A DNA stretch of 64,000 bases from Candidatus Nanosyncoccus alces (GTDB lineage: Bacteria; Patescibacteriota; Saccharimonadia; Saccharimonadales; Saccharimonadaceae). The notes below the pieces were generated by a model. That model was not told the origin of the DNA, made no database searches, and saw only the letters and a list, made by a program, of their open reading frames with translations. How positions within the stretch are numbered: the first letter of the stretch is position 1; each line of letters opens with the position of its first letter. Shown one piece after another: positions 1-64,000 of the stretch. A program made the translations under genes and the position numbers. The stretch spans positions 62,001 through 126,000 of the forward strand of contig NZ_PRLM01000001.1 in assembly GCF_004138395.1 (NCBI RefSeq). The letters are read 5' to 3'.

Positions 1-2
1 AT

Positions 3-485
3 AATGGTGGAGCTGAATATAATAATCCAATAATACAATCTTTGAATTCTGACGAAGAATATAGAGTATGGCTGAGTTCTTCCATTGTGGATGGGAAAGA
101 AATGAGAATTGGGATTAAAGATGGAAAAATTGATATTTGTAGTATCTATGAGACGGGCGGTGCTTTTGTTGACGATTGCATGATTGAAGGCGTTTCTGGT
201 GATATTTTTAATGTAGTAGAATTTGGACAAGGACAGGATAATTCGAATTCAAACATTGGTTTCATTATGACGGACGGCTCTGTTTATTATTTTCCGTTTG
301 TTGAGGCTATGAAAAATAATGAGTTCAGCATAAAAGGTAAATTAAATGTTGACGGATTTGTTACTGACGCTATTGAGATTACTGCTGGTCCTACAGAGCC
401 TGGTGTGGCGGGCGGTTATGGCTCTACAATATTCATCCTTAAGGATGGTACTTACGTTAAGTTTGATGAAGCAATGTTAAATTAG
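3..485 (+). CDS. Unknown protein, 5' end beyond window edge
   Basis: The reading frame is open from base 3 to the TAA at 485, so the gene begins outside the window and only its last 160 codons are seen. An internal TTG at 42 could serve as a start but there is no reason to prefer it. The visible part is acidic, has no membrane segment and shows alternating short hydrophobic strands and Gly/Asp turns (IGIKDGKIDI, IGFIMTDGSVYYF, STIFILKDGTYVKF), suggesting a beta-rich repeat fold such as a propeller or extracellular domain. I do not recognise the family. It is followed by the CIRCE operator of clpC and no obvious terminator. Confidence 0.6.
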   Translation, partial: NGGAEYNNPIIQSLNSDEEYRVWLSSSIVDGKEMRIGIKDGKIDICSIYETGGAFVDDCMIEGVSGDIFNVVEFGQGQDNSNSNIGFIMTDGSVYYFPFVEAMKNNEFSIKGKLNVDGFVTDAIEITAGPTEPGVAGGYGSTIFILKDGTYVKFDEAMLN

Positions 486-508
486 TTACAAGATAGGAAG
501 AATGATAA

Positions 509-535
509 TTAGCACTCTTGCATTGTGAGTGCTAA
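509..535. promoter_or_regulatory. CIRCE operator (HrcA binding site)
   Basis: TTAGCACTC, a 9-base spacer, then GAGTGCTAA: a perfect 9-9-9 inverted repeat identical to the CIRCE consensus. It lies 5 bases upstream of the clpC -10 box, so HrcA bound here would cover the -35 region and block transcription. HrcA-CIRCE normally controls groESL and dnaK; here it predicts heat-shock control of clpC and, by cotranscription, clpP. Confidence 0.95.
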
Positions 536-537
536 TT

Positions 538-546
538 TGCTACAAT
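538..546 (+). promoter_or_regulatory. clpC extended -10 promoter
   Basis: TGC-TACAAT, ending 10 bases before the clpC ATG. The expected start of transcription is only a few bases ahead of the start codon, giving a leaderless or nearly leaderless mRNA. CIRCE replaces any -35 element. Confidence 0.7.
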
Positions 547-556
547 AGGGGGTATT

Positions 557-3025
557 ATGCAAGAAGAATTTAGTGAAATCATGAATCGGTTAAGCGAAAA
601 CGCAAGGTTTGCGCTACAAAAGGCCGATTATTACAGTAAGCGATATAACAATGGTTATATGGGAACGGAGCATCTGCTACTCGGAATTATGAGCATAGAT
701 ATGTCTACCGGGGCGAAGATGATTCGTGACGAAGGTGCGACGCTAGAAGAAGTGGAAAAAGCGTTAAATAAAGCGGCGGTGGAAGTGCCGGGTAGCGACA
801 TGGCAATGATGTCGCTATCGGAAGCGGTGATTTTGACGCTTAGGATGGCGCAAAATTATATACGCGAGCAGGGCCTGAGTGTGATAGGCACCGAGCATAT
901 ATTATATGCTTTGCTTTCTCAGCCGAATTCGCGGGCTTCGCTAATATTAACTGGGCTGAAGGTAGATACGGAAAAGTTATTGAACGAAATTGAAGATCTA
1001 GTAGAAGAACAAACTAAAGATGAAAAGCTAAAAGCTGAAAAAGCGAAATATTTGAAGAAAACGCCACTGAAGTTTTTGAATCGGTACGGGAAAGATTTGA
1101 CGGAAGAGGCGAAGGCGGGGAAACTAGATACCGTAATAGGGCGTGAAAACGAGATAGAACGGGTGGTGACGGTATTAAGTCGCCGGACGAAATCTAACCC
1201 GGTGTTAATAGGTGAGGCAGGCGTAGGTAAAACGGCGATTGTGGAGGGTTTGGCGACACGGATTGCGAATAATGAAGTGCCAGGGAACTTAATTGGTAAA
1301 CATATTTACCAAGTGGATCTGAGCTCGGTGGTGGCGGGGACGAAGTTCCGCGGGGAATTCGAAGAACGTATTAAGGGGATTATAGATGAGGCGACGGGGG
1401 ATGATAGCGTGCTGTTATTTATAGACGAAATACATCTGCTTTCTGGTGCGGGGTCTAGTGAAGGCAGCATGGATGCGGCGAATATTTTGAAGCCAGCGTT
1501 AGCGCGGAATTCTATCAACCTGATCGGTGCGACGACTTTGGACGAATATCGGAAATCTATTGAAAAAGACAAGGCGCTTTCGCGTAGATTCCAGACGGTG
1601 ATGGTGGAAGAACCCTCGGCTGCAGTGACGCTCCGGATTTTGAAGGGGATTAAGAAACATTACGAAAAGCATCATGGGGTGGTGATACCGGACGAGATTT
1701 TGGAAACGGCGATTACGATGAGTCAAAGATATATTAACGACAGATTTATGCCGGACAAGGTAATAGACGTGATAGACGAAGCAAGTGCGATTGCAAAAGT
1801 GGCGGCAGATAAAAAGGGCGGCGGCAAGTATAAAAAATTGAAAATTGAAAAAACAACTTTGGAGAATAAGATTTCGGATGCGGCGGAAAAAGAGGATTAC
1901 GAAAAAGCGGCGAATTTGAAGACAGAACTGGCGAAGCTAGAGCAAGAGATTAAGAAATTAGAAAAAGCCGGTGTGAAAGAAACGGAGAATCCGATTTTGA
2001 CGGAAGAAAACTTAGCAACAGCGGTAAGTTTGAAAACTGGTATACCGGTGAGTAAAGTACATGGGTCCGAGATGAAGATGTTGGTTAACTTAGAAGATGA
2101 GCTAAAAAAATCCATTATCGGGCAAGATGAGGCGGTGGCGGCGGTAGCGAAGGCGATACGGCGCGGTCGGAGCGGAATTGCGGATGCCAAGCGGCCGATC
2201 GGTTCGTTCCTATTCATGGGGCCAACTGGCGTAGGGAAAACGGAATTAGCACGAGTGATAGCGCGTGAAGTATTTGGTGGGGAAAATGCGCTAGTAAAAA
2301 TAGATATGAGTGAGTTTGGCGAGAAGCATAATGTGTCGCGATTAGTGGGTGCGCCAGCGGGATATATTGGTTATGATGACGGCGGAAAGCTGACCGAAGC
2401 GGTGCGCCGCAAGCCATATTCGGTCATACTGTTTGATGAGATTGAAAAAGCGCATCCGGATGTATTTAATTTACTGCTTCAAATATTAGAAGACGGCGTG
2501 TTGACGGATGGACAAGGTAGTAAGATTAAGTTTAACAATACGATAGTGATTTTAACGTCTAACCTTGGGTCGGCGGATATGTTTAGGGAATCAGAACTTG
2601 GCTTTGCTGCAAAGACGGCGAAAGACAAGAAGGCTTTGGCGGAAGAATACGAAGAAAATAAATCTTATGCAATGAAGGCGCTCAAGAAAGTGATGCGACC
2701 CGAGTTAATTAACCGGCTCGATAATATCCTGGTATTTCACGCACTGACGCGGAAGAATGTGGAAAGAATATTTGATAATTTGATAAACGATTTGAAGAAG
2801 CGATTGGCGACAAAAGGGATCGGTCTAAAGATTGATGAAAAGGCAAAGAATTATTTGATCGAGGAAGGATATGACCCGAAGAATGGGGCAAGGCCGCTGC
2901 GGCGAAAGATTGAAGACGAAGTAGAGTCGCTAGTATCGGAAGAAATTATCGCGGAAGGATTGAAAAAAGGTGATATCCCGACATTGAAATTAGTAAATAA
3001 GAAATTGAAATTAGTAAAAGAATAA
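557..3025 (+). CDS. clpC: ClpC-type AAA+ unfoldase, Clp protease ATP-binding subunit
   Basis: Hexameric unfoldase that feeds proteins into ClpP. The 822 residues show two N-terminal Clp_N repeats (about 5-145), a first AAA+ module with Walker A GEAGVGKT at 219-226, a short UVR-like coiled middle region near 430-475 ([13 protein letters not shown]) that marks ClpC rather than ClpB, and a second AAA+ module with Walker A GPTGVGKT at 555-562. A LGF tripeptide before the sensor region fits the ClpP-docking loop. clpP follows 13 bases downstream. Regulation is by the CIRCE element directly upstream. Identity is sure; the choice of ClpC over ClpA/E rests on the UVR-like middle segment. Confidence 0.96.
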
Positions 3026-3038
3026 TTGAAAGGATAAT

Positions 3039-3632
3039 ATGAAGAAATTAACAAATGACTATTTGGTACCTACGGTAGTAGAAGAAACTAATAAGGGGGA
3101 AAGAGCATATGATATTTATTCAAGGCTTTTGAATGATCGGATTATTTTCTTAGGCGAAGATGTGAATGCGCATACGGCGAATTTGGTGGTGGCGCAGTTG
3201 CTATATCTTGCGCATGAGGATCCGAAAAAACCGATTAAACTATATATTAATTCTCCGGGTGGTTCGGTATACGATGGGTTGGCGATTATCGATACGATGA
3301 ATTATATTGAGCCGGATGTAGAAACTATTGGCATCGGCCTGCAGGCAAGCATGGGGGCGTTGTTGCTTTCGTGTGGAGCGAAGGGCAAGCGATATTGTCT
3401 ACCGAATGCGCGGATTATGATACATCAACCATCGTCCGGTACAGAAGGTAAAATCACCGACCAGGAAATTATGTTACGTGAAGGCATTTTCTTGAAGAAA
3501 CGGACAGCAGAGATTTTTGCGAAAAATACTGGTAAAGATTTGAAGCAAGTGGAAAAGGATATGGATCGTGATAACTGGATGAGTGCAGAAGAAGCCAAAG
3601 AATACGGTATAATTGATGAAATTATAAAATAG
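3039..3632 (+). CDS. clpP: ATP-dependent Clp protease proteolytic subunit
   Basis: Serine peptidase subunit that forms the tetradecameric barrel partnering ClpC. The 197 residues match the usual family length. The catalytic triad is visible as Ser104 in QASMGALLL, His129 in MIHQPSSG and Asp178 in [11 protein letters not shown]; the NSPGGSV oxyanion motif is at 71-77. The start at 3039 follows the site GAAAGGA, so translation uses a ribosome binding site as expected inside an operon. It shares the CIRCE-controlled clpC transcript and is closed by a strong terminator. Confidence 0.97.
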
Positions 3633-3647
3633 GTTTTATAACTGTGG

Positions 3648-3681
3648 TACTGCGAACTTTAAAAGTTCGCAGTATTTTTTT
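3648..3681 (+). terminator. Rho-independent terminator of clpC-clpP
   Basis: Perfect hairpin ACTGCGAACTTTT/AAAAGTTCGCAGT followed by a run of seven T. Confidence 0.92.
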
Positions 3682-3711
3682 GTGTTGATTTTTGGGATTT
3701 CTTTTTGCTTG

Positions 3712-3720
3712 TGGTAAAAT
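3712..3720 (+). promoter_or_regulatory. Extended -10 promoter, leaderless
   Basis: TGG-TAAAAT, ending 6 bases before the ATG at 3727; no Shine-Dalgarno. Confidence 0.7.
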
Positions 3721-3726
3721 AAAGCT

Positions 3727-3972
3727 ATGACGAAGGATAAGGTGTGGGGAAAGAAAAAAGTCCTAGTGGCGGGGTTGGTGATTTTAGTGATAATAATTGT
3801 GGGGCTAGTAGTGGGGAATGTGATTTTGGTGACTAATCAAAAGAATCAGGTTGATGATAGACAGGACGAAGAGAGTGAACATATTGAAAATACAGAGGAT
3901 TATGAGATTGTAGTGGAGCTACATGGTGCGGAGGGGAGTTCATCGACAAGTGCGAGTGGGAGTGGCAAATAG
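3727..3972 (+). CDS. Small single-pass membrane protein
   Basis: 81 residues: a basic N-terminus (KDKVWGKKK), one long hydrophobic helix (about 12-37) and an acidic outside tail ending in a Ser/Gly stretch. The topology is probably N-in, C-out. No family recognised. The stop codon is followed after 2 bases by the start of a 947-residue secreted protein, so the two are almost certainly cotranscribed and may work together at the cell surface; that link is inference from position. Confidence 0.75.
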   Translation: MTKDKVWGKKKVLVAGLVILVIIIVGLVVGNVILVTNQKNQVDDRQDEESEHIENTEDYEIVVELHGAEGSSSTSASGSGK

Positions 3973-3974
3973 AT

Positions 3975-6818
3975 ATGCGGGTTAAGAAACAGACGATTTT
4001 TGTAATATTATTGATGGCGTTGTTCTGCGGTAGTTTGTGGCTAGGAGGGCAGGAGGCGCATGCTGATGGCTGGTCGTTTAGTATTGAAGCATTTGTGAAT
4101 TATTCTATTAGTGGTTGTAGTGTAAGCGGGGGTGAAGTGATTTGCAGCTTTAGTATAAAACCGCAGGAGAATTTGACAAAGGCCAGTTATACTGGTCAGC
4201 CCCCTAGACAGGATATGCAGATAGACGTAACTCCAAAAGGTTCTTATGGTATGACGGCATTGAAAGACAAATATTTGGGGTATTGGCATTACAGTGAAAA
4301 TGCATCGCAATTGTTGGATATTCAAAATCCGACTTATTCTTTGAAAATAGATAAGAGTAAATTGAAAAAACAAGAGAATAAGGGAGATGTTACGGTAATT
4401 ACTTACACTGGGCAGTTTTGTTTTGATGTGGATGTACATTGGCGAGAGTATGGGTATAATAACGTGACTCATGGCGGAGACAGCAACTTCTGTGGTGATT
4501 TCAGTGTACAGGAAAGAATACCTTCTGAGTTTAAAGGTAAGTCTAGTGTTGGATCGACGACGACCGATTGGGTAAATGCGACAATTTCGAAATTGAAAGT
4601 GATTAATGATTGCGCGGCGGATGGATGCGACGTCAAGTTTGTGCATAGCCTGAAACGTACTGCTGGCTATGGGACATCTAGCTATGAGATAAAAAGAACA
4701 TCGAATTATTCTAGACTAGGAGTGAACGGTAAAACTTTAAAGACTGGTAGTGAAAATTTTAATAATGGAAGTGAAAGAGAGGAATATAGTGAGACTGTAA
4801 AACTCGTTCCGGGTCAGGTGGTGTGTGAGGATATGAGGTTTAGAATTAATAGCAATAATGAGTATAGAACTACTACGGTTTGCGCGATGGCTTTGGGCAA
4901 TGTGAAATCTACTATAGAGCAAAAGGTAGCCAATAGTAGCGTAGGTAAGTATAGTGATATGCAGGCGTTGGTATATGCTAAGCCTGGTGATACATTGATA
5001 TATGAAACAACATACAATCCGGCTGTGCAATACGCTTATTATTTGGGCGCACAAAGAGTGAAGATAGATAATGGCGCAATAATAAATCCTTATTCATTCT
5101 TGTCTACGCTCGGTTCGGCATTTAATTATTATAAAGGAAGTGGTCTTGGAACTTGGCACAATTCTTTTACGGTGTCCGGGGATAAGATTAGTCTTTTTAG
5201 GAATTATTATGAAGATGAGAAGTATAATGGCGATATTACTAGGCGGATTGAACGTAATAATTATGAAGTGAGTAATCCGGTAGATGTAGGTAGAGAGCTG
5301 ACTGTTGTTGCGGAAACTAATTTAAATGATAGCACCAAGACTACTCCAAGTGAGATTAGTTTTGTAAAATACAAAGATGGTGAAAAGTATTATAGTTTAG
5401 GAAATGTTAAGACAAATAGGATTTGGGGCTCTGCTAGTGCTCTGGTGCCGTATAATTTTGTTAACAAAACGGAGATTTCCTCGATAGATCAGCTGGTTTA
5501 CGCTGGCGAGACGGCCAATATTGCCTACAAAGTTGTTACTGAACTAAAAGAAAATAATTTGTTAGAGGATACTTATGCCACTGTGGCGAAGAATGCAAAA
5601 TGGAAGATGGAAATTTGCTATGGCAATGACTACGAGAATTGTTATTGGAGTGAGGAAAAAACTGGTAATTTGCATGAGAAAGAGGATATCTGGGATGAAT
5701 CTACAAAAGAGGATGATAGTACAAAAACGCAGATCGTTGTTCCAGATGTGCCAGCAGGGACCAAAATTTGGGTGAGGTCGGCGGTATATCCGAAAGATAG
5801 TGGCGGGGATGATAATATAAAGCCAGACTATTATGATCCGAATGATCCTAATTCGTGGGCTTATTCAGATTGGGCAGAGCTTACTGTGGCAAAAAAGCCG
5901 AGTTTCCAGGTGTGGGGCGGAAGCATATATTCGGCTGGTAATATTAGTGTGAACACGAGTGAAAAACAGCATGTGTTTGGAGTCAACAATTTTGAGGAGG
6001 TATTGAAGAGTAAGAACAATACAAGTTATATTTTTGGGCCCTGGACAGAGTTAGGGTTAGTAGCAAGCGGTAGCGTTGTGGGGCTTGCTAGTGGTGCTGG
6101 TACTGGGTATGCCGAGGCTAGTGATGCCCTGTCTGTGCCAATACCCGATGAGCATCTGGGGGGTAGTGAGGAATGGGACGTAAATTACTGTTTGAGGAGT
6201 ACGCTTAGCTTTGCAAATAGCAATTGTAATAGTAGCGTTGGTGGCCTGAGTGGTGTGAGCCAGGGCGATAACAGAGAGGCGTTGATAGCTAGGTTCGTGG
6301 ATGATGGTGGGAGCGATATTAACCGAGTTGATTTAGCTGGCGATTTAGACAGTGTAATAGTTGAAAGTGGTACTAATCTATATTATAAGGATGGAGATTT
6401 GAGGATTGCTGGTGATGTAGTTTACGGTGATGCTGTTTATAGTACGCTAGCAGAAATCCCGAAGACTATTATTTATTCTACTGGTAATATCGTGATTGAT
6501 TGTGATGTAGAGAGGATTGATGCTGTATTGATTGCTAAAGGCGACATTAATACTTGCCCGACTGACGTGATTGATGGACAGGAAGACCGTGACAACAAGG
6601 ATAATTCTACGCCGTTGAAAATCAATGGTTCTACGATTTCTGATACGCTGACGCTAAATAGAACTTATGGAACAGCGACTGGAGTGAACACTGTAGTGCC
6701 GGCGGAGGTGATTAATTATGACACGACTCTGTACTTGTGGGCGAATGGAAAATCTGACGTGACTAGGACTGGAAAAATTGTGACAACATATCAAAAAGAG
6801 TTATCGCCGAGATATTAA
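3975..6818 (+). CDS. Large secreted protein of unknown family
   Basis: 947 residues with a clear signal peptide: MRVKKQ, hydrophobic core, then EAHA before DGW, giving cleavage after Ala30. The mature protein is Ser/Thr/Asn/Tyr-rich, has many scattered cysteines (possible disulfides) and no C-terminal membrane anchor or sorting signal. The last 300 residues contain beta-helix-like stretches (LYYKDGDLRIAGDVVYGD, STGNIVIDCDVERIDAVLIA). I do not recognise the domain. It follows an 81-residue membrane protein at 2 bases spacing. It ends 3 bases from the convergent tyrS gene with no terminator between them. A surface or adhesion role is only a guess. Confidence 0.8.
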   Translation: MRVKKQTIFVILLMALFCGSLWLGGQEAHADGWSFSIEAFVNYSISGCSVSGGEVICSFSIKPQENLTKASYTGQPPRQDMQIDVTPKGSYGMTALKDKYLGYWHYSENASQLLDIQNPTYSLKIDKSKLKKQENKGDVTVITYTGQFCFDVDVHWREYGYNNVTHGGDSNFCGDFSVQERIPSEFKGKSSVGSTTTDWVNATISKLKVINDCAADGCDVKFVHSLKRTAGYGTSSYEIKRTSNYSRLGVNGKTLKTGSENFNNGSEREEYSETVKLVPGQVVCEDMRFRINSNNEYRTTTVCAMALGNVKSTIEQKVANSSVGKYSDMQALVYAKPGDTLIYETTYNPAVQYAYYLGAQRVKIDNGAIINPYSFLSTLGSAFNYYKGSGLGTWHNSFTVSGDKISLFRNYYEDEKYNGDITRRIERNNYEVSNPVDVGRELTVVAETNLNDSTKTTPSEISFVKYKDGEKYYSLGNVKTNRIWGSASALVPYNFVNKTEISSIDQLVYAGETANIAYKVVTELKENNLLEDTYATVAKNAKWKMEICYGNDYENCYWSEEKTGNLHEKEDIWDESTKEDDSTKTQIVVPDVPAGTKIWVRSAVYPKDSGGDDNIKPDYYDPNDPNSWAYSDWAELTVAKKPSFQVWGGSIYSAGNISVNTSEKQHVFGVNNFEEVLKSKNNTSYIFGPWTELGLVASGSVVGLASGAGTGYAEASDALSVPIPDEHLGGSEEWDVNYCLRSTLSFANSNCNSSVGGLSGVSQGDNREALIARFVDDGGSDINRVDLAGDLDSVIVESGTNLYYKDGDLRIAGDVVYGDAVYSTLAEIPKTIIYSTGNIVIDCDVERIDAVLIAKGDINTCPTDVIDGQEDRDNKDNSTPLKINGSTISDTLTLNRTYGTATGVNTVVPAEVINYDTTLYLWANGKSDVTRTGKIVTTYQKELSPRY

Positions 6819-6821
6819 GAT

Positions 6822-8057
6822 TTATTTTACGACAGCGAACTTGTTTTTACCTTTTTTGATAACGGCAGTTTGATTGAGCGTAATGTCTTCAGTAATTTTG
6901 GTGCCATTGATGGAAATAGCTCCGGCACTAATGAACTCACGTGCTTTCTTTTTTGATTCGGCAAGATTGGTAATAGTGAGAGCATCTACTAGACTAACGT
7001 TTTTTGAGATGGTAGGTAAAAAATTGGCAAATTCGGAGATTTCATCAGTGGAGAAATCGGCAAAATTAGTGTTTTTGTCAAATAGTAAATTGGTAAGATT
7101 CTCGATGGCTTTGGCATTCTCCTTGCCGTGTACTATTTCTGTAACGTTTTTAGCTAAGGTTTTTTGGGCGAAGCGGTCTTCTGGATGTTCGGAATGGCGA
7201 CGAATGGTAGTCTCAATATCGTTTTTATTGAGTAGAGTGTAGATCTTGAGGAGATATTCTACGGAACTATCAGGTTGATTGAGCCAGAATTGATAAAAAT
7301 CGAAAATTGAAGTGTAATTACCAGATCCGTTGTCGGAGCTAGCGAGCCAAACAGCATTACCTTCGGATTTGCCAAACTTGCGTCCGGTAACTGGATCAAT
7401 GACTAGAGGGGTAGACCAGACGTCGGCGTCGGCGTTCTCCAAGCGTTTAATCAGATGTATACCGGAAGTACAGTTGCCGTATTGGTCGGCACCACAGAGT
7501 TGTAAGGATACGCCATGCTCGCGGAAAAGATGCAAAAAGTCATATCCTTGGATGAGAGTATAGGAGAACTCAGCATAGGAGATGCCGGACCCGCCAGTGC
7601 CAATGCGGTTTTGAACGAATTGGCGGTCTAGGAGTTGAGTCATAGAAAAGGCTTTACCAACTTCGCGGAGGAAATCTAGATAGTTGATATTTTTAAACCA
7701 GTCATAGTTATCCACCATGGTGATGTCGGTGGAATTGATTATTCGCTCAATTTGCGATTTAATACAGCGTTTGTTGTGTTCTACTTCGTCTAGGGATTTG
7801 AGGTCGCGTTCACTGTTTTCTTTTGGGTCACCGATTTGGCCGGTGGCGCCGCCAACTAGAAGGTATGGTTGATAGCCATGTCGGATAAAACATGCACACA
7901 TCATGAGTGCAGCGAGATTGCCGATAGTAAGAGAATCAGCGGATGGGTCGGCTCCCCAGTAGAATTTTTTGGATTCGCGATTGTCGAGAACTTTAGGATC
8001 TTTGATGGTGGTCTCGGCAGTGAAGCCACGATAAATCAATTCTTCGGATAAATTCAT
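6822..8057 (-). CDS. tyrS: Tyrosyl-tRNA synthetase
   Basis: Class I enzyme charging tRNA-Tyr. 411 residues, the usual bacterial length. The Rossmann fold starts at KFYWGADPSADSLTIGNL and the KMSKS-loop equivalent reads KFGKSEGN, as in typical TyrRS. An S4-like RNA-binding domain ends the protein (about 345-411). The HIGH signature is altered: where most bacterial TyrRS have HIGH or HLGH, this reads TIGN. It lies 19 bases downstream of rnhA on the same strand but also has its own leaderless -10 box. Function is sure; whether the altered HIGH is lineage-typical was not tested. Confidence 0.95.
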   Translation of the reverse strand: MNLSEELIYRGFTAETTIKDPKVLDNRESKKFYWGADPSADSLTIGNLAALMMCACFIRHGYQPYLLVGGATGQIGDPKENSERDLKSLDEVEHNKRCIKSQIERIINSTDITMVDNYDWFKNINYLDFLREVGKAFSMTQLLDRQFVQNRIGTGGSGISYAEFSYTLIQGYDFLHLFREHGVSLQLCGADQYGNCTSGIHLIKRLENADADVWSTPLVIDPVTGRKFGKSEGNAVWLASSDNGSGNYTSIFDFYQFWLNQPDSSVEYLLKIYTLLNKNDIETTIRRHSEHPEDRFAQKTLAKNVTEIVHGKENAKAIENLTNLLFDKNTNFADFSTDEISEFANFLPTISKNVSLVDALTITNLAESKKKAREFISAGAISINGTKITEDITLNQTAVIKKGKNKFAVVK

Positions 8058-8063
8058 AATGTA

Positions 8064-8072
8064 ATATTAGCA
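8064..8072 (-). promoter_or_regulatory. tyrS extended -10 promoter, leaderless
   Basis: On the minus strand TGC-TAATAT ends 6 bases before the tyrS ATG. Confidence 0.6.
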
Positions 8073-8076
8073 TATT

Positions 8077-8499
8077 TTATAGAGTAGCACCAGTGCGAGC
8101 TTTGTTGGCCCATTCGTCGGCGAGCTCGTTATATTTAGTGCCGGCATGGCCGCGGACCCAGATGAGCTTGACTGGGTATTTGTGGTAGAGTGTGTATAAT
8201 TCTTTGACGATGTCGAGATTCATGATTTCTCCTTTGGATTTTTTCCAACCATGTGATTGCCAGACGTCGGCCCATTTGGTAAGGACGTTAATCCAGAATT
8301 CAGAGTCGGAGTGAATTTCGCAACCTTCGATGTTGGCGTACTTGATAGCAGCAATCATAGCGAGGCCTTCCATGCGAATGTTGGTAGTGTGAGCTTCGCA
8401 ACCTAGTGCTACGGGATTACCTGTTGTGCCGTCTATTACAGCATAGCCACCGGGGCCTGGGTTAGGTGACGCGCTGCCGTCCGTCCATAGGGTCTTCAT
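8077..8499 (-). CDS. rnhA: Ribonuclease HI
   Basis: Cleaves RNA in RNA-DNA hybrids (R-loops, Okazaki primers). 140 residues, typical for bacterial RNase HI without extra domains. The fold starts with LWTDGSASPNPGPGGY containing the first catalytic Asp (residue 7); the second acidic residue is in the MEGLAMIAAI helix and further ones in HSDSEFW and the C-terminal NELADEWANKA helix. It is transcribed divergently from the methyltransferase at 8537, with both promoters in a 37-base gap. Confidence 0.95.
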   Translation of the reverse strand: MKTLWTDGSASPNPGPGGYAVIDGTTGNPVALGCEAHTTNIRMEGLAMIAAIKYANIEGCEIHSDSEFWINVLTKWADVWQSHGWKKSKGEIMNLDIVKELYTLYHKYPVKLIWVRGHAGTKYNELADEWANKARTGATL

Positions 8500-8505
8500 A
8501 GGAAA

Positions 8506-8514
8506 ATTATATCA
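8506..8514 (-). promoter_or_regulatory. rnhA extended -10 promoter, leaderless
   Basis: Minus-strand TGA-TATAAT, ending 6 bases before the rnhA ATG; no Shine-Dalgarno. Confidence 0.8.
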
Positions 8515-8520
8515 TAGGCG

Positions 8521-8529
8521 TGTTATAAT
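8521..8529 (+). promoter_or_regulatory. Extended -10 promoter, leaderless, back to back with rnhA
   Basis: TGT-TATAAT, ending 7 bases before the ATG at 8537. It lies 6 bases from the oppositely oriented rnhA -10 element, so the two polymerase footprints must overlap. Confidence 0.8.
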
Positions 8530-8536
8530 CGTAGGT

Positions 8537-9625
8537 ATGAAATATTTAGCAGTTTTGGGGCGACAACCAGAGGTATCAGCGGCGGAGCTAGGTGCTTTAT
8601 ATGAAGATGTCGAACTATTATCTGGTAAGGTAGCTGTTTTTGATTCGGAACAAGAGCCTGATATCGCTCGTTTGGGTGGGGTTTTGAAAATTGCTGAGAA
8701 GATGGAAGCTAAGCCACTAGTGTATTTATCGGGTTTGTCTGGAGGAAAGATTACACTGGGGATTTCTGATTATTCCAAGAGTGCTTCACGAAAGAGTGCT
8801 ATGATAGAGGCACTAAAATTGAAAAAGATTTTGATACGGCATGGGCAGAGTGTACGAGTGGTGGAAAATAAGGAAGCGACGCTTTCTACTGCGACTTCTT
8901 TACATAATGGGCTCTCCGGCAAAAATGAACGTAAAATTGAATTTATCAAGGTGGATGATGTTTGGTATAAAGTAATTGGAGTGCAAGATATTGGTGCGTA
9001 TGCAAAGCGTGACCAGGCGAGGCCAGCGCGGGATGCAAAGGTGGGTATGCTACCACCGAAGTTGGCTCAGATTTTGATAAACCTGTGCGGAAATCTGAAG
9101 CCAGGTGCGGTGGTTTTAGATCCGTTTTGTGGGACTGGAGTGGTACTGCAAGAGGCGTTGTTGATGGGATATAGGGCGTACGGGACTGATATTAGTGAAA
9201 GGATGATACAATACAGTGAAAAAAATTTGAATTACTTTGGTTTTGATGGGTATAATGTAGAAGTTGGTGATGCGACGTCTTTTAAATGGTCACAACCTAT
9301 AGACGCGGTAGCTTGTGAAGGATATCTTGGTAAACCGATGTCACAGATTCCGTCTGGCGTCAGTCTGAAAGAAGAGAAACAAGAATGCGGGACGATAGTT
9401 TTAAATTTTTTGAGAAACTTGGTGGAGCAGATTGTGCCTGGCACTCCGGTAGTAATTGCAGTGCCGGCCTGGCTGAGAGAAGATGGTGAATATTCTCGTT
9501 TAGAGGTTGTTGACAAGATAGACGAACTGGGGTATAATGTGGATAATAAAATGCGCGAGGGGCTTCTTTATCATCGAGAAGGGCAAATCGTAGCAAGAGA
9601 TATAATAATTTTAAGGAAGAAATAA
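8537..9625 (+). CDS. TRMT11/Trm-G10-like SAM-dependent RNA methyltransferase
   Basis: 362 residues. The C-terminal half carries a Rossmann methyltransferase: motif I DPFCGTGVVLQEA and the acidic ribose-binding YGTDIS. The preceding MLPPKLAQILINL segment is typical of UPF0020/Trm-G10 enzymes that make N2-methylguanosine in tRNA. The N-terminal half resembles the substrate-binding half of this family but I cannot confirm a THUMP domain. Motif IV, usually D/N-PPY, reads CEGYLG here. The stop codon TAA directly abuts the rpmA ATG, so the two genes are translated as a unit. Exact tRNA position modified is unknown. Confidence 0.75.
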   Translation: MKYLAVLGRQPEVSAAELGALYEDVELLSGKVAVFDSEQEPDIARLGGVLKIAEKMEAKPLVYLSGLSGGKITLGISDYSKSASRKSAMIEALKLKKILIRHGQSVRVVENKEATLSTATSLHNGLSGKNERKIEFIKVDDVWYKVIGVQDIGAYAKRDQARPARDAKVGMLPPKLAQILINLCGNLKPGAVVLDPFCGTGVVLQEALLMGYRAYGTDISERMIQYSEKNLNYFGFDGYNVEVGDATSFKWSQPIDAVACEGYLGKPMSQIPSGVSLKEEKQECGTIVLNFLRNLVEQIVPGTPVVIAVPAWLREDGEYSRLEVVDKIDELGYNVDNKMREGLLYHREGQIVARDIIILRKK

Positions 9626-9898
9626 ATGTCACATGTGAAAGCTGGCGGTACCGCCAAGAACGTCCATAATAATGCTGGCCAGCGCCTAGGCGTTAAGCGT
9701 TTTGGTGGCCAGAAAGTTAAGAATGGCGAGGTTCTAGTTCGTCAAACTGGGGCCACGAAGATTGCTGGTCCAGGTACCTATATGTCACGTAATTTTACTA
9801 TTCATGCGGCAAGGGATGGTGTGGTAACTTTTGTGAAGACAAAAAAGACACATTTTTCAGGGAAGAGCCTGCCGCGTGTTCGTGTAGAAGTGCGCTAA
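9626..9898 (+). CDS. rpmA: Ribosomal protein bL27
   Basis: Large-subunit protein near the peptidyl transferase centre. 90 residues; the conserved core reads QRLGVKRFGGQKVKNGEVLVRQ and GNIV-type strands follow. The start replaces the usual AHKKGGGS with SHVKAGGTAK and there is no cleavable Firmicutes-type N-terminal extension. In most bacteria rpmA pairs with rplU (bL21); here it follows a tRNA methyltransferase instead. Confidence 0.95.
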   Translation: MSHVKAGGTAKNVHNNAGQRLGVKRFGGQKVKNGEVLVRQTGATKIAGPGTYMSRNFTIHAARDGVVTFVKTKKTHFSGKSLPRVRVEVR

Positions 9899-9908
9899 TT
9901 GAGATTAG

Positions 9909-9937
9909 ATAACCCCCGGATTGGGGGTTATTTTTTG
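9909..9937 (+). terminator. Terminator after rpmA
   Basis: Stem ATAACCCCC/GGGGGTTAT followed by TTTTTT. The next gene's -10 region begins immediately after the T-run. Confidence 0.92.
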
Positions 9938-9946
9938 TGATATAAT
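9938..9946 (+). promoter_or_regulatory. Extended -10 promoter, leaderless
   Basis: TGA-TATAAT, ending 6 bases before the ATG at 9953. The upstream terminator occupies the place of a -35 box, so this promoter must rely on the extended -10. Confidence 0.8.
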
Positions 9947-9952
9947 CTTTTT

Positions 9953-11008
9953 ATGGCTAAGAAGAAAAAGTTGAAGTTCTCTTTTCGGGCGATCTTGTCT
10001 GTGCTAACGGTGATTTTGGTAGGGTACGTAGTTTATCGGAATTGGCCGGATATTTTGGATACTGTTGACCATTTGGGTGAGACGAATGTATTCGTACTAC
10101 TACTTTTGATACCGGAACAACTATATATGTATTATGCTTGTGGTCAAATTTTTTTCTCATATCTTAGGAATCGGAAGAATGTGCAGAAGTTTTCTGGAAA
10201 AGAGATTTTGTTGATTTCAACGGAGTTAAATTTTGTGAACCATGCTATACCGGCAGGAGGAGTGGGTGGATTGGCATTTTTGACTTATCGGCTTTTACCG
10301 TACAATGTGACGGCAGGGCAAGCGAGCTTCTTGTATCTTTTTCGTTATGCAGTGACGACAGTAATTAATTATGTGCAAGCGCTGATTGCTATAGGGGTAT
10401 TATTGATTTTAAATTTAATACCAGATGAGGCGAAATGGATTATACCGGTGTCGCTTTTGATGAATATGGGTGTATTTTTCTTCCTGTGGTTGGTAATTTA
10501 TGTTGCTAGTAGTGGGAAAAGGATTGAATTTTTTTCGAGGACGGTTTCAAGAATCATGAACCGTGTAGTGAGGATTTTTACATTTGGTCATAAGCGTCAA
10601 TTGATGAAGTATGAGAAAATTAGCAATTATTTTGCAGACATCCACGAAAGTGTTAAGATTGCGAAGGAAAATAAGCGATATCTAAAGAAGCCGGCGGTAT
10701 GGGGCGTAGTCTATAGTTTTTGCGAAATTGCTACTTACTGGATTGTGGCGATTTCTTTGGGAAGGCCAGAACTTTTGCCGTTTATTATGGTGGGAGAAGC
10801 GATTGGCTCGGTATTTGACGGAATTGTACCATATGGATTGTATGAGCTTGGCATGGCAGGGGTTATGATTGCACTTGGAGTAGATTTTCCCACGGCGACG
10901 ATAATTACGGTAATGACAAGAGTTGTTACTTTGTTGTTTACTATTGTTTCGGGATCGTGGCCTTACTATCGAGCGATACGAGGTAAGAAAAATGCAGAGC
11001 GAGATTAA
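9953..11008 (+). CDS. Flippase-like integral membrane protein (YbhN/UPF0104 type)
   Basis: 351 residues with a basic N-terminus (AKKKKLKFSF) and about eight hydrophobic helices. The pattern NFVNHAIPAGGVGGLAFLTYRLL followed by TAGQASFLYLFRYA matches the lysylphosphatidylglycerol synthase TM-domain family (flippase-like, TIGR00374). Related proteins move or modify membrane lipids. No soluble synthase domain is fused. The final 17 bases overlap the start of xseA, implying cotranscription with exonuclease VII. Substrate unknown. Confidence 0.8.
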   Translation: MAKKKKLKFSFRAILSVLTVILVGYVVYRNWPDILDTVDHLGETNVFVLLLLIPEQLYMYYACGQIFFSYLRNRKNVQKFSGKEILLISTELNFVNHAIPAGGVGGLAFLTYRLLPYNVTAGQASFLYLFRYAVTTVINYVQALIAIGVLLILNLIPDEAKWIIPVSLLMNMGVFFFLWLVIYVASSGKRIEFFSRTVSRIMNRVVRIFTFGHKRQLMKYEKISNYFADIHESVKIAKENKRYLKKPAVWGVVYSFCEIATYWIVAISLGRPELLPFIMVGEAIGSVFDGIVPYGLYELGMAGVMIALGVDFPTATIITVMTRVVTLLFTIVSGSWPYYRAIRGKKNAERD

Positions 11009-12083
11009 GCTTACACCGACCGAATTTTTGGCCGTGACAAATCAAAATTTAGAGTATGCTTTTAGTGGGGTGACATTAGAGGGTGAAGTAGTAAGTTTTA
11101 AGATTAATCAGGGGAAATGGGTATTTTTTGACGTAAAAGATGCGGGGTCGAGTGTATCGTGTTTTATGACACTTTTTCAATTGAGAATGCCCTTGAAGGA
11201 TGGGATGAAAGTGACAGTGCGTGGTGTGCCGAAGGTGACAAAATGGGGGAAATTCTCTTTTACGGTAACTGCAGTGATGCCGGTGGGAGAGGGAAGTCTG
11301 AAAAAATCATATGAATTGTTGAAGAAAAAGTTGACGAACGAGGGGCTGTTTAACGTGGAGCGAAAGCGTCCACTGCCAGGAGATTTGACTAGATTGGGTG
11401 TAGTGTCTAGTGTTGATGCGGCTGGCTATGCTGATTTTGTGAAAATTTTGAATGCGAGGTGGGGTGGCATAGATGTGCAGGTGGCTCATACACAAGTGCA
11501 AGGTATGGATGCTCCGGATCAAATTATTAGAGCGTTAAAATATTTTAATGAGCGTAGCGAGGTTCAAGTGATTGCAATTTTACGAGGCGGTGGGTCAGCG
11601 GATGATTTGGCTTGTTTTAACGATGAGGAGTTGGTACGGACGATTGCGGCATCTAAGATACCAATAATTACTGGCATAGGGCATGAGGTAGACGAATCTT
11701 TGGCCGACTTGGCTGCAGATGTGCGAGCTTCAACGCCATCTAATGCAGCGGAAATGCTGACTCCGGATAAACGTTCGATAAAAATAACCGTTAATGACTC
11801 TGTGCTAAGGGTAAAGAACGTTGTGCTGAATAAGATTGAGTCAGCCAGTCGTGAAAAGGTAGAAAAGATGAATCAGTTGTCACGAGATATTAAAGGTCGG
11901 ATTGATAATTATGCGAGTGGGCTGGAGCAAAAATTGAAAATTTTAGAAGCATTAAATCCGGAGGGTATTTTAAAACAAGGTTATGCGATTTTGACAGGGA
12001 AGATTTTTCCCGGTGATGTTGTAAAAATTACAACATATAAACAAGAAATTAAAGCAGAGATAAAGGAGGTTTATGAGCGATAA
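10992..12083 (+). CDS. xseA: Exodeoxyribonuclease VII large subunit
   Basis: Single-strand-specific exonuclease subunit. 363 residues from the ATG at 10992, which follows GAGGT and gives the canonical start MQSEIKLTPTEFLAVTNQ; upstream in-frame codons lie within the previous gene and are not used. An OB-fold (about 10-100) is followed by the catalytic domain (LGVVSSVDAAGYADF, ILRGGGSADDLACFNDEELVR, TGIGHEVDESLADLAAD, ASTPSNAAEML) and a coiled C-terminus ending at the conserved LKQGYAILTG. It overlaps both neighbours and pairs with xseB downstream. Confidence 0.95.
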   Translation: MQSEIKLTPTEFLAVTNQNLEYAFSGVTLEGEVVSFKINQGKWVFFDVKDAGSSVSCFMTLFQLRMPLKDGMKVTVRGVPKVTKWGKFSFTVTAVMPVGEGSLKKSYELLKKKLTNEGLFNVERKRPLPGDLTRLGVVSSVDAAGYADFVKILNARWGGIDVQVAHTQVQGMDAPDQIIRALKYFNERSEVQVIAILRGGGSADDLACFNDEELVRTIAASKIPIITGIGHEVDESLADLAADVRASTPSNAAEMLTPDKRSIKITVNDSVLRVKNVVLNKIESASREKVEKMNQLSRDIKGRIDNYASGLEQKLKILEALNPEGILKQGYAILTGKIFPGDVVKITTYKQEIKAEIKEVYER

Positions 12084-12270
12084 AATGAGCTTAAAGCAGA
12101 AAATTGAATTGTTGGATGATAAAATAGAATGGTTTTATTCGGATGAGTTTGATTTGGCTAAGGCTGAGGAGAAATATAAGGAGTCAACTGAGCTGGCGAA
12201 AGAGATAGAGAAAGATTTGTCGGAGCTTAAGAATAAGATTGAAGTTTTGGCTGAAGATTTTAGTAAATAG
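12073..12270 (+). CDS. xseB: Exodeoxyribonuclease VII small subunit
   Basis: 65-residue helical hairpin subunit that wraps the XseA coiled coil. LAKAEEKYKESTELAKEIEKDL is cut short here but shows the typical charged amphipathic pattern. The gene overlaps xseA by 11 bases and has a strong site, AAAGGAGG, inside the xseA end. Assignment rests on size, helix pattern and position after xseA. Confidence 0.88.
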   Translation: MSDKMSLKQKIELLDDKIEWFYSDEFDLAKAEEKYKESTELAKEIEKDLSELKNKIEVLAEDFSK

Positions 12271-12272
12271 TG

Positions 12273-12281
12273 TGGTATAAT
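12273..12281 (+). promoter_or_regulatory. Extended -10 promoter, leaderless
   Basis: TGG-TATAAT, ending 6 bases before the ATG at 12288. Confidence 0.8.
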
Positions 12282-12287
12282 GGGCTT

Positions 12288-13073
12288 ATGGATAATGGAC
12301 AAATGCCTCCGGTACAACCAGTGCAAGCTATGCCGCCGGTGCAGTCGGCTCAGGTGATGCCGAATGGCATGCCAATGGTGCAACAAGTACAGGTGGTGCC
12401 AGAGAAGAAGAAAGACATAGCTGGTTTAGTAAAAACTATTGTAATTGTGATGGTTTCTTTGATTGCTGTGACTTTTATTGGGTTGTTTATTTGGATGTTT
12501 GTACAATATAATGACGTGCAAGCGGATGTTGATGGGCAGATTAATATAGCAGTGGCAGAGGCTAAGGATGAGCAGGCTATGGAAGATGAAGCGGAGTTTT
12601 TGGAACGAGAAAAATATCCATATAAAACGTTCTCTGGGCCGGCGGATTATGGTCAATTAACTTTTGAATATCCAAAGACTTGGAGTGTGTATGTAGCAGC
12701 AGCGGCGACTAATGGTGGTGATTTTAACGCGTACTTTAATCCAATTCAAGTTGACGCGGTGGGCAAGGAAACCATCAATGCTTTGAGACTGACAATTAGG
12801 GATAAAAGCTTTGAAGATGTGACGGAAGAATATCAAAAGGCGATGGATAAAAAGAATTCGAATTTAACAGTGGAGTCGGTTACGGTTGGGGATGCAGCTA
12901 AGAACAGTGAGGTTACGGCCAATCGTTATACTGGTACGATCCCGAATACAGATTTAAGTGGTTATATTGTGGTCTTTAAGATTCGGGATAAAACAGTGAT
13001 TTTGCAAACTGATAGCGTGTTGTTTAAAGATGATTTTGACAAGCTGCTGGGCACTATAGTGTTTAACTCTTAG
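12288..13073 (+). CDS. Membrane-anchored protein with PsbP-like outer domain
   Basis: 261 residues. A Pro/Gln/Met/Val-rich cytoplasmic N-terminus (about 1-45) precedes one transmembrane helix (about 52-77) and an extracellular domain beginning at YKTFSGPADYGQLTFEYPKTWSVYV, whose start resembles PsbP-like folds found in small bacterial lipoproteins. The ATG at 12288 is chosen over the in-frame GTG at 12270 because a -10 box lies between them. Role unknown. A similar architecture (Pro-rich tail, TM helix) recurs at 55119. Confidence 0.7.
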   Translation: MDNGQMPPVQPVQAMPPVQSAQVMPNGMPMVQQVQVVPEKKKDIAGLVKTIVIVMVSLIAVTFIGLFIWMFVQYNDVQADVDGQINIAVAEAKDEQAMEDEAEFLEREKYPYKTFSGPADYGQLTFEYPKTWSVYVAAAATNGGDFNAYFNPIQVDAVGKETINALRLTIRDKSFEDVTEEYQKAMDKKNSNLTVESVTVGDAAKNSEVTANRYTGTIPNTDLSGYIVVFKIRDKTVILQTDSVLFKDDFDKLLGTIVFNS

Positions 13074-13082
13074 TCTAGATGG

Positions 13083-13091
13083 TGTTATAAT
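13083..13091 (+). promoter_or_regulatory. Extended -10 promoter, leaderless
   Basis: TGT-TATAAT, ending 6 bases before the histidine kinase ATG. Confidence 0.8.
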
Positions 13092-13097
13092 GGGGGT

Positions 13098-13781
13098 ATG
13101 GATAAGGAGGTAGATGGGATTTTGGTGGCGGCGCATGAGTTAAAAGCGCCTTTGGCAGTGTTGAGACAATTAGCTTTATCGTTTGGTGAAATGAATGCGG
13201 GTGGTGAGCATATTCGTACAGAGATGGTGAGCGTGTCAGAAAGGGCGATAAAGCAAGTGAATGATTTAGTGAAGATTCGTCGTTTGGAGGATGGTCTGTT
13301 CTCTATGGAACCAGTGGCGGTGAGAGAAGTGTGTGATGCAGTATCCCATGAACTTAGGTATTTATTCCGTTACAATTATAGGGATTTACATATTAAGTAT
13401 ACTAATAAGTCACGTTTAGTAACAGCAAATCGAGATTTGCTCTATAGTGTGGTATATAATTTTCTCCTAAATGCGATGCATTATTCTGATGACGGAGCAA
13501 GAGCAGAATTAGTTGTGCAAGATGCAGCGGATAAGGTAAAAGTGACAATACGGGATTATGGCCCGACTTTGCCAATAGACATATGGCGTGAAATTAAGAG
13601 AGGTTGGATTGAGAAGCCCACTTCTATTGCAATGCGGCCGGGTTCTTCTGGGCTGGGTCTTTATATCGCCTCTAGGTTTTCACGATATATGCATGCGGAT
13701 GTTGGTGCGGTAAGACATCGGGATGGTACGAGTTTTTATGTAAAACTGCCAATTTCTAAACAGGCGAGTTTGTTTGAATGA
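13098..13781 (+). CDS. Soluble sensor-less histidine kinase
   Basis: 227 residues consisting only of a dimerisation/phosphoacceptor helix pair and an ATPase domain. The H-box HELKAPL begins at residue 14, so nothing precedes it. The N-box is NFLLNAMHYS, the G1 box is a weakened DYGPTLP and the G2 box GSSGLGLYIA is intact. There is no membrane helix, PAS or HAMP domain, so any signal must come from a protein partner or the cytoplasm. The gene overlaps the receiver gene downstream by 4 bases (ATGA). Confidence 0.85.
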   Translation: MDKEVDGILVAAHELKAPLAVLRQLALSFGEMNAGGEHIRTEMVSVSERAIKQVNDLVKIRRLEDGLFSMEPVAVREVCDAVSHELRYLFRYNYRDLHIKYTNKSRLVTANRDLLYSVVYNFLLNAMHYSDDGARAELVVQDAADKVKVTIRDYGPTLPIDIWREIKRGWIEKPTSIAMRPGSSGLGLYIASRFSRYMHADVGAVRHRDGTSFYVKLPISKQASLFE

Positions 13782-14125
13782 TTTTTGTAATTGATGACGA
13801 CGACATTATGGCGGAGTGTGTTGTTCGGGCTATTAACCGCAAAGAGGTACAAGTTTTTTCTAGTGCAATAGAGGCGATGAACGAGATTGCGGGGGGTAAT
13901 GTGCCGGAGATGATATTTTTAGATATATTACTTGATGGGCCAGACGGGTTTACTTTTTTACAAGATCTGGTTTCTTATGCGGATACGGCGGTGATACCGG
14001 TAGTCATTATATCGTCACTGGACTTTAGTGGAAAAGATATGTCTGCGTATGGAGTAGTGGGAGTATTAAATAAGGATATTATGAAGCCGGGAGATATTAG
14101 AAGATATGTTGAACAATATGCGTAA
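13778..14125 (+). CDS. Stand-alone response regulator receiver
   Basis: 115 residues covering one REC domain: acidic pocket IDDDD near the N-terminus, phosphoacceptor Asp in FLDILLDGPDGF, conserved Ser in IISS and the switch Lys in LNKD. There is no DNA-binding or enzymatic output domain, so it acts by protein contact like CheY or Spo0F. Translationally coupled to the kinase upstream (ATGA) and overlapping recO downstream. Confidence 0.88.
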   Translation: MIFVIDDDDIMAECVVRAINRKEVQVFSSAIEAMNEIAGGNVPEMIFLDILLDGPDGFTFLQDLVSYADTAVIPVVIISSLDFSGKDMSAYGVVGVLNKDIMKPGDIRRYVEQYA

Positions 14126-14786
14126 GGATGTACGGACTTTGGGGTATGTGTTGAGACGTACTAACTATGGTGAAGCGGATAGAATTTTGGATATCATCAC
14201 GCCGGAAGGTAAACTGTCGGTGATGGCGAGGGGCGTACGAAAGGAAAGATCTAAATTAGCGGGAGGAGTGGAACTATTTACTTTGACGGATTTTAATATT
14301 CATCTGGGAAAAAGCGAATTGGGGGTGCTGACTGGGGCTAAGATGGTGAAGCATTACAGCGATATTATTAAGGATTTTGACAAAATAGAGCTAGCTGCTA
14401 TGGTTTTGAAGCGAGTTAGCAAGGTAGCTGGTGATACGGAGAATGCAGAGTATTTTAGAGTAGTAGATCAGGGGCTGATGGCTTTGAATGATGGAGACGA
14501 TTTGGGATTAATCGAGGCTTGGGCGTTATTAAACATTAAAAAAGCGATGGGTGAGGAAGTAAATTTGTACCGTGATTTAGCGGGTAAGAAGTTGTCTTCG
14601 GAGGTGAGTTATCGTTGGGATGAGATCGAGCAAACTTTTGTGGAGGATGCAAATGGGAGGTATGGTGCAGATGAAATTAAGTTACTTAGATTAATAATAA
14701 GTAGTGACTGGGGGATGGTGCGGCGAGTAAGGTTGGAAAGCGGGATGGTGGAGCGGATTTTGTGGTTGGCGCGCACAGTGGTATAA
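14106..14786 (+). CDS. recO: DNA repair protein RecO
   Basis: Recombination mediator that helps load RecA on SSB-coated DNA. 226 residues; the N-terminal OB-fold shows the family pattern TLGYVLRRTNYGEADRILDIITPEGKLSVMARGVRK. The usual C-terminal CxxC zinc site is not visible, which is common in some lineages. Start uncertain: ATG at 14106 or 14118, both inside the end of the receiver gene. The 4-gene continuity with a two-component pair is unusual. Confidence 0.85.
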   Translation: MLNNMRKDVRTLGYVLRRTNYGEADRILDIITPEGKLSVMARGVRKERSKLAGGVELFTLTDFNIHLGKSELGVLTGAKMVKHYSDIIKDFDKIELAAMVLKRVSKVAGDTENAEYFRVVDQGLMALNDGDDLGLIEAWALLNIKKAMGEEVNLYRDLAGKKLSSEVSYRWDEIEQTFVEDANGRYGADEIKLLRLIISSDWGMVRRVRLESGMVERILWLARTVV

Positions 14787-14787
14787 T
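14779..14787 (+). promoter_or_regulatory. ppa extended -10 promoter
   Basis: TGG-TATAAT overlapping the recO stop. The ATG is 25 bases on, preceded by AAGGAG, so this mRNA has a short leader. Confidence 0.75.
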
Positions 14788-14812
14788 GTAAGGGTAAAAA
14801 TAAGGAGATAAA

Positions 14813-15454
14813 ATGGCAGATTTTAATAAAGTTTTGACACCTGGGGATTATGAAAAAGGTGAATTGAATGTAGTAATTGAGATACCAACTGGGTCAAATC
14901 ATAAGATTGAGTGGGATCGTGAGCATGCTTGTTTTATGTTGGACCGAGTAGAGCCGGTGGCGTTTGCGAAGCCTTGTAATTACGGCTTTATTCCACAGAC
15001 GATAGATGAAGATGGTGATGAATTGGATGTGTTGATGATTACTGATCAGCCACTTACAACTGGAATTTGGATGAAAGCAAAGATTCTTGGCGTGATGAAA
15101 TTTGTGGATGGTGGCGAAGTGGATGACAAAATTATTTGTGTGCCGGCGGACGATCGCAATAATGGTGATAAATACCAAAAATTGGAAGATTTGCCAGAAC
15201 AATTAATTAGACAAATTGAATTTCATTTTAATCACTATAAGGATTTGAAGAAGCCTGGCACAACAGAAGTGAAGGCTTTTGAAGGCGTAAAGGAAGCTAA
15301 GGAAGTGATTAAAGCTTCGATTGAACGTTATGAAGAAGCTCACCCAGAGTTAAAAGTAAAGAAGGGTGTAGAAAGTGCTATGGAACAAGCAAAAACGGCA
15401 GTGTCTGGTACGATTGATGCGGCTAAAAAGGCAATTAAGGAAGTCACAAAATAG
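14813..15454 (+). CDS. ppa: Inorganic pyrophosphatase, family I
   Basis: Hydrolyses pyrophosphate and drives biosynthetic reactions forward. 213 residues; the active-site signature DEDGDELDVLMI and KPCNYGFIPQT are intact. The catalytic domain covers about 1-178. A Lys/Ala-rich amphipathic tail of about 35 residues extends beyond the usual family end. The gene has its own promoter and ribosome binding site and a terminator after it. Confidence 0.96.
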   Translation: MADFNKVLTPGDYEKGELNVVIEIPTGSNHKIEWDREHACFMLDRVEPVAFAKPCNYGFIPQTIDEDGDELDVLMITDQPLTTGIWMKAKILGVMKFVDGGEVDDKIICVPADDRNNGDKYQKLEDLPEQLIRQIEFHFNHYKDLKKPGTTEVKAFEGVKEAKEVIKASIERYEEAHPELKVKKGVESAMEQAKTAVSGTIDAAKKAIKEVTK

Positions 15455-15468
15455 TTGGCTTAGCTATC

Positions 15469-15499
15469 AAAATACCCCCAAAAGTGGGGGTATTTTTTG
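15469..15499. terminator. Terminator between ppa and convergent gene
   Basis: AAATACCCCCA/TGGGGGTATTT with T-run on the plus strand; an A-run on the other side lets it act on the minus strand too. Confidence 0.9.
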
Positions 15500-15510
15500 T
15501 TGGAAACTGA

Positions 15511-16053
15511 TTATTTTTCGTTTTCTTCAGTGGTTTCGTCGATCTCTACAGAATTATCAGAATCATCTTCAACGTCATTGAAGTTCATATTTTTAAGCAT
15601 TTCCATAAATTCAATTTGTTGTTTGACGTCAGAAGCAGTCATTTCGGCGTATTGATCTTCGGTCATTTCGACTACGACGTATTTGCCATTGACGGAAATG
15701 TTCTTAACGCCAGTTTGATCTTCAGCATTTTTGTATATCTCAAGGGCTGATTTGGCAGTGGCGGTGTCGGCAAATTCCATATAAGTAGTCATACCGGTAA
15801 TACTGTCACCAGAGTAGTTGTAAACGATGTGTGTCTTGATTGGCGTTAAGGTTTCCTCTTCTGAATCGGTTTGGTCAGAGTCAACGGTTAAGACGTACTT
15901 AGCGTCATCTGAGACAAAGTATGCGTCGTTTAGTGTAGCGGAGCCTCCACGAGTGGCGAAGAATATTGCAACCGCAACCACTCCGATTACTAGTACGGCT
16001 GCACAGATACCGATGATTAAGTTTTTATTGTTTTTCTTAGCTTTTTCAGCCAT
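15511..16053 (-). CDS. Membrane-anchored protein of unknown function
   Basis: 180 residues: basic N-terminus (AEKAKKNNKN), a hydrophobic helix (about 12-34), then an outside domain rich in Asp, Thr and Ser with an acidic tail (DDSDNSVEIDETTEENEK). The hydrophobic segment may be an uncleaved signal anchor. No family recognised. A ribosome binding site AAGGAG lies 5 bases from the start and the -10 box is 22 bases upstream. Confidence 0.75.
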   Translation of the reverse strand: MAEKAKKNNKNLIIGICAAVLVIGVVAVAIFFATRGGSATLNDAYFVSDDAKYVLTVDSDQTDSEEETLTPIKTHIVYNYSGDSITGMTTYMEFADTATAKSALEIYKNAEDQTGVKNISVNGKYVVVEMTEDQYAEMTASDVKQQIEFMEMLKNMNFNDVEDDSDNSVEIDETTEENEK

Positions 16054-16075
16054 AATATCTCCTTATTATGGTGGT

Positions 16076-16084
16076 ATTATAGCA
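16076..16084 (-). promoter_or_regulatory. Extended -10 promoter with short leader
   Basis: Minus-strand TGC-TATAAT, 22 bases before the ATG at 16053; AAGGAG sits in the leader. Confidence 0.75.
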
Positions 16085-16091
16085 TAAGTTG

Positions 16092-17414
16092 TTATAGGTC
16101 CGCAATGTCCACTCTGATTTGTTTAGTAGTGTCGCGATCACGAACTGTGACGGTGTTATCTTCTAATGTATCAAAATCTACTACGATACATTTTGGTGTA
16201 CCGATTTCATCTTGTTTGCGGTAGCGTTTCCCGATATTGCCGGAGTCATCCCATGTTACGTAAGTGTATTTAATGCGGAGTTGGTCGTAGACTTCTTTGG
16301 CCTTGGCGACTAATTCTGGTTTGTTTTTTAGGAGTGGGGAGACGCAGAATTTATGTGGTGCTAAGTTTTCTGGAAGTTTTAGTACGATGCGCTTGTTCCC
16401 GTCAATCTCTTCTTCTATATAAGAGTTGGACAATATAGCCAAGAATAGCCTTTCTACGCCTATGGATGGTTCGATCACGTGAGGAATGAAAGTTTCGCCG
16501 GTAACTTTGTCGCGGTACTCCATGGATTTGCCGGATTCACGTTCTATATTGGCGAGGTCAAAATCGGTACGATAAGCCAAACCCATTAGTTCTTCTTGGC
16601 CGTTTGGATAGTCGAACATAAAATCTACGGTGCGTTTGCTGTAGTGGGCGCGGTCGTCTGCTGGGACTTCGTAGTCGTGCAGTTTATCTTTGGATAAACC
16701 CATGATTTTTTCTAAGAAGTGATGATTTTCGGATAAGAGTTTTTCAAAGTTTTCTTGCCAAGTGTCGGGATGCACAAAATATTCAATTTCCATTTGAGTG
16801 CATTCGCGGTCACGCAAAATGAAATCGCGAGGACTGATTTCGTTGCGAAAAGCTTTACCTTGTTGAGCGATACCAAAAGGCAAGTTAGGGTAAATGGTAT
16901 CGATGACGTTTTTGTAATTAGTAAAGATGCCTTGGGCAGTTTCGGGGCGAAGGTAAGCGATGGAGCTATCGTCATCTACGGCACCAACGTGAGTTTTAAA
17001 CATCATATTAAATTTGCGAATTGGTCCCCAATTTTCTTTACCACAGACTGGACACTTGGTGTGAGTAGCCAGAAATTGCTCTGTAGTAACTGACTCGCTG
17101 ATACCATCAGCGATTTTGTCTGCGCGGAAACGAGATTTGCATTCTTTACACTCTACTAAAGGATCGGCAAAAGTGGCGGTGTGACCAGAGGCGACCCAGG
17201 TCTTGGGGTTCATGATGATGGCAGCGTCTACTCCGTACATGTTGTCACGTTGTTCGACGAAGTAGCCCCACCAAGCATCCATGATTTTTTTCTTCAACAT
17301 GATGCCGAGAGGTCCATAGTCCCAGGTTCCAGCCATACCGCCGTACACGTCAGAGCCTGGAAAAATAAAACCGCGACGTTTACATAAACTCACAATATTT
17401 TCTAGACTATTCAT
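16092..17414 (-). CDS. glyS: Glycyl-tRNA synthetase, homodimeric class II type
   Basis: 440 residues, the alpha2 form found in archaea, eukaryotes and part of the bacteria. Motifs seen are GTWDYGPLG near the N-terminus, a CxxC/CxxC insertion (CKECKSR and CPVCGKENWG), motif 2 FRNEISPRDFILRDRECTQMEIEYF and motif 3 PSIGVERLFLAIL. A C-terminal anticodon-binding domain starts at APHKFCVSPL. Leaderless promoter upstream. Confidence 0.96.
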   Translation of the reverse strand: MNSLENIVSLCKRRGFIFPGSDVYGGMAGTWDYGPLGIMLKKKIMDAWWGYFVEQRDNMYGVDAAIIMNPKTWVASGHTATFADPLVECKECKSRFRADKIADGISESVTTEQFLATHTKCPVCGKENWGPIRKFNMMFKTHVGAVDDDSSIAYLRPETAQGIFTNYKNVIDTIYPNLPFGIAQQGKAFRNEISPRDFILRDRECTQMEIEYFVHPDTWQENFEKLLSENHHFLEKIMGLSKDKLHDYEVPADDRAHYSKRTVDFMFDYPNGQEELMGLAYRTDFDLANIERESGKSMEYRDKVTGETFIPHVIEPSIGVERLFLAILSNSYIEEEIDGNKRIVLKLPENLAPHKFCVSPLLKNKPELVAKAKEVYDQLRIKYTYVTWDDSGNIGKRYRKQDEIGTPKCIVVDFDTLEDNTVTVRDRDTTKQIRVDIADL

Positions 17415-17420
17415 GAAGTA

Positions 17421-17429
17421 ATTATAGCA
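17421..17429 (-). promoter_or_regulatory. glyS extended -10 promoter, leaderless
   Basis: Minus-strand TGC-TATAAT, ending 6 bases before the glyS ATG. Confidence 0.8.
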
Positions 17430-17485
17430 CAGTGTAGGGAATTATTTTTTAGGTTAGAAAACGATTTTGTTAAAATGAGAAATTA

Positions 17486-17494
17486 TGGTATAGT
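17486..17494 (+). promoter_or_regulatory. Extended -10 promoter, leaderless
   Basis: TGG-TATAGT, ending 6 bases before the ATG at 17501. Confidence 0.75.
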
Positions 17495-17500
17495 ATAAAT

Positions 17501-19282
17501 ATGACTGGGAATAAAAAGAAGAAATATAATGTTACGAAGCGGACGTTGTACTATTTTTGGAAGGCGTTGATGCGATGTAAGACCAGAACTATCTTGGTGC
17601 TGCTTTTGGTGCCGACTTGGATTTTTGTGTCTAACGTAGTAGTGCCGTATGGCACATCGGAAATTATTGGGAAATTATCTGGTGGTGATTTCGAGATTGA
17701 GAATTATGTGGGGATATTACTTTTGACGATTATTCCGGCTGGATTTAATAATTTGTTTGTGATACGAGCGATAGATTGGCTAGATTGGTCTTTGGACGCA
17801 AAATGTGGGGAGTATTTATCGCAGCTTGCGTTTAGCGCAGTGATAAATCAATCTATGACGTTTCATAGTAATCGTTTTTCAGGATCATTAACTTCACAAG
17901 CTAATAAATTACCGAACTCATTTATACGATTAAAATCTGGATTTGTTTGGGATTTGTACCCCTTGTTGTTGACGGTGGTTTATTCGGTTGGAGTGGCTGC
18001 GGCGGTATGTTTGCCTTTTGCGGTGATTTTAGCCGTTTACGCGATGGTGTATATGACGGTTTCTATTACTACGTATCGCAAGACTGGATATGCAGAAGAA
18101 AAATTAGCAGAAGCAGAGAATAAGCAAACTGGGCAATTGGCGGATTCTATTACGAATGAAATTTCGGTAAAATCATATGCGAGAGAAAGGTATGAGGGGA
18201 CAAGATTCGCTGAAACTACGAGACGTACTAAAAAAGCGACATTTAATTTGGCAAAGGTTTCAATGATAAGAAATTTTTCAATGAATGTGATAAATATGAT
18301 AACTTTTGCTGGCTTGTTGGTTTTGATTGTAATGAGCCGCGACCTATTTGGTTTGACAATTGCAAATATAATATTTTTATATTCTTTAGCTAATTCTTTG
18401 CTTTCTAATGTGTGGACTATGAATCATATATTAAGAAATATAAATCAGTCGTTTGGTGATGCAAAAGAGATGGTGGAAATTTTGGATATGCCATATATTG
18501 TGGATGATAGAACCGACAAGCCTTTAGTGGTGAGGGATGCGACGATTGATTTTAGCCATATTGCTTTTCGGCATGAAGAACAAAAAGAAAAATTGTTTGA
18601 GAACTTTGATTTAAAGATATCTGCTGGGATTAGAGTTGGGTTAGTAGGTGTGAGTGGCTCTGGCAAGACGACTCTGACTAAATTGTTGTTAAGATTTGCG
18701 GATGTAACTGCAGGTGCAATATATATAGATGGGCAGGATATTCGGGACGTGACGCAGGGTTCACTTCGTGAAAATATTGCCTACGTTCCGCAAGAATCTT
18801 CGTTATTCCATAGAACAGTGTTTGAAAATATTGCTTATGGTCGGCCGGGGGCGACTAAAGAAGAGGTGTTACGCGCGGCGAAGTTAGCTAATGCCGATGA
18901 ATTCGTCAAGAAATTGCCAGATGGTTATGAAACGATGGTGGGAGAGCGAGGCGTGAAACTTTCTGGCGGGCAGCGACAGCGGATAGCGATAGCGCGAGCA
19001 ATTCTAAAAGATGCACCGATATTGGTGCTAGACGAGGCGACTTCGGCGCTAGATTCGGAAAGCGAAGCTTTAATACAAGAGGCGCTAGTGAATTTGATGA
19101 AGGGACGGACATCGATAGTGGTGGCACATCGGTTATCTACGATTGCAGGTTTGGATGAAATCGTAGTGTTAAATGACGGTAAGATTGTGGAGCAAGGCAC
19201 GCACGCGGAGCTATTAAAACAAGGTGGTGAGTATCAAAAATTGTGGTCGCGGCAATCCGGCGCGTTTTTAGATGAGGGCTAG
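17501..19282 (+). CDS. ABC exporter, fused permease and ATPase
   Basis: 593 residues. An N-terminal exporter-type membrane domain with about six helices (30-320) is followed by an ATPase domain: Walker A GVSGSGKT at 383-390, signature LSGGQRQR from 487, Walker B ILVLDEATSAL and the H-loop VAHRLS. Such half-transporters work as dimers and export lipids, peptides or drugs. It stands alone, with no peptidase domain or partner half-transporter next to it, so a homodimer is likely. Substrate cannot be told. Confidence 0.92.
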   Translation: MTGNKKKKYNVTKRTLYYFWKALMRCKTRTILVLLLVPTWIFVSNVVVPYGTSEIIGKLSGGDFEIENYVGILLLTIIPAGFNNLFVIRAIDWLDWSLDAKCGEYLSQLAFSAVINQSMTFHSNRFSGSLTSQANKLPNSFIRLKSGFVWDLYPLLLTVVYSVGVAAAVCLPFAVILAVYAMVYMTVSITTYRKTGYAEEKLAEAENKQTGQLADSITNEISVKSYARERYEGTRFAETTRRTKKATFNLAKVSMIRNFSMNVINMITFAGLLVLIVMSRDLFGLTIANIIFLYSLANSLLSNVWTMNHILRNINQSFGDAKEMVEILDMPYIVDDRTDKPLVVRDATIDFSHIAFRHEEQKEKLFENFDLKISAGIRVGLVGVSGSGKTTLTKLLLRFADVTAGAIYIDGQDIRDVTQGSLRENIAYVPQESSLFHRTVFENIAYGRPGATKEEVLRAAKLANADEFVKKLPDGYETMVGERGVKLSGGQRQRIAIARAILKDAPILVLDEATSALDSESEALIQEALVNLMKGRTSIVVAHRLSTIAGLDEIVVLNDGKIVEQGTHAELLKQGGEYQKLWSRQSGAFLDEG

Positions 19283-19288
19283 TTGTTT

Positions 19289-19849
19289 TTAGCTTGGGTT
19301 GATTTTTTTGGCTTCAAAAAATACGGTGGGAACAGCTGGTGGGGGAGTAAAATCGGCAGGTTTTAATGGCAAACGGATTTTGGTTTGGTAGTCTTGAATA
19401 AGTTGCAAGCCGAGCTGGGAAGTGTAGTGACGATCAGTATTTAAGAGTTTGAGCGCGAATTGTTTTTGAAGAATAAGGTAGAAAGATTCTGGTTGGTCTT
19501 CGGCTTCGATAAGTTTGTGAATAATTTTGGAACTAAGATGGAAAGGTGGGTTACTAAAGATTTTATATGGCGTGGATGGTAATTTATAGTCTAAGAAATC
19601 TTGTTCGACGATTTCGACGTTTTTTATATTGCGTTTGACGAGATTAGTGCGGAGCTTGGCGGCGGTGGTATGATCTGGTTCGATGGCAATGACGTGATGT
19701 GCCCGGTGAGCAAGTGCACTAGTGATGACGCCGGAGCCGGCACCGATTTCGATGACGGTGTCGCGTTTTTTAAGATTGGAATGGCCGATCAAAATTAACG
19801 CAAGCCTTGGGGATTTGAGGAAATGTTGGGATAAAAGGTGGTTACGCAT
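19289..19849 (-). CDS. KsgA/Erm-family rRNA adenine methylase, short form
   Basis: 186 residues. SQHFL near the start, motif I EIGAGSGVITSAL, acidic EPD and motif IV NPPF show an rRNA adenine N6-methyltransferase of the KsgA/Erm superfamily. Motif IV NPPF(H)LSSKI differs from the NIPY of true KsgA (present at 26860) and is nearer to actinobacterial Erm-like enzymes. The C-terminal helical domain is largely missing compared with about 250 residues in relatives. It overlaps the end of hisS by 8 bases. It could methylate 23S rRNA, but target and any resistance effect are unproven. Confidence 0.75.
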   Translation of the reverse strand: MRNHLLSQHFLKSPRLALILIGHSNLKKRDTVIEIGAGSGVITSALAHRAHHVIAIEPDHTTAAKLRTNLVKRNIKNVEIVEQDFLDYKLPSTPYKIFSNPPFHLSSKIIHKLIEAEDQPESFYLILQKQFALKLLNTDRHYTSQLGLQLIQDYQTKIRLPLKPADFTPPPAVPTVFFEAKKINPS

Positions 19850-21146
19850 TCAAATCTAGATCGTTGGTTTCGCCGGTGGAGAAATCTTTAACCTGGAGTT
19901 TGCCAGAAGCAACTTCTGATTCGCCGATGACTATGCCATTTTTGGCGAGTTTAGCGGCGTAGGTGAGTTTATCGCCGAGTTTTTTATCGGTGAGGACGAC
20001 TGTAACGGAATAGTTTTGTTGGCGGAGTTTGGCGGCGGTACTAAAAGCGAAGTCTAACTCGTTTTCAGAAATTGGCACGATAGCGTAATCTAGGACTTGG
20101 GCGGGTTGTTCTGGTAAAAGTTTCCCTTCGTTTAAAACGTAGAAAAGACGAGTAAGGCCAATAGAGCCACCGACGCCGGGGAATTTTTGGTCGGTAAAGT
20201 AACCAGTAAGATTTTCGTAACGGCCTCCACCACAAACGGAGCCGATATTTTTGTATTCTGGTAGGATGAATTCGAAGACAGTGCCGGTGTAGTAATCTAG
20301 CCCGCGAACGATTTTCATATCGGCAGCAATTTGATTTTTGAGGCCCATAGTTTCTAGTAGATAGAGGGTTTGGTCTAGTTCGGCGACGCCTTCTAGGAAG
20401 GTAGGATTGCCGATGTTTAGATTGCTGAGATTCTTAATTACGAAAGAACGTTCGCCGTGGAGGTTCATGAAAGCGAGGATTTTTTTGGTGTTTTCTTCGG
20501 AAATGCCGATTTCGGTGAGATTCTCGGTGGTTTTTTCAACTGGGACTTTTTCGGCATGGTCGATAATACCGTAAATGTCGGTTGAACTTTCGGTGAGATT
20601 GAGTGCTTCTAATAGGCCAGTCAAGATTTTGCGGTTGTTAATACGAGCGAGGACTGGAGTTTTGAGATTAAAGCTTTTGAAAGTCTGGAGTAAAGTAGAA
20701 ATCACGTCAGCGTCGTAAGCGAGGGGGAGATTATTGCGACCAATGACGTCGATGTCGCATTGATAGAATTCACGGAAGCGGCCTTTCTGGGCACGTTCAC
20801 CGCGGAAGTTAAGCCCAATTTGGGAAACTTTAAATGGGAAAACTAAGTTATTTTCGTGTTCTACTATGTAGCGGGCGAGTGGTACGGTGTGGTCGAAACG
20901 AAGAGCCTGATCAGACTCATCGGCAGTTTCGGCAGTCTTGACGACTTTGTAGATTTGTTTTTCGGTATCACCGCCGGCTTTGGCAAGAAGGATTTCAGTA
21001 CGTTCGATGGAGGGGGTTTCGATGTCTAGGTAACCGTGGCGATGGTATACTTCGTCAATTTTGGTTTTTAGATTATTGAAGATAGCCTGGTTTTCAGGTG
21101 TGAGTTCCTGGGTCCCAGAAATTGGTGAAGTATTTACTTTTTTCAT
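19842..21146 (-). CDS. hisS: Histidyl-tRNA synthetase
   Basis: 434 residues, class II. Motif 1 lies around YLDIETPSIERTEILLAKAGGDTEKQIYKV (shown in part: ETPSIERTEIL), motif 2 is FRGERAQKGRFREFYQCDID, and the histidine-binding signature is VRGLDYYTGTVFE. Motif 3 is GVGGSIGLTRLF, followed by the anticodon-binding domain. The last 8 bases overlap the Erm-like gene downstream. Leaderless promoter upstream, divergent from the tRNA promoter. Confidence 0.96.
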   Translation of the reverse strand: MKKVNTSPISGTQELTPENQAIFNNLKTKIDEVYHRHGYLDIETPSIERTEILLAKAGGDTEKQIYKVVKTAETADESDQALRFDHTVPLARYIVEHENNLVFPFKVSQIGLNFRGERAQKGRFREFYQCDIDVIGRNNLPLAYDADVISTLLQTFKSFNLKTPVLARINNRKILTGLLEALNLTESSTDIYGIIDHAEKVPVEKTTENLTEIGISEENTKKILAFMNLHGERSFVIKNLSNLNIGNPTFLEGVAELDQTLYLLETMGLKNQIAADMKIVRGLDYYTGTVFEFILPEYKNIGSVCGGGRYENLTGYFTDQKFPGVGGSIGLTRLFYVLNEGKLLPEQPAQVLDYAIVPISENELDFAFSTAAKLRQQNYSVTVVLTDKKLGDKLTYAAKLAKNGIVIGESEVASGKLQVKDFSTGETNDLDLNA

Positions 21147-21153
21147 ACTTTTA

Positions 21154-21162
21154 ATTATATCA
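21154..21162 (-). promoter_or_regulatory. hisS extended -10 promoter, leaderless
   Basis: Minus-strand TGA-TATAAT, ending 7 bases before the hisS ATG. Confidence 0.8.
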
Positions 21163-21168
21163 TAAGTA

Positions 21169-21177
21169 TGGTATAAT
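21169..21177 (+). promoter_or_regulatory. tRNA promoter, extended -10
   Basis: TGG-TATAAT, 9 bases before the first base of tRNA-Phe. The same TGn-TATAAT form as the protein genes, divergent from hisS. Confidence 0.75.
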
Positions 21178-21186
21178 AGATATGTT

Positions 21187-21262
21187 GGTTCTGTAGCTCA
21201 GTTGGTAGAGCAGAGGCCTGAAGAGCCTTGTGTCACTGGTTCAAGTCCAGTCGGAACCACCA
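21187..21262 (+). tRNA. tRNA-Phe (GAA), CCA encoded
   Basis: 76 bases. Acceptor GGTTCTG pairs with CGGAACC, D-arm TAGCTCAGTTGGTAGAGCA, anticodon loop CTGAAGA gives GAA, T-loop GGTTCAAGTCC, 3' ACCA in the DNA. The pheS/pheT genes lie far away at the right edge of the window. Confidence 0.97.
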
Positions 21263-21319
21263 GTTCCTTTTAGGGACTGTCGGCTCCGGGACTGAAGTGA
21301 ACGGAACCACCATGCGATC
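21263..21319 (+). repeat. tRNA spacer with repeated tRNA-Phe 3' end
   Basis: The 11-base sequence CGGAACCACCA, which is the tRNA-Phe 3' end at 21252-21262, recurs exactly at 21302-21312. Between the copies lies a small hairpin (AGTTCC/GGGACT). It may be a remnant of a duplicated tRNA tail or a processing signal; 11 bases alone does not decide. Confidence 0.5.
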
Positions 21320-21396
21320 GGGCGGTTAGCTCAGTTGGCTAGAGCGCGTCTTTGACGTAGACGAGGTCACAGGTTCGACTCCTGTATCGCCCACCA
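21320..21396 (+). tRNA. tRNA-Val (GAC), CCA encoded
   Basis: 77 bases. Acceptor GGGCGGT pairs with ATCGCCC, anticodon stem CGTCT/AGACG with loop TTGACGT giving GAC, T-arm CAGGTTCGACTCCTG, 3' ACCA. Confidence 0.97.
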
Positions 21397-21408
21397 TATT
21401 AACAATCT

Positions 21409-21485
21409 GGGTCGGTAGCTCAGCTGGTTAGAGCACGGGCCTTTTAAGCCCGGTGTCGAGGGTTCGAGCCCCTCCCGACTCACCA
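21409..21485 (+). tRNA. tRNA-Lys (TTT), CCA encoded
   Basis: 77 bases. Acceptor GGGTCGG pairs with CCGACTC, anticodon stem CGGGC/GCCCG with loop CTTTTAA giving TTT, T-arm AGGGTTCGAGCCCCT, 3' ACCA. Confidence 0.97.
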
Positions 21486-21565
21486 TTATGGGAATTTGCG
21501 AAAACCATAAGTTTAAAGATGAAATTAATTCCCAGACATCGTTCCGTATCTAAAGCGTAAGTGTT

Positions 21566-21594
21566 TTGACTTTTTGTTGGTAGTTTGGTATATT
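21566..21594 (+). promoter_or_regulatory. Full sigma70-type promoter
   Basis: TTGACT, 17-base spacer ending TGG, then TATATT. Expected start near 21601, leaving a leader of about 29 bases with the site AAAGGAG before the ATG at 21630. Confidence 0.75.
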
Positions 21595-21629
21595 TGAAGT
21601 AATATAATATTTAGCTAAAGGAGTAATAA

Positions 21630-22031
21630 ATGTCAAAAAGAACATCGTATGAAACAATGAAATCATTTAGTTGGATTTATGTTATTGTTGCTTCATTCTA
21701 TGCTATCGGTACAATTATTTGTTTTGTCATACCAGAACTTCGCAACGGCTTGGAGGAAAGCCTAGGCGGTGGCGAAGGAATGATAAAATTTGGTATTACG
21801 GCCGGAATTACTATTTTGCTTAACTTGTGGTATTTCTGGCTTGCAAGAAGAGTTGCAGCCAAAAAAAGCGACGGTGTGCTCTATGGAGTTTTATTGATTT
21901 TGGGTATTGTTGGCGCTATTGTAACTTTCTTTACTACAAAAACTAGTGTTACAGGCCTTTTGTCGCTCGACTTCATTATTGATACGATAGGTCTTTATTA
22001 TCTTGCTCAGGTGAGAAAAGAAAATAAATAG
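21630..22031 (+). CDS. Small four-helix membrane protein
   Basis: 133 residues with four hydrophobic helices (about 13-31, 49-69, 83-101, 107-124) and charged ends. No signature residues or family recognised. It has its own -35/-10 promoter and an AAAGGAG site 6 bases from the ATG. Neighbouring genes give no functional hint. Confidence 0.75.
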   Translation: MSKRTSYETMKSFSWIYVIVASFYAIGTIICFVIPELRNGLEESLGGGEGMIKFGITAGITILLNLWYFWLARRVAAKKSDGVLYGVLLILGIVGAIVTFFTTKTSVTGLLSLDFIIDTIGLYYLAQVRKENK

Positions 22032-22354
22032 TTAGTGGTGATAAGAGTAGTTGGCCGTTACTCTATTAGAGAAGAGTTTAAATACTTAATTGTTTGAGTG
22101 GTCAGGGTTATTCGCTTACTGCGAACGAATCTCTGGTGTGATAGAATGTGTTGGAGGTTTTGTTATTTCTTTATAGGTTATCATCTCTTTGTCTATATAT
22201 GTATACCTCAGAACTTGCATGGCATTAGTACCGGGTAGTCTTTCTTAGGTATTACCTTTATCTTTGCAGTGTATTCAGAGTGCTCCAGGCACCAGCCCAC
22301 AACCATACATAACCGAATAGATACATCTACTCGCCCTTCATCATGTGTTGTATT
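22032..22354. other. Long non-coding stretch, content unclear
   Basis: About 320 bases without a convincing gene. There is a hairpin TTCGC/GCGAA at 22111-22125 and a weak plus-strand TGA-TAGAAT near 22138. A 32-codon minus-strand frame (22208-22306) has no ribosome binding site. It could be an unrecognised RNA or decayed coding DNA; I cannot decide. Confidence 0.4.
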
Positions 22355-22384
22355 AAAAAATCCCCTCCTTGGAGGGGATTTTTG
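22355..22384. terminator. Bidirectional terminator
   Basis: AAAAATCCCCTCC, two bases, GGAGGGGATTTTT: a perfect stem with A- and T-runs. It serves the minus-strand gene at 22396 and stops plus-strand transcription. Confidence 0.92.
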
Positions 22385-22395
22385 TTTAGAGATAA

Positions 22396-22833
22396 TTATT
22401 TCTTTTTGGTGTTGTCGGCGATGTCTCTAGTGTTGCGCCAGATCATGATGAACATCATAGTTGCTTCGTAGACGAGGCGGATGATGATTGGGCCAAGTAT
22501 GAGGAAGAGGATAAACATCAAGAATCCGTAGCCACCAAGCGCAATAAACGAGAACGAATAGAGAACCGTGAAGATAGTAGCAACGTAGTAGACAACTTTC
22601 AAGATTGGTTCGATCCACATGATCTTAAAGGATAGAAAATCCTTTAGCCATTTAGCAAATTTGCCTTTTGGTTCGGTTTTGGCGTTGACGAAGAGAAAGT
22701 ATACTAGGATACCGCCAACAATGGCAAGAATTGCGGCAATAATACTCCAGATGCCGATACCTGCAGCAGTGGACGTATAAGAGCTACTCGAATTTAAGCT
22801 ATTTAATAATTGGTATGTCTCATAATCGGACAT
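22396..22833 (-). CDS. DUF4282-like membrane protein
   Basis: 145 residues. Ser-rich N-terminus, a helix at about 26-48, a short amphipathic stretch (KFAKWLKDFLSFKIMW), then two further helices with a GGYGF turn and a charged tail ending in KKK. The WIEPILKVVYY to YEATMMFIMIWRNTRDI region resembles DUF4282 proteins. Function unknown. A ribosome binding site AAAGGAG precedes the ATG. Confidence 0.65.
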   Translation of the reverse strand: MSDYETYQLLNSLNSSSSYTSTAAGIGIWSIIAAILAIVGGILVYFLFVNAKTEPKGKFAKWLKDFLSFKIMWIEPILKVVYYVATIFTVLYSFSFIALGGYGFLMFILFLILGPIIIRLVYEATMMFIMIWRNTRDIADNTKKK

Positions 22834-22862
22834 ATATAACTCCTTTAGTTAATGTTACCTTA

Positions 22863-22871
22863 ATTTTAGCA
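22863..22871 (-). promoter_or_regulatory. Extended -10 promoter with short leader
   Basis: Minus-strand TGC-TAAAAT, 29 bases before the ATG at 22833. Confidence 0.6.
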
Positions 22872-22900
22872 TAAAAAATTCAAAAATCTAGAATATTATA

Positions 22901-22906
22901 TATAAT
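22901..22906 (+). promoter_or_regulatory. rarA -10 promoter, leaderless
   Basis: TATAAT ending 7 bases before the rarA ATG. Unlike most others it lacks the TGn extension (TTA precedes it). Confidence 0.6.
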
Positions 22907-22913
22907 ATACTCT

Positions 22914-24092
22914 ATGAATAGAGTGCCATTGGCTGAGCGTATGCGCCCGCAAAAATTGACGGAAGTGCTGGGGCAAGAAGACATTATAGGTGATGGGAAG
23001 ATTTTGACAGAAATAGTAAAAAATGGTGAACCAGTGAACCTGATTTTTTGGGGCCCACCAGGGACGGGTAAGACTACGTTGGCACGGATTTTGGCGCGTG
23101 AGTTTAAAGCTGATTTTGTGGAAATATCTGCAGTGACGGCGGGTAAGAAGGACGTAGAGGAAGTGGTGTCGCGGGCAAAAGTGAATTGGAATTTAAAAAC
23201 ACGGACGATTTTGTTTGTGGATGAAATCCATAGATTTAATAAGGCGCAACAGGATGCTTTTTTGCCACATGTGGAATCTGGGTTGATAATTTTGATTGGC
23301 GCAACTACGGAGAATCCATCTTTTGAAGTAATTTCTCCGCTTTTATCTAGGTCGCGAGTGGTGGTCGTATCATTACTGTCCAAGGATGCTATTTTAGAAG
23401 TGCTAAAGCGGGCGTTGAAGGCTGAAAAAGCTACGAAGCGCGTAACAAAAAGAGCACTGGAGTTATTAGCGGAACTATCTGGTGGAGATGCTCGTTCGGC
23501 TTTAGGAGATTTGGAATTAGCTTTGTCTTTGGCAGAGAAAATAGATGAGAAAGTGGTGCTTGAGGCAGCGGGCAAAAAAGTGCCCGGCTATGATAAAAAG
23601 GGCGATAAACATTATGACACTATATCGGCATTTATAAAATCTATGAGAGGAAATGATGTAGATGCGGCGTTGTATTATTTGGCACGGATGGTACAGGCTG
23701 GAGAGGATCCGAAGTTCATTGCGCGGCGGATGGTGATATTTGCTTCGGAGGATATAGGCTTGGCTGGTAATGGTGCCTTATCTTTAGCTACGGCGTGTTT
23801 CCAGGCAGTAGAGAGGGTGGGAATGCCAGAAAGTGGTTTAATTTTGGCCCATGTTGTGGTGGCGTTGACGAAGTCAAAAAAATCGCGTGCGACTACAGAC
23901 GCTTGGTATGAGGCTTTAGATTTGGCAAAAAAGACCCCGAACGAGCCAGTGCCGACATGGTTAAGGAATGCTCCAACTAAATTAATGAAGGACTTGGGGT
24001 ATGGAGCGGGGCAAAAATGGGAGGCCGGATTTCATCTTGATAAGAATTATTTGCCGGATAGCATAAAGAACGAAAAGATTTTTGGCGAATAG
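22914..24092 (+). CDS. rarA: Replication-associated recombination protein A (MgsA/RarA)
   Basis: AAA+ ATPase acting at stalled replication forks. 392 residues; the N-terminus PLAERMRPQKLTEVLGQEDI and Walker A GPPGTGKT at 47-54, Walker B LFVDEIHRFNKAQQDAFLP and sensor GATTENPSFEV are diagnostic. The C-terminal tetramerisation region includes YDKKGDKHYDTISAFIKS and ends with the usual AGQKWEAGFHLDKNYLPD. Stand-alone transcription unit. Confidence 0.95.
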   Translation: MNRVPLAERMRPQKLTEVLGQEDIIGDGKILTEIVKNGEPVNLIFWGPPGTGKTTLARILAREFKADFVEISAVTAGKKDVEEVVSRAKVNWNLKTRTILFVDEIHRFNKAQQDAFLPHVESGLIILIGATTENPSFEVISPLLSRSRVVVVSLLSKDAILEVLKRALKAEKATKRVTKRALELLAELSGGDARSALGDLELALSLAEKIDEKVVLEAAGKKVPGYDKKGDKHYDTISAFIKSMRGNDVDAALYYLARMVQAGEDPKFIARRMVIFASEDIGLAGNGALSLATACFQAVERVGMPESGLILAHVVVALTKSKKSRATTDAWYEALDLAKKTPNEPVPTWLRNAPTKLMKDLGYGAGQKWEAGFHLDKNYLPDSIKNEKIFGE

Positions 24093-24141
24093 ACGAGCTA
24101 TGCTGCCATATTTTACTGGTGATTATGCTTGTCCGAGAAAA

Positions 24142-24837
24142 TTATTTTTTACTATCTAATCCGGCCTGGAAATACATCAGGACATATTGATAATCCCAGG
24201 AAAGGTCAAAACCAGAGCTAGTGTAATCGTTGAATTTGAAGTAAGGCATGCCACGGGCTAGTTTAGAGGTTTTTTCGGCGTTAGCTTTGATTTCGTTTAA
24301 TGTGTCTTCGTTCTTTACGCAGGTTTCGAAGTTTTCAGACAGACCTACTTGTTTGCCGATGTTGATCCAGTAGTCTTTGCCGATGCTAGACATCTTGGAG
24401 ACGGCGGATTTGCCAGAGGCTTTGAAAAAGTCATTCCAGACGCTAGAGACAGCAAGATTATAATAGTCCCAAAATTTACCCTCATTTTTAGCGCAGTAGG
24501 CGCCGAGGGCAGAATAGCGTGAGTGGATGGGGTTGGTTTCGCCATATTCATAAAGAAAGTCGGAAAGACGAATTTCGAATAGGATATTGTTGTCTTCTAG
24601 GTACTGTTGGAATTCTTCTTCGTGTTCGACGATAGCATTTTCGAAAGCGATGCAATAAGGGCAGACTAAATCGGAGTAAACGATAAAATAATTCTTGGCT
24701 TCAAGGTTACCAATGGTCATTTGCGTGTCCCAGACTTTATCGGCGTTAGAAGGTTTAATGTTCATGCTGGCGACGATGGCGGCAATAATTACGGCGATTA
24801 CAGTAATGAGACCGATAATCCTAAATGTTTTTTTCAC
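24142..24837 (-). CDS. DsbA-like thiol oxidoreductase, membrane-anchored
   Basis: 231 residues with one N-terminal signal-anchor helix (6-25) and a thioredoxin/DsbA fold outside. Active site CPYC at 59-62 and the cis-proline loop RGMPYFKF are both present. It probably forms or shuffles disulfides in secreted proteins such as the Cys-containing 947-residue protein. Its start overlaps the end of the CPTC membrane protein by 17 bases, so the two are an operon and likely partners. Confidence 0.88.
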   Translation of the reverse strand: MKKTFRIIGLITVIAVIIAAIVASMNIKPSNADKVWDTQMTIGNLEAKNYFIVYSDLVCPYCIAFENAIVEHEEEFQQYLEDNNILFEIRLSDFLYEYGETNPIHSRYSALGAYCAKNEGKFWDYYNLAVSSVWNDFFKASGKSAVSKMSSIGKDYWINIGKQVGLSENFETCVKNEDTLNEIKANAEKTSKLARGMPYFKFNDYTSSGFDLSWDYQYVLMYFQAGLDSKK

Positions 24838-25435
24838 TTTGCTCCTTTATGCCTTTCTTGGCGAGGTATTTTTCATTTATTATTGTAACATAAGTTTCCT
24901 CTCCGAGGCGTTTGAGCGAAAGTATAGCGATAATGATGGCAAGCCAGGTGATAATGGTAGAGATGGCACCGGTTACAGCTAGGCCACCAGTGGAGAAGAT
25001 GGTGCCAATAAGAGGAGTTAAAAGTGTGGTGCCACAAGTAGGGCAGCCGGCGCCAAGGGCGATTAGACCGGCGATAATGCCAGCTTTTTCGAGATTAGCG
25101 GAGTTTTGGTTCTTTTTCTTGTTCCATAGTAGAACGATGAGACCGATTAAAATGCCTTGTAGGGTAGAGATGGCAAAGATTGGTATCCAGTCTAGGAAAG
25201 GTTGGTTAATTCCAAATATTGCAGTGAAGCTATCAATAATTATTTTGAGGCTATTTGGAAAACCTAATGCGGACATCAATTCAAATTTAGAGAACCCCCC
25301 GGATAGTAAGTTCATGAGGAACCCAAAAAACAGAAATGCTGGTATAAACCCGCACCAAAAGCGTTTTTCCTTAGTGGCAAGTAGAATACCTTTGCCGGCT
25401 AGGGCAAAACCGTCGAGCCATTTCCTCCAATTCAT
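24821..25435 (-). CDS. Membrane protein with CPTC motif, partner of DsbA-like protein
   Basis: 204 residues with about four or five helices. A CPTCG motif (Cys131, Cys134) starts helix four in the context ALGAGCPTCGTTLLTPLIGTIF. A CxxC at a membrane face, next to a DsbA-like gene, suggests an electron-relay role like DsbB or VKOR, but the sequence shows neither the DsbB nor the VKOR cysteine pattern. A further Cys28 lies in FWCGFIP. Function is inference from motif and operon. Confidence 0.7.
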   Translation of the reverse strand: MNWRKWLDGFALAGKGILLATKEKRFWCGFIPAFLFFGFLMNLLSGGFSKFELMSALGFPNSLKIIIDSFTAIFGINQPFLDWIPIFAISTLQGILIGLIVLLWNKKKNQNSANLEKAGIIAGLIALGAGCPTCGTTLLTPLIGTIFSTGGLAVTGAISTIITWLAIIIAILSLKRLGEETYVTIINEKYLAKKGIKEQSEKNI

Positions 25436-25441
25436 GACGTT

Positions 25442-25450
25442 ATTATAGCA
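25442..25450 (-). promoter_or_regulatory. Extended -10 promoter, leaderless
   Basis: Minus-strand TGC-TATAAT, ending 6 bases before the ATG at 25435. Confidence 0.8.
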
Positions 25451-25594
25451 CGCGAAAATAATAAAGTTAAGCTATATGATATAAAATATTTTCTATTGGT
25501 GTCAAGTTGAGTTTGTTCGGTTTTTGAAATTCTAATCTGTAAAATGCGAAAAAGCAAAAATATTTTAAACCATAAATAGATTTAAAAAACAAGG

Positions 25595-25622
25595 TTGACA
25601 GGCATTTTGCCTATGCTAAAAT
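25595..25622 (+). promoter_or_regulatory. Strong promoter of candidate small RNA
   Basis: TTGACA, 16-base spacer ending TGC, then TAAAAT. No open reading frame with a ribosome binding site follows. Confidence 0.75.
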
Positions 25623-25628
25623 AAGGTT

Positions 25629-25776
25629 AGGTTTGGACCAGATCCGACGTTGAAAGTGGCCTGAGCCTGGGGGAAGTGTGTAGAAAGGGTGGAGAGTGTA
25701 GAGCTGTTTTGGCTAAATTAGAGTTGTTTCACCTAGAAGAATTGTTTAAAAGCCTCGCCTCGCAGCGGGCTTTTTG
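25629..25776 (+). ncRNA. Candidate non-coding RNA, about 148 nt
   Basis: A promoter and a terminator enclose about 148 bases with no credible coding frame, and the next gene has its own promoter. Short pairings can be drawn: GGT/ACC, GGA/TCC, GGC/GCC near the 5' side, and TTAGGT near the start with ACCTAG near 25731. The terminator AAAGCC/GGGCTTTTT is at 25749-25775. I see no SRP apical loop, tmRNA tail or RNase P core. A 6S-type RNA or a riboswitch for the Rpf-like gene cannot be excluded. Upstream, 25451-25590 is AT-rich with no feature. Confidence 0.6.
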
Positions 25777-25806
25777 CGTATAGGGGTGGACTTTTTGCCA
25801 TAAGTA

Positions 25807-25815
25807 TGATATAAT
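25807..25815 (+). promoter_or_regulatory. Extended -10 promoter, leaderless
   Basis: TGA-TATAAT, ending 6 bases before the ATG at 25822. Confidence 0.8.
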
Positions 25816-25821
25816 GGTGGT

Positions 25822-26859
25822 ATGAGGCTTTCGCGAAAAATCGAGCAAGCTTTCGGTTTTGTGGTAGCTATTTCTTTAGTGATTGTTTTTGCTGTGTTGG
25901 CTGGATTGGGGGTGAGGAATACTTTTGCGGAGAGTGACGGAGTTTCGGACACGTATTTAGCGGAGGGGGCAAAGTTTGTGACTTTTTATGATGACGGCGC
26001 TAAATTAACTGTAAGAACAGAGGCGAAGACGGTACAGGAGGCTTTGGCCCGTGCGGGAGTAGCAATTAATAGTGGCGATACGGTGGAACCTAGTCTAGAT
26101 ACAGAGATAAATGCAGATAACTTTTTTATTAATATTTATCGTGCGCGGCCGGTGGTGGTAAAAGACGGAAAAGTTATTAAATATTTGATGACTGCGAGTT
26201 ATGATTCTAGGGCCATTGTAGAGCAGGCAGGTTTTACGGTGTATGATGGCGATGAGATAGATTTTGTGCCAAATGGGGATTTTCTAGAGACAGGGGTAGC
26301 GAATGTGTATGAAATTACGAGGAATGGTGGACGGACCTTAACCATAGAAGAGGAAATCCCTTTTACTGAGCGTACAGAGAAAGACCCCGGTTTGGATAAA
26401 GGTGTAAGCGAGGTGCGGCAGCTTGGCGAGGTGGGGGTGAAGAGGGTTTCATATAATATATTATATATAGATAATGTGGAAGTATCGCGGGAGTTGGTGT
26501 CTGAAGAGGTCATTAAGGCTCCAGTTGAGAGAGTTGTGGCGGTGGGCGCCAAGAAGTCTATCCCCCCGGAATGGGAAACTTGTGCAAGTTGGGCCCGGCA
26601 AGCTGGTGTGAGCGAAGCAGATTTGTCGGCAGCGCTTGATTTGATTTATCATGAGAGTGGTTGTAGAGTGGATGCTGCTAACGCTTCGGGCGCTTATGGT
26701 ATTCCACAGGCTTTGCCTGGCAGTAAGATGGCTTCGATTGCCGCGGACTGGGAGACGAATCCAGTTACGCAAATTAAGTGGATGATCGGGTATGTGAATG
26801 GTCGCTACGGTGGGTGGAGCCAAGCGCTTAATTATTGGTATACGTACGGTTGGTATTAG
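25822..26859 (+). CDS. YabE/Rpf-like secreted wall hydrolase
   Basis: 345 residues. Signal anchor at 11-35 (TFA before ESD may be cut), two DUF348-type ubiquitin-like repeats (about 50-95 and 108-150), a G5-like domain (about 155-232) and a lytic-transglycosylase-like C-terminus with catalytic Glu278 in IYHESG and the motif AYGIPQALPG. The layout matches resuscitation-promoting factors and Bacillus YabE, which cleave peptidoglycan. Its stop codon abuts the rsmA ATG, the same yabE-ksgA neighbourhood known from Gram-positive bacteria. In an epibiont it could act on own or host wall. Confidence 0.88.
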   Translation: MRLSRKIEQAFGFVVAISLVIVFAVLAGLGVRNTFAESDGVSDTYLAEGAKFVTFYDDGAKLTVRTEAKTVQEALARAGVAINSGDTVEPSLDTEINADNFFINIYRARPVVVKDGKVIKYLMTASYDSRAIVEQAGFTVYDGDEIDFVPNGDFLETGVANVYEITRNGGRTLTIEEEIPFTERTEKDPGLDKGVSEVRQLGEVGVKRVSYNILYIDNVEVSRELVSEEVIKAPVERVVAVGAKKSIPPEWETCASWARQAGVSEADLSAALDLIYHESGCRVDAANASGAYGIPQALPGSKMASIAADWETNPVTQIKWMIGYVNGRYGGWSQALNYWYTYGWY

Positions 26860-27594
26860 ATGAAGAACAATAAGTCTCTGGGTCAACATTGGTTGAAAGA
26901 TCGGGCAATATTGGAAGAAATTGCCGATTTGTCTGGCGGCGGCGAGTTGTGTTTAGAGATTGGCCCAGGGCTTGGAACTTTAACCAGCAGTTTGCTTCGG
27001 CGGTTTGATAAGGTAATAGCTGTGGAATATGATGCTAGCTTGGCACGGAATTTGCCAAAATCCTTCCCGGGGAAAAATTTGGAAGTGATTAATGCGGATA
27101 TTTTAGAGTTTGATTTTGACGGACTAAGAAGACCATATATAGTAGTGGGGAATATCCCGTATTATATTACCAGCCCAATTATCGAGAAATTGTTGACTTT
27201 GAAGAATTGTCCAGAGAGAATAGTGCTTTTGATTCAAAAAGAAGTGGTGGAAAGGATTGTGGACGATAAAGAAACAATGCTTTCACTTTTTGTAAAGAAT
27301 TATGCTGACGTAAAGTTGGGTCCACTAGTGAGAAAGATAGAGTTTACGCCACCACCGAAAGTGGATAGTCAAGTGATAGTTATGGAGCCACATGCGGCTC
27401 AGGTTTCTGATGCGGTGTTTGAGTTGATTAAACGGGGATTTAGCTCACCGCGCAAAAAGTTAATTCATAATTTGGCTGGTTTAACATCGACAGAGAGATT
27501 AAAACAGATTTTTGAGGAGTTAGGCATAGATTTAAACGCAAGGCCCGGTGATGTAAAGCTAGTTGACTGGGAGCGGTTGTATCAATTTTTGTAA
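26860..27594 (+). CDS. rsmA: 16S rRNA dimethyladenosine transferase
   Basis: KsgA/RsmA dimethylates two adjacent adenosines near the 3' end of 16S rRNA. 244 residues. SLGQHWL at the N-terminus, motif I EIGPGLGTLTSSL, motif IV NIPYYITSPI and the conserved FTPPPKVDSQVI are all intact, and the C-terminal domain is present. It follows the wall hydrolase with no gap, so its translation is coupled. Confidence 0.95.
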   Translation: MKNNKSLGQHWLKDRAILEEIADLSGGGELCLEIGPGLGTLTSSLLRRFDKVIAVEYDASLARNLPKSFPGKNLEVINADILEFDFDGLRRPYIVVGNIPYYITSPIIEKLLTLKNCPERIVLLIQKEVVERIVDDKETMLSLFVKNYADVKLGPLVRKIEFTPPPKVDSQVIVMEPHAAQVSDAVFELIKRGFSSPRKKLIHNLAGLTSTERLKQIFEELGIDLNARPGDVKLVDWERLYQFL

Positions 27595-27598
27595 TTGG

Positions 27599-27607
27599 TG
27601 CTATAAT
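27599..27607 (+). promoter_or_regulatory. serS extended -10 promoter, leaderless
   Basis: TGC-TATAAT directly after the rsmA stop, ending 6 bases before the ATG at 27614. Confidence 0.8.
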
Positions 27608-27613
27608 GATGAT

Positions 27614-28858
27614 ATGTTAGATGTGAAGTTTATCAGAGAAAACTTAGAACTCGTAGAGAGATCGGCGAGAGAAAAAGGCTACGAGGTTGATATAAAAGAA
27701 GTTTTAGACTTGGATGCTGTACGCAAGGTAGAGCTGTCGGGTGTAGAGGAGTTAAGACAAAGACGTAACGAGATTGCTAGTAAAATGAAGGGGGGTAAGC
27801 CCGACCCTGACCTAATTGCGGTTGGAAAGGATGTAAAAGTCAAATTAGCTGAGAAGGAGGCTAAGCTAGCGGAAACGGAAAATAAGCTGAAAGCGTTAAT
27901 AAAGAGAGTGCCAAATATTATTTTTGACGATGTGCCTTTGGGTGGTGAAGAGGATAGCGTAGAAGTAAAGAGGTGGGGCGAAAATCGTGAATCTGGCGTA
28001 GATCATTTGGATTATGCAGTGAGCCGTGATTGGGTAGATTTTGAGCGGGGCGCAAAGGTAGCAGGGGCGAAATTCTATTACCTGAAGGGAGAGTTGGCGC
28101 TTCTAGAGAATGCGCTATTGCAATATGGTTTGTCGAAGGTTTTGGAATACGGCTTTACTTTTATGACGGTGCCGGATATGGTTTCTTCGCGCGTACTAGA
28201 AGGGTGCGGTTTTAACCCGCGTACGAGTGAACAGAGTGACGAGTATTATATAGAAGGTGAAGATTTAGCAATGATAGCGACAGCGGAGATGCCTTTGACC
28301 GGTTATCATATGGACGAAATTATTGATGAGGATAAATTGCCTTTGCTATATGCTGGATACTCGGCGTGTTTTAGAAAAGAAGCAGGAACGTATGGGAAAT
28401 ATACACGGGGGTTGTTCCGGGTACACCAGTTTAATAAGCTCGAGATGTACGTATTTTGTTTGCCTGAGCAAAGTAAAGAAATGCATGAGAAGATTTTGGC
28501 GATTGAAGAAGATATCTGGCAGGGCTTGGGTATACCATACCATGTGGTGAATATCGCGGCAGGTGATCTTGGCGCGCCAGCGGCGAAGAAATACGATATG
28601 GAATATTGGTCTCCGGTGAATCAAAAGTATCAAGAGATTACGAGTTGCTCGAATTGTACCGATTTTCAAGCGCAAGCGGTGAATGCTAGGGTAAGGCGCA
28701 AAGATGGTACAGTAGAATATGTGCACACTTTGAACGGTACGGCTATACCTTTGGCGAGGGCCTTAGTAGTAATGCTGGAGAATTATGCAACGGCTGGGGG
28801 TAAGCTGAAAGTACCGGAGGCGCTGCGTCCGTATTTAGGCGGTAGGGCAGAAATTTAA
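27614..28858 (+). CDS. serS: Seryl-tRNA synthetase
   Basis: 414 residues, class II. The start MLDVKFIRENLELVE is canonical and directly follows a leaderless promoter, so upstream in-frame ATG codons are rejected. A long antiparallel coiled-coil arm spans about 25-105. Motif 2 is FRKEAGTYGKYTRGLFRVHQF and motif 3 NGTAIPLARALV. The EITSCSNCTDFQ segment is typical for bacterial SerRS. Confidence 0.96.
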   Translation: MLDVKFIRENLELVERSAREKGYEVDIKEVLDLDAVRKVELSGVEELRQRRNEIASKMKGGKPDPDLIAVGKDVKVKLAEKEAKLAETENKLKALIKRVPNIIFDDVPLGGEEDSVEVKRWGENRESGVDHLDYAVSRDWVDFERGAKVAGAKFYYLKGELALLENALLQYGLSKVLEYGFTFMTVPDMVSSRVLEGCGFNPRTSEQSDEYYIEGEDLAMIATAEMPLTGYHMDEIIDEDKLPLLYAGYSACFRKEAGTYGKYTRGLFRVHQFNKLEMYVFCLPEQSKEMHEKILAIEEDIWQGLGIPYHVVNIAAGDLGAPAAKKYDMEYWSPVNQKYQEITSCSNCTDFQAQAVNARVRRKDGTVEYVHTLNGTAIPLARALVVMLENYATAGGKLKVPEALRPYLGGRAEI

Positions 28859-28862
28859 TAGG

Positions 28863-28878
28863 TGCAATGAGTATTGCA
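28863..28878 (+). other. Small hairpin in hpf leader
   Basis: TGCAAT-GAGT-ATTGCA, a perfect 6-bp stem without a T-run, between serS and hpf. It may protect or process the mRNA; not a terminator. Confidence 0.4.
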
Positions 28879-28903
28879 GATTAAATAGGGGAAAGGAGAA
28901 AAA

Positions 28904-29266
28904 ATGATTGAAAAAATTGAAATGAGCGGGAATGGTTATAAGATTGAAGAACCGTTCAAAAAATACACTGAGAAACGTATTGGTAAGTTGGATCGTTACC
29001 TGCCAAGGGGAGCTAAAAAAGATGTAGTAGCTAAAGTAGTGGTATCCGAGATAGGCAAAAATAAGGGTGAAAAATATGAGATTTCGGTAGCGATGGATAT
29101 TCCTGGAGGAAAGGTGATTGCTGCGCGCGATGAGTGCTCTAATGTGTTTGCGGGGGTGGATTTGGTGGAAGCAAAATTGATGGGGCAGATCCGTCGTTAT
29201 AAGCTAGAAGTGCAACCACATCGCCAAAAGAAAAACTGGCGCAACCTCTTTATTAGGAGAAAGTAA
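28904..29266 (+). CDS. hpf: Ribosome hibernation promoting factor, short form
   Basis: 120 residues of the S30AE family, which binds the 30S A/P sites and silences ribosomes under stress. The fold is seen as KIEEPFKKYTEKRIGKLDRYLP followed by alternating strands (AKVVVSEIGK, EISVAMDIPGGKVIAARD) and a final helix with VDLVEAKLMGQIRRYK. The long-form C-terminal dimerisation domain is absent. Strong site AAAGGAG before the ATG. The neighbour secA follows, as in many Gram-positive genomes. Confidence 0.92.
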   Translation: MIEKIEMSGNGYKIEEPFKKYTEKRIGKLDRYLPRGAKKDVVAKVVVSEIGKNKGEKYEISVAMDIPGGKVIAARDECSNVFAGVDLVEAKLMGQIRRYKLEVQPHRQKKNWRNLFIRRK

Positions 29267-29268
29267 TG

Positions 29269-29277
29269 TGCTAAAAT
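29269..29277 (+). promoter_or_regulatory. secA extended -10 promoter
   Basis: TGC-TAAAAT at the hpf stop; the ATG at 29297 is 19 bases on with TGGAG between, so a short leader. Confidence 0.6.
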
Positions 29278-29296
29278 GGGGGAAGATTGGAGTTAT

Positions 29297-32035
29297 ATGG
29301 CGAAAAAAGAAAAGAAACCGACAGATAAGTTGGCAGACAAGACAGCGCTTACTAAGTTTTTGCAGGGTATTTTTGGCGACGCTCAGAAAAAGACTCTGAG
29401 GCGTATGTGGAAAAAAGCCCAGGAAGTCAATAAGCTTGAGTCGAAATATGAAAAAATGGATGACGAGGAGTTGGCTGAGCAGACGGAGATTTTCAAAAAG
29501 AAAATTGATAAAGCTTTGAAGGTGGCGCGTGCTGAGCAGGGTATTAACAGAAGCGGCAAGAAACGCCCCCCTGTAGATGATACGAAGATTTTGAATGAGC
29601 TTTTGCCTGACGTGTTTGCTGTGGCGAGGGAAGTGTCTAAGCGTGTACTAGGGCTTCGACCATATGATGTGCAATTGATTGGCGGTATTGCTCTGCATGA
29701 GGGGAATGTAGCTGAAATGAAGACCGGTGAGGGTAAGACTTTGGTGGCAATGTTGCCAGCGTATCTTAATGGCCTAACTGGGCGAGGCGTACATGTGGTA
29801 ACGGTGAACGACTATTTGGCGCAGCGTGATGCTGGCTGGAATGGTCCGATTTATGATTTTTTGGGGATGAGCGTAGGTGTTATTATTAACAATGCGTCGT
29901 TTGTTTATGACTCTGAGTACGAGAACGAGGACCACGAAGACGAGAGGTTTAGGCATTTGAAGCCGGCTACGCGTAAAGAGGCTTATGCGGCAGATATTAC
30001 TTATGGGACTAATAATGAGTTTGGATTTGACTATTTGCGTGATAACATGACGAGCGAGGTGCAGTATTTGCGACAGCGAGGGTTGAATTTTGCAATTGTA
30101 GATGAGGTGGATTCGATTTTAATTGATGAAGCGAGAACTCCTCTCATAATTAGCGCCCCGGCGGGAGATAATCCGGACTCCTATTATCAATTTGCTAAGG
30201 TTGCTGCTAGACTTACGCCGGAGGACTATATTTTGGACGAGAAGCGTCGTAGCGTAACTTTGACGGACAAGGGTATCGAAAAAGTACAAGAGATTTTGGG
30301 GGTAGATAACTTGTATTCTACTAAAAATACACGGTTGGTATACCACTTGGAGCAGGCAATCCGGGCGGAGATTATCTTTAAGCGTGATAAAGATTATGTC
30401 GTGACGAATTCGGGCGAAGTAATTATTGTAGATGAGCATACTGGGCGGTTGATGCAGGGGCGGCGATATAACGAAGGTTTACATCAGGCGATAGAGGCCA
30501 AGGAGGGCGTGGTGGTAAAACAAGAGTCTATGACGCTCGCAACCATTTCGTTCCAGAATTTCTTTAGACTGTATACGAAATTATCTGGTATGACGGGTAC
30601 GGCATTTACTGAAGCGGAGGAATTCCAGCAGATTTATGCTTTGGATGTGATTCAGATTCCACCAAACAAGCCAATTGCGCGGGTAGACAAAGATGATTTG
30701 ATCTATAAAACTAAAGTAGCGAAGCTGAAAGCGATTGCGGAGGAAATCAAGAAGTATCACGAAAAAGGCCAACCGGTGTTGGTGGGCTCTGGTTCAATTG
30801 CGAATAATGAGGAGATTGCACGATATTTGGATGCACAAGGGATTCACTACGAGATCTTAAACGCAAAGAATAATGAACGTGAAGCGGCGATTATTGCGAA
30901 GGCTGGTGAAAAGGGTGCGATTACGTTGGCTACTAACATGGCGGGGCGCGGAACAGACATTAAATTGGGCGATGGCGTAAAAGAATTAGGCGGTTTGGTG
31001 GTGATAGGTTCAGAGCGGCATGACTCGCGGCGGGTAGACAACCAGTTGCGCGGTCGTGGTGGTCGGCAAGGCGATCCTGGTACAACTCAATTCTTTGTAA
31101 GCTGTGAGGATGATTTGATGCGGATTTTCCAGGGTGATAGAGTAAAGATGTTAATGACACGCCTAGGCGTAGATGATGATATGCCGATTCAGACCAAAGC
31201 GATTTCTAAGACTTTGGAAGCGGCGCAAAAACGAATCGAGGGGTTTAACTTTGACTCGCGTAAAAATGTAGTGCAGTATGATAACGTAATTAATCGACAT
31301 CGCAAAGTAGTATATATGATGCGCCGGAAGATTTTGGAAGGTGATGACATCTTCCCAGAGATCAAGCGCTTGATGCGAGACGAAGTGAAGATGTTGACGG
31401 AGTTTTCGTCGCGGGTAAATAAAAAGTTTGATGAGGAATTTAAAGCGGTATTTGATTTTGATGACGATTTGATTCATGAGATTGGCTTAATGCGGAAGGA
31501 AAAGGATCGTGACAAACTAGCACTAGAGGCAGTGGAAGAGGCTTACCATAAGAAAGAGCTAGAGTTTGGCGCAGAGACGATGCGGAAGGTAGAGCGCGAG
31601 GTATATTTGAAAGTATTAGATACTTTGTGGATGCAACATCTTGAGAATATGCAACATTTGCGTGAAGGGATTCATTGGCGTTCGGTTGGCCAGCGTGATC
31701 CTTTGGTTGAATATCGTTCCGAATCGCAGAAATTATTTGATGGTTTGCAACGAAATTTGCGTGAGGAAGTGTTGAAGATTCTACTTTCTATTACTCCGGC
31801 AGAGGCGGCAGCAGACAATGTGACTGATGGTGAAGAATATGAGTCTGAACTCACTAAGATGGCAGAAGGTCAGACCGAGAGAGGTGTGAACGAGATATCT
31901 GCGGGCGATAAGAATATGGATGACGAATTTAAAAAAGGCGCAAAAAAGACTGCACCAAAGCGAGCTGTAGTAAGAAAAGGTAGCTCGAAGAAAAAATCTG
32001 CTAAAAAGAAGAAATCTAAGGCTAAGCGAAAATAG
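29297..32035 (+). CDS. secA: Preprotein translocase ATPase
   Basis: 912 residues. Drives secretion through SecYEG. Walker A is MKTGEGKTLVA and the DEAD-box equivalent is VDEVDSILIDEARTPLI; AGRGTDIKLG and RRVDNQLRGRGGRQGDPG mark the second helicase half, and HLENMQHLREGIHWRSVGQRDPL the scaffold domain. The usual C-terminal zinc site is replaced by a Lys/Ser-rich tail (KKKSAKKKKSKAKRK). The start at 29297 is preferred over 29276 because a -10 box covers 29272-29277. Confidence 0.96.
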   Translation: MAKKEKKPTDKLADKTALTKFLQGIFGDAQKKTLRRMWKKAQEVNKLESKYEKMDDEELAEQTEIFKKKIDKALKVARAEQGINRSGKKRPPVDDTKILNELLPDVFAVAREVSKRVLGLRPYDVQLIGGIALHEGNVAEMKTGEGKTLVAMLPAYLNGLTGRGVHVVTVNDYLAQRDAGWNGPIYDFLGMSVGVIINNASFVYDSEYENEDHEDERFRHLKPATRKEAYAADITYGTNNEFGFDYLRDNMTSEVQYLRQRGLNFAIVDEVDSILIDEARTPLIISAPAGDNPDSYYQFAKVAARLTPEDYILDEKRRSVTLTDKGIEKVQEILGVDNLYSTKNTRLVYHLEQAIRAEIIFKRDKDYVVTNSGEVIIVDEHTGRLMQGRRYNEGLHQAIEAKEGVVVKQESMTLATISFQNFFRLYTKLSGMTGTAFTEAEEFQQIYALDVIQIPPNKPIARVDKDDLIYKTKVAKLKAIAEEIKKYHEKGQPVLVGSGSIANNEEIARYLDAQGIHYEILNAKNNEREAAIIAKAGEKGAITLATNMAGRGTDIKLGDGVKELGGLVVIGSERHDSRRVDNQLRGRGGRQGDPGTTQFFVSCEDDLMRIFQGDRVKMLMTRLGVDDDMPIQTKAISKTLEAAQKRIEGFNFDSRKNVVQYDNVINRHRKVVYMMRRKILEGDDIFPEIKRLMRDEVKMLTEFSSRVNKKFDEEFKAVFDFDDDLIHEIGLMRKEKDRDKLALEAVEEAYHKKELEFGAETMRKVEREVYLKVLDTLWMQHLENMQHLREGIHWRSVGQRDPLVEYRSESQKLFDGLQRNLREEVLKILLSITPAEAAADNVTDGEEYESELTKMAEGQTERGVNEISAGDKNMDDEFKKGAKKTAPKRAVVRKGSSKKKSAKKKKSKAKRK

Positions 32036-32064
32036 TTTATTAGGATTTCTTTAGAAAAGAAAAC

Positions 32065-33336
32065 ATGAAGCATTCTGTAGAAGAGATTACTCTAAAAAGT
32101 GGCGCGAAAGGGCTTTTGATTGATATACCTGGTGCCAGTGTGATGTCTACACGGATACAGTTTCGGGCAGGGATGCAATATGCTAAAAATCACGACGTGT
32201 ATGAAATTCCGCACTTAGTGGAACATTTAGCTTTTGGGGCGAATGCGAAATTTAAAGATGAACAGGCTTATGAGGCGGAGTTTACTAAGAATGGGGCGTA
32301 CCATAATGCTTGGACGAGTGATATTTCAGTGTGCTATGAGACGGAGTGTGCGGATTTCGAGTGGGACAGGATAATGGAATTGCAGCGGGTATCAATCTGT
32401 GAGCCAAAGTTTAATGAAGAAGAATTGAAGAGTGAAAAAGCTAACGTGAAGTCTGAATTGACTGGTTATATGAATGATTACTATCGATTGTTGTGGCCGC
32501 GGGTTCAGCAAGCGGTGGGCGAAGATATTCTAGATTTGCCAGAAAGGCTTAAGACAATTGCAAATATTGAATTGAAAGATATCAGAGAGCATTATCGGCG
32601 AACACATACGGCAAAAAATATGTTATTTATTATCGCTGGCAAAATAAAGGGGCGAAAGCACAAGATTATCAAGGCGTTGAATGCTTGGAATCTAAGAGAG
32701 GGTGAGAAGTTTGAGATCCCGCAAGCGGACTTGCATGCTGGAGAGGCAGTATCGATTCGGCGGAAGGATGCTTCGAATATTACTTTTGGGTTCTCTTTGG
32801 TGACGCCGCGGCATCTGGAACCAAATGAGGTTTTTGCAATGAACTGTCTGAATCATATCTTGAACGGCACGACAAACTCAAAGATTTTTGGGGCGGCTAG
32901 GAAGCGTGGTTTGGTGTATGGCATGGGGAGTTCGATTGCTAGTAATGCGACAAGTTCGTATTGGGACTTTGATGGAGAGGTAAACGTAGAGAATGCCGAG
33001 GAGTTGTTTGAGTTGATTCAGACGGAGTTGATGAAGACTCTGAATGGCGAGATATTGGATATGGACTTTTTGGCGGCGAAATCGTATGCGATGGGGCGAT
33101 TCCAAATGGGGGCGCAGACGGTGGGGCAAATTGCGGATTATTATGCGGAGAATTATTTTACAAATGAAGCAGTGATAAAGTATGATTCGATGCCGAATTT
33201 GATTAAATCGATCGATAAATTTAAGATGGTAGAATTGGCGCGTGAATTTGCCGGAAGCGGAATTAAGGGCTTTGCGGCAGTATCTTCTACCGAGAAAGCA
33301 TTTATTTCTAGTTTAGAGTCGCGATTAAATTTTTAA
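32065..33336 (+). CDS. M16-family zinc metallopeptidase
   Basis: 423 residues. The inverted zinc motif HLVEH is at 50-54 with the third ligand Glu in the EELKSEKANVKSEL helix. A second, catalytically silent half follows, as in pitrilysin/processing-peptidase-like proteins. No signal peptide, so probably cytoplasmic. It lies 29 bases after secA and its last 29 bases overlap the end of convergent murD. Substrate unknown. Confidence 0.88.
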   Translation: MKHSVEEITLKSGAKGLLIDIPGASVMSTRIQFRAGMQYAKNHDVYEIPHLVEHLAFGANAKFKDEQAYEAEFTKNGAYHNAWTSDISVCYETECADFEWDRIMELQRVSICEPKFNEEELKSEKANVKSELTGYMNDYYRLLWPRVQQAVGEDILDLPERLKTIANIELKDIREHYRRTHTAKNMLFIIAGKIKGRKHKIIKALNAWNLREGEKFEIPQADLHAGEAVSIRRKDASNITFGFSLVTPRHLEPNEVFAMNCLNHILNGTTNSKIFGAARKRGLVYGMGSSIASNATSSYWDFDGEVNVENAEELFELIQTELMKTLNGEILDMDFLAAKSYAMGRFQMGAQTVGQIADYYAENYFTNEAVIKYDSMPNLIKSIDKFKMVELAREFAGSGIKGFAAVSSTEKAFISSLESRLNF

Positions 33337-34534
33337 ATTGATCACCGCGATCGTAGACATTTTCGAACATATCAAAGCTGGCGGCAGCGGGAGACATGAT
33401 GATAATGGCGCTGTCTAGTGTTCCAGCAGCGTTATTGGCAGTGTCGACGGCCTGTTTTAAAGTTTCAGCGGTGATGAAGCGGTTGTCTTGGTGACGTTTG
33501 GCAAGTTCGTGGCCGGATTCGCCAATAAGGACGACTTTTTTGACTTGTGGGGCCTGGAGAATTTCGTAGATTTCGGATAAGTCTTTGTAATTGGTTTTGT
33601 CGCGGCCGCCGAGAATAAGGACAATGTTCTGATCTGGGAAGGCTTCGACGGCAACACGAGTAGAAGATGGGTTAGTGGAAAAATTGTCATCGTAGTATTT
33701 TACGCCATTTAGTTCGCGGAGATATTCTAGGCGGTGTGGTAAACCATGGAAATTGCTAAGTCCTTTAATGATAGCGTCTGTATTGTTTTTAATAAATTCG
33801 TCTGGTGATATATTTTTATAACTAGCTACGGCAGCGATGGCGGCCAGGGCGTTTTCTTGGTTGTGTGTGCCGGGAAGTTTGATAGCTTCTAAGATATCGG
33901 TAGGAACTTCGTATGGATAAGGGATTTTGTGGGCGGGAGATTCATTGGCGATCTTGATGGATTCGGGATTTTTGGAATAATAAATCAGATAGTCTTTGGC
34001 TGTTTGATGTTTTGCGATATTGGCTTTGGCGCCTAGATAGTCTGCGTAATCTTTGTGAACATTAAGGTGGTCTGGCTCTAAGTGACCAATGATGGCGATG
34101 TGAGGGGATTTCTCTAGGTCCCAGAGCTGGAAACTGGATAGTTCATAAACGACGACGGATGTGGGTTTTAGATTGTCTAGAATTTCGATGGAGGGGGTGC
34201 CGATGTTGCCGACGAGGTAGACGTCTTCGTTTAGCGTATCGAGGATTGATTTAATGAACGAACAGGTGGTGCCTTTACCTTTGGTAGCGGTGACGCCGAT
34301 AATAAGGCAAGGACAGTGATCGAAGAAGTATTTAGTTAGACTAGATTCGTTTCTGAGGCCCAAAGGAGGAACACTGGGGGAACGTAAAATTATATCATAA
34401 GACGAATAATCTCTCTGTTTTATTTCTTCGGTGGTAAAATTTTCAAAAATATTACATTCGGCGTCGAAATGAGCTTTAAAATATTTCTCAGCGGCTTGGC
34501 CTTCTTTGCCATAGCCTAGCAGTGCGATTTTCAT
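33308..34534 (-). CDS. murD: UDP-N-acetylmuramoylalanine-D-glutamate ligase
   Basis: Adds D-Glu to UDP-MurNAc-L-Ala in peptidoglycan synthesis. 408 residues; N-terminal Rossmann LLGYGKEGQAAEKY, ATP loop IGVTATKGKGTTCSFI around 79-94, and the conserved FSTNPSSTRVAVEAF and ILGGRDK. The usual GTKGKST reads ATKGKGT. Start overlaps the dus stop by 4 bases. Other mur genes are not in the window. The end overlaps the M16 gene tail to tail. Confidence 0.93.
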   Translation of the reverse strand: MKIALLGYGKEGQAAEKYFKAHFDAECNIFENFTTEEIKQRDYSSYDIILRSPSVPPLGLRNESSLTKYFFDHCPCLIIGVTATKGKGTTCSFIKSILDTLNEDVYLVGNIGTPSIEILDNLKPTSVVVYELSSFQLWDLEKSPHIAIIGHLEPDHLNVHKDYADYLGAKANIAKHQTAKDYLIYYSKNPESIKIANESPAHKIPYPYEVPTDILEAIKLPGTHNQENALAAIAAVASYKNISPDEFIKNNTDAIIKGLSNFHGLPHRLEYLRELNGVKYYDDNFSTNPSSTRVAVEAFPDQNIVLILGGRDKTNYKDLSEIYEILQAPQVKKVVLIGESGHELAKRHQDNRFITAETLKQAVDTANNAAGTLDSAIIIMSPAAASFDMFENVYDRGDQFKNLIATLN

Positions 34535-35472
34535 GAGTTTATTATATCACGGGCTTCTTTTGCAGAGTGGGTTTCCATGAGTTTTGTGCGTAATTCTTTG
34601 GCGCCAGGGAAATTATTGACGTAGATTTTGAAGAAATGTTTCAGAGTTTCATAGGAAATATAATATTTTTGGGATTGTTTTTCGTACAGGTCTAAATGCA
34701 ATTTCAAAAGTTCTATCAACTCCTCGCGGGTGGGTCGGTGGTCGGTGAAGCAATAAGGGTTGGCGAAGACGCCGCGGCCGATCATAAAACCATCGACTTC
34801 TGTGTGCTTAGAATGTAATTCTAGAGCGTGGGCTTTATCTCTAATATCGCCATTGATGATTAGCTTGGTTTTGGGGCTGATTTGGTTGCGAAGTTCAATA
34901 ATTTCGGGAATTAATTCGTAGTGAGCGGGGACTTTGCTCATTTCCTTCTTGGTGCGAAGGTGGATAGTAAGGGCGGCGGGGTGTTCGGCAAGTAAGACGG
35001 GTAGCCATTCTTGATATTCGTTTGGCTGGCTCCAACCGAGACGTGTTTTAATGGATACGGGTAAAACGGTAGATTTTTTGGCGTTTCTAAAACATTCTAT
35101 GGCGAGATCTGGGGTGCGAATCATTGCGGCACCGCCACCGGCTTTGTTGACGTGTTTATCTGGGCAGCCAAAATTAAGATCTACGCCGGCAAACCACAGT
35201 GAAGCTAGCGCGTGGGTAGTTTCCGAAAAATGTTCAGGGTTTTTGCCCCAGATTTGAGCGATAATAGGGGAGTCTGTGGGGGCGATTTCTAATCTTTCTA
35301 GAGCATTGTGGCGGCCTTTTTCGGAAGCATAGGAAGAAACATTGGTAAATTCGGTAAAAAATAAATCTGGACGACCAGCATGGGAGATAACTTGGCGAAA
35401 CATGATGTCGGTGACGCCTTCCATCGGAGCCAGAATCAAGAATGGTTTTGGCAGTTTTTCCCATATATTCAT
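34531..35472 (-). CDS. dus: tRNA-dihydrouridine synthase
   Basis: FMN-dependent enzyme reducing uridines in the tRNA D-loop. 313 residues: TIM barrel starting LILAPMEGVTD, catalytic Cys in LNFGCPDKHVNKAGGGAAM, KTRLGW, and the flavin site GFMIGRGVFANP. The C-terminal helical domain is present. Which uridines it modifies cannot be told. Operon with murD. Leaderless promoter upstream. Confidence 0.94.
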   Translation of the reverse strand: MNIWEKLPKPFLILAPMEGVTDIMFRQVISHAGRPDLFFTEFTNVSSYASEKGRHNALERLEIAPTDSPIIAQIWGKNPEHFSETTHALASLWFAGVDLNFGCPDKHVNKAGGGAAMIRTPDLAIECFRNAKKSTVLPVSIKTRLGWSQPNEYQEWLPVLLAEHPAALTIHLRTKKEMSKVPAHYELIPEIIELRNQISPKTKLIINGDIRDKAHALELHSKHTEVDGFMIGRGVFANPYCFTDHRPTREELIELLKLHLDLYEKQSQKYYISYETLKHFFKIYVNNFPGAKELRTKLMETHSAKEARDIINS

Positions 35473-35478
35473 CTGTTT

Positions 35479-35487
35479 ATTATAACA
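35479..35487 (-). promoter_or_regulatory. dus extended -10 promoter, leaderless
   Basis: Minus-strand TGT-TATAAT, ending 6 bases before the dus ATG. Confidence 0.8.
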
Positions 35488-35494
35488 TTTTTTG

Positions 35495-35503
35495 TGCTAT
35501 AAT
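35495..35503 (+). promoter_or_regulatory. Extended -10 promoter, divergent from dus
   Basis: TGC-TATAAT, 7 bases from the opposed dus promoter. It drives the structured leader and the small gene at 35646. Confidence 0.75.
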
Positions 35504-35509
35504 TAAATT

Positions 35510-35645
35510 GCTCTTGCTAAACTTCGGTCACTGGCGAAGAGAAAAGTTAAAAGCTGTACAGTATTGTCATTTGTACTTGCAGCCAGGAGCCAATAAAACG
35601 GGCTCACATAAATGACTCTAAAATTAATCTAATTAAGGAGTCTTT
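35510..35645 (+). promoter_or_regulatory. Structured 136-nt leader
   Basis: Three hairpins in a row: CTTCG/CGAAG (35522-35539), GTACA/TGTAC with an outer GCT/AGC and bulge (35553-35583), and GAGCC/GGCTC (35587-35605). A ribosome binding site AAGGAG follows at 35636. Most genes here have no leader at all, so a long folded one stands out and may be regulatory. No known riboswitch recognised. Confidence 0.5.
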
Positions 35646-35900
35646 ATGAAAAACTTTAATAAAAACAATAAAACTGAGCAGGTCGAGGTAATGGCTCTTT
35701 TCGGTTACGAAATGACCCCTTGCCAGCCGCTGACTTTTCGGCGGCGCGGGGAGAGCGAGACCGAGGTGACAGAGCTTCTTAGAACGCAAATTCGTTTTGC
35801 GGGCGGGGTGGCTCTACATATTTTCGATGTGCTCGTTGGCCGGGAGAAGTTGCGACTCGAGTTTAACTCGCGCGATTTGTCTTGGTACCTCACACAATAA
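35646..35900 (+). CDS. Small orphan protein, GC-rich gene
   Basis: 84 residues, soluble, Arg/Glu/Leu-rich, no family recognised. The start is backed by AAGGAG 5 bases upstream. The coding part is clearly richer in G+C than its neighbours and holds potential hairpins (CGCAAA/TTTGCG around a TTCG loop). Either a recently acquired gene or an RNA with a fortuitous frame. It sits between a structured leader and a terminator as an independent unit. Confidence 0.5.
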   Translation: MKNFNKNNKTEQVEVMALFGYEMTPCQPLTFRRRGESETEVTELLRTQIRFAGGVALHIFDVLVGREKLRLEFNSRDLSWYLTQ

Positions 35901-35958
35901 CGCTGGCGTTTTGAACTCTTTTCCGGACAGAAATAGTTCAGCAGAAAAGGCCGGTAAG

Positions 35959-35996
35959 AAAATTGAACCGAAAGTGAATTCCGGTTCAATTTTTGT
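35959..35996 (+). terminator. Terminator of the small orphan unit
   Basis: AAATTGAACCG/CGGTTCAATTTTT with a 10-base loop and T-run. Confidence 0.88.
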
Positions 35997-36026
35997 TGAT
36001 ATCCATTTATTCGCGTTGCGAATAAA

Positions 36027-36035
36027 TGGTATAAT
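36027..36035 (+). promoter_or_regulatory. prfB extended -10 promoter, leaderless
   Basis: TGG-TATAAT, ending 7 bases before the ATG at 36043. A palindrome TTTATTCGC/GCGAATAAA lies just upstream (36007-36026). Confidence 0.8.
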
Positions 36036-36042
36036 AGAGAGT

Positions 36043-37113
36043 ATGCAAGGTTTGGCGAAGAGGTTGGCGGGACTGGAAGCTGAATTTTTGAAGGTTTATG
36101 AAAAATTGCAGATTAGTGAAAAATTGCAGAAGATTACAGAACTAGAGAAGCAGGTGGCAGATCCGGAGATTTGGAAGAATGTAGATGAGGCTACGGCGAA
36201 AAATCAGGAATTGGCAAAATTGCAGAGTGAAACGCAGCCATATGAACTACTTAAGACCCAGATCGGCGATTTAGGTGAGTTGCTAGGGATTTCGGATAGT
36301 AGTCTGGAAGATGAGTTTGCCGAGCAGATAATGGCGATGGAGGGCCAGTTTATGGAGCTGAAGAAGTCTTTATGGTTTAATGGGCCGTATGACGCAAAGG
36401 ACGCGATTGTGCGGATTACCTCTGGGGCAGGTGGTACAGAAGCAATGGATTGGGCGAGTATGCTCGAGCGGATGTATTTGAGGTATTTTGAACGTAAAGG
36501 TTTTAAAATAACTTGTTTAGAGCGAGTAGTGGGGGAAGAGGCAGGAATAAAAACGGCAGTATATGAGGTAAGTGGCACCAATGCTTATGGGTTGCTAAAA
36601 TCTGAGCATGGTGTACACCGACTGGTACGACTTTCGCCGTTTAATGCGAACAACTTGCGACAGACGTCGTTTGCACTAGTAGAGGTCTTGCCGGTGATTA
36701 AGGCTGATACTGAGGTGCAGATTGATGATAAGGATCTGAGGATAGACGTGTACCATTCTGGTGGGCACGGCGGGCAGAGTGTAAATACTACAAATTCAGC
36801 AGTGCGGATTACGCATTTACCAACCAATACGGTGGTGGCGATTCAGAATGAGCGTTCACAGTTACAAAACAAAGAAAAAGCAATGGAAATTCTCAGAGGG
36901 AAGTTGGTGCAAATGCAATTGGAACAACATGCAGAAACGATAGGCGAGTTAAGGGCTGGAGAATCGGCTGGCTGGGGTCAACAGATACGAAATTATGTGC
37001 TGCAACCGTATAAATTGGTAAAAGATACACGCACAGGTTATGAAGAAACTGATCCAGACGCGGTACTGGACGGGAAGATTGACGGATTTATTGACAAATA
37101 TCTAGAAATGTAG
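36043..37113 (+). CDS. prfB: Peptide chain release factor 2
   Basis: Terminates at UGA and UAA. 356 residues. The codon-reading tripeptide SPF is at 198-200 and the catalytic GGQ at 243-245. The start at 36043 is set by the adjacent -10 box and gives the normal N-terminus; longer in-frame starts are rejected. The programmed frameshift common in prfB (an in-frame UGA near codon 25) is absent. Presence of SPF-type RF2 means UGA is a real stop here. Confidence 0.95.
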   Translation: MQGLAKRLAGLEAEFLKVYEKLQISEKLQKITELEKQVADPEIWKNVDEATAKNQELAKLQSETQPYELLKTQIGDLGELLGISDSSLEDEFAEQIMAMEGQFMELKKSLWFNGPYDAKDAIVRITSGAGGTEAMDWASMLERMYLRYFERKGFKITCLERVVGEEAGIKTAVYEVSGTNAYGLLKSEHGVHRLVRLSPFNANNLRQTSFALVEVLPVIKADTEVQIDDKDLRIDVYHSGGHGGQSVNTTNSAVRITHLPTNTVVAIQNERSQLQNKEKAMEILRGKLVQMQLEQHAETIGELRAGESAGWGQQIRNYVLQPYKLVKDTRTGYEETDPDAVLDGKIDGFIDKYLEM

Positions 37114-37122
37114 GCTTAGATA

Positions 37123-37151
37123 TTGACATTTTAAGGTGCTTGTGGTATAAT
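37123..37151 (+). promoter_or_regulatory. Consensus sigma70 promoter
   Basis: TTGACA, 17-base spacer ending TGG, TATAAT: the best promoter match in the window. Leader of about 66 bases holds a small GGAG/CTCC hairpin and the site GGGGAGG. Confidence 0.88.
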
Positions 37152-37223
37152 TGGAAGCGGAGTTATCTCCATGAGTATTTTGCCTGTTATAAATTTTATA
37201 AAAACATTGGGGAGGAATGAAAG

Positions 37224-37694
37224 ATGGCAGATAAGCACATTGTAACAATCAATATGGTATTAACAGTAAAGGATTGGGAATTTGTGTTCCCTATGTCGGC
37301 AGAAAGACGTGAATGTGCAGACTTTGTTCGCGAGTGGGTAAAGTTTGTGAGGAATCCTGGCGTCAGAGTATTCAATCTTAGTGATGTTATTAAGGTCACG
37401 TTGCATGGAGTATTCTCTGGCGGAGACGTTTTACGCGATGGCGTGGAGGCTACAACTTCTGCTATCGCTAAGGTGGAAAAGATTTCTCCGCCTGAAGAAA
37501 GGTCCTTTACTGCATGGTTGGAATCGTGGCTGTTTTGGCCGAAGAAAATCGATCAGATGTATCGGTTGACTACTGAAAACGGTTCGATGTTCACTGTGTG
37601 CTCAGGGGACGCCTCGGTAGAAACTCGCAATCAGCTGTGGACATCGAGATTTGGTGCGCCGGATGAGATGCGCTACAGGGGAAGCCTGGCATAA
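37224..37694 (+). CDS. Orphan soluble protein under a strong promoter
   Basis: 156 residues, no signal peptide or membrane helix, no family recognised. N-terminus is strand-rich (KHIVTINMVLTVKDWEFVF), with basic middle (RRECADFVREWVKFVR) and several Trp. A GGGGAGG site lies 8 bases before the ATG. The consensus promoter suggests high expression. It forms a single-gene unit between prfB and a terminator. Confidence 0.7.
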   Translation: MADKHIVTINMVLTVKDWEFVFPMSAERRECADFVREWVKFVRNPGVRVFNLSDVIKVTLHGVFSGGDVLRDGVEATTSAIAKVEKISPPEERSFTAWLESWLFWPKKIDQMYRLTTENGSMFTVCSGDASVETRNQLWTSRFGAPDEMRYRGSLA

Positions 37695-37701
37695 TGCCGT
37701 T

Positions 37702-37731
37702 TGGCCTTGGCTGTGGAAGTCGGGGCCTTTT
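37702..37731 (+). terminator. Possible terminator after the orphan gene
   Basis: GGCC, 17-base loop, GGCCTTTTT. Weaker than the bidirectional one at 37757. Confidence 0.45.
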
Positions 37732-37756
37732 TCTTGGTTTGAGCTTTGTTAATAAT

Positions 37757-37785
37757 AAAAAAGACCGCTTTAAAGCGGTCTTTTA
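37757..37785. terminator. Bidirectional terminator overlapping a coding end
   Basis: AAAAAGACCGCTTT/AAAGCGGTCTTTT. The minus-strand hydrolase gene ends at 37770, inside this stem, so its last codons form half of the hairpin. Confidence 0.92.
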
Positions 37786-38480
37786 ATGAGTGATTGAAAT
37801 GCGTTTAAATAGGCTTTTGCATCGCTGCTAAGGTTGCCGTTTTGGCTGGTAGCGGTTGAGCCAAATTTCTCACCATCTTCGCGTAGATTTATATGCTCTG
37901 GGCCTTTTTGGTCGGTCGTCCATGCCGCTATGGCGCGTGGGAACATTTTGGCCACTGCCGTAGGGTTAATAACTCTATCGCCAGTAGAGTAGATGACTCC
38001 GTTTACGCTTTTGATGGACGGTGTCTTATCGAAAATATACGAAAATTGTTTTGATATGGCGTATAACGATAAGAACCAGTTGTCCAGTTTGGTGCCACCG
38101 TAGAGTGGATACCAGCGGTGCTGTGCGAACGGTTTAGAGATGCCCATAAATATGAATGCCAAGATCCTCAGTGCGGGGCTTAAAATATGAAGTAATCTAC
38201 CTCTGAGGAATTCTCTCCCAAGACAAGGACAGATGTAGAAAACGTCTGTGTCTTTATCCTCGGTGAGAAGATTGCCTATCATTGCACCGCAGGAGAAACA
38301 GATTACCTTTTTCTTGCCCTCAATGCGCTTGATGTCTGCAGCGATTGCGTTTGGGTTCCAGTCGGCTCCTGCTCGGAAAAGTAAGAATTGATCTGATCCT
38401 AGAAGTTTTGTCAGCGGCGTGTAATATTTGCTGGCTAAACCACCAAAAAGCCCGGGAACGACGATGATCGCGTCTTTCAC
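37770..38480 (-). CDS. Alpha/beta-hydrolase-like protein
   Basis: 236 residues. N-terminal strand and oxyanion-like turn (IIVVPGLFGG), a nucleophile-elbow-like ICFSCGAMIG near 82-91, an acidic strand YSTGDRVINP and a late His in PEHINLRE fit an alpha/beta-hydrolase with Ser, Asp and His. The elbow lacks the usual GxSxG glycine at the first position. A hydrophobic lid segment (ALRILAFIFMGIS) may contact membrane or lipid. Substrate unknown. Confidence 0.6.
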   Translation of the reverse strand: MKDAIIVVPGLFGGLASKYYTPLTKLLGSDQFLLFRAGADWNPNAIAADIKRIEGKKKVICFSCGAMIGNLLTEDKDTDVFYICPCLGREFLRGRLLHILSPALRILAFIFMGISKPFAQHRWYPLYGGTKLDNWFLSLYAISKQFSYIFDKTPSIKSVNGVIYSTGDRVINPTAVAKMFPRAIAAWTTDQKGPEHINLREDGEKFGSTATSQNGNLSSDAKAYLNAFQSLIKRPL

Positions 38481-38520
38481 TCATTTTCACCCCCTTTCTG
38501 GTAAGGTTCAATATATTTTT

Positions 38521-38549
38521 ATTGTATCATACTTTTGTGATTTTGTCAA
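38521..38549 (-). promoter_or_regulatory. Full promoter of hydrolase-like gene
   Basis: Minus strand TTGACA, 17-base spacer ending TGA, TACAAT; leader of about 33 bases with AAAGGGGGTGA before the ATG. Confidence 0.82.
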
Positions 38550-38587
38550 TGTAAAGTGGCAATTGGTGAGTTTGTTGGGATTTGGGG

Positions 38588-38616
38588 TTGTAAAAGAGGT
38601 AAAAGTGTGATATACT
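38588..38616 (+). promoter_or_regulatory. Promoter of the uL3 ribosomal operon
   Basis: TTGTAA, 17-base spacer ending TGA, TATACT. Expected start near 38623. Confidence 0.75.
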
Positions 38617-38622
38617 GAGGTA

Positions 38623-38775
38623 GTTATCTAGACATAAGGTGAGGTCTTATGCTGCAACAGCAGAGGAAACCGGCCTAAAAGTCTAGTTATTTACATGTAA
38701 AAATATTAAAAAATTGCGAGAAGAGTTTTGCCTGGTGTACAGAGGCAAAACGGCAATATAAAGGAAAGGAAAAGG
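38623..38775 (+). promoter_or_regulatory. Structured leader of the ribosomal operon
   Basis: A closed three-way junction: CTAGAC (38628-38633) pairs with GTCTAG (38681-38686) and encloses CATAAG/CTTATG and GCTG-CAA-CAGC hairpins plus the unpaired AGAGGAAACCGGCC. A second long hairpin, GTTTTGCCT/AGGCAAAAC, is at 38725-38751, extended by TTGC/GCAA. Leaders of S10-type operons often bind a ribosomal protein (uL4 in E. coli) for feedback; that role here is inference. Confidence 0.65.
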
Positions 38776-39396
38776 ATGCAAGTCATTCTCGGCACCAAAA
38801 TTGGTATGACCCAGATTATCGGCGAAGATGGTGTGGTTACCCCGGTAACTATCCTACAAGCCGGTCCGTGCGCAGTGACTCAGATAAAGACCGTTCAAAC
38901 TGACGGTTATAATGCTGTGCAAGTGGGCTATGGTCAGGGTAAGAATCTGAGCAAGTCGGTTACTGGCCATGTAAAAAAGGCTGGTGAAAATATTAATCCA
39001 AAAGTCTTGAAGGAGTTTCGCGTAGACGAGCTTCCGGAAGGTGTGAAACTTGGTGATGCTCTTACCGTAGAAAGTTTCAAGTTGGGTGATAAGGTTGCAG
39101 TGACTGGCACTAGTAAAGGCAAAGGCTACGCTGGTACAGTAAAGCGCTGGAACTTTAATGAATCCCGTAATACTCACGGATTCAAAGGAAATATTCGTCG
39201 GGTTGGTTCAATTGGTTCGATGTACCCGCAAAAAGTTTTCAAGGGTAAGAAAATGCCGGGTCGTATGGGGCACGATCAAGTAACGGTAAAGAACTTGGTA
39301 GTGGCTTATATTGACGTGGAAAATAACTTGATTGGCTTGAAGGGTGCAGTGCCAGGCCCGAAGAAGGGGATCGTAAGCGTGGAGGGAAAGGAGTAA
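38776..39396 (+). CDS. rplC: Ribosomal protein uL3
   Basis: 206 residues from the ATG at 38776 (site AAGGAAAGG), giving MQVILGTKIGMTQII. Conserved GTSKGKGYAGTVKRWNF and MPGRMGHDQVTVKNL present. First gene of the cluster: rpsJ (uS10), normally directly upstream, is not here. Confidence 0.97.
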   Translation: MQVILGTKIGMTQIIGEDGVVTPVTILQAGPCAVTQIKTVQTDGYNAVQVGYGQGKNLSKSVTGHVKKAGENINPKVLKEFRVDELPEGVKLGDALTVESFKLGDKVAVTGTSKGKGYAGTVKRWNFNESRNTHGFKGNIRRVGSIGSMYPQKVFKGKKMPGRMGHDQVTVKNLVVAYIDVENNLIGLKGAVPGPKKGIVSVEGKE

Positions 39397-39397
39397 T

Positions 39398-39997
39398 ATG
39401 GCGACACTAAATAAAGATATATTTGGTTTGACCGTAGAGAATCACGAACTCGTCAAACTCGCTTATGATGCATATTTGGCAAATTCGCGTTCTTCGCATG
39501 CAAAAACTTTGAAGCGGGGTGAAGTACGTGGTGGCGGTAAGAAACCTTGGCGACAAAAAGGTACTGGTAGAGCACGCTTTGGTTCGACTCGTAATCCGAT
39601 TTGGCGACATGGCGGTGTGGCCTTTGGCCGCACTGGTGAAGAAAATTTCACTAAGAAACTAGCCAAATCTTCGAAGCGTTTGGCGGTACGCCAGGCTTTG
39701 TCGATGAAGAATGCCGATAAGGCAGTGTTTGTGCTGGATAAGGACGTAAAGCTTACTGGTAAGACAAAAGATGCTGTAAAGATACTCAAAGATATGAAGC
39801 TAGACGGCAAGAACGTACTTGCCGTAGCAGCAGAGAAAACTCCAGAAGTTTTGAGATCAACTAATAACTTACCGAACATAAAACTGGTACGCGCTACATA
39901 TTTGAATGTCTTTGACATTATGAATGCGGATGCGATTGTATTTAGTGAAGCGGCACTTAAAGCTACTGAAAACTGGCTAATCGGAGAGGAGAAGTAA
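39398..39997 (+). CDS. rplD: Ribosomal protein uL4
   Basis: 199 residues. The long loop that reaches the exit tunnel is recognisable as GGGKKPWRQKGTGRARFGSTRNP (shown in part: KPWRQKGTGRAR). Spaced 1 base from rplC. In E. coli uL4 is also the operon's own repressor; the structured leader upstream would be its candidate target. Confidence 0.97.
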   Translation: MATLNKDIFGLTVENHELVKLAYDAYLANSRSSHAKTLKRGEVRGGGKKPWRQKGTGRARFGSTRNPIWRHGGVAFGRTGEENFTKKLAKSSKRLAVRQALSMKNADKAVFVLDKDVKLTGKTKDAVKILKDMKLDGKNVLAVAAEKTPEVLRSTNNLPNIKLVRATYLNVFDIMNADAIVFSEAALKATENWLIGEEK

Positions 39998-39998
39998 G

Positions 39999-40400
39999 AT
40001 GGCAGAGAAAACTATTGATATTAAGCTTCATCTCTTAGAACCTAGAGCCACTGAGAAAAGCTACCTAGAACAAACTAATCGGATTTATGTTTTCCCAGTC
40101 AAGCGGACGATGGGCAAGCAGGAAATCGCTAAGATGGTAGAAAAAGAGTTTAACGTAACCGTAACGGATGTCCGAACCTTGATCCGTAACGGTAAGAAGA
40201 CCAAATATAGCAAAGGCAAGCACGCTTATCCTGGTATTACTCATCGCCAAGACAAAAAGTTTGCTTATGTAAGGTTGAAGAAGGGTGATTCGATTAAAGT
40301 TTTCGATGAACCTGAAGAAGATAAGAAAACCAGCGCAAAGGAAGCTAGAGCCGATAAAAAGGCTAAAGCCGACAAGAATGCAGGGAAGGAGAGTAAATAA
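39999..40400 (+). CDS. rplW: Ribosomal protein uL23
   Basis: 133 residues. Core: LLEPRATEKSYLEQTNRIYVF, then VRTLIRNGKKTK. It carries a Lys/Ala/Asp-rich tail of about 30 residues (KKTSAKEARADKKAKADKNAG) beyond the normal end. uL23 sits at the tunnel exit and docks SRP and trigger factor. Stop overlaps the rplB start. Confidence 0.95.
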   Translation: MAEKTIDIKLHLLEPRATEKSYLEQTNRIYVFPVKRTMGKQEIAKMVEKEFNVTVTDVRTLIRNGKKTKYSKGKHAYPGITHRQDKKFAYVRLKKGDSIKVFDEPEEDKKTSAKEARADKKAKADKNAGKESK

Positions 40401-41236
40401 TGGCAATTAAGGCTTATCGCCCAATTACACCGGCGCAGCGTCAAAAGACGACGCAAGACTTTGATCAGATTACGACAAAGAAGCCGATGAAGGCGTTACT
40501 CAAGGCGAAGAAACAACAGGCAGGTAAAAATAACCAAGGTCGGATTACTGTGCGACATCGTGGTGGCGGTGTAAAGCGGCACTATCGGATCGTGACTTAC
40601 AACTTGCCAAAGGATTTGACTTTGACGGTTGAAGAAATTGAGTATGATCCGAATCGTTCGGCTCGTATTGCGCGCGTAAAGGACCAAAACGGTGTTTATT
40701 ATTATGTGTTAGCAGACACAAAGATGGCTAAAGGTGTTACTTTTAAGACTGGCAGCGAGATTGAAGTGGAAGACTCTTCGCGGATGCCACTTGAAAATAT
40801 TCCAGTGGGTACTTTTGTGTATGCTGTAGAATTGCAGCCAGGTAAAGGCGCTCAAATGGTGCGTGCAGCTGGTGCTAGTGCACAGCTGATGGCAAAAGAG
40901 AATGGTTATGCCACGCTCAAAATGCCATCTGGTGAAGTTCGGAAAGTTTTGGTAAATTGCGAAGCTTCGATTGGTACGGTTTCTAACGTGCAACACCAGA
41001 ACGTGAAAATCGGCGCGGCAGGTCGTCGTCGTCGTAAGGGCATTCGTCCAACGGTACGCGGTGTTGTAATGAACGCGACGGACCATCCACACGGTGGTGG
41101 TGATGGTGGTCGTCATGGTTCTGGTAAAGCGCCACGTACGCCGTGGGGCCAGCTGACGCTTGGTTATCGTACTCGTCATAATAAGAAAACTAATAAAATG
41201 ATCGTGCGTAGTCGTCACGAAGGAAAGAGGAAATAA
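40400..41236 (+). CDS. rplB: Ribosomal protein uL2
   Basis: 278 residues, normal length. [14 protein letters not shown] and the peptidyl-transferase-proximal [23 protein letters not shown] are intact. Overlaps both neighbours by 1 base. Confidence 0.98.
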
Positions 41237-41529
41237 TGTCTCGGAGTCTAAAGAAAGGTCCTTTTGTGGACTATAAACTCGCGAAAAAGATTGCCGCACT
41301 TTCCAGCGAAGATCGCACCGTAATTAAAACTTGGGCGCGCCAATCGACGATTTCGCCAGAAATGGTTGGTCGGACGATTGCCGTACATAATGGTAAAGTC
41401 CACGTTCCAGTATTTGTTTCAGAAAATATGGTCGGTCATAAGCTAGGTGAATTTGCGCCAACTCGTAAATTCCGCCGTCATGGTGGTAAAAAAGCTGCAG
41501 AAGCTGCGGCTGCGAAAGGAAAAGGTTAA
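41236..41529 (+). CDS. rpsS: Ribosomal protein uS19
   Basis: 97 residues: [29 protein letters not shown] and [14 protein letters not shown] identify uS19. A short Ala/Lys tail follows. Confidence 0.97.
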
Positions 41530-41532
41530 AAT

Positions 41533-41946
41533 ATGGCGGAAACTTATTTTGCACATGCTTATGAAAAAGGTATCGACAGCCAGCCACGCAAGACTAGCAT
41601 TGTTGCCAGTCTAGTGAGGGATCGCTATGTGGCGGATGCTGTAGTGATTTTAGAGCATACGCCTCGACGCGCGGCTCGTGCAGTATTAAAAGCTGTAGAA
41701 TCAGCCAATGCAAATCTTTTGAATAACTCTAAGGTTAGTATTGATCCAAAGACTATCCGAATTGCGCGGATTTTTGTAACAAGCGGGACTAGAATGCGTC
41801 GGTATAAGCCAGCGTCTCGTGGTCGTGCACTTCCGTATGAGAAGATTTCTAGTAATATATTCGTCGAGGTCGCCGGCGAAGAGAAAGTAAAGAAAACTGC
41901 TGAGGCTAAAACAGCCAAAGCAGAGGCGAAAAAGGAGAAAAAGTAA
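41533..41946 (+). CDS. rplV: Ribosomal protein uL22
   Basis: 137 residues. The tunnel hairpin and RIARIFVTSGTRMRRYKPASRGRA are typical, with a Lys/Ala/Glu-rich tail of about 25 residues added. The N-terminal helix reads KTSIVASLVRDRYVADAVVIL. Confidence 0.95.
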   Translation: MAETYFAHAYEKGIDSQPRKTSIVASLVRDRYVADAVVILEHTPRRAARAVLKAVESANANLLNNSKVSIDPKTIRIARIFVTSGTRMRRYKPASRGRALPYEKISSNIFVEVAGEEKVKKTAEAKTAKAEAKKEKK

Positions 41947-41947
41947 T

Positions 41948-42574
41948 ATGGGTCAGAAGGTTAATCCCATCTCTTACCGTCTCCAGATCAGCAAGGATTG
42001 GTCCTCGAAGTGGTTTACCCGCAAAGCGGACTTTCGACGTTGGTTAGTGGAAGACGACAAGATTCGCAAGGTGATTGAGGAACGGTTCAAGAGTCGTCCT
42101 ACTATCGCGCGAATCAATATTGAACGCTCCGCCAATCTTACTACGATTACAATTTTTACAGCCAAGGCTGGTGCAGTAATCGGAAAACAGGGCGTAGGCA
42201 TCAATGAATTAAAGAAGCAGCTTGAAAAGATTGTAGACGGTCCAATTCGGATCAATGTCGAAGAGATTAAAAAGCCAGAGCTGAATGCTAAATTAGTGGC
42301 TGAGAATATCGGTTTTCAGTTGGGTAAGCGGATGAATTTCCGTCGGGCTGTCAAGATGGCTTTGCAATCTTCGATGAACGCGGGCGCTAAAGGTGTACGT
42401 ATCGAGGTGGCTGGACGTTTGAATGGTGCGGAAATGTCTCGTCGTGAGAAATTCATTGAGGGTTCGGTGCCGTTACATACTTTGCGTGCGGACATTGATT
42501 TTCATTGTCATCATGCACCGACGATTGCCGGCATTGTGGGCGTAAAAGTTTGGATTTATAAGGGGGAGAAATAA
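41948..42574 (+). CDS. rpsC: Ribosomal protein uS3
   Basis: 208 residues. Starts [23 protein letters not shown] domain GxxG loop GKQG in [16 protein letters not shown]-terminal domain with [21 protein letters not shown]. Lies at the mRNA entry site. Full length for bacteria. Confidence 0.97.
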
Positions 42575-42575
42575 T

Positions 42576-42995
42576 ATGGCTATTCTAATTCCGAAAAAAG
42601 TTCCGCATCGTAAGGTGCGCAAGGGCAAAAACTCAGGTATTGCAACACGTTGTAACACTGTGGCGTTTGGTGAGTTTGGCTTGATGTCGCTAGACAATGA
42701 GCGCATTAATAGTCGCCAAATTGAGGCGGCTCGCCAGGCGATTACTCGTTATATTAAGCGCGGTGGTAAAATTTGGATTCGAATTTTTCCGCATACGCCA
42801 GTCACAAAGAAACCTTTGGATGTAAAAATGGGTTCCGGTAAGGGTGAACCACAGTTTTATGTAGCTAAGGTAAAGGCTGGTACGGTGATGTTTGAGATTG
42901 CTGACGTAACTGAAGAGCAGGCAAGAGAAGCTTTGCGTTTAGCATCGCACAAGTTGCCGGTAAAATGTAAAATTATAAAGAAAGAGGAGTTCTAA
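42576..42995 (+). CDS. rplP: Ribosomal protein uL16
   Basis: 139 residues; starts [20 protein letters not shown], with [23 protein letters not shown] intact. In almost all bacteria rpmC (uL29) follows; here rpsQ starts 1 base later. Confidence 0.96.
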
Positions 42996-42996
42996 T

Positions 42997-43374
42997 ATGG
43001 CGCACACATTAGTAGGAACAGTGACCTCCGACTCGCGTGATAAGACCATTACCGTCTCCATCGTTAGTCGTGAGACTCACCCACTCTATCGTAAGCAGTA
43101 CACAAAGACTCGTAAGTATACTGCACACGATGAGAAAAATGAAGCCAAAAAAGGTGATCGCGTACAGATTGCGCAGACTGCACCAATTTCCAAGACCAAA
43201 GCTTATACTTTGGTTAAGGTGATTGAACGATCGCATGGTACAGTTGAGCTAAAAGAAGATGTTAACAAGGCTTACGAGGCTGAGAAGATTGGCGCAGATG
43301 AAATCGCAAAGGCTAAGGCTGCTACTGAAACTGAAAAGACCGAAGATGTAGCAGGAGAAGGGGAGGAAGCTTAA
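42997..43374 (+). CDS. rpsQ: Ribosomal protein uS17 with C-terminal extension
   Basis: 125 residues against about 85 usually. The OB-fold core runs from LVGTVTSDSRDKTITVSIV to KAYTLVKVIERS; about 40 extra residues, Ala/Lys/Glu-rich, follow. The tail is not recognisable as a fused uL29. Confidence 0.93.
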   Translation: MAHTLVGTVTSDSRDKTITVSIVSRETHPLYRKQYTKTRKYTAHDEKNEAKKGDRVQIAQTAPISKTKAYTLVKVIERSHGTVELKEDVNKAYEAEKIGADEIAKAKAATETEKTEDVAGEGEEA

Positions 43375-43743
43375 ATGATTCAACAAGAAAGTAGACTGAA
43401 AGTTGCCGACAACAGTGGCGCAAAGGAACTTGGAGTGATTCGGGTGCTTGGCGGCACGCGGGCACGCTATGCTCGGGTTGGTGATATCGTGACTTGCTCA
43501 GTGAAAGAAGCTTCACCTACTGGCAACGTCAAGAAAAAGGCTGTAGTACGTGCGGTGATTGTACGAACTCGTCAACCGATTCGTCGTCCGGATGGTTCAA
43601 CCATTCGCTTTGATGAAAATGCGGCAGTGTTGGTAAATGACGATAAGACTCCTAAGGGTACGCGTGTGTTTGGACCGATTCCTAGAGAGCTTCGTGACCT
43701 TGGCTTTTCGAAGATTATTAGCTTAGCACCGGAGGTACTCTAA
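43375..43743 (+). CDS. rplN: Ribosomal protein uL14
   Basis: 122 residues, standard. [19 protein letters not shown], then [24 protein letters not shown]. No gap to rpsQ. Confidence 0.98.
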
Positions 43744-43744
43744 A

Positions 43745-44032
43745 ATGGCACAGAATTTAAAGATCAACGACAAAGTTTTAGTGATCGCCGGCGATAATAA
43801 AGGCAAAGAAGCTAAAATCGTAAAAATTGACCCCAAGGCTGGTAAGGCTTGTCTTGAGGGCATTGGCGTAGTAGAACGCCACATGAAGAAGTCTTATTTA
43901 AATCCGACAGGTGGTAAAAAGACGATTCATGTAGGCATTGATTTATCTAACCTAAAATTAGTAGAAGCTGCGAAATTTGAAAAGACAGCGGCAAAAAAGG
44001 CTGATAAAAAAGCAAAGAAAGGAGCTAAATAA
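43745..44032 (+). CDS. rplX: Ribosomal protein uL24
   Basis: 95 residues. KOW motif DKVLVIAGDNKGKEAKIVKI and KSYLNPTGGKKTIHVGIDLSNL. Short Lys/Ala tail. Stop overlaps rplE start. Confidence 0.95.
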   Translation: MAQNLKINDKVLVIAGDNKGKEAKIVKIDPKAGKACLEGIGVVERHMKKSYLNPTGGKKTIHVGIDLSNLKLVEAAKFEKTAAKKADKKAKKGAK

Positions 44033-44658
44033 TGGCGGAAAAGAAAACGGCTGCCAAGGCTGAGAAGCCTGCGGTAAAAACCGCGGCAAAATCGGCTAAA
44101 GCACAACCACGCCTCAAGGCTCTCTACAACGCGGAGCTAAAGGCGAAACTGGCGAAGGAACTTGGTCTCAAAAACATCAACCAGGTGCCGGAGCTCAAGA
44201 AGGTGATTGTGTCTTCTGGCGTAGGGAAGAAGCGTGAAGACAAGCGTTTCACTGAAACAGTAGCTTTGACTATTGCAAAAATTACTGGTCAAGCACCGAC
44301 TTCGCGTTTAGCAAAAAAATCTATCGCGACTTTTAAAATTCGTAAAGGAATGGGGGCGCCGGTAGGTTACCTTACGACTCTTCGCAATGATAGGATGTAT
44401 GAATTTGTAGATCGCTTGATTAATGTTGCGTTGCCACATGTACGCGATTTTCACGGTGTGAGTCGTAATGCGTTTGACGCGCAGGGCAATTATAATTTAG
44501 GCCTAAAAGAACAAACTGTGTTTCCAGAGATTACGTTTGAAGATGCAGCGGCTTTGCATGGTCTAGAAGTTACGTTTATAATTAAAAATGGTTCAAAGGA
44601 AGGAAGCACAAAATTGCTAGAACTCTTCGGAATGCCGTTTGAGAAGGAGGCTAAGTAG
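44032..44658 (+). CDS. rplE: Ribosomal protein uL5 with N-terminal extension
   Basis: 208 residues. About 22 Ala/Lys-rich residues precede the normal start; the core shows [41 protein letters not shown] and [16 protein letters not shown]. Binds 5S rRNA. Confidence 0.96.
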
Positions 44659-44659
44659 T

Positions 44660-44929
44660 ATGGCTAAGAAATCTGCAGTCCTCCGTGACGAAAAACGACG
44701 TAAAATGTATGAAAAATACCAAGCTAAGCGTGCAGAATTAAAGGCGGCGGGTGATTTGGAAGGTCTACAGAAACTTCCACGTAATGCATCTCCGACACGA
44801 TTGAAAAATCGTGATATGTTAGATGGCCGTCCGCGTGGGTATATGCGTCAGTTTGGGCTTTCACGTATTAATTTCCGGGAAAAGGCAAGTAAGGGTGAAA
44901 TTCCTGGCGTAACTAAGAGTAGTTGGTAG
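44660..44929 (+). CDS. rpsN: Ribosomal protein uS14, zinc-free form
   Basis: 89 residues from the ATG at 44660, preceded by AAGGAGG; earlier in-frame codons lie inside rpl[24 protein letters not shown] and [19 protein letters not shown] are diagnostic. No CxxC pairs, so the C-minus type. Confidence 0.96.
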
Positions 44930-44945
44930 GAGAAAGGAGAAGAAT

Positions 44946-45347
44946 ATGTCATTACAATCTACAGATCAAATCGCCGACCTTATTACTCGTATTCGTAATG
45001 CTGTGATGGTAGGCAAGAATGAAATTCTCGTCCCTACTTCCAAACTTAAAGTACAGGTAATTGAGGTTTTGGCTAAAAATGGTTATATTACGGGCTTTGA
45101 AGTGATTGAAGGCAAGCCACGTGGCGTGCTGAAGGTCACGATTAACGAGCCTGGTATGATAGCTAAAATCAATGAGATTTCAAAGGTATCTAAACCTGGA
45201 CGTCGAGTATATTCGGCTGCTGAAGATTTGCCGGTAGTGAAGTCTGGCCGAGGTATGGTTATTGTTTCTACCTCTAAGGGGTTAATGACCGGTCGTGAAG
45301 CAAAGAAAAACCATTTGGGTGGCGAAATTCTAATAAGGGTTTGGTAG
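44946..45347 (+). CDS. rpsH: Ribosomal protein uS8
   Basis: 133 residues. [18 protein letters not shown] start and [28 protein letters not shown] end are typical (the start of the last motif reads [10 protein letters not shown]). Last gene before the surface-protein insertion. Confidence 0.97.
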   Translation: [133 protein letters not shown]

Positions 45348-45382
45348 GATTTGAACTTATATCCTCTGGAGAGGAGTTTAGT

Positions 45383-45419
45383 AAAAAATAAATTGAGACC
45401 TAGTCTCAATTTATTTTTT
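45383..45419. terminator. Terminator after uS8
   Basis: AAATAAATTGAGAC-CTA-GTCTCAATTTATTT with T-run: a long perfect stem that ends the first ribosomal unit. Confidence 0.95.
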
Positions 45420-45489
45420 GTTGACAGGTTTATCTATTGTTAGAGCGGAAGGATCTTAGGACATAATGTTTGAATTAACTTAAAAAATC

Positions 45490-45518
45490 TTGATTTTTGG
45501 GGTTAGGTGCGGTATATT
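45490..45518 (+). promoter_or_regulatory. Promoter of surface-protein gene
   Basis: TTGATT, 17-base spacer, TATATT, giving a leader of about 70 bases. A TTGACA at 45421 lacks a well-spaced -10 partner. Confidence 0.65.
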
Positions 45519-45597
45519 GAGACTAGAAAAGGAGTGTGTGTTTGACGTTTGGTGGGCCAAGCGCATTTTTAATTTAAAACCATCAGGAGGAGAGAGT

Positions 45598-48500
45598 ATG
45601 GTTAGAAAACAAATATTAAAGCGGGTCAGTTATTTTGGCGTGGCCTTAATGTTGATGCTGGCGAGTGTGCCAATATTGCCTAGTGGTAGTGCATGGGCGG
45701 ATGGTGGATTGTCGACCTGCATTGGTGGCCCCTGGAACAATTTGAATAACAAACTTTCTAGTACTGCCGATGAACTTGAGATTACACTTTGTGCTGGTGA
45801 AGATTATTCAGAGTATGATCATGGGCTATCCGCTCCCAACATTAAGAATTTAGTTCTAGACTTAAATGGCAATGCCATTAGAATAACTGGTACTAATGTA
45901 AAACCCGGCAATAGTTTGACTATTAAGAACGGGACGATTTTGGGTAAGAATGGCAATCCGTTATTTAGCAACAGTGGTACTTTGACTTTTCAAAATGTTA
46001 CTTATAGTGCTAATGATTTGAGATTTGTCCGTAATAACGCTGGTGGTGTATTGAGAATTGTAAGCGGTAATTATTCTGGTGCAACCACACTTTTCTATGG
46101 CGATGGCGCAGCTAATATTAGTGGTGGGACTTTCGACCGTGACGTAAACTCTGGCGTGGCTAGTGGCTACGCGGCTTATAAGAGTGGCAACGCATGGGTA
46201 GTAGAAACTAAATTAACCAACGAGAATATCACCGCTCCAGATACTATCGTATTGAAAGAAGGCGAGGTATTTGACGTAGCAAGTATAATTGGGCTGCCGG
46301 CGGGTTCTACCACGGGACTTAGCTATTATTCGCGCAATAATGATGTGGCAAACATTAATTACCGTGGCATAAATAGCGAAGGCTCTAACGGCTTGCTCGG
46401 CGTAAGTGCGGGTACTACTAGTATTGCGGTGAGACCACTATATGATACAAGCTTGATTAAAAATATTAATGTAGTGGTAGAGTCTGGCTTGGTGGGGATT
46501 AATGTCGATGATTTGAATATGTCGCAAGAAGATTCGGTGAGAACGAGGATCTCTAATATTTATGCAGAAAGAGCAAATCCTGACTACGTGACTGGAGTAA
46601 CTTACGTAGTAGATAGAAACAATTTGCCGAGTGGTCTAGCTGCGCGTATCAGTACGGCTGGAGACGAATTGGTGGTGACGACTGGTATTGATGCCAAAAT
46701 TGAGCCTGGCACATATACCGTAAGGATTAAAGCTCTGAGAGACGGCGTGGATACAGGTATCTACAGGGATGTTACTGTAAATGTGGGCAATATTTTCACT
46801 AACTTCTCATTAAACCAACAATTGGCAAGTGAAAACACGATTGAACTGAAAGAAAACGAGTCGGTGGAACTGACCGTGAAAAACGCTAGGACGATGAATA
46901 GTGCCGATAATGTTGAGGTGGTGAGTGTAGAGTTGAGGAGTGCTAGCGACGTAATGAGTACCGATGGTGTTAAAACTATTTCTGGTAGTCAGAATGGTAT
47001 CGGTGAAGCAACAATCTACGTTACGGCAGAATACACTAGCAGTAACAATCATAAATATACTTTCACTAAAGGATTTAAGGTGAAGGTGCTTTCGGTTTTG
47101 GAAAGCATTGGCGTGCGGGATATTAATGATGACAACTACAGTGGCGATTTGTATGGTTCAGATGCTGGCGAGACGAGTGAAGTAGAGCTTGATAAATACG
47201 ACGAAAAAAGTTTTAAGATTACCAAGCATTGGTATAATGCGGCGACGGACTATGCAGTGGAAATCGTATCTGGTAATGATGTAGTTGAACTGGACGATAC
47301 CAATATTACAAATGGTCAATTTGGCGTGAGTGGCAAAATGCCTGGCGTGGCAACCGTAAGGGTGAGTGTAACACCTAAGGGTGGTAACGATACTTTGACT
47401 AAAGAGTTTAATATCAAAGTCAATCCTATTTTGGAAGATATTACGATTGCGGTTGAATCTGATGGTAGAGTGATGACGGAAGATTACGAGATTGATAATG
47501 GCGATTTTGGGAGAATTATTGCAACAGCCAATGACAATTTGGATGCTACTGGCGATATCACTTATACTTTTGTGGAAACTGATCGGGTGAAGCGACTAGA
47601 TATAAGAGAGGACGGTAATTTTAGAAGTGGTCTAAATACAAAATCGGAAGCAACTGTAAGGGTTACTGCTAGAGATAGTAAGGGGCGCGAAGTTACTAAA
47701 GACATCAAAATAAAAATCAATCCGGTACTGGTGTCATTAGCTTTGGAAAATGACGATATCACGATCTACGAAGAGGACACGGCACAGATCAAGATTAAGC
47801 AGGTAGTAGCAGATGTGATTAAGTCGAAAGTAGCTTGGAGTTACGAGAATTATGACGGCAGTATCATTAGCGTGTCTGAAACTGGTGAAGTGACTGGCCT
47901 GAAAGATGGCACGACCGTGGTAAAAGTGGTAGGAACTTTTGTGTCGCCACTAGGCAAGACCTATACTGCTTCTAAAGAAGCTAGGATTACGGTAAAGCCG
48001 TTATTGAAACAGGTGAGTATCAAGAGCAAGAACGGTAGATATTTATTAAGTGGCACGACACAGACTTTGTATGAGCTAGATAATGCTACTTATAGGATTT
48101 CACATAAGAATAAGAACGCACCAGTAACATACACGGCGATTTCGGCGGATGAAGATGTGGCGACGGTGGTAGTAAATGGTAGTGAGCTTGAAGTGATAAC
48201 TTATGAAAAAGTTGGTAGTACTTTGATTACGGTGATCGCTGAAGATAACGAAACTGGCAAGAAAGTTTCCACTACCATGACGATAAAGGTAAAGCCGACC
48301 TTGAAGAACGTGAGTGCGGACGATGTGTATATGGTGGTTGGTGAGAAAGAAGCCTTGAACGTTTCGTGGGAAAATCCTGATGTGACGCCGTCTTTGCAAT
48401 ATCACTCTGGCGATAGGACGATTGCAAGAGTGAGCCCTAGGGGCAATGTGACTGGTATGAAGGCCGGTGAAACGACGGCAACGGTGAGAGCGTATTACGA

Positions 48501-49752
48501 CAGTAAGGTTGCGGAAGCGACTGCAGGAGTACATGTATACGAAATGGTGAAACCGGTACGTCATCACTATTATGGCGCTGTGGGGCAGGTGTTTAATGTG
48601 CACGTAGGAGACAAGAATACGAACGCTTATACTAGGGCGAGAGTAAACGCTCCTTGGGGAATGTTTGTAATGGGCGATGCTGTTATGGCGCTTTTGCCTG
48701 GTGTATATACGGTAATTTATACGGACTACATGGCAAATGGCGAGGTTGTGGGTGAGTATGCGGCGGAATTTACAATATTTAACGTAGAGCGTGAAACTGT
48801 AGTGGTAGCACGTGGTGATACGGTGGAGTTGGAACCGCATAGTGAGTGGAATACTACCTCTGCCAAGGATGAAACTACCGGACATCATGTGCGTGTTAAT
48901 AGGGATGGTAAAGTAGTGTTTAAAGCTGATGAGGCAACCGCACTCGGTGTGCACGATATAACAATGAAGCATATGTTTAGATATGACGTCCGTGAGGTAG
49001 TAAAGGAAGTGAGGGTAGTGGTATATGATGTAGTGGCAGATTTAGAGACAGACCCAGACGGTGTAACGGCAGATACCCTTAAGGAGTATATTGAAGGAAT
49101 GTTTGTACAACCTACTTCTTGGGAAGAGTTTGTGGAAAGAATGCAACAGACGCGGGGGTTGTTTGGTGATGGGTTTGAGTATTTCTGGTCGACTATGGGC
49201 GTGAGTAGTGCAGTGTTTAATGGTGACGAAATCAACACACGCGTAGAGGTTACTGAGCTTGAGGAAGAGGAGGTGGAAGTTGAGTTGATTGATGCGATTG
49301 GTGATTTGGACGTAAAAGGAGTAAAATATTTTGATGTGTCAGTATGGATGTCTAAGAATGGTTACGATTTTGGTAAAATACATCAGTTGAATGGAAAAAT
49401 TACCGTGGCATTAACCGAAGTGGCCGATCCAGAGACTGGCTATATTCGTCAATATATTGTAGTGCGTGAACACGACGGCGAGATTGAAATGCTAGAGGAA
49501 GGCGTGGATTTCTATATTGAAGATGGTGTGCTGTATATAATTTCGGATAAGTTCTCGACTTACGCGGTGGCTTATCAAGACACTTTGATTCCGGCTTACG
49601 GTGGGGTGGCTTATACTGTGAGCGCGCCGGATACTGGTGTAAACACGAAGGTGGACGGTGGTGCTACCAGTACCAATATGGTTGTAGCTGTGTTAGCCGC
49701 ATTGACTGCGACAGCCTTGGCTGGCGTGGCGATGTTCGCGAAGCGTAGATAG
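45598..49752 (+). CDS. Giant cell-surface protein, beta-helix plus Ig-like repeats
   Basis: 1384 residues from the ATG at 45598 (site CAGGAGGAG). Signal peptide, cleaved after SAWA (residue 34). Residues about 80-200 form a right-handed beta-helix-like segment (LVLDLNGNAIRITG, GNSLTIKNGTILG). The middle is a series of bacterial Ig-like (Big_2-type) repeats, for example SIISVSETGEVTGLKDGTTVVKV. The C-terminus has APDTG at 1343-1347, then a hydrophobic helix (1361-1381) and KRR, resembling an LPxTG sorting signal with a longer linker. It interrupts the ribosomal cluster as an independent unit. Likely adhesin or surface layer; inference. Confidence 0.88.
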   Translation: MVRKQILKRVSYFGVALMLMLASVPILPSGSAWADGGLSTCIGGPWNNLNNKLSSTADELEITLCAGEDYSEYDHGLSAPNIKNLVLDLNGNAIRITGTNVKPGNSLTIKNGTILGKNGNPLFSNSGTLTFQNVTYSANDLRFVRNNAGGVLRIVSGNYSGATTLFYGDGAANISGGTFDRDVNSGVASGYAAYKSGNAWVVETKLTNENITAPDTIVLKEGEVFDVASIIGLPAGSTTGLSYYSRNNDVANINYRGINSEGSNGLLGVSAGTTSIAVRPLYDTSLIKNINVVVESGLVGINVDDLNMSQEDSVRTRISNIYAERANPDYVTGVTYVVDRNNLPSGLAARISTAGDELVVTTGIDAKIEPGTYTVRIKALRDGVDTGIYRDVTVNVGNIFTNFSLNQQLASENTIELKENESVELTVKNARTMNSADNVEVVSVELRSASDVMSTDGVKTISGSQNGIGEATIYVTAEYTSSNNHKYTFTKGFKVKVLSVLESIGVRDINDDNYSGDLYGSDAGETSEVELDKYDEKSFKITKHWYNAATDYAVEIVSGNDVVELDDTNITNGQFGVSGKMPGVATVRVSVTPKGGNDTLTKEFNIKVNPILEDITIAVESDGRVMTEDYEIDNGDFGRIIATANDNLDATGDITYTFVETDRVKRLDIREDGNFRSGLNTKSEATVRVTARDSKGREVTKDIKIKINPVLVSLALENDDITIYEEDTAQIKIKQVVADVIKSKVAWSYENYDGSIISVSETGEVTGLKDGTTVVKVVGTFVSPLGKTYTASKEARITVKPLLKQVSIKSKNGRYLLSGTTQTLYELDNATYRISHKNKNAPVTYTAISADEDVATVVVNGSELEVITYEKVGSTLITVIAEDNETGKKVSTTMTIKVKPTLKNVSADDVYMVVGEKEALNVSWENPDVTPSLQYHSGDRTIARVSPRGNVTGMKAGETTATVRAYYDSKVAEATAGVHVYEMVKPVRHHYYGAVGQVFNVHVGDKNTNAYTRARVNAPWGMFVMGDAVMALLPGVYTVIYTDYMANGEVVGEYAAEFTIFNVERETVVVARGDTVELEPHSEWNTTSAKDETTGHHVRVNRDGKVVFKADEATALGVHDITMKHMFRYDVREVVKEVRVVVYDVVADLETDPDGVTADTLKEYIEGMFVQPTSWEEFVERMQQTRGLFGDGFEYFWSTMGVSSAVFNGDEINTRVEVTELEEEEVEVELIDAIGDLDVKGVKYFDVSVWMSKNGYDFGKIHQLNGKITVALTEVADPETGYIRQYIVVREHDGEIEMLEEGVDFYIEDGVLYIISDKFSTYAVAYQDTLIPAYGGVAYTVSAPDTGVNTKVDGGATSTNMVVAVLAALTATALAGVAMFAKRR

Positions 49753-49768
49753 ACAAAAGCTACTTGGC

Positions 49769-49797
49769 TTGACAAAAAATAAAAAGTGTGCTATACT
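49769..49797 (+). promoter_or_regulatory. Upstream promoter of the uL6 unit
   Basis: TTGACA, 17-base spacer ending TGC, TATACT. Transcripts from it would meet the hairpin at 49811 at once. Confidence 0.82.
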
Positions 49798-49810
49798 GTA
49801 ATGGTAGTGT

Positions 49811-49842
49811 GAAAATTCCCTAGAAGTAGGGAATTTTCTCTT
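49811..49842 (+). terminator. Hairpin between the two uL6 promoters
   Basis: GAAAATTCCC/GGGAATTTTC with an imperfect T-rich tail (TCTCTTG). It may end the surface-protein mRNA or attenuate transcription from the promoter at 49769. Confidence 0.7.
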
Positions 49843-49860
49843 GTAAATAGAGAAGTTTTG

Positions 49861-49869
49861 TGATATAAT
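49861..49869 (+). promoter_or_regulatory. Second promoter of the uL6 unit
   Basis: TGA-TATAAT, 28 bases before the rplF ATG; AAAGGAG in the leader. Confidence 0.72.
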
Positions 49870-49897
49870 TGTCGGGATATTAACATAAAGGAGACAA

Positions 49898-50434
49898 ATG
49901 AGTCGTATCGGAAAACAACCCATCGAGATTCCGACGGGAGTGACAATTACGGTCGGCGACAGCGAGATTACTGTTGCAGGCCCGAAGGGTCAACTCATCG
50001 TTCCGGTGCAACCTAAGACTAAGGTTGCGATTGAGGGGAGCATGGCTACGGTCACCCGTGAGGATGACGAGCCAAAATCTCGGGCTTGGCATGGTTTGCA
50101 ACGCGCATTGCTCAACAATGCTGTTGTGGGCGTGACTAAAGGCTACGAGAAAAAATTAGAGATTAATGGTGTGGGGTTTCGTCTATCTGGCGGTCCGCAA
50201 GAAATCGAGATGGCGCTTGGTTTTTCACATCCAGTGAAATACAAAGCTCCAGAGGGCGTAACGCTTACTACCAATAAAATGGAAATTACGGTTTCTGGCA
50301 TCGACAAGCAAAAAGTTGGTCAGGTAGCCGCAGAAATCCGCAGCCTCAAGAAGCCAGAGCCTTACAAGGGTAAAGGTATTAAGTATGCCGATGAAGTGAT
50401 TCTTCGTAAAGCAGGAAAGGCGGGTAAGAAATAA
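49898..50434 (+). CDS. rplF: Ribosomal protein uL6
   Basis: 178 residues. SRIGKQPIEIPTGVTI start and PEPYKGKGIKYADEVILRKAGK end are typical. First gene of the second ribosomal unit, overlapping rplR by 1 base. Confidence 0.97.
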   Translation: MSRIGKQPIEIPTGVTITVGDSEITVAGPKGQLIVPVQPKTKVAIEGSMATVTREDDEPKSRAWHGLQRALLNNAVVGVTKGYEKKLEINGVGFRLSGGPQEIEMALGFSHPVKYKAPEGVTLTTNKMEITVSGIDKQKVGQVAAEIRSLKKPEPYKGKGIKYADEVILRKAGKAGKK

Positions 50435-50763
50435 TGAATAAGGCATTTAGGGCAAAACGTACTCGCGCTAAAATTCACGGTACGGCAGATCGGCCGCGAC
50501 TTTCGGTGCATTTTAGTAATCAACACATTACTGCGCAAATTATTGACGATGATAAAAAAGCAACTTTGGCTTATGCTACTACGGTTGGGGCCAAGATGAC
50601 TGGTAATAAAACCGAAAAAGCAGCAAAGATTGGTGCAGAAATTGCCAAAAAGGCAAAGACCGCCAAAGTCTCTAAAGTTGTATTTGACCGTGGCGCTAAA
50701 TTATATGCTGGTCGGATGAGCGCACTCGCAGATGCGGCCCGCAAAGAAGGATTGGAGTTTTAA
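50434..50763 (+). CDS. rplR: Ribosomal protein uL18
   Basis: 109 residues; RAKRTRAKIHGTADRPRLSVHFSNQH and KVVFDRGAKLYAGRMSALADAARKEGLEF (parts) are typical. Binds 5S rRNA. Confidence 0.96.
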   Translation: MNKAFRAKRTRAKIHGTADRPRLSVHFSNQHITAQIIDDDKKATLAYATTVGAKMTGNKTEKAAKIGAEIAKKAKTAKVSKVVFDRGAKLYAGRMSALADAARKEGLEF

Positions 50764-50765
50764 TT

Positions 50766-51449
50766 ATGCCAGAAACAGAGAAAAAAGCCCCAAGAGTAAT
50801 TAATAAGTCTGGTACGCTAAAGATGGACGATAAGACGGCTGCTACTAAGCAGACGCGAGACATTTCCGGTAAGAGAATGGATCGGCGTAATCGTCGCGAT
50901 CGCGTGCGTGCTGAAGCAGGGCCAAAAGAATTTGACGAGATTACCATTGCGGTGGATCGCGTGTCTCGTACGGTAGCGGGTGGTCGCCGGATGCGCTTTA
51001 AGGCATTGGTGGCAATCGGTAACCATAAAAATAAAGTTGGCGTGGGCGTGGCTAAAGGCAATGACGTGACTACGGCGGTAGCTAAAGCAACTTCTAAAGC
51101 CAAGAAATCCATGATTACCTTTAATATGGATGGTGAAACTGTGTGCCATGAAACTCGCACTAAGGTGACTGGCGCAGATGTATTGATTAAGCCTGCGGCA
51201 CCTGGTACTGGGATTATTGCTGGTGGTACAGTACGCTCAATTATTGGTTTGACTGGTGTGAAAAATTTGATTTCTAAATCGCTAGGTTCTACCAATAAGG
51301 TGAACATTGCTTACGCGGTGATCGAGGGTTTGCGCCAACAAGTGCCACGCAAAGAATGGAATGGCGTGAAGGCTGAAAAGGCGGAAGCTAAAGTTGAAAA
51401 GACGGAAAAATCAGCAGCCAAGAAAGCCTCGGGGAAGGAGACTAAGTAA
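50766..51449 (+). CDS. rpsE: Ribosomal protein uS5 with extensions
   Basis: 227 residues, about 60 more than E. coli. Core from FDEITIAVDRVSRTVAGGRR to NVAYAVIEGL-type helix. Extra N-terminal segment of about 45 residues and a Lys/Ala/Glu-rich tail of about 25. The next gene is rplO without rpmD (uL30) between, as in all CPR bacteria. Confidence 0.95.
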   Translation: MPETEKKAPRVINKSGTLKMDDKTAATKQTRDISGKRMDRRNRRDRVRAEAGPKEFDEITIAVDRVSRTVAGGRRMRFKALVAIGNHKNKVGVGVAKGNDVTTAVAKATSKAKKSMITFNMDGETVCHETRTKVTGADVLIKPAAPGTGIIAGGTVRSIIGLTGVKNLISKSLGSTNKVNIAYAVIEGLRQQVPRKEWNGVKAEKAEAKVEKTEKSAAKKASGKETK

Positions 51450-51913
51450 TGAAATACAATGATTTGGTGGTAGAGAAAAATACTCGTCCGACGCGTAAAG
51501 GCCGTGGTATTTCGGCTGGTCAGGGTAAAACTGCTGGTCGTGGTACGAAAGGTCAAAAAGCGCGTACTGGTCATCGCAAGATGCCGGTGGGCTTCATGGG
51601 TGGCCAGCGAGCGATTATGCAGGCTGTGCCAAAGCTAAAAGGTTTCAAATCTTTTCATCCAAAGGCGGAGGTTGTTTATACTGACAGGTTGAATGGTCTG
51701 AAGGGTAAGGTAGACAATTATGCTATGGCGGAGGCTAGCTTGATTTCTAGCCCATTTGTAAAGGTAAAAGTGATTACGCGTGGTGAACTTACTGCGAAAA
51801 TCGACTTAGAAACACAATTTGCTTCGAAAACTGCCGTAGAGGCAATCAAAAAAGCCGGCGGTAGCTTTAAAAAGGTAGCGATTTTGCAAAAGCCTGCCAA
51901 AAAAGAAGCTTAA
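51449..51913 (+). CDS. rplO: Ribosomal protein uL15
   Basis: 154 residues. RKGRGISAGQGKTAGRGTKG and GHRKMPVGFMGGQ identify it. secY, adk and map, which usually follow, are absent; a terminator ends the unit here. Confidence 0.96.
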   Translation: MKYNDLVVEKNTRPTRKGRGISAGQGKTAGRGTKGQKARTGHRKMPVGFMGGQRAIMQAVPKLKGFKSFHPKAEVVYTDRLNGLKGKVDNYAMAEASLISSPFVKVKVITRGELTAKIDLETQFASKTAVEAIKKAGGSFKKVAILQKPAKKEA

Positions 51914-51930
51914 ATTGGGCTTAAAACCTG

Positions 51931-51960
51931 AAAATAACCCTGTGAACAGGGTTATTTTTG
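51931..51960 (+). terminator. Terminator of the ribosomal cluster
   Basis: AAAATAACCCTG-TGAA-CAGGGTTATTTTTG. Confidence 0.93.
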
Positions 51961-51969
51961 TGGTAGAAT
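51961..51969 (+). promoter_or_regulatory. Extended -10 promoter of FKBP gene
   Basis: TGG-TAGAAT immediately after the terminator, leaving a leader of about 22 bases to the ATG at 51998. Confidence 0.55.
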
Positions 51970-51997
51970 GAGGAGAGTAAATAGTGGAGTATATTGT

Positions 51998-52729
51998 ATG
52001 GATGAAAAAGAGTTAAAAACTAGTCCGAAGCAACGGTTTTTTATTATCTTAATTGCGGTGATTATGTTGGGGTCAATTATCGCAAGTTATGCGGCGATTG
52101 TGATAAATGGTGGGAAGTCTAGCACTGGCAATACTGACGGGAGTAGTATAGACGAGACGAAAATTGCGGAGTACGAGGATGTCTATAATAAGAAAGTGGC
52201 GGAATTTTCGGCGAAGACGAAGGGGGATTTTGAAAAATTTATCAAATATAAGTCGGAAATTGTAGCTTATAATGAGACTGCGGCAAATGAGAATGGCGTG
52301 CAGATAAGAGATTTGGAAGATGGTGCTGGTGAGGAAATTGCGAGCGGAGATGATAATTATCTAGCGTATTATGTGGGGTGGTGTGCGGACGAAAGCATAT
52401 TTGATTCTTCATTCGATGACAATAGTAATCCTACAGCTTTTGCTAAAGTGTTGGATGCATCGCTTGGCATGATTGAAGGCTGGAATTTAGGTATAGAAGG
52501 TATGAAGTTGGGAGGGATTCGAGAAGTCACGGTTCCTGGGAATTTAGCGTATGGTGATTCAATGGAGATTTGTGGTGGCACAAACAAGCCGTTGAAATTT
52601 ATGATTTTGGCGGTAGCGAATGAGGATCCGTTAAAATCGTTGGCAGCAGAGTTGGACGAAGCATATATGCGGTTACAATATGCCTATTATGGTATAGATT
52701 ATGATGAAATGTTGGAGAATGCTGAGTAA
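51998..52729 (+). CDS. Membrane-anchored FKBP-type peptidyl-prolyl isomerase
   Basis: 243 residues. One N-terminal helix (about 15-40), a coiled linker and an FKBP domain (about 95-215) with the family end motif MKLGGIREVTVPGNLAYGD. The catalytic surface is partly degenerate (YYVGWCADESIFDSSFD in place of the usual YTGTL...FDSS). Two cysteines might pair. Probably folds secreted proteins outside the membrane. The start at 51998 (GTGGAG upstream) gives the basic-before-helix pattern; an earlier in-frame ATG is inside the -10 box. Confidence 0.85.
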   Translation: MDEKELKTSPKQRFFIILIAVIMLGSIIASYAAIVINGGKSSTGNTDGSSIDETKIAEYEDVYNKKVAEFSAKTKGDFEKFIKYKSEIVAYNETAANENGVQIRDLEDGAGEEIASGDDNYLAYYVGWCADESIFDSSFDDNSNPTAFAKVLDASLGMIEGWNLGIEGMKLGGIREVTVPGNLAYGDSMEICGGTNKPLKFMILAVANEDPLKSLAAELDEAYMRLQYAYYGIDYDEMLENAE

Positions 52730-52741
52730 TCGATATTTGTG

Positions 52742-54088
52742 ATGTCGGATAAAACTTTTTTCTTTTATGATTTGGAGACTTCGGGGCTAAATGCACGAGA
52801 AGACCGGATTATGCAGTTTGCCGGACAGCGTACTGATATGAATCTTGAGCCAGTTGGCGAGCCGGTGAATATATTGGTAAAAATGACGAGGGATGCTTTG
52901 CCAAGCCCAAGTGCAATAATGGTGACTAAAATTACGCCACAGGATACTTTGCGGGATGGCATGACGGAAGCGGAATTTGTGCGGTATGTGACGGAAGAGG
53001 TTTTTGTATCAGATACGATAGTAGTCGGATATAATACAGTGCGTTTTGATGATGAGTTTATGCGCGCGACATTGTGGCGGAATTTTTATGATCCGTATGA
53101 ATGGGAGTGGAAGGAAGGACGTAGTCGGTGGGACATGCTAGATGTGGTGCGATTGACGCGGGCGTTGAGGCCGGAAGGAATAAAATGGCCGTTTACAGAG
53201 GATGGGCGGGCGACGAATCGTCTGGAATTGATTACTAAATTGAATGGAGTAGAGCACAAACATGCCCATGATGCGTTGAGCGATGTGCATGCTACGATAG
53301 CGGTGGCGAAGTTAATAAAGGAAAAACAGCCAAAATTATTTGGTTTTTTGCTCAAAATGCGAGATAAAAGAGAAGTTAAGAAATTGGTTAACTTGGAAAA
53401 TAAGCAACCTTTTGTATATGTCTCGGGTCGATATGCACAAGAATACAATAAGGCTACGGTTGTGTTTCCTTTGACGAGCGGAAGAAATGGTAATGTATTG
53501 GTGTACGACCTTCGTTATAATGTGGAAGAGGTTAACCAGGAAAAGATTTTCCCAATTGTGAAGGAACTTTGTTTTAATAAATGTCCAGCGGTGGCGCCCG
53601 TGTCGGTGTTGGATGAAGGCGATGGGTGGGCAAAAGTTGGTTTGAATCCGGACGATGTAAGGCGGAACTTGGAAATATTGCTTAAACATCCGGATTTTGC
53701 AGAAAAGATGCGGAGTGAAGCGGAGGCTAAGCCGGAGTTTCCACCTGCAATAGAGCCTGAAGCGGCACTTTATGATGGCTTCTTGAATGACGCAGATCGG
53801 ATAAAAGTGGCGGCGGTGAGAAATGCCGTGGAAAACAAGTTAGCGGATTTTCATCCGGATTTTGTGGACGAGAGATTGCCGGAACTATTGTTGCATTACA
53901 AGGGGAGGAATTTTCCACAGAGTTTGAGTGAGAGTGAGAACAAGCAGTGGGAAGAATATCGGAGGGCTAGGTTAAATAGGTTAGCTCCAAAGTTCTTGAA
54001 AGAACTTGAAGAACTGTACAAGAAAGATGAGTATGTTGGAGAAGAACTAAAGTTATATTTTGAAGATGTTTTAGCGGAAGATTATTAA
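52742..54088 (+). CDS. sbcB: Exodeoxyribonuclease I family (SbcB-like)
   Basis: 448 residues. DEDDh 3'-5' exonuclease: FYDLETSGL (motif I), GYNTVRFDDEFMR (motif II) and HAHDALSDVHAT (motif III), followed by the SH3-like and helical domains of exonuclease I. Degrades single-stranded DNA in repair and recombination. The ATG at 52742 overlaps an in-frame GTG just before it. A 12-base gap to the FKBP gene suggests one transcript. Confidence 0.9.
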   Translation: MSDKTFFFYDLETSGLNAREDRIMQFAGQRTDMNLEPVGEPVNILVKMTRDALPSPSAIMVTKITPQDTLRDGMTEAEFVRYVTEEVFVSDTIVVGYNTVRFDDEFMRATLWRNFYDPYEWEWKEGRSRWDMLDVVRLTRALRPEGIKWPFTEDGRATNRLELITKLNGVEHKHAHDALSDVHATIAVAKLIKEKQPKLFGFLLKMRDKREVKKLVNLENKQPFVYVSGRYAQEYNKATVVFPLTSGRNGNVLVYDLRYNVEEVNQEKIFPIVKELCFNKCPAVAPVSVLDEGDGWAKVGLNPDDVRRNLEILLKHPDFAEKMRSEAEAKPEFPPAIEPEAALYDGFLNDADRIKVAAVRNAVENKLADFHPDFVDERLPELLLHYKGRNFPQSLSESENKQWEEYRRARLNRLAPKFLKELEELYKKDEYVGEELKLYFEDVLAEDY

Positions 54089-54093
54089 ACTTG

Positions 54094-54102
54094 TGGTAAA
54101 AT
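54094..54102 (+). promoter_or_regulatory. ldh extended -10 promoter
   Basis: TGG-TAAAAT, 19 bases before the ATG, with AAAGGGTGG between. Confidence 0.65.
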
Positions 54103-54121
54103 AGAACAAAGAAAGGGTGGT

Positions 54122-55036
54122 ATGGATAATAACAAAGTTATGATTGTGGGAACGGGTAACGTGGGCGCAAGCATTGCGTTTGCGATTTTGAATCAGCGGA
54201 CCACAATAAATGAAATAGTTTTGACTGATATTATTGCGAAGGATGCAGAGGGCGAAGCGATGGACTTGCGTGATGCCTTAGCGGTTGCACCAAGTTATGT
54301 GAAGGTCTCTAGTGGTACTTATAAGGATGCAAAAGACTGCGATGTAGTAGTGATTACGGCTGGTGCGGCGCAGAAACCTGGTGAGACGCGGATGGAACTT
54401 TTGAAAAAGAATGTGAATATTTTAAAGGGTATGGTAGAGCAGATAATGGCGAGTGGGTTTAATGGAATATTTTTGGTGGTGACTAACCCGATGGACGTGA
54501 TGACATATTATACGATGAGATTTTCTGGTTTGCCAGCGGAACGGGTAATTGGCTCCGGTACGGTGTTAGATTCAGCTAGGTTGAGGCAAAGAGTTGCAAA
54601 CTATCTGAATATTAATGCAAAATCGGTTCATGCATATCAGGTAGGTGAGCATGGTGATACGGAGCTGACTTTGTGGTCGTTAGCTGATGTTGGCGGGCAG
54701 AAAGTGTCTGAGTTGTTGCCGGCGGATGTGCGAGAAGGGATATCGGGATTCGTAAGAGATGAAGCGTATGAGATTATTAATAAAAAGGGTGCAACTTATT
54801 ATGGGATTGCGACTTGTGTAGTTGCAATTTTGAATTGTATCTTGAACGACGAAATGCGGGTGATGTCGGTGTCATCGTATGATGGTTTTTCGGGAACATG
54901 TTTTGGTTGGCCGTCTGTGGTGGGGCGAGCGGGTGTAGTACGGAGGTTAGATTTGAAAATTGCTGAGAAGGAAGGCGTGGAATTGCAAAAGTCGATAAAT
55001 GTTTTGAAGAAAGCGATTAATTCGGTGAAACTTTAG
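54122..55036 (+). CDS. ldh: L-lactate dehydrogenase
   Basis: 304 residues. NAD-binding GTGNVGASIAFAI, substrate loop AAQKPGETRMELL with Gln at the position that favours lactate over malate, VTNPMDVMTYY, and the catalytic His in VGEHGDTE. Regenerates NAD+ by reducing pyruvate, fitting a fermentative, host-dependent life. Single-gene unit. Confidence 0.9.
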   Translation: MDNNKVMIVGTGNVGASIAFAILNQRTTINEIVLTDIIAKDAEGEAMDLRDALAVAPSYVKVSSGTYKDAKDCDVVVITAGAAQKPGETRMELLKKNVNILKGMVEQIMASGFNGIFLVVTNPMDVMTYYTMRFSGLPAERVIGSGTVLDSARLRQRVANYLNINAKSVHAYQVGEHGDTELTLWSLADVGGQKVSELLPADVREGISGFVRDEAYEIINKKGATYYGIATCVVAILNCILNDEMRVMSVSSYDGFSGTCFGWPSVVGRAGVVRRLDLKIAEKEGVELQKSINVLKKAINSVKL

Positions 55037-55118
55037 TGGCTAAGCTTGCGAAAAATAAGCAATAGCGATAAAATACAATAAAGAATTCTAGAATTAAACT
55101 AAAAAGGAATAATAGAAA

Positions 55119-56039
55119 ATGGATCCAATGACTAATCCAACACCAACTCCTAATCCAGCTTCAGAGCCAGTGACGAATCCGGGCCCAGCGCCGGTAGCTC
55201 CACAGGCTCCGGTGGCGCCAGCTCAGTCGGTAGTTCAGCCGACGGCTCCAGTAAGTCCGGAAACAGTTTCTCCAGTAGCTCCGGGGGCTCCGGGTGTTGC
55301 GATGGGAGCAAATCCAGTAGTGCAACCTCCGGTGAATCCGGTGATCAATCCTGCGGCGTCGACTCCGGCTTCGACGAACCCGGTTTTCCAACCAAACAGT
55401 TTAAATGGGGTGGCGGCAACAGACCCGATTATGGTGCCGGAACCTGCGCCAGCTCCGGATCCAGTGGAAGAAGAGTTGAAGGCTCCGATGAAAGCGGCTG
55501 GACCTGTTCCTGGATCAATTGGGTCAGCGGTGTCTGGGCCAGAGGCAGTAGAAGAACCTGCGCTAGAGCCGGCTGCTGTGCCTGCTGGCAATCCGTTCGC
55601 GGCAGCGCCGCAAGGTAGCACGCCGAGTGTATCTTTCACTGATCCAGCTACGCAACCGGAGGCTACAAATCCTGCAGTTGAGCCGTCGAAGCCAGCTAAG
55701 AAAAAGAATAGCAAGACAACATTGATTGCGTTGGTGGCGATTGCATTTGTAGTGGTAATTGCGCTGGCGGTTGTGCTTGTTATGCAACTGATGGGCCCAA
55801 CGGGTGATAATACTACAACCCAAACAACGGAACGTCCAGTAGTGACGCAACCAATTGCTGAGCCCGATGAAGATGAAGATGAAACGATTGTTGATGATGA
55901 GACAGTCGACGGTAGTGGATCTACGACGACGACTGATTCGGAGGAGGATGTTGATTCTAGCGTGAATAGTAGTACAGTTAATACTGATGCTGCTGAGGTG
56001 GAAACTGAGATTGTTGACGAAAACGCTTCAACATTGTAA
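55119..56039 (+). CDS. Pro/Ala-rich single-pass membrane protein
   Basis: 306 residues. A Pro/Ala/Val/Thr/Asn-rich N-terminal region of about 195 residues (PNPASEPVTNPGPAP style), a short basic patch (KPAKKKNSK), one helix (about 203-225) and an acidic Thr/Ser/Asp tail of about 80. Disordered on both sides. The Pro-rich part is probably cytoplasmic, by the positive-inside rule. No family recognised; similar layout to the 12288 gene. AAAGGAA precedes the ATG. Confidence 0.75.
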   Translation: MDPMTNPTPTPNPASEPVTNPGPAPVAPQAPVAPAQSVVQPTAPVSPETVSPVAPGAPGVAMGANPVVQPPVNPVINPAASTPASTNPVFQPNSLNGVAATDPIMVPEPAPAPDPVEEELKAPMKAAGPVPGSIGSAVSGPEAVEEPALEPAAVPAGNPFAAAPQGSTPSVSFTDPATQPEATNPAVEPSKPAKKKNSKTTLIALVAIAFVVVIALAVVLVMQLMGPTGDNTTTQTTERPVVTQPIAEPDEDEDETIVDDETVDGSGSTTTTDSEEDVDSSVNSSTVNTDAAEVETEIVDENASTL

Positions 56040-56042
56040 AAT
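56037..56042 (+). promoter_or_regulatory. Possible metG -10, leaderless
   Basis: TAAAAT overlapping the stop of the previous gene and ending 6 bases before the metG ATG; TG is directly adjacent rather than at the TGn position. Confidence 0.5.
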
Positions 56043-56048
56043 ATATTT

Positions 56049-57467
56049 ATGAATAAGGTTTATGTAACTACGGCGATTCCGTATGTGAATGGCGCTCCGC
56101 ATATTGGGCATGCGATGGATTATTGTTTGGCGGATGTGTATGCGAGGTATCGCAGGTTATGTGGTGATGAGGTGAAATTCCAGGCTGGTGTGGATGAACA
56201 TGGTAATAAAATTTTTCAGAAATCGAAAGAGTTGGGCTTACCGGTAGCGGATTATGTTAAAGAGAATGCAGAGAAGTTTATGGATTTCGTTGAGAAATTA
56301 GGTGTATCGTACACGGATTTTATTAGAACTACAGATGTGGATCATGAGCGCAGATGTCAAGAGATTTGGCGTAGATTAAGTGATCATATATATAAAGCAA
56401 AATATGAAGGCTGGTATTGTTCGGGTTGCGAGAGGTTTATTACGCAAAAAGAATATGATGAGAATAATGGTGTGTGTCCAGACCATCAGAAACCATATGA
56501 AAAGTTGGTAGAAGAAAATTATTATCTTCGAATTGCAGATTTTAAAGATCAGATTCGCGGGGCAATAGAGTCGGGTGAGATGTCGGTTTTACCGGAGTTT
56601 CGCAAAAAAGAGGTATTAAAGCTTTTGGAAGAATCGCCGGACGTGTCGGTTTCGCGCTCGGTCGAGCAACTGACCTGGGGTGTGCCTGTACCGGATGATG
56701 ATTCACAGGTGATGTATGTGTGGATTGATGCGCTCTCTAATTATATTACGATTTTGGGCTATCCAGATTCGGATATCAGCGAATGGTGGCCTGCGGCGGC
56801 GCAATTTGTGGGCAAAGATATACTAAGGTTTCATGCGATTATTTGGCCGGCAATGCTAATTGGGTTGGGACTACCATTACCGAAGGTGTTGCTTTCGCAT
56901 GGTTTTGTGTTGGCGGATGGGCAAAAGATGAGCAAAAGTATTGGTAATGTAGTAGATCCGATTGAAGTGTTGGATCGGCATGGACTAGATGCATTTAGAT
57001 ATTATTTTCTAAGGCATGTGGATACGTTCGCGGATTCGGACTTTACGTGGGAAAAATTTGAGGACGCCTATAACAATGAGTTAGCGAATGATTTGGGCAA
57101 TTTGGTACAACGTTTGGCAACTTTGGCGATGAAAAATGATGTAAAGTTAGTTGAGGAACCAAAGTTTGAGATGGATGCTGGATATGTGGAACTAATGGAT
57201 AAGTTTGAATTTTCAAAGGCGTTCGACTATGCGTGGGACAAAGTTCAGAACTTAAATAAACGGATTGACGAAGAAAAACCATGGGCTTTAGCAAAAAATG
57301 GCGAAACGGCAAAATTACAAAATTGTCTAAGAGATTTGATTTGTGGTTTATTAAATGTTAATTATATGTTGAGCCCATTTATTCCGGGGACTACGGAAAA
57401 GATTTTTGAGATTTTTGCTGGCGGCGATATTAAACCACCAAGGACGCCATTGTTTCCTAAACATTAA
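56049..57467 (+). CDS. metG: Methionyl-tRNA synthetase
   Basis: 472 residues, class I. HIGH reads HIGHAM in AIPYVNGAPHIGHAMDY, KMSKS reads KMSKSIGN. A connective zinc region has CSGC plus CPDH with spacing of a single knuckle. The C-terminal tRNA-binding dimerisation domain found in longer MetRS is absent. Length typical of the short bacterial form. Confidence 0.96.
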   Translation: MNKVYVTTAIPYVNGAPHIGHAMDYCLADVYARYRRLCGDEVKFQAGVDEHGNKIFQKSKELGLPVADYVKENAEKFMDFVEKLGVSYTDFIRTTDVDHERRCQEIWRRLSDHIYKAKYEGWYCSGCERFITQKEYDENNGVCPDHQKPYEKLVEENYYLRIADFKDQIRGAIESGEMSVLPEFRKKEVLKLLEESPDVSVSRSVEQLTWGVPVPDDDSQVMYVWIDALSNYITILGYPDSDISEWWPAAAQFVGKDILRFHAIIWPAMLIGLGLPLPKVLLSHGFVLADGQKMSKSIGNVVDPIEVLDRHGLDAFRYYFLRHVDTFADSDFTWEKFEDAYNNELANDLGNLVQRLATLAMKNDVKLVEEPKFEMDAGYVELMDKFEFSKAFDYAWDKVQNLNKRIDEEKPWALAKNGETAKLQNCLRDLICGLLNVNYMLSPFIPGTTEKIFEIFAGGDIKPPRTPLFPKH

Positions 57468-57470
57468 ATA

Positions 57471-57506
57471 TTATAAAAATAATCCCGTAAGGGATTATTT
57501 TTATAA
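57471..57506. terminator. Bidirectional terminator between metG and aquaporin gene
   Basis: TTATAAAAATAATCCC-GTAA-GGGATTATTTTTATAA, a perfect 16-bp stem. Confidence 0.95.
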
Positions 57507-57517
57507 CGCAGATTAGG

Positions 57518-58441
57518 TTAATCTTCAGATAGCTTTTTTGCGAAATCTGATAAGTAGAAACCAATTACGCCGCCAATCATTGGAATGAGTGCATAGATTG
57601 ATAGAGCTTGGCAAACACCACCGAAAATTTCACCGAAGTTCTCACCAGCGGTTGGGAAGATTTGCATCATTAAAGCAACAGCTGGGTTAAAAATGAAGTT
57701 ACTATTTATACCTAAGAAGGCTGCGGAAACTACATAGCCGATAAGTACAGCTAAAGCCATTCCGCCAGCTATGACTGCTGCAAAAGTGAAAGTGCTGCGT
57801 TTGTATTCGATAGCTCTTGAGAAGAAGAACCCGATGATTGCTGCACCGAGTAATTCTACCATTGCAACCATCCAGAATCCGCCTTCTGCAACTGCAGACA
57901 TGGTTGGTACGTCATAAGCAGTTTCGCCGCCGGCTAAATGGAAACCATTGAAAATAAGCCAGCCAAGCCAGGCGCCTAGAATTTCTGCGATGATGTACAT
58001 GATGCCGCGAATGACAGACATGCGACGGGTTGCCATCATTCCTACTGTGACGATAGGGTTGAGGCAAGCGCCAGAAAATGCGTAGACCGCTACAAGTACT
58101 GCGATGACAGCGAATGTATACATAGCAACATTGGCGATACCCATGAGTGATAACGCAAAGAGCAACAATGCAATAAGCATGGTGCCGATGACTTCTCCAA
58201 GCAAAGCACCGTAAAATTTGTGGCTCTTAAAAATGGTGAGGATACTTTCCTTTTCTTCGTATTTTTTAGCAAAAAAGCCGCAGAAGCAAGATTTTTTTGC
58301 ATTGGCGTTTTTTGTTTCTTCCACCGTGTTGGTTTTAGGAGCTTCGATTTCTGACTTCTTGACAGACTTCTCAGCAGTTCCCCCTTTTGTCGATTTAGCC
58401 TTGGTAGACTTAGTCGACGTTTTCGACTTTTTAGTCGCCAT
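57518..58441 (-). CDS. Aquaporin/MIP-family channel with variant pore
   Basis: 307 residues. About 60 cytoplasmic residues rich in Lys, Ser and Thr precede six helices. The first pore motif reads NPI (128-130, in GACLNPIVTVG) instead of NPA; the second is NPA (252-254) but is followed by Val rather than the conserved selectivity-filter Arg. Water or glycerol transport is therefore uncertain and another small solute is possible. CxC (Cys52, Cys54) sits before the first helix. Strong site AAGGAGG. Confidence 0.85.
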   Translation of the reverse strand: MATKKSKTSTKSTKAKSTKGGTAEKSVKKSEIEAPKTNTVEETKNANAKKSCFCGFFAKKYEEKESILTIFKSHKFYGALLGEVIGTMLIALLLFALSLMGIANVAMYTFAVIAVLVAVYAFSGACLNPIVTVGMMATRRMSVIRGIMYIIAEILGAWLGWLIFNGFHLAGGETAYDVPTMSAVAEGGFWMVAMVELLGAAIIGFFFSRAIEYKRSTFTFAAVIAGGMALAVLIGYVVSAAFLGINSNFIFNPAVALMMQIFPTAGENFGEIFGGVCQALSIYALIPMIGGVIGFYLSDFAKKLSED

Positions 58442-58470
58442 TTGTGACCTCCTTAAATGATATTTGTACT

Positions 58471-58479
58471 ATTATATCA
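58471..58479 (-). promoter_or_regulatory. Aquaporin gene extended -10 promoter
   Basis: Minus-strand TGA-TATAAT, leader of about 23 bases. Confidence 0.75.
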
Positions 58480-58490
58480 CGATTTTTGTA

Positions 58491-58499
58491 TGGTATAAT
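58491..58499 (+). promoter_or_regulatory. Extended -10 promoter, divergent
   Basis: TGG-TATAAT for the gene at 58530, 11 bases from the opposed aquaporin promoter. Confidence 0.7.
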
Positions 58500-58529
58500 G
58501 AAAAAGTTAATAATTTATTTAGGAATAAT

Positions 58530-58769
58530 ATGGGCGTAATAGTAAACAAAAATAATCAGCAAGAAACAGAGCTTTCACGGAAAATTAGCGCGGATCTACG
58601 TGAAAAAGCTTTGCGTGCGTCTGGCATGACAGGCGAGGAAGATGCGCCAGATTTTGCGGAGGATTCGGAATACGTGAAGGATTTTAAAAAGACTAGCAAG
58701 TTTGGTTGGATTTGGGTGGTTTTGATTGTGTTGGCGATTTTGTCGATTATTTCGATTGTAATGTTGTAA
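58530..58769 (+). CDS. Small tail-anchored membrane protein
   Basis: 79 residues: a charged cytoplasmic part with a helical ELSRKISADLREKALRASG segment and a single C-terminal helix (about 57-78). The ATG at 58530 is preferred because TTTAGGA precedes it and the promoter lies between it and earlier in-frame codons. No family recognised. It may belong with the 1066-residue membrane protein downstream, which however has its own promoter. Confidence 0.65.
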   Translation: MGVIVNKNNQQETELSRKISADLREKALRASGMTGEEDAPDFAEDSEYVKDFKKTSKFGWIWVVLIVLAILSIISIVML

Positions 58770-58823
58770 AAAACAGAAATCTCATGTTTTTGAGTGATGG
58801 ATTTTTGCTAAAAAGCATAAGTT

Positions 58824-58832
58824 TGTTATAAT
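58824..58832 (+). promoter_or_regulatory. Extended -10 promoter, leaderless
   Basis: TGT-TATAAT, ending 8 bases before the ATG at 58841. Confidence 0.7.
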
Positions 58833-58840
58833 ATATTAGT

Positions 58841-61800
58841 ATGGACGGAGAAGACGAATCCAATAACGAAAGACGAGGTTTGTTTGACCCGGTGCGTGAT
58901 GCCTTGGATGAGATTAAATCTGGAGCTAAGCCGGATTTTGTGGGGAATGATAGTGGAAGGACTAGTGGGCTTGGTGGCGCTAAGAAGAAAGCTTCGAATA
59001 GTGGGGCTGTAGATGGCCTAAGATCGGCAGAGAAATCAGCAGCCGGTGGTACGATAGGACAATCTAGTAGCGGAATAGGAAGTGCGAGAGAGAAAGAGAC
59101 CAAGGCTAGTGGATTTTATTCTGGAAGCGGAAAGAGTAGTGGTGGAAAAAGTAGTGTTGGTGGTAAGAAGAAGGCGAAGGGCTGGTTAAAAAAAGGCGGC
59201 CCGATGGGGCTAATTATTGCATTAATTGTGGGTGTGGGCGGAATTATGGGCGGCTCGCAGTTGTTCCAGCCGTTTAGTTTGGTGGCGCAGTTTCAGGAGA
59301 CGTTTAATTCGATGCACGTGTCTGCGAATACCAGGTCGAATGCATTTTTTAGGATGCAGATGGATTCTGGACGGATAAAGAACCCGATTAAGGGGAAAAT
59401 TTTTGGAGCAGATACTTTTAAAATTACCAAGAAACAAGCTGCAAGATTATCGCAGCAGGGGATTGAAGTAGATGATGACTTTGAGGGGAGTGGTATTAGG
59501 GTTTTGAAATTTGATGATGGAACGGGTGAAATTAGGGTTGTAGCAGCAGACGATGCTTCGGTTACTAAGTTAAACGATATGAATTTGAAGGGTTTTGATA
59601 CTGATACGGTAAAGTACAATGCGGAGGCAGTGTCGTTTAAAAATCTATATGCGGATAATACAGATTTTTTTAATGGATACAATAAGGGTTCGATGACTTG
59701 GCGGGGGGCTATTGCAAACTGGTTTGGAACTAGAACTGCAGATTTTTTAGGCAGTAACAAGATTACAAGAAATTTATTCAAAGATTTTCAGGAGAAAGTA
59801 GCAGCGGCCAATGATGGTAATACTAAGAAGGTAGCTACTGATATGATTGCTCAGAGGACGGAAGATGCAGATGATGTGGGTATGAAAATGACTGGCGCAG
59901 AGGAGGATGATGGCGAAGTAGATTCTGAAGGAAAGCCGGTGGTGAAGGATGTGGACGCGGCTGAAATAGTTCCGGATCAAGGAAATTCTGGGGCCACTTA
60001 TTCCGGCAAAGAGGAATCTAGTGGTTCATCGACATACAAAAGGTCAAGTTTAAAAAGCGAGGCAGATGTAAGAACCAAGTTGGACGATGTTGCCGGAAAA
60101 GTGCAGAAAGGTGCTAATATAGCTTGTACGGTACTTAATACTGTCGGGGCAATAAATTTACTAGTAACGGCGAGCGAAGCTTTGCAGATTATTAATTTGA
60201 CATCTGCGTTCTTTGAGGCTGTAGATAGGACCAAGGCCGGGGATGGTGACAACTCTCCAATTCATGAGTTAGCTGAATCTTTGAATGAGAAGAAGACAAA
60301 TGAGCATAAAAGCTTAGTAAGCAGTGGTGTGGCATGGAATGACGGCGATCAGGACTCTAATTTTACTGATGATGGGCTGACTACTTTGACCACAGAAAAA
60401 ACTTCGACTCAAAAGACGGCTATGGAATCTAGTGGAATTGCAGCTTTGTATGGCGGTGGTAAGGTGGATACTAATGATGCGAGTGTGCAGAGCTTCAATT
60501 TTTCCGGTAGCATAAAGCGTATACTTGGAGGAGTGGGCGTGAGCATGGAAGCTTTTGAGGCATGTGCTTTGACAAAGATTGCTGCAAATGCTGTGAGTGC
60601 AATTACTAGTGCAATTGAAATAGCTGGGTGTATATTGGGCGCAGTAGGTGCTACTTTTACATTTGGCGTGTCGACTTCGGCGTGTGGGCCGTTGGTGGCA
60701 AAGGTGGTAAAAGGGATTGCTTTGAGCGTGGCAATTGGAGTGGTGGTGGCGGGGGTAATTTCTGCAATTGTCCCGTATGTGTCGAGTATGTTGACTAGAG
60801 ATCTGGTTTCTGATATAGGTGGAGAAGATTTAGGTAATGCTTTGACGTCGGGCGGAAATATGTACCTAGGTAATACCCACCGATATAATGGAGGTTCGTT
60901 GGCTACTAGGGAGGAATATACCGAGTTTGCTTTGGCGCAGAATCAGGTAATTGCGGAGGATGCCAAATACGAGCGTCAGACTAAGGATCCATTTGATATG
61001 ACTTCTAAATATACATTTATGGGGACCTTAATGACGCAACTGATGAGTTTTGCTAGGGCTACGTCGTTTACTAAAGTAGTAACGTCTAGTAGCTCTGTTA
61101 TATCTAACTCTATTGTGGCCTTGAGCCCTACGGCGTCTGCTTATGATGTGGTGGAAAGTTTGCCGGATAATATGGATGAGTATGCAAAAACTTGTCCGTA
61201 TCTAGCTTCGATTGGGGCAATTGGCGATGCTTACTGTAACCCGTATTCTATAACTGACTTATCTACTATTAATACTGATCCGTTAGACGTGATTGGCAAA
61301 TTGGAAGATTATGGTAGTTTTCAAGAAGGCGAAACTAGTGATGGTAATGTCAAGATTGCTGGTGATTCGGACTTGGCAAAATATATAATGTACTGTAACC
61401 AGAGGGAGTCGGCTTTTGGCGTTGCTGATCAAAATATTGTTAGCGAAGTAAGTGATTGGGGTTCTGTGCGTACGGGCAACTCTAGCATTGATACGGCTAC
61501 AAATTCGGCCATAGGTGCGATACCTATAATAGGCGATGTAATAGACGTGGTTAGCAACACGGAAGCTTTGCAGAATGTCGGTTATGTTGGAGGGGAATCC
61601 TGTGTGGCAGGGAATAATATAAATGAGACTACTCCTTTAGCAACTGCTTCTCCTGATTGGGATAAAGCTAAATATTACCAGAGGTTTATAGAGGATCAAT
61701 CGTTAGCGGAGTCTATTGGGTTAATTGAAGAGTCGGCGGTTACGGCGTTTGTACGTGATTATCGCGAAGATCATCCGCTAGACAATTCTTATGAGGGTAT

Positions 61801-62041
61801 TCTGGCACGTTACTCTGGGTTAAGTAAAGATACTGTGGTTGCAATATTGGATATTGTAGAGTATGAAAATTATATTAATAATTATGATCCTACTGAGCGG
61901 TATGCATTTGGTGTACCGGTGGTAGATACAGAAAAAGAATTGAAGTTTGATAATGAAAATGTTATAGCGAATAATTTCTTGGTGGTGTTAGCTGATAAAA
62001 TCAGCTATGCTGATGTGCGAAATCGAAGCTTCGCTGTGTAG
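58841..62041 (+). CDS. Large membrane protein of unknown family
   Basis: 1066 residues. The first 118 are Gly/Ser/Lys-rich and cytoplasmic, followed by a Gly-rich helix (119-140, GPMGLIIALIVGVGGIMGG). A long soluble part comes next, then hydrophobic segments at about 575-610 and 625-652, and a final soluble region of about 400 residues with paired cysteines (TCPY, YCNPY). The charge pattern suggests most of the protein is outside the cell. I recognise no domain. Size and Gly-rich helices recall channel or secretion-related membrane proteins, but this is only an impression. Confidence 0.8.
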   Translation: MDGEDESNNERRGLFDPVRDALDEIKSGAKPDFVGNDSGRTSGLGGAKKKASNSGAVDGLRSAEKSAAGGTIGQSSSGIGSAREKETKASGFYSGSGKSSGGKSSVGGKKKAKGWLKKGGPMGLIIALIVGVGGIMGGSQLFQPFSLVAQFQETFNSMHVSANTRSNAFFRMQMDSGRIKNPIKGKIFGADTFKITKKQAARLSQQGIEVDDDFEGSGIRVLKFDDGTGEIRVVAADDASVTKLNDMNLKGFDTDTVKYNAEAVSFKNLYADNTDFFNGYNKGSMTWRGAIANWFGTRTADFLGSNKITRNLFKDFQEKVAAANDGNTKKVATDMIAQRTEDADDVGMKMTGAEEDDGEVDSEGKPVVKDVDAAEIVPDQGNSGATYSGKEESSGSSTYKRSSLKSEADVRTKLDDVAGKVQKGANIACTVLNTVGAINLLVTASEALQIINLTSAFFEAVDRTKAGDGDNSPIHELAESLNEKKTNEHKSLVSSGVAWNDGDQDSNFTDDGLTTLTTEKTSTQKTAMESSGIAALYGGGKVDTNDASVQSFNFSGSIKRILGGVGVSMEAFEACALTKIAANAVSAITSAIEIAGCILGAVGATFTFGVSTSACGPLVAKVVKGIALSVAIGVVVAGVISAIVPYVSSMLTRDLVSDIGGEDLGNALTSGGNMYLGNTHRYNGGSLATREEYTEFALAQNQVIAEDAKYERQTKDPFDMTSKYTFMGTLMTQLMSFARATSFTKVVTSSSSVISNSIVALSPTASAYDVVESLPDNMDEYAKTCPYLASIGAIGDAYCNPYSITDLSTINTDPLDVIGKLEDYGSFQEGETSDGNVKIAGDSDLAKYIMYCNQRESAFGVADQNIVSEVSDWGSVRTGNSSIDTATNSAIGAIPIIGDVIDVVSNTEALQNVGYVGGESCVAGNNINETTPLATASPDWDKAKYYQRFIEDQSLAESIGLIEESAVTAFVRDYREDHPLDNSYEGILARYSGLSKDTVVAILDIVEYENYINNYDPTERYAFGVPVVDTEKELKFDNENVIANNFLVVLADKISYADVRNRSFAV

Positions 62042-62075
62042 CTAGATTAGTTTTGCGGAAAAGTGGAAATAGGGG

Positions 62076-62081
62076 TATAAT
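62076..62081 (+). promoter_or_regulatory. pheS -10 region
   Basis: TATAAT 11 bases before the ATG within an AT-repeat that offers other -10-like hexamers closer in; the true start is ambiguous, a very short or absent leader is likely. Confidence 0.5.
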
Positions 62082-62092
62082 ATATATTATAT

Positions 62093-63049
62093 ATGGTAGA
62101 GCTGGAGAAATTAAAACAAGAACTAAAGAAGGTGAATGCGGAGTATGCTGGGATTCGTGATGTGCCGGTGGAAAAGCGGGCGGAATTTGGACGTGAGATA
62201 AATGCAAAGAAGCAAGAAATTTTGGCAAGAATAGCTATAGTAGAACAAGAAGCGTTGGATGCGGAGGTAGAATCGATAGATGTAACTGCTTTTACAGCGC
62301 CAAATGAACAGGTGCCGGATGTGTATCCGCAGAGCTATGGGTCCAAGCATCCTTTAATGACCGAAATAGATCGTGTAGCGGAAATTTATCAGCTGATGGG
62401 GTTTGATGTGGTGGAAAGTCGGCAACTAGATGACGAGTATCACATGTTTGATTCGCTGAATTTTGCGAAGGAGCATCCAGCGCGGGACGGTTACGATACT
62501 TTTCGTACGGAAGAGGGTTTAATCCCACCTGCACATACTTCTACTATGCAACATAGGGTATTAAAAATGTATCGCAACAAATTGACGGAAGGTAAAAATA
62601 TTGCCGTGGTGGTGCCAGGAAGGGTATATCGGAATGAAGACGTGGATGCTACACATGAGCACACGTTCTATCAATGCGAAGGCGTGTATGTTTCAAAGAC
62701 TTGTACGATGGGTGATATGTTGGGGATTTTGCGTGAGTTTTTCGAAAAATATTATGAGCAGAAGTTGAATATTCGAACGCAGCCAGGGTATTTTCCTTTT
62801 ACTGAGCCGAGTTTAGAGTTTATGATTGAGAAACCAAAAGCGCTAGGTGGCAAGAAAGGTGATTTTTTGGAGATGCTGGGATGCGGAATGATTCATCCGA
62901 ACGTACTGAAAATGGCTGGAATTGATCCAAGAGAGTATCATGGATTTGCATGGGGCGGTGGGATGGATCGGCTAGTGATGTTGAAATATGGTTTGAGGGA
63001 TGTGCGGAATTTTGAGAGTGGTAATCTTAACTTTTTGAGGGAGTTTTAG
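62093..63049 (+). CDS. pheS: Phenylalanyl-tRNA synthetase alpha subunit
   Basis: 318 residues. A short N-terminal coiled coil (about 1-60) precedes the class II core: HPLMTEIDRVAEIYQLMGFDV, TSTMQHRVL, motif 2 VVPGRVYRNEDVDATHEHTFYQ (part), FTEPSLEF and motif 3 GFAWGGGMDRLVMLKYG. Partner pheT follows after 1 base. Confidence 0.96.
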   Translation: MVELEKLKQELKKVNAEYAGIRDVPVEKRAEFGREINAKKQEILARIAIVEQEALDAEVESIDVTAFTAPNEQVPDVYPQSYGSKHPLMTEIDRVAEIYQLMGFDVVESRQLDDEYHMFDSLNFAKEHPARDGYDTFRTEEGLIPPAHTSTMQHRVLKMYRNKLTEGKNIAVVVPGRVYRNEDVDATHEHTFYQCEGVYVSKTCTMGDMLGILREFFEKYYEQKLNIRTQPGYFPFTEPSLEFMIEKPKALGGKKGDFLEMLGCGMIHPNVLKMAGIDPREYHGFAWGGGMDRLVMLKYGLRDVRNFESGNLNFLREF

Positions 63050-63050
63050 T

Positions 63051-64000
63051 ATGAAGATTTCGCTAAATTGGCTAAAGAAATATGTAGATATCAATGTATC
63101 AGACGATGAGCTAGTGCGACTAATTGGTGCGCGGTTGGTGGAAGTGGAAGGTATGATTGACGAGACGCACAAGTACGACCATATATATGTAGTGCGGGTT
63201 GAGAGGGTAGAAAAGATTCCGGATACGCACTTGGCTTTATGTAAGATAAATGTGGGTAAGGCGGAAGCCCTGAGGGCAGAGAAAGATGCGGATGGTTTGG
63301 TACAGGTAGTGTGCGGGGCACCGAATGTGCGTGAAGGGATGCTAGCAGTGTGGATTGCGCCTGGCGCAGTGGTGCCGGCGAGCGTTAATGAAGATGCGCC
63401 GTTTGTGATTGGCAAACGCAAGATGCTTAGTAGATATGAGAGTAATGGTATGTTGGCTGGGGCGGATGAGCTGGATTTTGATGACAAACACGAAAAGATT
63501 GCCGAAATTGATCCAGAAGTGGCGCAGCCGGGGGATGCCCTGGCGGACATATTTGGGCTGAGCGATAAGATTTTGGAAATTGAGAATAAATCTTTGACGC
63601 ATCGGCCGGATTGCTTTGGGATAATTGGGTTTGCACGCGAGGTGGCAGGGATATTGGGCGAGAAATTTGAATATGAAAACGTTGGAGAAAGTTTGAAAGT
63701 TGATAATTCTGTTGAGATTAAAATTGAAGACGAAAATATTTGCCCACGGTATAGTGCGGTAGTTTTGGAGAAGCACGGCGAGTTGAAACAAAAGTATCTC
63801 ACTTGGCAAGATACGATTTTGGCGAAAAGCGGAATGCGGCCGGTGGACCCGATTGTAGACGCAACAAATTACTTGATGTTGCTCACTGGGCAGCCTTTGC
63901 ACGCGTTTGATTATGACAAGTTTGTAGCTGTGGGCGGCACTAGAGAGCCAAAGGTTGTAGTGCGGTTAGCGAAAAATGGCGAAAAGCTAACTTTGCTAGA
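63051..64000 (+). CDS. pheT: Phenylalanyl-tRNA synthetase beta subunit, 3' end beyond window
   Basis: The frame is open from the ATG at 63051 to the window edge (316 codons). Begins MKISLNWLKKYVDI, the usual PheT start, then a tRNA-binding OB-fold (IYVVRVERVEKIPDTHLALCKINVG, shown in part: VERVEKIPDTHLALCKI) with VVCGAPNVREGMLAVW and the B3/B4 region NKSLTHRPDCFGIIGFARE (part: LTHRPDCFGI). Start separated from pheS by one base. Confidence 0.96.
   Translation, partial: MKISLNWLKKYVDINVSDDELVRLIGARLVEVEGMIDETHKYDHIYVVRVERVEKIPDTHLALCKINVGKAEALRAEKDADGLVQVVCGAPNVREGMLAVWIAPGAVVPASVNEDAPFVIGKRKMLSRYESNGMLAGADELDFDDKHEKIAEIDPEVAQPGDALADIFGLSDKILEIENKSLTHRPDCFGIIGFAREVAGILGEKFEYENVGESLKVDNSVEIKIEDENICPRYSAVVLEKHGELKQKYLTWQDTILAKSGMRPVDPIVDATNYLMLLTGQPLHAFDYDKFVAVGGTREPKVVVRLAKNGEKLTLL

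Follow-up and report, generated by a model that had tools for sequence, protein, structure and literature searches.

The whole stretch of DNA analysed here, 64,000 nucleotides referred to as the window, comes from a 727 kb Saccharibacteria genome (Candidatus Nanosyncoccus alces) and holds a group of ribosomal-protein genes beginning with rplC. The region leading into rplC, positions 38623-38775, follows a gene on the opposite strand, and the transcript presumably starts near 38623. By eye, many relatives carry a similar -10 box immediately before the outermost helix (P1), and the transcript of many members of the genus probably begins just there. The features considered here are given below; matches refer to two calibrated covariance-type searches, a genus model (which includes the window sequence) and a cross-genus model built mostly from other genera.

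38588-38616, + strand: putative promoter (TTGTAA, 17 nt, TATACT, with TG before the -10 box); three promoter-like sites against 1.3 expected, weak when taken alone
38626-38696, + strand: leader hairpin and start of its tail, as matched by the cross-genus model (13.5 bits, E 2.8); genus model, 74.5 bits
38628-38633, + strand: P1, 5' strand, CUAGAC
38637-38639, + strand: P2a, 5' strand, AGG, pairing with CCT at 38674-38676
38642-38646, + strand: 5' side of the core, A followed by GGU and C; GGT at 38643-38645 pairs with ACC at 38669-38671
38646-38666, + strand: variable hairpin P2b
38666-38671, + strand: 3' side of the core, G, AA bulge, ACC
38674-38676, + strand: P2a, 3' strand, CCU
38681-38686, + strand: P1, 3' strand, GUCUAG, followed by UUAUUU in the window and by UUUU in most relatives
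38725-38751, + strand: second hairpin, found at the level of the genus; loop UGGUGUACAGA at 38733-38743, the two end bases of which can pair
38760-38775, + strand: purine-rich stretch with the likely Shine-Dalgarno sequence (AAAGGAAAGGAAAAGG)
38776-39396, + strand: rplC (uL3), Pfam PF00297
39398-39997, + strand: rplD (uL4), Pfam PF00573
39999-41236, + strand: rplW (uL23) and rplB (uL2), Pfam PF00276, PF03947 and PF00181

Farther down the same cluster lies a gene which, by position and sequence, we take to be rpsH (44946-45347); its product, uS8, is also a known leader ligand. Directly after it, an open reading frame of 1420 residues (45490-49752) appears to be repetitive; at its end stand APDTG, a hydrophobic stretch and KRR. 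It seems to resemble a sortase-anchored surface protein and to break the ribosomal gene cluster.

A single irregular hairpin upstream of rplC

The region upstream of rplC folds more stably than its shuffled versions (-45.8 kcal/mol, where shuffles average -36.4; z -2.69; 1 of 200 shuffles as stable). Together with the covariation described below, this supports the view of an earlier note on this DNA that a structured ribosomal-operon leader is present. The note had further proposed that CTAGAC and GTCTAG close a three-way junction, and both strands do lie at 38628-38633 and 38681-38686. The junction itself is rejected, since covariation and fold energy both speak against it. Among 39 relatives of the genus the proportion of paired cells is 50.5% and 51.1% in its two inner hairpins (78.6% for a single tip pair of the second), as opposed to 100% for P1, and on the window sequence the junction reaches -10.6 kcal/mol, the conserved single hairpin -18.4 and the minimum-energy fold -20.9.

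The leader is thus a single irregular hairpin, real and conserved, with no three-way junction. From its base upwards it consists of P1 (CTAGAC/GTCTAG), an internal loop, P2a (AGG/CCT), a bulged A, the pairs GGU/ACC, a 3'-side AA bulge and the variable hairpin P2b, whose length and sequence vary freely among relatives. Order-wide, the core helix takes the form RGU/ACY, sometimes RG/CY, with a bulge of two bases, A[A/U], on the 3' strand. The whole element measures about 60-75 nt, and its near-invariant core, A-RGUC ... G-A-A/U-ACY, comprises only about a dozen nucleotides. A short ATG...TAA frame running through P2b in the window was considered as a leader peptide and discarded, as by eye neither frame nor start is kept in relatives.

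Conservation and distribution of the leader

Loci of rplC were collected from 80 public contigs and from 35 of the 40 genomes searched (the window's own and relatives). A simple anchor search recovered the same block in 88 of 99 distinct upstream regions; of the 11 regions not recovered, two are truncated, one escaped the pattern and eight belong to other families, in which P1 has a different sequence. The compensatory changes by which the proposed leader could be judged are found in these relatives, and at the level of the order they occur in every helix. In this regard, 94.8% of the pair cells are paired in a genus alignment of 39 sequences (87.8% when shuffled, at most 41.4% when slid), with two-sided changes in 8 of 17 pairs and 67 such cells against 23.6 in shuffles; these sequences were hand-picked from 83 distinct ones for alignability and diversity, a choice that favours structure. 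The measure of further pair types was not distinctive in this alignment, being reached by 49 of 500 shuffles. A second alignment, whose 34 sequences come for the most part from other genera and families, has 90.1% of its cells paired (76.2% shuffled, at most 53.6% slid) and two-sided changes in 13 of 19 pairs (86 such cells against 27.0); here too the selection, 34 of 51 candidates, favours structure, and four genus rows out of register at P1 were scored as unpaired. A third alignment of 81 rows, fitted to the model, gives 89.3% against 74.3% when shuffled; the window locus appears in it twice, one row (L180) is on the wrong strand and two rows are partial, a composition that likewise favours structure. 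The letters of P1 differ by group: CTAGAC/GTCTAG in the genus, CTTGGTG/CACCAAG in most others and CCTGAGAA/TTCTCAGG elsewhere. When RNAalifold was applied to an unpruned MAFFT alignment of 77 genus sequences, P1 alone was predicted, because MAFFT had shifted the minority forms.

In one clade (10 of the 77 sequences: L022, L028, L032, L048, L049, L052, L067, L074, L075 and L076), ACACTC in the P2b loop could pair with GAGTGT in the tail behind P1 and so form a pseudoknot. Both strands are invariant within the clade, with no variation among the 10 sequences.

The positions of whole-genome matches provide a check that is independent of alignment choices. The genus model matches once in the window's genome and in 36 of the 294 genomes of the order, all of them of the genus (36 of its 43 genomes). 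It finds no match in the seven listed genus genomes that remain, one of which (G165) by eye possesses the block with a long insert (L302). The cross-genus model was trained on 30 of 90 leader sources, its four genus sequences being a minority form, and it matches 80 of those sources at E up to 5 (72 of them at E up to 0.1), leaving 10 without a match. It finds the window leader weakly and at the exact position. Across whole genomes it matches 149 of the 294 in the order, belonging to 95 of 143 genera, and gives no match in 145; in some of the latter the hairpin is present, with P2b enlarged by long inserts or with a different P1 (e.g. L146, L148, L302).

Where rplC coordinates are known, 66 of 67 cross-genus matches lie 13-88 nt upstream of the gene and on its strand; for the remaining one the rplC match is truncated. 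Nearly all positive genomes carry one copy. Two genomes, G156 and G153, carry two matches: in the former an rplC follows each of them, and in the latter the second is followed by a partial rplC where the contig ends. Over 230 genomes of the phylum the same model yields 15 matches, 12 in the order and three outside the class (about 210 genomes). Two of these three, in members of one family of another class (G455 and G498), lie 29 and 85 nt before the start of the rplC match; the third, with no rplC adjoining, is dismissed as chance. A looser scan recovers the core in 8 of 60 further phylum-level regions (0.8 expected from shuffles), and most Patescibacteria sampled outside the class therefore seem to lack the element. 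Taken together, the element is order-wide, with scattered members outside, and the earlier description of the leader as lineage-specific proves too narrow for a hairpin that extends through the order to a family of another class.

The leader had also been linked to a missing rpsJ, which was thought to make rplC the first gene of the operon. The gene is in fact present on another contig of the same genome (L001). An rpsJ end lies within 210 nt of rplC in 6 of 80 upstream regions, and in five of these relatives the hairpin sits between the two genes; the place of the leader is therefore not owed to the loss of rpsJ.

A second hairpin in the genus

The second perfect 9-bp hairpin that had been noticed ahead of rplC is borne out (GTTTTGCCT/AGGCAAAAC at 38725-38733/38743-38751). 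It is an element in its own right at the level of the genus, its stem covarying and its loop nearly constant, and is present in 49 of 91 genus loci, with two copies in eight of these. Its stem is paired in 96.5% of 400 cells, with 54 cells showing two-sided changes against 17.1, while the number of pairs with a change on both sides is not distinctive (reached by 197 of 500 shuffles). The loop reads UGNUGUACAGA in 51 of 57 copies, a constancy to be read with the search pattern in mind, which allowed some variation at 6 of 11 positions only. Upstream of rplC the loop is absent from 80 regions of other genera and from 60 of the wider phylum. Its exact pattern occurs once in the window's genome, and three more places (two coding, one intergenic) match with up to two mismatches. 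The second hairpin may represent a candidate second binding site.

Several further features were observed in this interval. In the window's subclade a short TTGC/GCAA helix encloses the second hairpin (38714-38756), and GTTATTTACATGTAAAAATATT, between P1 and the second hairpin, is nearly identical in about 15 loci. In some members of the genus (L004, L017, L019, L025, L041 and L079) extra hairpins lie between leader and rplC and show different recurring loops, such as CCTGTTATAGGCAGG, and stems closed on TGTGGAG. At another locus (L115, 1501-1515), an intergenic hairpin GACAC...GTGTC surrounds GGATGTACAGAGG, near to the loop of the second hairpin; this could be chance. In other genera (e.g. 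L175, L190, L191) a palindrome, TTATTACGTAATAA, lies between promoter and leader and may be an operator or a 5' end hairpin, and TTACGTAATAA is found in 22 of 80 upstream regions.

A candidate ribosomal-protein leader

By analogy with known ribosomal-protein leaders (r-leaders), the element is likely to give feedback by a protein of the rplC-rplD-rplW-rplB operon. The anatomy of such leaders is present: a probable 5' location, one gene context, a small invariant core within a helix, and covarying stems that maintain a conserved secondary structure, with ribosomal-protein genes downstream of 66 of the 67 placed matches. The hairpin, probably in the 5' untranslated region, would be bound by an operon-encoded protein once that protein exceeds free rRNA, and binding would lower expression of the operon. 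The element is well supported as a structured cis element and moderately as a protein-feedback site, and weakly as to which protein is involved.

A structure without ligand, setting basal expression as a 5' end hairpin that protects the mRNA or tunes ribosome access, would agree with a transcript that probably starts just before P1 in many members of the genus and with the free change of the P1 and P2b sequences. Such a hairpin, however, would have no need of the near-invariant core with its two-base bulge, kept across the order and in another class, and we consider this explanation improbable.

The sequence following P1 bears on a further alternative, a transcription attenuator with no dedicated ligand, in which hairpin and U-run would cause pausing or premature termination. 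Of 81 matches, 67 carry UUUU no more than 8 nt beyond P1, compared with 36 of 1782 control windows; as the model itself included the tail, this count is biased upwards. In the sequence of the E. coli S10 leader we likewise read a hairpin, bulged on its 3' side, directly ahead of AUUUU. Against attenuation stand the shortness of the run (only 4-6 U), the internal loops in the stem, an empty terminator scan of the window and the loss of the U-run in the window's subclade; two of the 14 rows with no UUUU represent the window locus. As the sole function of the hairpin, this is still less probable than a basal-expression role. A small-molecule riboswitch on the ribosomal operon, e.g. a sensor of a growth signal, would fit the compact conserved internal loop and bulge, single copy and promoter-proximal position, but it is the least credible explanation given a conserved core of only about a dozen nucleotides, a single gene context and no match to an Rfam family.

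Returning to protein feedback, control in most relatives would act at the ribosome-binding site, by pausing or termination at the U-run after P1, or by both. For genera of the same family, about 23 nt separate the end of the hairpin from the ATG, and GGGAG lies within this interval. Within the genus the distance from P1 to the ATG ranges from about 30 to 190 nt, and since this spacing is variable and the window has no U-run, one fixed mechanism does not suit all members. The window's subclade no longer has the U-run and carries a second hairpin ahead of the Shine-Dalgarno sequence, so that translational control would be more likely there.

The ligand is presumably a protein of the operon itself. 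In the text of Eckert and Weinberg (PMC7247131), the best guess for a ligand is a protein already known to bind leaders. Elsewhere, uL4 is described as binding the E. coli S10 leader and affecting both transcription and translation (PMC10931766). This rule and the control of the E. coli S10 operon by uL4 are why we favour uL4, encoded by rplD within the candidate operon (PF00573, 39398-39997), as a plausible if still tentative ligand. By comparison, uL3 would be an unlikely choice, and another protein of the operon slightly more so.

A mimic of rRNA, common in r-leaders and not required, was sought in 23S rRNA. With filters off, the cross-genus model reached at best 13.3 bits (E 1.7), the level of chance, on 13 Patescibacteria 23S loci, and a looser core scan of the 12 orientable loci revealed no site common to all. 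Mimicry of helix 63, an idea prompted by an E. coli stretch, was abandoned, as that region, which a pattern search located in all 9 loci of the order and in 2 of the 4 others, is unlike the leader. The window's own genome (G000) has no 23S rRNA match in its assembly although it is rated 98% complete; the gene is probably missing from the bin.

Like the window leader, the uL4-bound E. coli S10 leader heads an operon with rplC-rplD-rplW-rplB. It precedes rpsJ, however, whereas the Saccharibacteria leader precedes rplC even where rpsJ lies upstream, and at about 170 nt with several hairpins it is unlike the single irregular hairpin described here. Neither the cross-genus model nor the core scan finds a match in it. 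Since both an rRNA counterpart and a match to this leader are lacking, the choice of ligand follows precedent alone.

Among the predicted leaders treated in the text and Table 1 of Eckert and Weinberg (2020; PMC7247131), the L4 r-leader of Archaeoglobi also precedes rplC, rplD, rplW and rplB; it is archaeal, rated borderline by its authors and compared here by gene context alone. The S10 r-leader of Firmicutes, compared by operon name alone, is likewise predicted to lead the S10 operon, and the L2 r-leader of Alphaproteobacteria, compared by position alone, belongs to the same gene cluster but stands before rplB rather than rplC. The main text of that survey names neither Saccharibacteria nor Patescibacteria. 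A literature search over titles and the beginnings of abstracts yielded no publication dealing with ribosomal leaders in Saccharibacteria or elsewhere in the Patescibacteria, and nothing on the regulation of ribosomal-protein synthesis in Patescibacteria. In Rfam 15, the window leader and 15 relatives gave nothing at the gathering score on the leader (two sub-threshold matches fall outside the hairpin), and up to E 5 the window leader had no match save one due to chance. The leader is thus apparently an undescribed r-leader candidate.

A bolder reading would join these elements. The leader would be the first r-leader of the candidate phyla radiation, its ligand a protein never shown to bind leaders, such as uL3, and the genus would have switched its mode of control, the attenuator losing its U-run and gaining one or two hairpins with the UGNUGUACAGA loop as a second binding site near the ribosome-binding site. 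As a whole we regard this scenario as doubtful.

The findings presented here add a conserved RNA family that is absent from Rfam 15. The small size of the leader (about 60-75 nt) and its clear core make ligand and mechanism testable in vitro. An r-leader kept across the order and in another class would offer a direct, testable handle on ribosomal-protein regulation in Patescibacteria, and a fresh case in which different RNA structures have apparently evolved to control the same operon.

Follow-up and report, generated by a model that had tools for sequence, protein, structure and literature searches.

The junction between rpsH and rplF in the spc operon of this genus is probably a variable, insulated cargo slot that has been refilled by recombination. 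Comparison of genomes shows that a predicted promoter for rplF-rplR-rpsE-rplO was gained in the ancestor of the genus or close to it, and that the cargo at the junction differs between species and is rich in predicted cell-surface genes, both sortase-anchored proteins and polysaccharide clusters. The members of the genus are tiny, probably parasitic bacteria of the gut. The window, by which we mean the whole stretch of 64,000 nucleotides that was analysed (G000:C1:62001-126000), comes from a genome of 727 kb in 6 contigs (G000) and carries the ribosomal cluster from rplC to rplO on the + strand. As the preliminary description had stated, a gene for a large surface protein lies in this cluster between rpsH and rplF, which are 4550 bp apart with a single intact ORF between them (Table 1). 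It is the longest ORF of G000 and exceeds rpoC. The frame of regulatory signals described for the gene is also present: both hairpins fold far better than expected, as judged by their z-scores, and two promoter-like sites precede rplF.

Table 1. Features of the rpsH-rplF slot and the associated sortase gene (positions are those of the window unless a contig is given)
Feature	Position	Strand	Basis or remark
rpsH (S8), left slot border	44946..45347	+	gene placement
Terminator of rpsH, AAATTGAGAC/GTCTCAATTT and T run	45385..45417	+	fold -14.3 kcal/mol, z -7.4
Candidate surface-gene promoter, TTGATT-17-TATATT	45490..45518	+	weak match, 9/12
Surface protein gene, 1384 aa	45598..49752	+	ATG start, AGGAGG upstream
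APDTG sorting motif	49624..49638	+	followed by transmembrane helix and KRR
Promoter P1, TTGACA-17-TATACT with TG	49769..49797	+	11/12; leads straight into hairpin
Terminator-like hairpin, slot end	about 49811..49838	+	-16.3 kcal/mol, z -5.0
Extended -10 promoter of rplF, right slot border	49841..49869	+	10/12 with TG
rplF (L6), right slot border	49898..50434	+	
Class-F-like sortase gene	G000:C1:148855-149541 (L002, L304)		between secY and infA

The S10-spc cluster is a textbook case of conserved gene order, and the products of the two genes that flank the slot, S8 and L6, both belong to the set of 16 ribosomal proteins used for the CPR. Phylogenies of the CPR rest on these 16 ‘syntenic’ proteins (PMC8406219).

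The survey of the junction located rpsH and rplF in 117 genomes of the genus, one per species and each at least 80% complete. Both genes were found in 103 genomes, on one contig in 80 and on different contigs in 23; the latter figure is a warning that assemblies from this genus often end at the slot. The 80 one-contig junctions comprise 11 that are empty (12-188 bp), 68 that are filled (538 bp-54.8 kb) and 1 that is rearranged. Among the named records, L090, L091 (goat duodenum), L092 and L095 are filled and L097 is empty. The junction is intact in 21 other families of the order, where the two genes lie 8-282 bp apart in 21 of the 21 genomes in which both were placed. When all 17 junctions from rplC to rplO were examined in the genus genomes and the named relatives, only rpsH-rplF was found to be interrupted. 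The survey rules out a lone insertion beside an otherwise normal junction, and it contradicts the earlier suggestion of a replication-stable locus, the junction being highly variable within the genus.

Almost no weight need be given to the explanation that faulty assembly or binning has joined unrelated contigs. It could draw on the 23 of 103 genomes with the genes on different contigs and on bins such as G009 that appear to be strain-mixed, but insert and both flanking genes share one contig in 68 genomes. These contigs reach 554 kb and stem from many assemblies made independently, and neither the orientation nor the promoter ever differs among them. An artefact was rejected on this recurrence, and a break in the window assembly is no better an explanation when the interruption is met in dozens of independent assemblies. 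Nor is this a universal junction from which the gene has strayed in one genome, as rpsH-rplF is where most of the protein's relatives lie.

The right border of the slot is the more uniform of the two. An extended -10 element, TGnTATAAT, stands ~30 nt upstream of rplF in 72 of 74 right ends from the genus, and its TG is found in 69 of the 74 against 4.6 expected in shuffles. The element is missing only in G119 (12 bp) and G088 (18 bp), the two tightest junctions, and it is present at empty junctions of 35-71 bp (G020, G031, G018, G111, L097 and G076). It is absent from the sister lineages L098-L100 and from the more distant L102-L105. Because the rplF promoter is also found at empty junctions, it is probably older than the cargo. 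The view that the ribosomal cluster was rebuilt around the surface gene therefore finds no support, all the more since unrelated cargo occupies the same slot elsewhere. At the left border, 54 of the 60 filled loci have a terminator within 130 nt behind rpsH, where 0.45 would be expected, and its sequence varies from species to species. Three junctions (G063, G066 and G146) are empty, yet have both terminator and promoter. Living genomes thus present a series of states, with no promoter, with the promoter only, with terminator and promoter, and with cargo. The series looks like an order of events in which promoter, terminator and cargo were gained in turn, or else the terminator-bearing empty loci look like the scars of lost cargo.

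The rplF promoter would split the spc operon into two transcription units, and insertions would be tolerated between the units because both halves would be transcribed independently. Cargo lying between a terminator and the rplF promoter would need neither to depend on ribosomal transcription nor to disturb it. A junction refilled repeatedly in this way suggests a harmless route by which the order of an operon may be opened, through gain of a promoter, then of a terminator and then of an insert, and the genus offers a ready comparative series for the study of operon splitting. The same arrangement leaves unsupported the proposal that a ribosomal locus secures strong expression of the surface gene, since a terminator stands between rpsH and the insert. 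The match of the gene's own candidate promoter is modest, its score being at chance level for the promoter scan, although identity to the nearest relative, L090, is 86% over the 195 bp that surround it.

Of about 52 filled slots whose whole content was read, 26 hold one or two xPxTG proteins. These are relatives of the window protein, members of a shorter family that is often the second of the two, or large VWA/Cna_B or FctA proteins. Polysaccharide clusters occupy other slots, with Wzz, CpsB, EpsG, sugar transferase and LytR-CpsA-Psr genes, and SipW/TasA-like genes are cargo in G011 and L090. A set of arginine deiminase, ornithine carbamoyltransferase and transporter genes is found in G012, where it was recognized with Pfam, and in G073 and G114, where it was recognized by sequence similarity; these three species are related, and each has the arginine deiminase operon in its slot (loci L058, L257 and L267, respectively). 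The arginine deiminase pathway of cultured oral Saccharibacteria is known to have been acquired and to be of help to them on the host. The surface-gene content of the slot is a tendency and not a rule, and some slots have no surface gene, holding housekeeping genes (G006) or, in others, genes of unknown kind. In G006 (L049), core genes have been rearranged on a large scale, so that rpoB, a likely rpoC, nusB and rnc now separate rpsH from rplF.

Such contents raise the question of whether the slot is selective at all. It is conceivable, if rather unlikely, that the junction is a neutral safe harbour, in which a separate promoter for rplF lifts selection against breaks, any gene can land by ordinary rearrangement, and the abundance of surface genes merely reflects their fast turnover at any location. 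The housekeeping cargo of G006 (rpoB, nusB and rnc) would then be expected, as would one clade that has a split operon with constant neighbours and the other large interruption, which lies between rplO and secY in the clade of the window. Harder to reconcile with neutrality is the scarcity of sortase-signal proteins, about five per 727 kb in G000, when one or more are found in around half of the resolved slots; how far this exceeds the genomic background is estimated from one genome only. Relatives of the surface protein are, moreover, mostly at the slot and not spread genome-wide, and rpsH-rplF is the sole junction used between rplC and rplO. If the slot is instead one in which cargo is exchanged and selected, cargo that alters the cell surface would be retained most often, as would fit a life on other cells, and the surface genes of the slot may set the host range of uncultured Saccharibacteria.

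The turnover of cargo is evident from comparisons at the species level, in which related species have non-homologous content between fixed flanks. The empty and filled states are intermingled on a FastTree phylogeny of rpsH and rplF, both of them short and possibly subject to recombination themselves: the 15 empty taxa require 12 changes, where random labels would require 13.7. The polysaccharide cluster of G024 lies downstream of a promoter closely similar to the surface-gene promoters of G067 and G128. The start of this slot (L048) has a run of ~14 G right after the surface-type promoter and before the polysaccharide cluster, which could be a phase-variable tract or a feature of the assembly. 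Near-identical slots in distant species were sought and none was found, high similarity of slots occurring mainly where the ribosomal genes are also close, so the comparisons establish turnover and not recent horizontal transfer.

The window protein has its own record of change. Its regions are a signal peptide (~aa 1-34), a variable part (~50-970) and a conserved C-terminal module (~970-1340). Against its counterpart in L090, whose rplF is 97% identical, identity is 8-32% over aa 50-970 and 50-82% beyond about aa 1000, whereas the more distant G082 has 36-70% identity over aa 200-550. Relatives of the protein were found in 7 of the 60 relatives searched; of those with known coordinates, four lie at the slot (G034, G022, G004 and G011), one lies beside rpsH in the rearranged G015 and one lies elsewhere, in G023. 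The C-terminal module is at the slot in G000, L090, G034, G022, G011, G082 and G104, and also in the more basal G004 and G015. This distribution bears on the possibility, which we regard as improbable, that the locus is inherited vertically from one ancestral surface gene and that species differ mainly through divergence, gene loss and local rearrangement instead of exchange between lineages. Vertical descent would agree with the module at the slot of the relatives of G000, its identity dropping roughly with distance, and with the restriction of DNA-similar slots to related pairs. It would not account for the unrelated cargo (capsule, arginine deiminase and Cna_B/VWA genes) and the empty sites that are interspersed on the tree, or for the reversed similarity of domains among G000, L090 and G082.

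If cargo is exchanged between lineages, the means of exchange must be considered. In the slot of G025 (L052:6390-6490), a surface gene is separated from a polysaccharide cluster by a second rpsH 3′ end, about 83 nt long and identical at 72 of the last 84 nt, which has its own terminator. Most simply, the duplicate marks an earlier position of the polysaccharide cluster immediately downstream of rpsH, but site-specific integration is another reading of it. Islands at the 3′ ends of tRNAs and other genes likewise occupy a fixed site after a conserved gene, and the slots have a single case of a duplicated gene end. A mobile element that integrates site-specifically at the rpsH 3′ end, in the manner of such islands, would explain this duplicate and the fact that the inserts begin directly after the rpsH stop codon. 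It is nevertheless very doubtful. When remnants of rpsH or rplF were sought in the slots, that of G025 was the one clear case; there is no common end sequence, the terminators and first genes varying by species, and systematic direct repeats are lacking. No phage-type integrase was found in the slots with checked coordinates, those of the first 36 genomes, which were scanned with the tyrosine integrase model PF00589. We infer instead that cargo would enter and be exchanged by homologous recombination in the conserved ribosomal genes on either side, for which an integrase would be unnecessary, by analogy with capsule loci.

Two capsule-type comparisons are available, the capsule/O-antigen loci of Klebsiella and, as a further locus of this type, pneumococcal cps. 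The Klebsiella loci likewise have variable surface cargo between fixed, conserved flanks and can be exchanged as a unit, for which homologous recombination in the flanks is proposed (PMC13043062). Some slots of the genus even contain capsule-like genes (wzz, cpsB and glycosyltransferase genes). The slot differs from capsule loci in being flanked by ribosomal-protein genes of one operon, in often holding a single giant surface protein and in having no fixed core genes. The vaa/vmp islet of Mycoplasma hominis is also a variable islet of surface-protein genes in a conserved context, with no repeats or integrase, and insertion by homologous recombination has been proposed for it too; its insertion sites are at a poly-T tract and a stem-loop terminator (PMC524362). 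Unlike the slot, it varies within one species, stands beside a tRNA gene and the hit operon instead of in a ribosomal operon, and has far narrower cargo (PMC524362). A search among open-licence papers gave nothing on an rpsH-rplF insertion slot or on sortase substrates of Saccharibacteria.

The putative path of the 1384-aa protein to the cell surface can be read from its ends. A signal peptide, MVRKQILKRVSYFGVALMLMLASVPILPSGSAWAD, is present as judged by eye, and the structure model has an N-terminal helix. The C-terminus reported earlier, APDTG followed by a helix and KRR, is there as claimed, and the P, T and G of the sorting motif are invariant across 14 slot proteins. About five proteins in the whole of G000, this one among them, have sortase-type tails of the xPxTG kind, after three to four further pattern matches, e.g. 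an FtsW-like protein, had been excluded as unlikely. The beta-helix and the Ig repeats that were also attributed to the protein fare less well, each being weakly backed. Big_2 reaches 20.0 bits against a Pfam cut-off of 22.8. The N-terminal part could be modelled only poorly (mean pLDDT 43.8), with short beta strands, at a block pLDDT of 55-78, only at ~residues 41-140. Searches of Pfam, NCBIfam and PDB sequences with the protein gave no match above cut-off, and the model of the C-terminal module (255 residues, mean pLDDT 76) found no usable counterpart among known folds, the best hits having E ~0.02 and TM <0.3. In its signal peptide, repeat region, xPxTG motif, helix and basic tail the protein resembles the LPXTG-type adhesins, which include the VWA/Cna_B isopeptide proteins, and several slots hold Cna_B and VWA domains as these adhesins do. 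The slot proteins differ from the LPXTG type in that their motif is mostly A/T-P-x-TG, and the window protein differs further in having no recognised adhesin domain and a stalk without close structural match. By these signals, it would be exported through Sec, cleaved at APDTG and anchored by a sortase, after which the variable outer part may contact the host bacterium or an animal surface and change fast, while the C-terminal stalk stays conserved.

Two sortases are encoded in G000, one of them between secY and infA (Table 1). It can be called class-F-like only, its best model, NF033748, scoring 78.7 bits against a cut-off of 166. The order secY-sortase-infA is found in 27 of 30 loci from the genus, and two more have secY alone, at contig ends. 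We infer that this enzyme is the candidate partner of the window protein. As secY and the sortase lie 3-5 kb behind rplF in several genomes, slot and sortase gene appear to come from one ancestral cluster. A fuller account, which we put forward tentatively, is that this genus of episymbionts has evolved a dedicated slot in the spc operon, where the genus-specific rplF promoter and the interchangeable terminators let putative host-contact modules such as giant surface proteins, capsules and arginine deiminase be swapped by recombination, with the sortase behind secY belonging to the same ancestral cluster. The clade of the window has a second break in the operon, of 24-45 kb, between rplO and secY (window 51913 onwards).

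A further observation concerns the end of the slot. At 49769-49845 of the window, a strong promoter is followed a few bases on by the terminator hairpin, and the transcript would be only ~40 nt. This layout of a promoter leading into a hairpin recurs at many slot ends; as judged by eye, it is present in G034, G022, G028, G009, G128, G084, G087 and G146, and in G028 it flanks the slot on both sides. Its occurrences include G000:C1:153884 and the loci L041, L056, L232, L258, L260 and L261.
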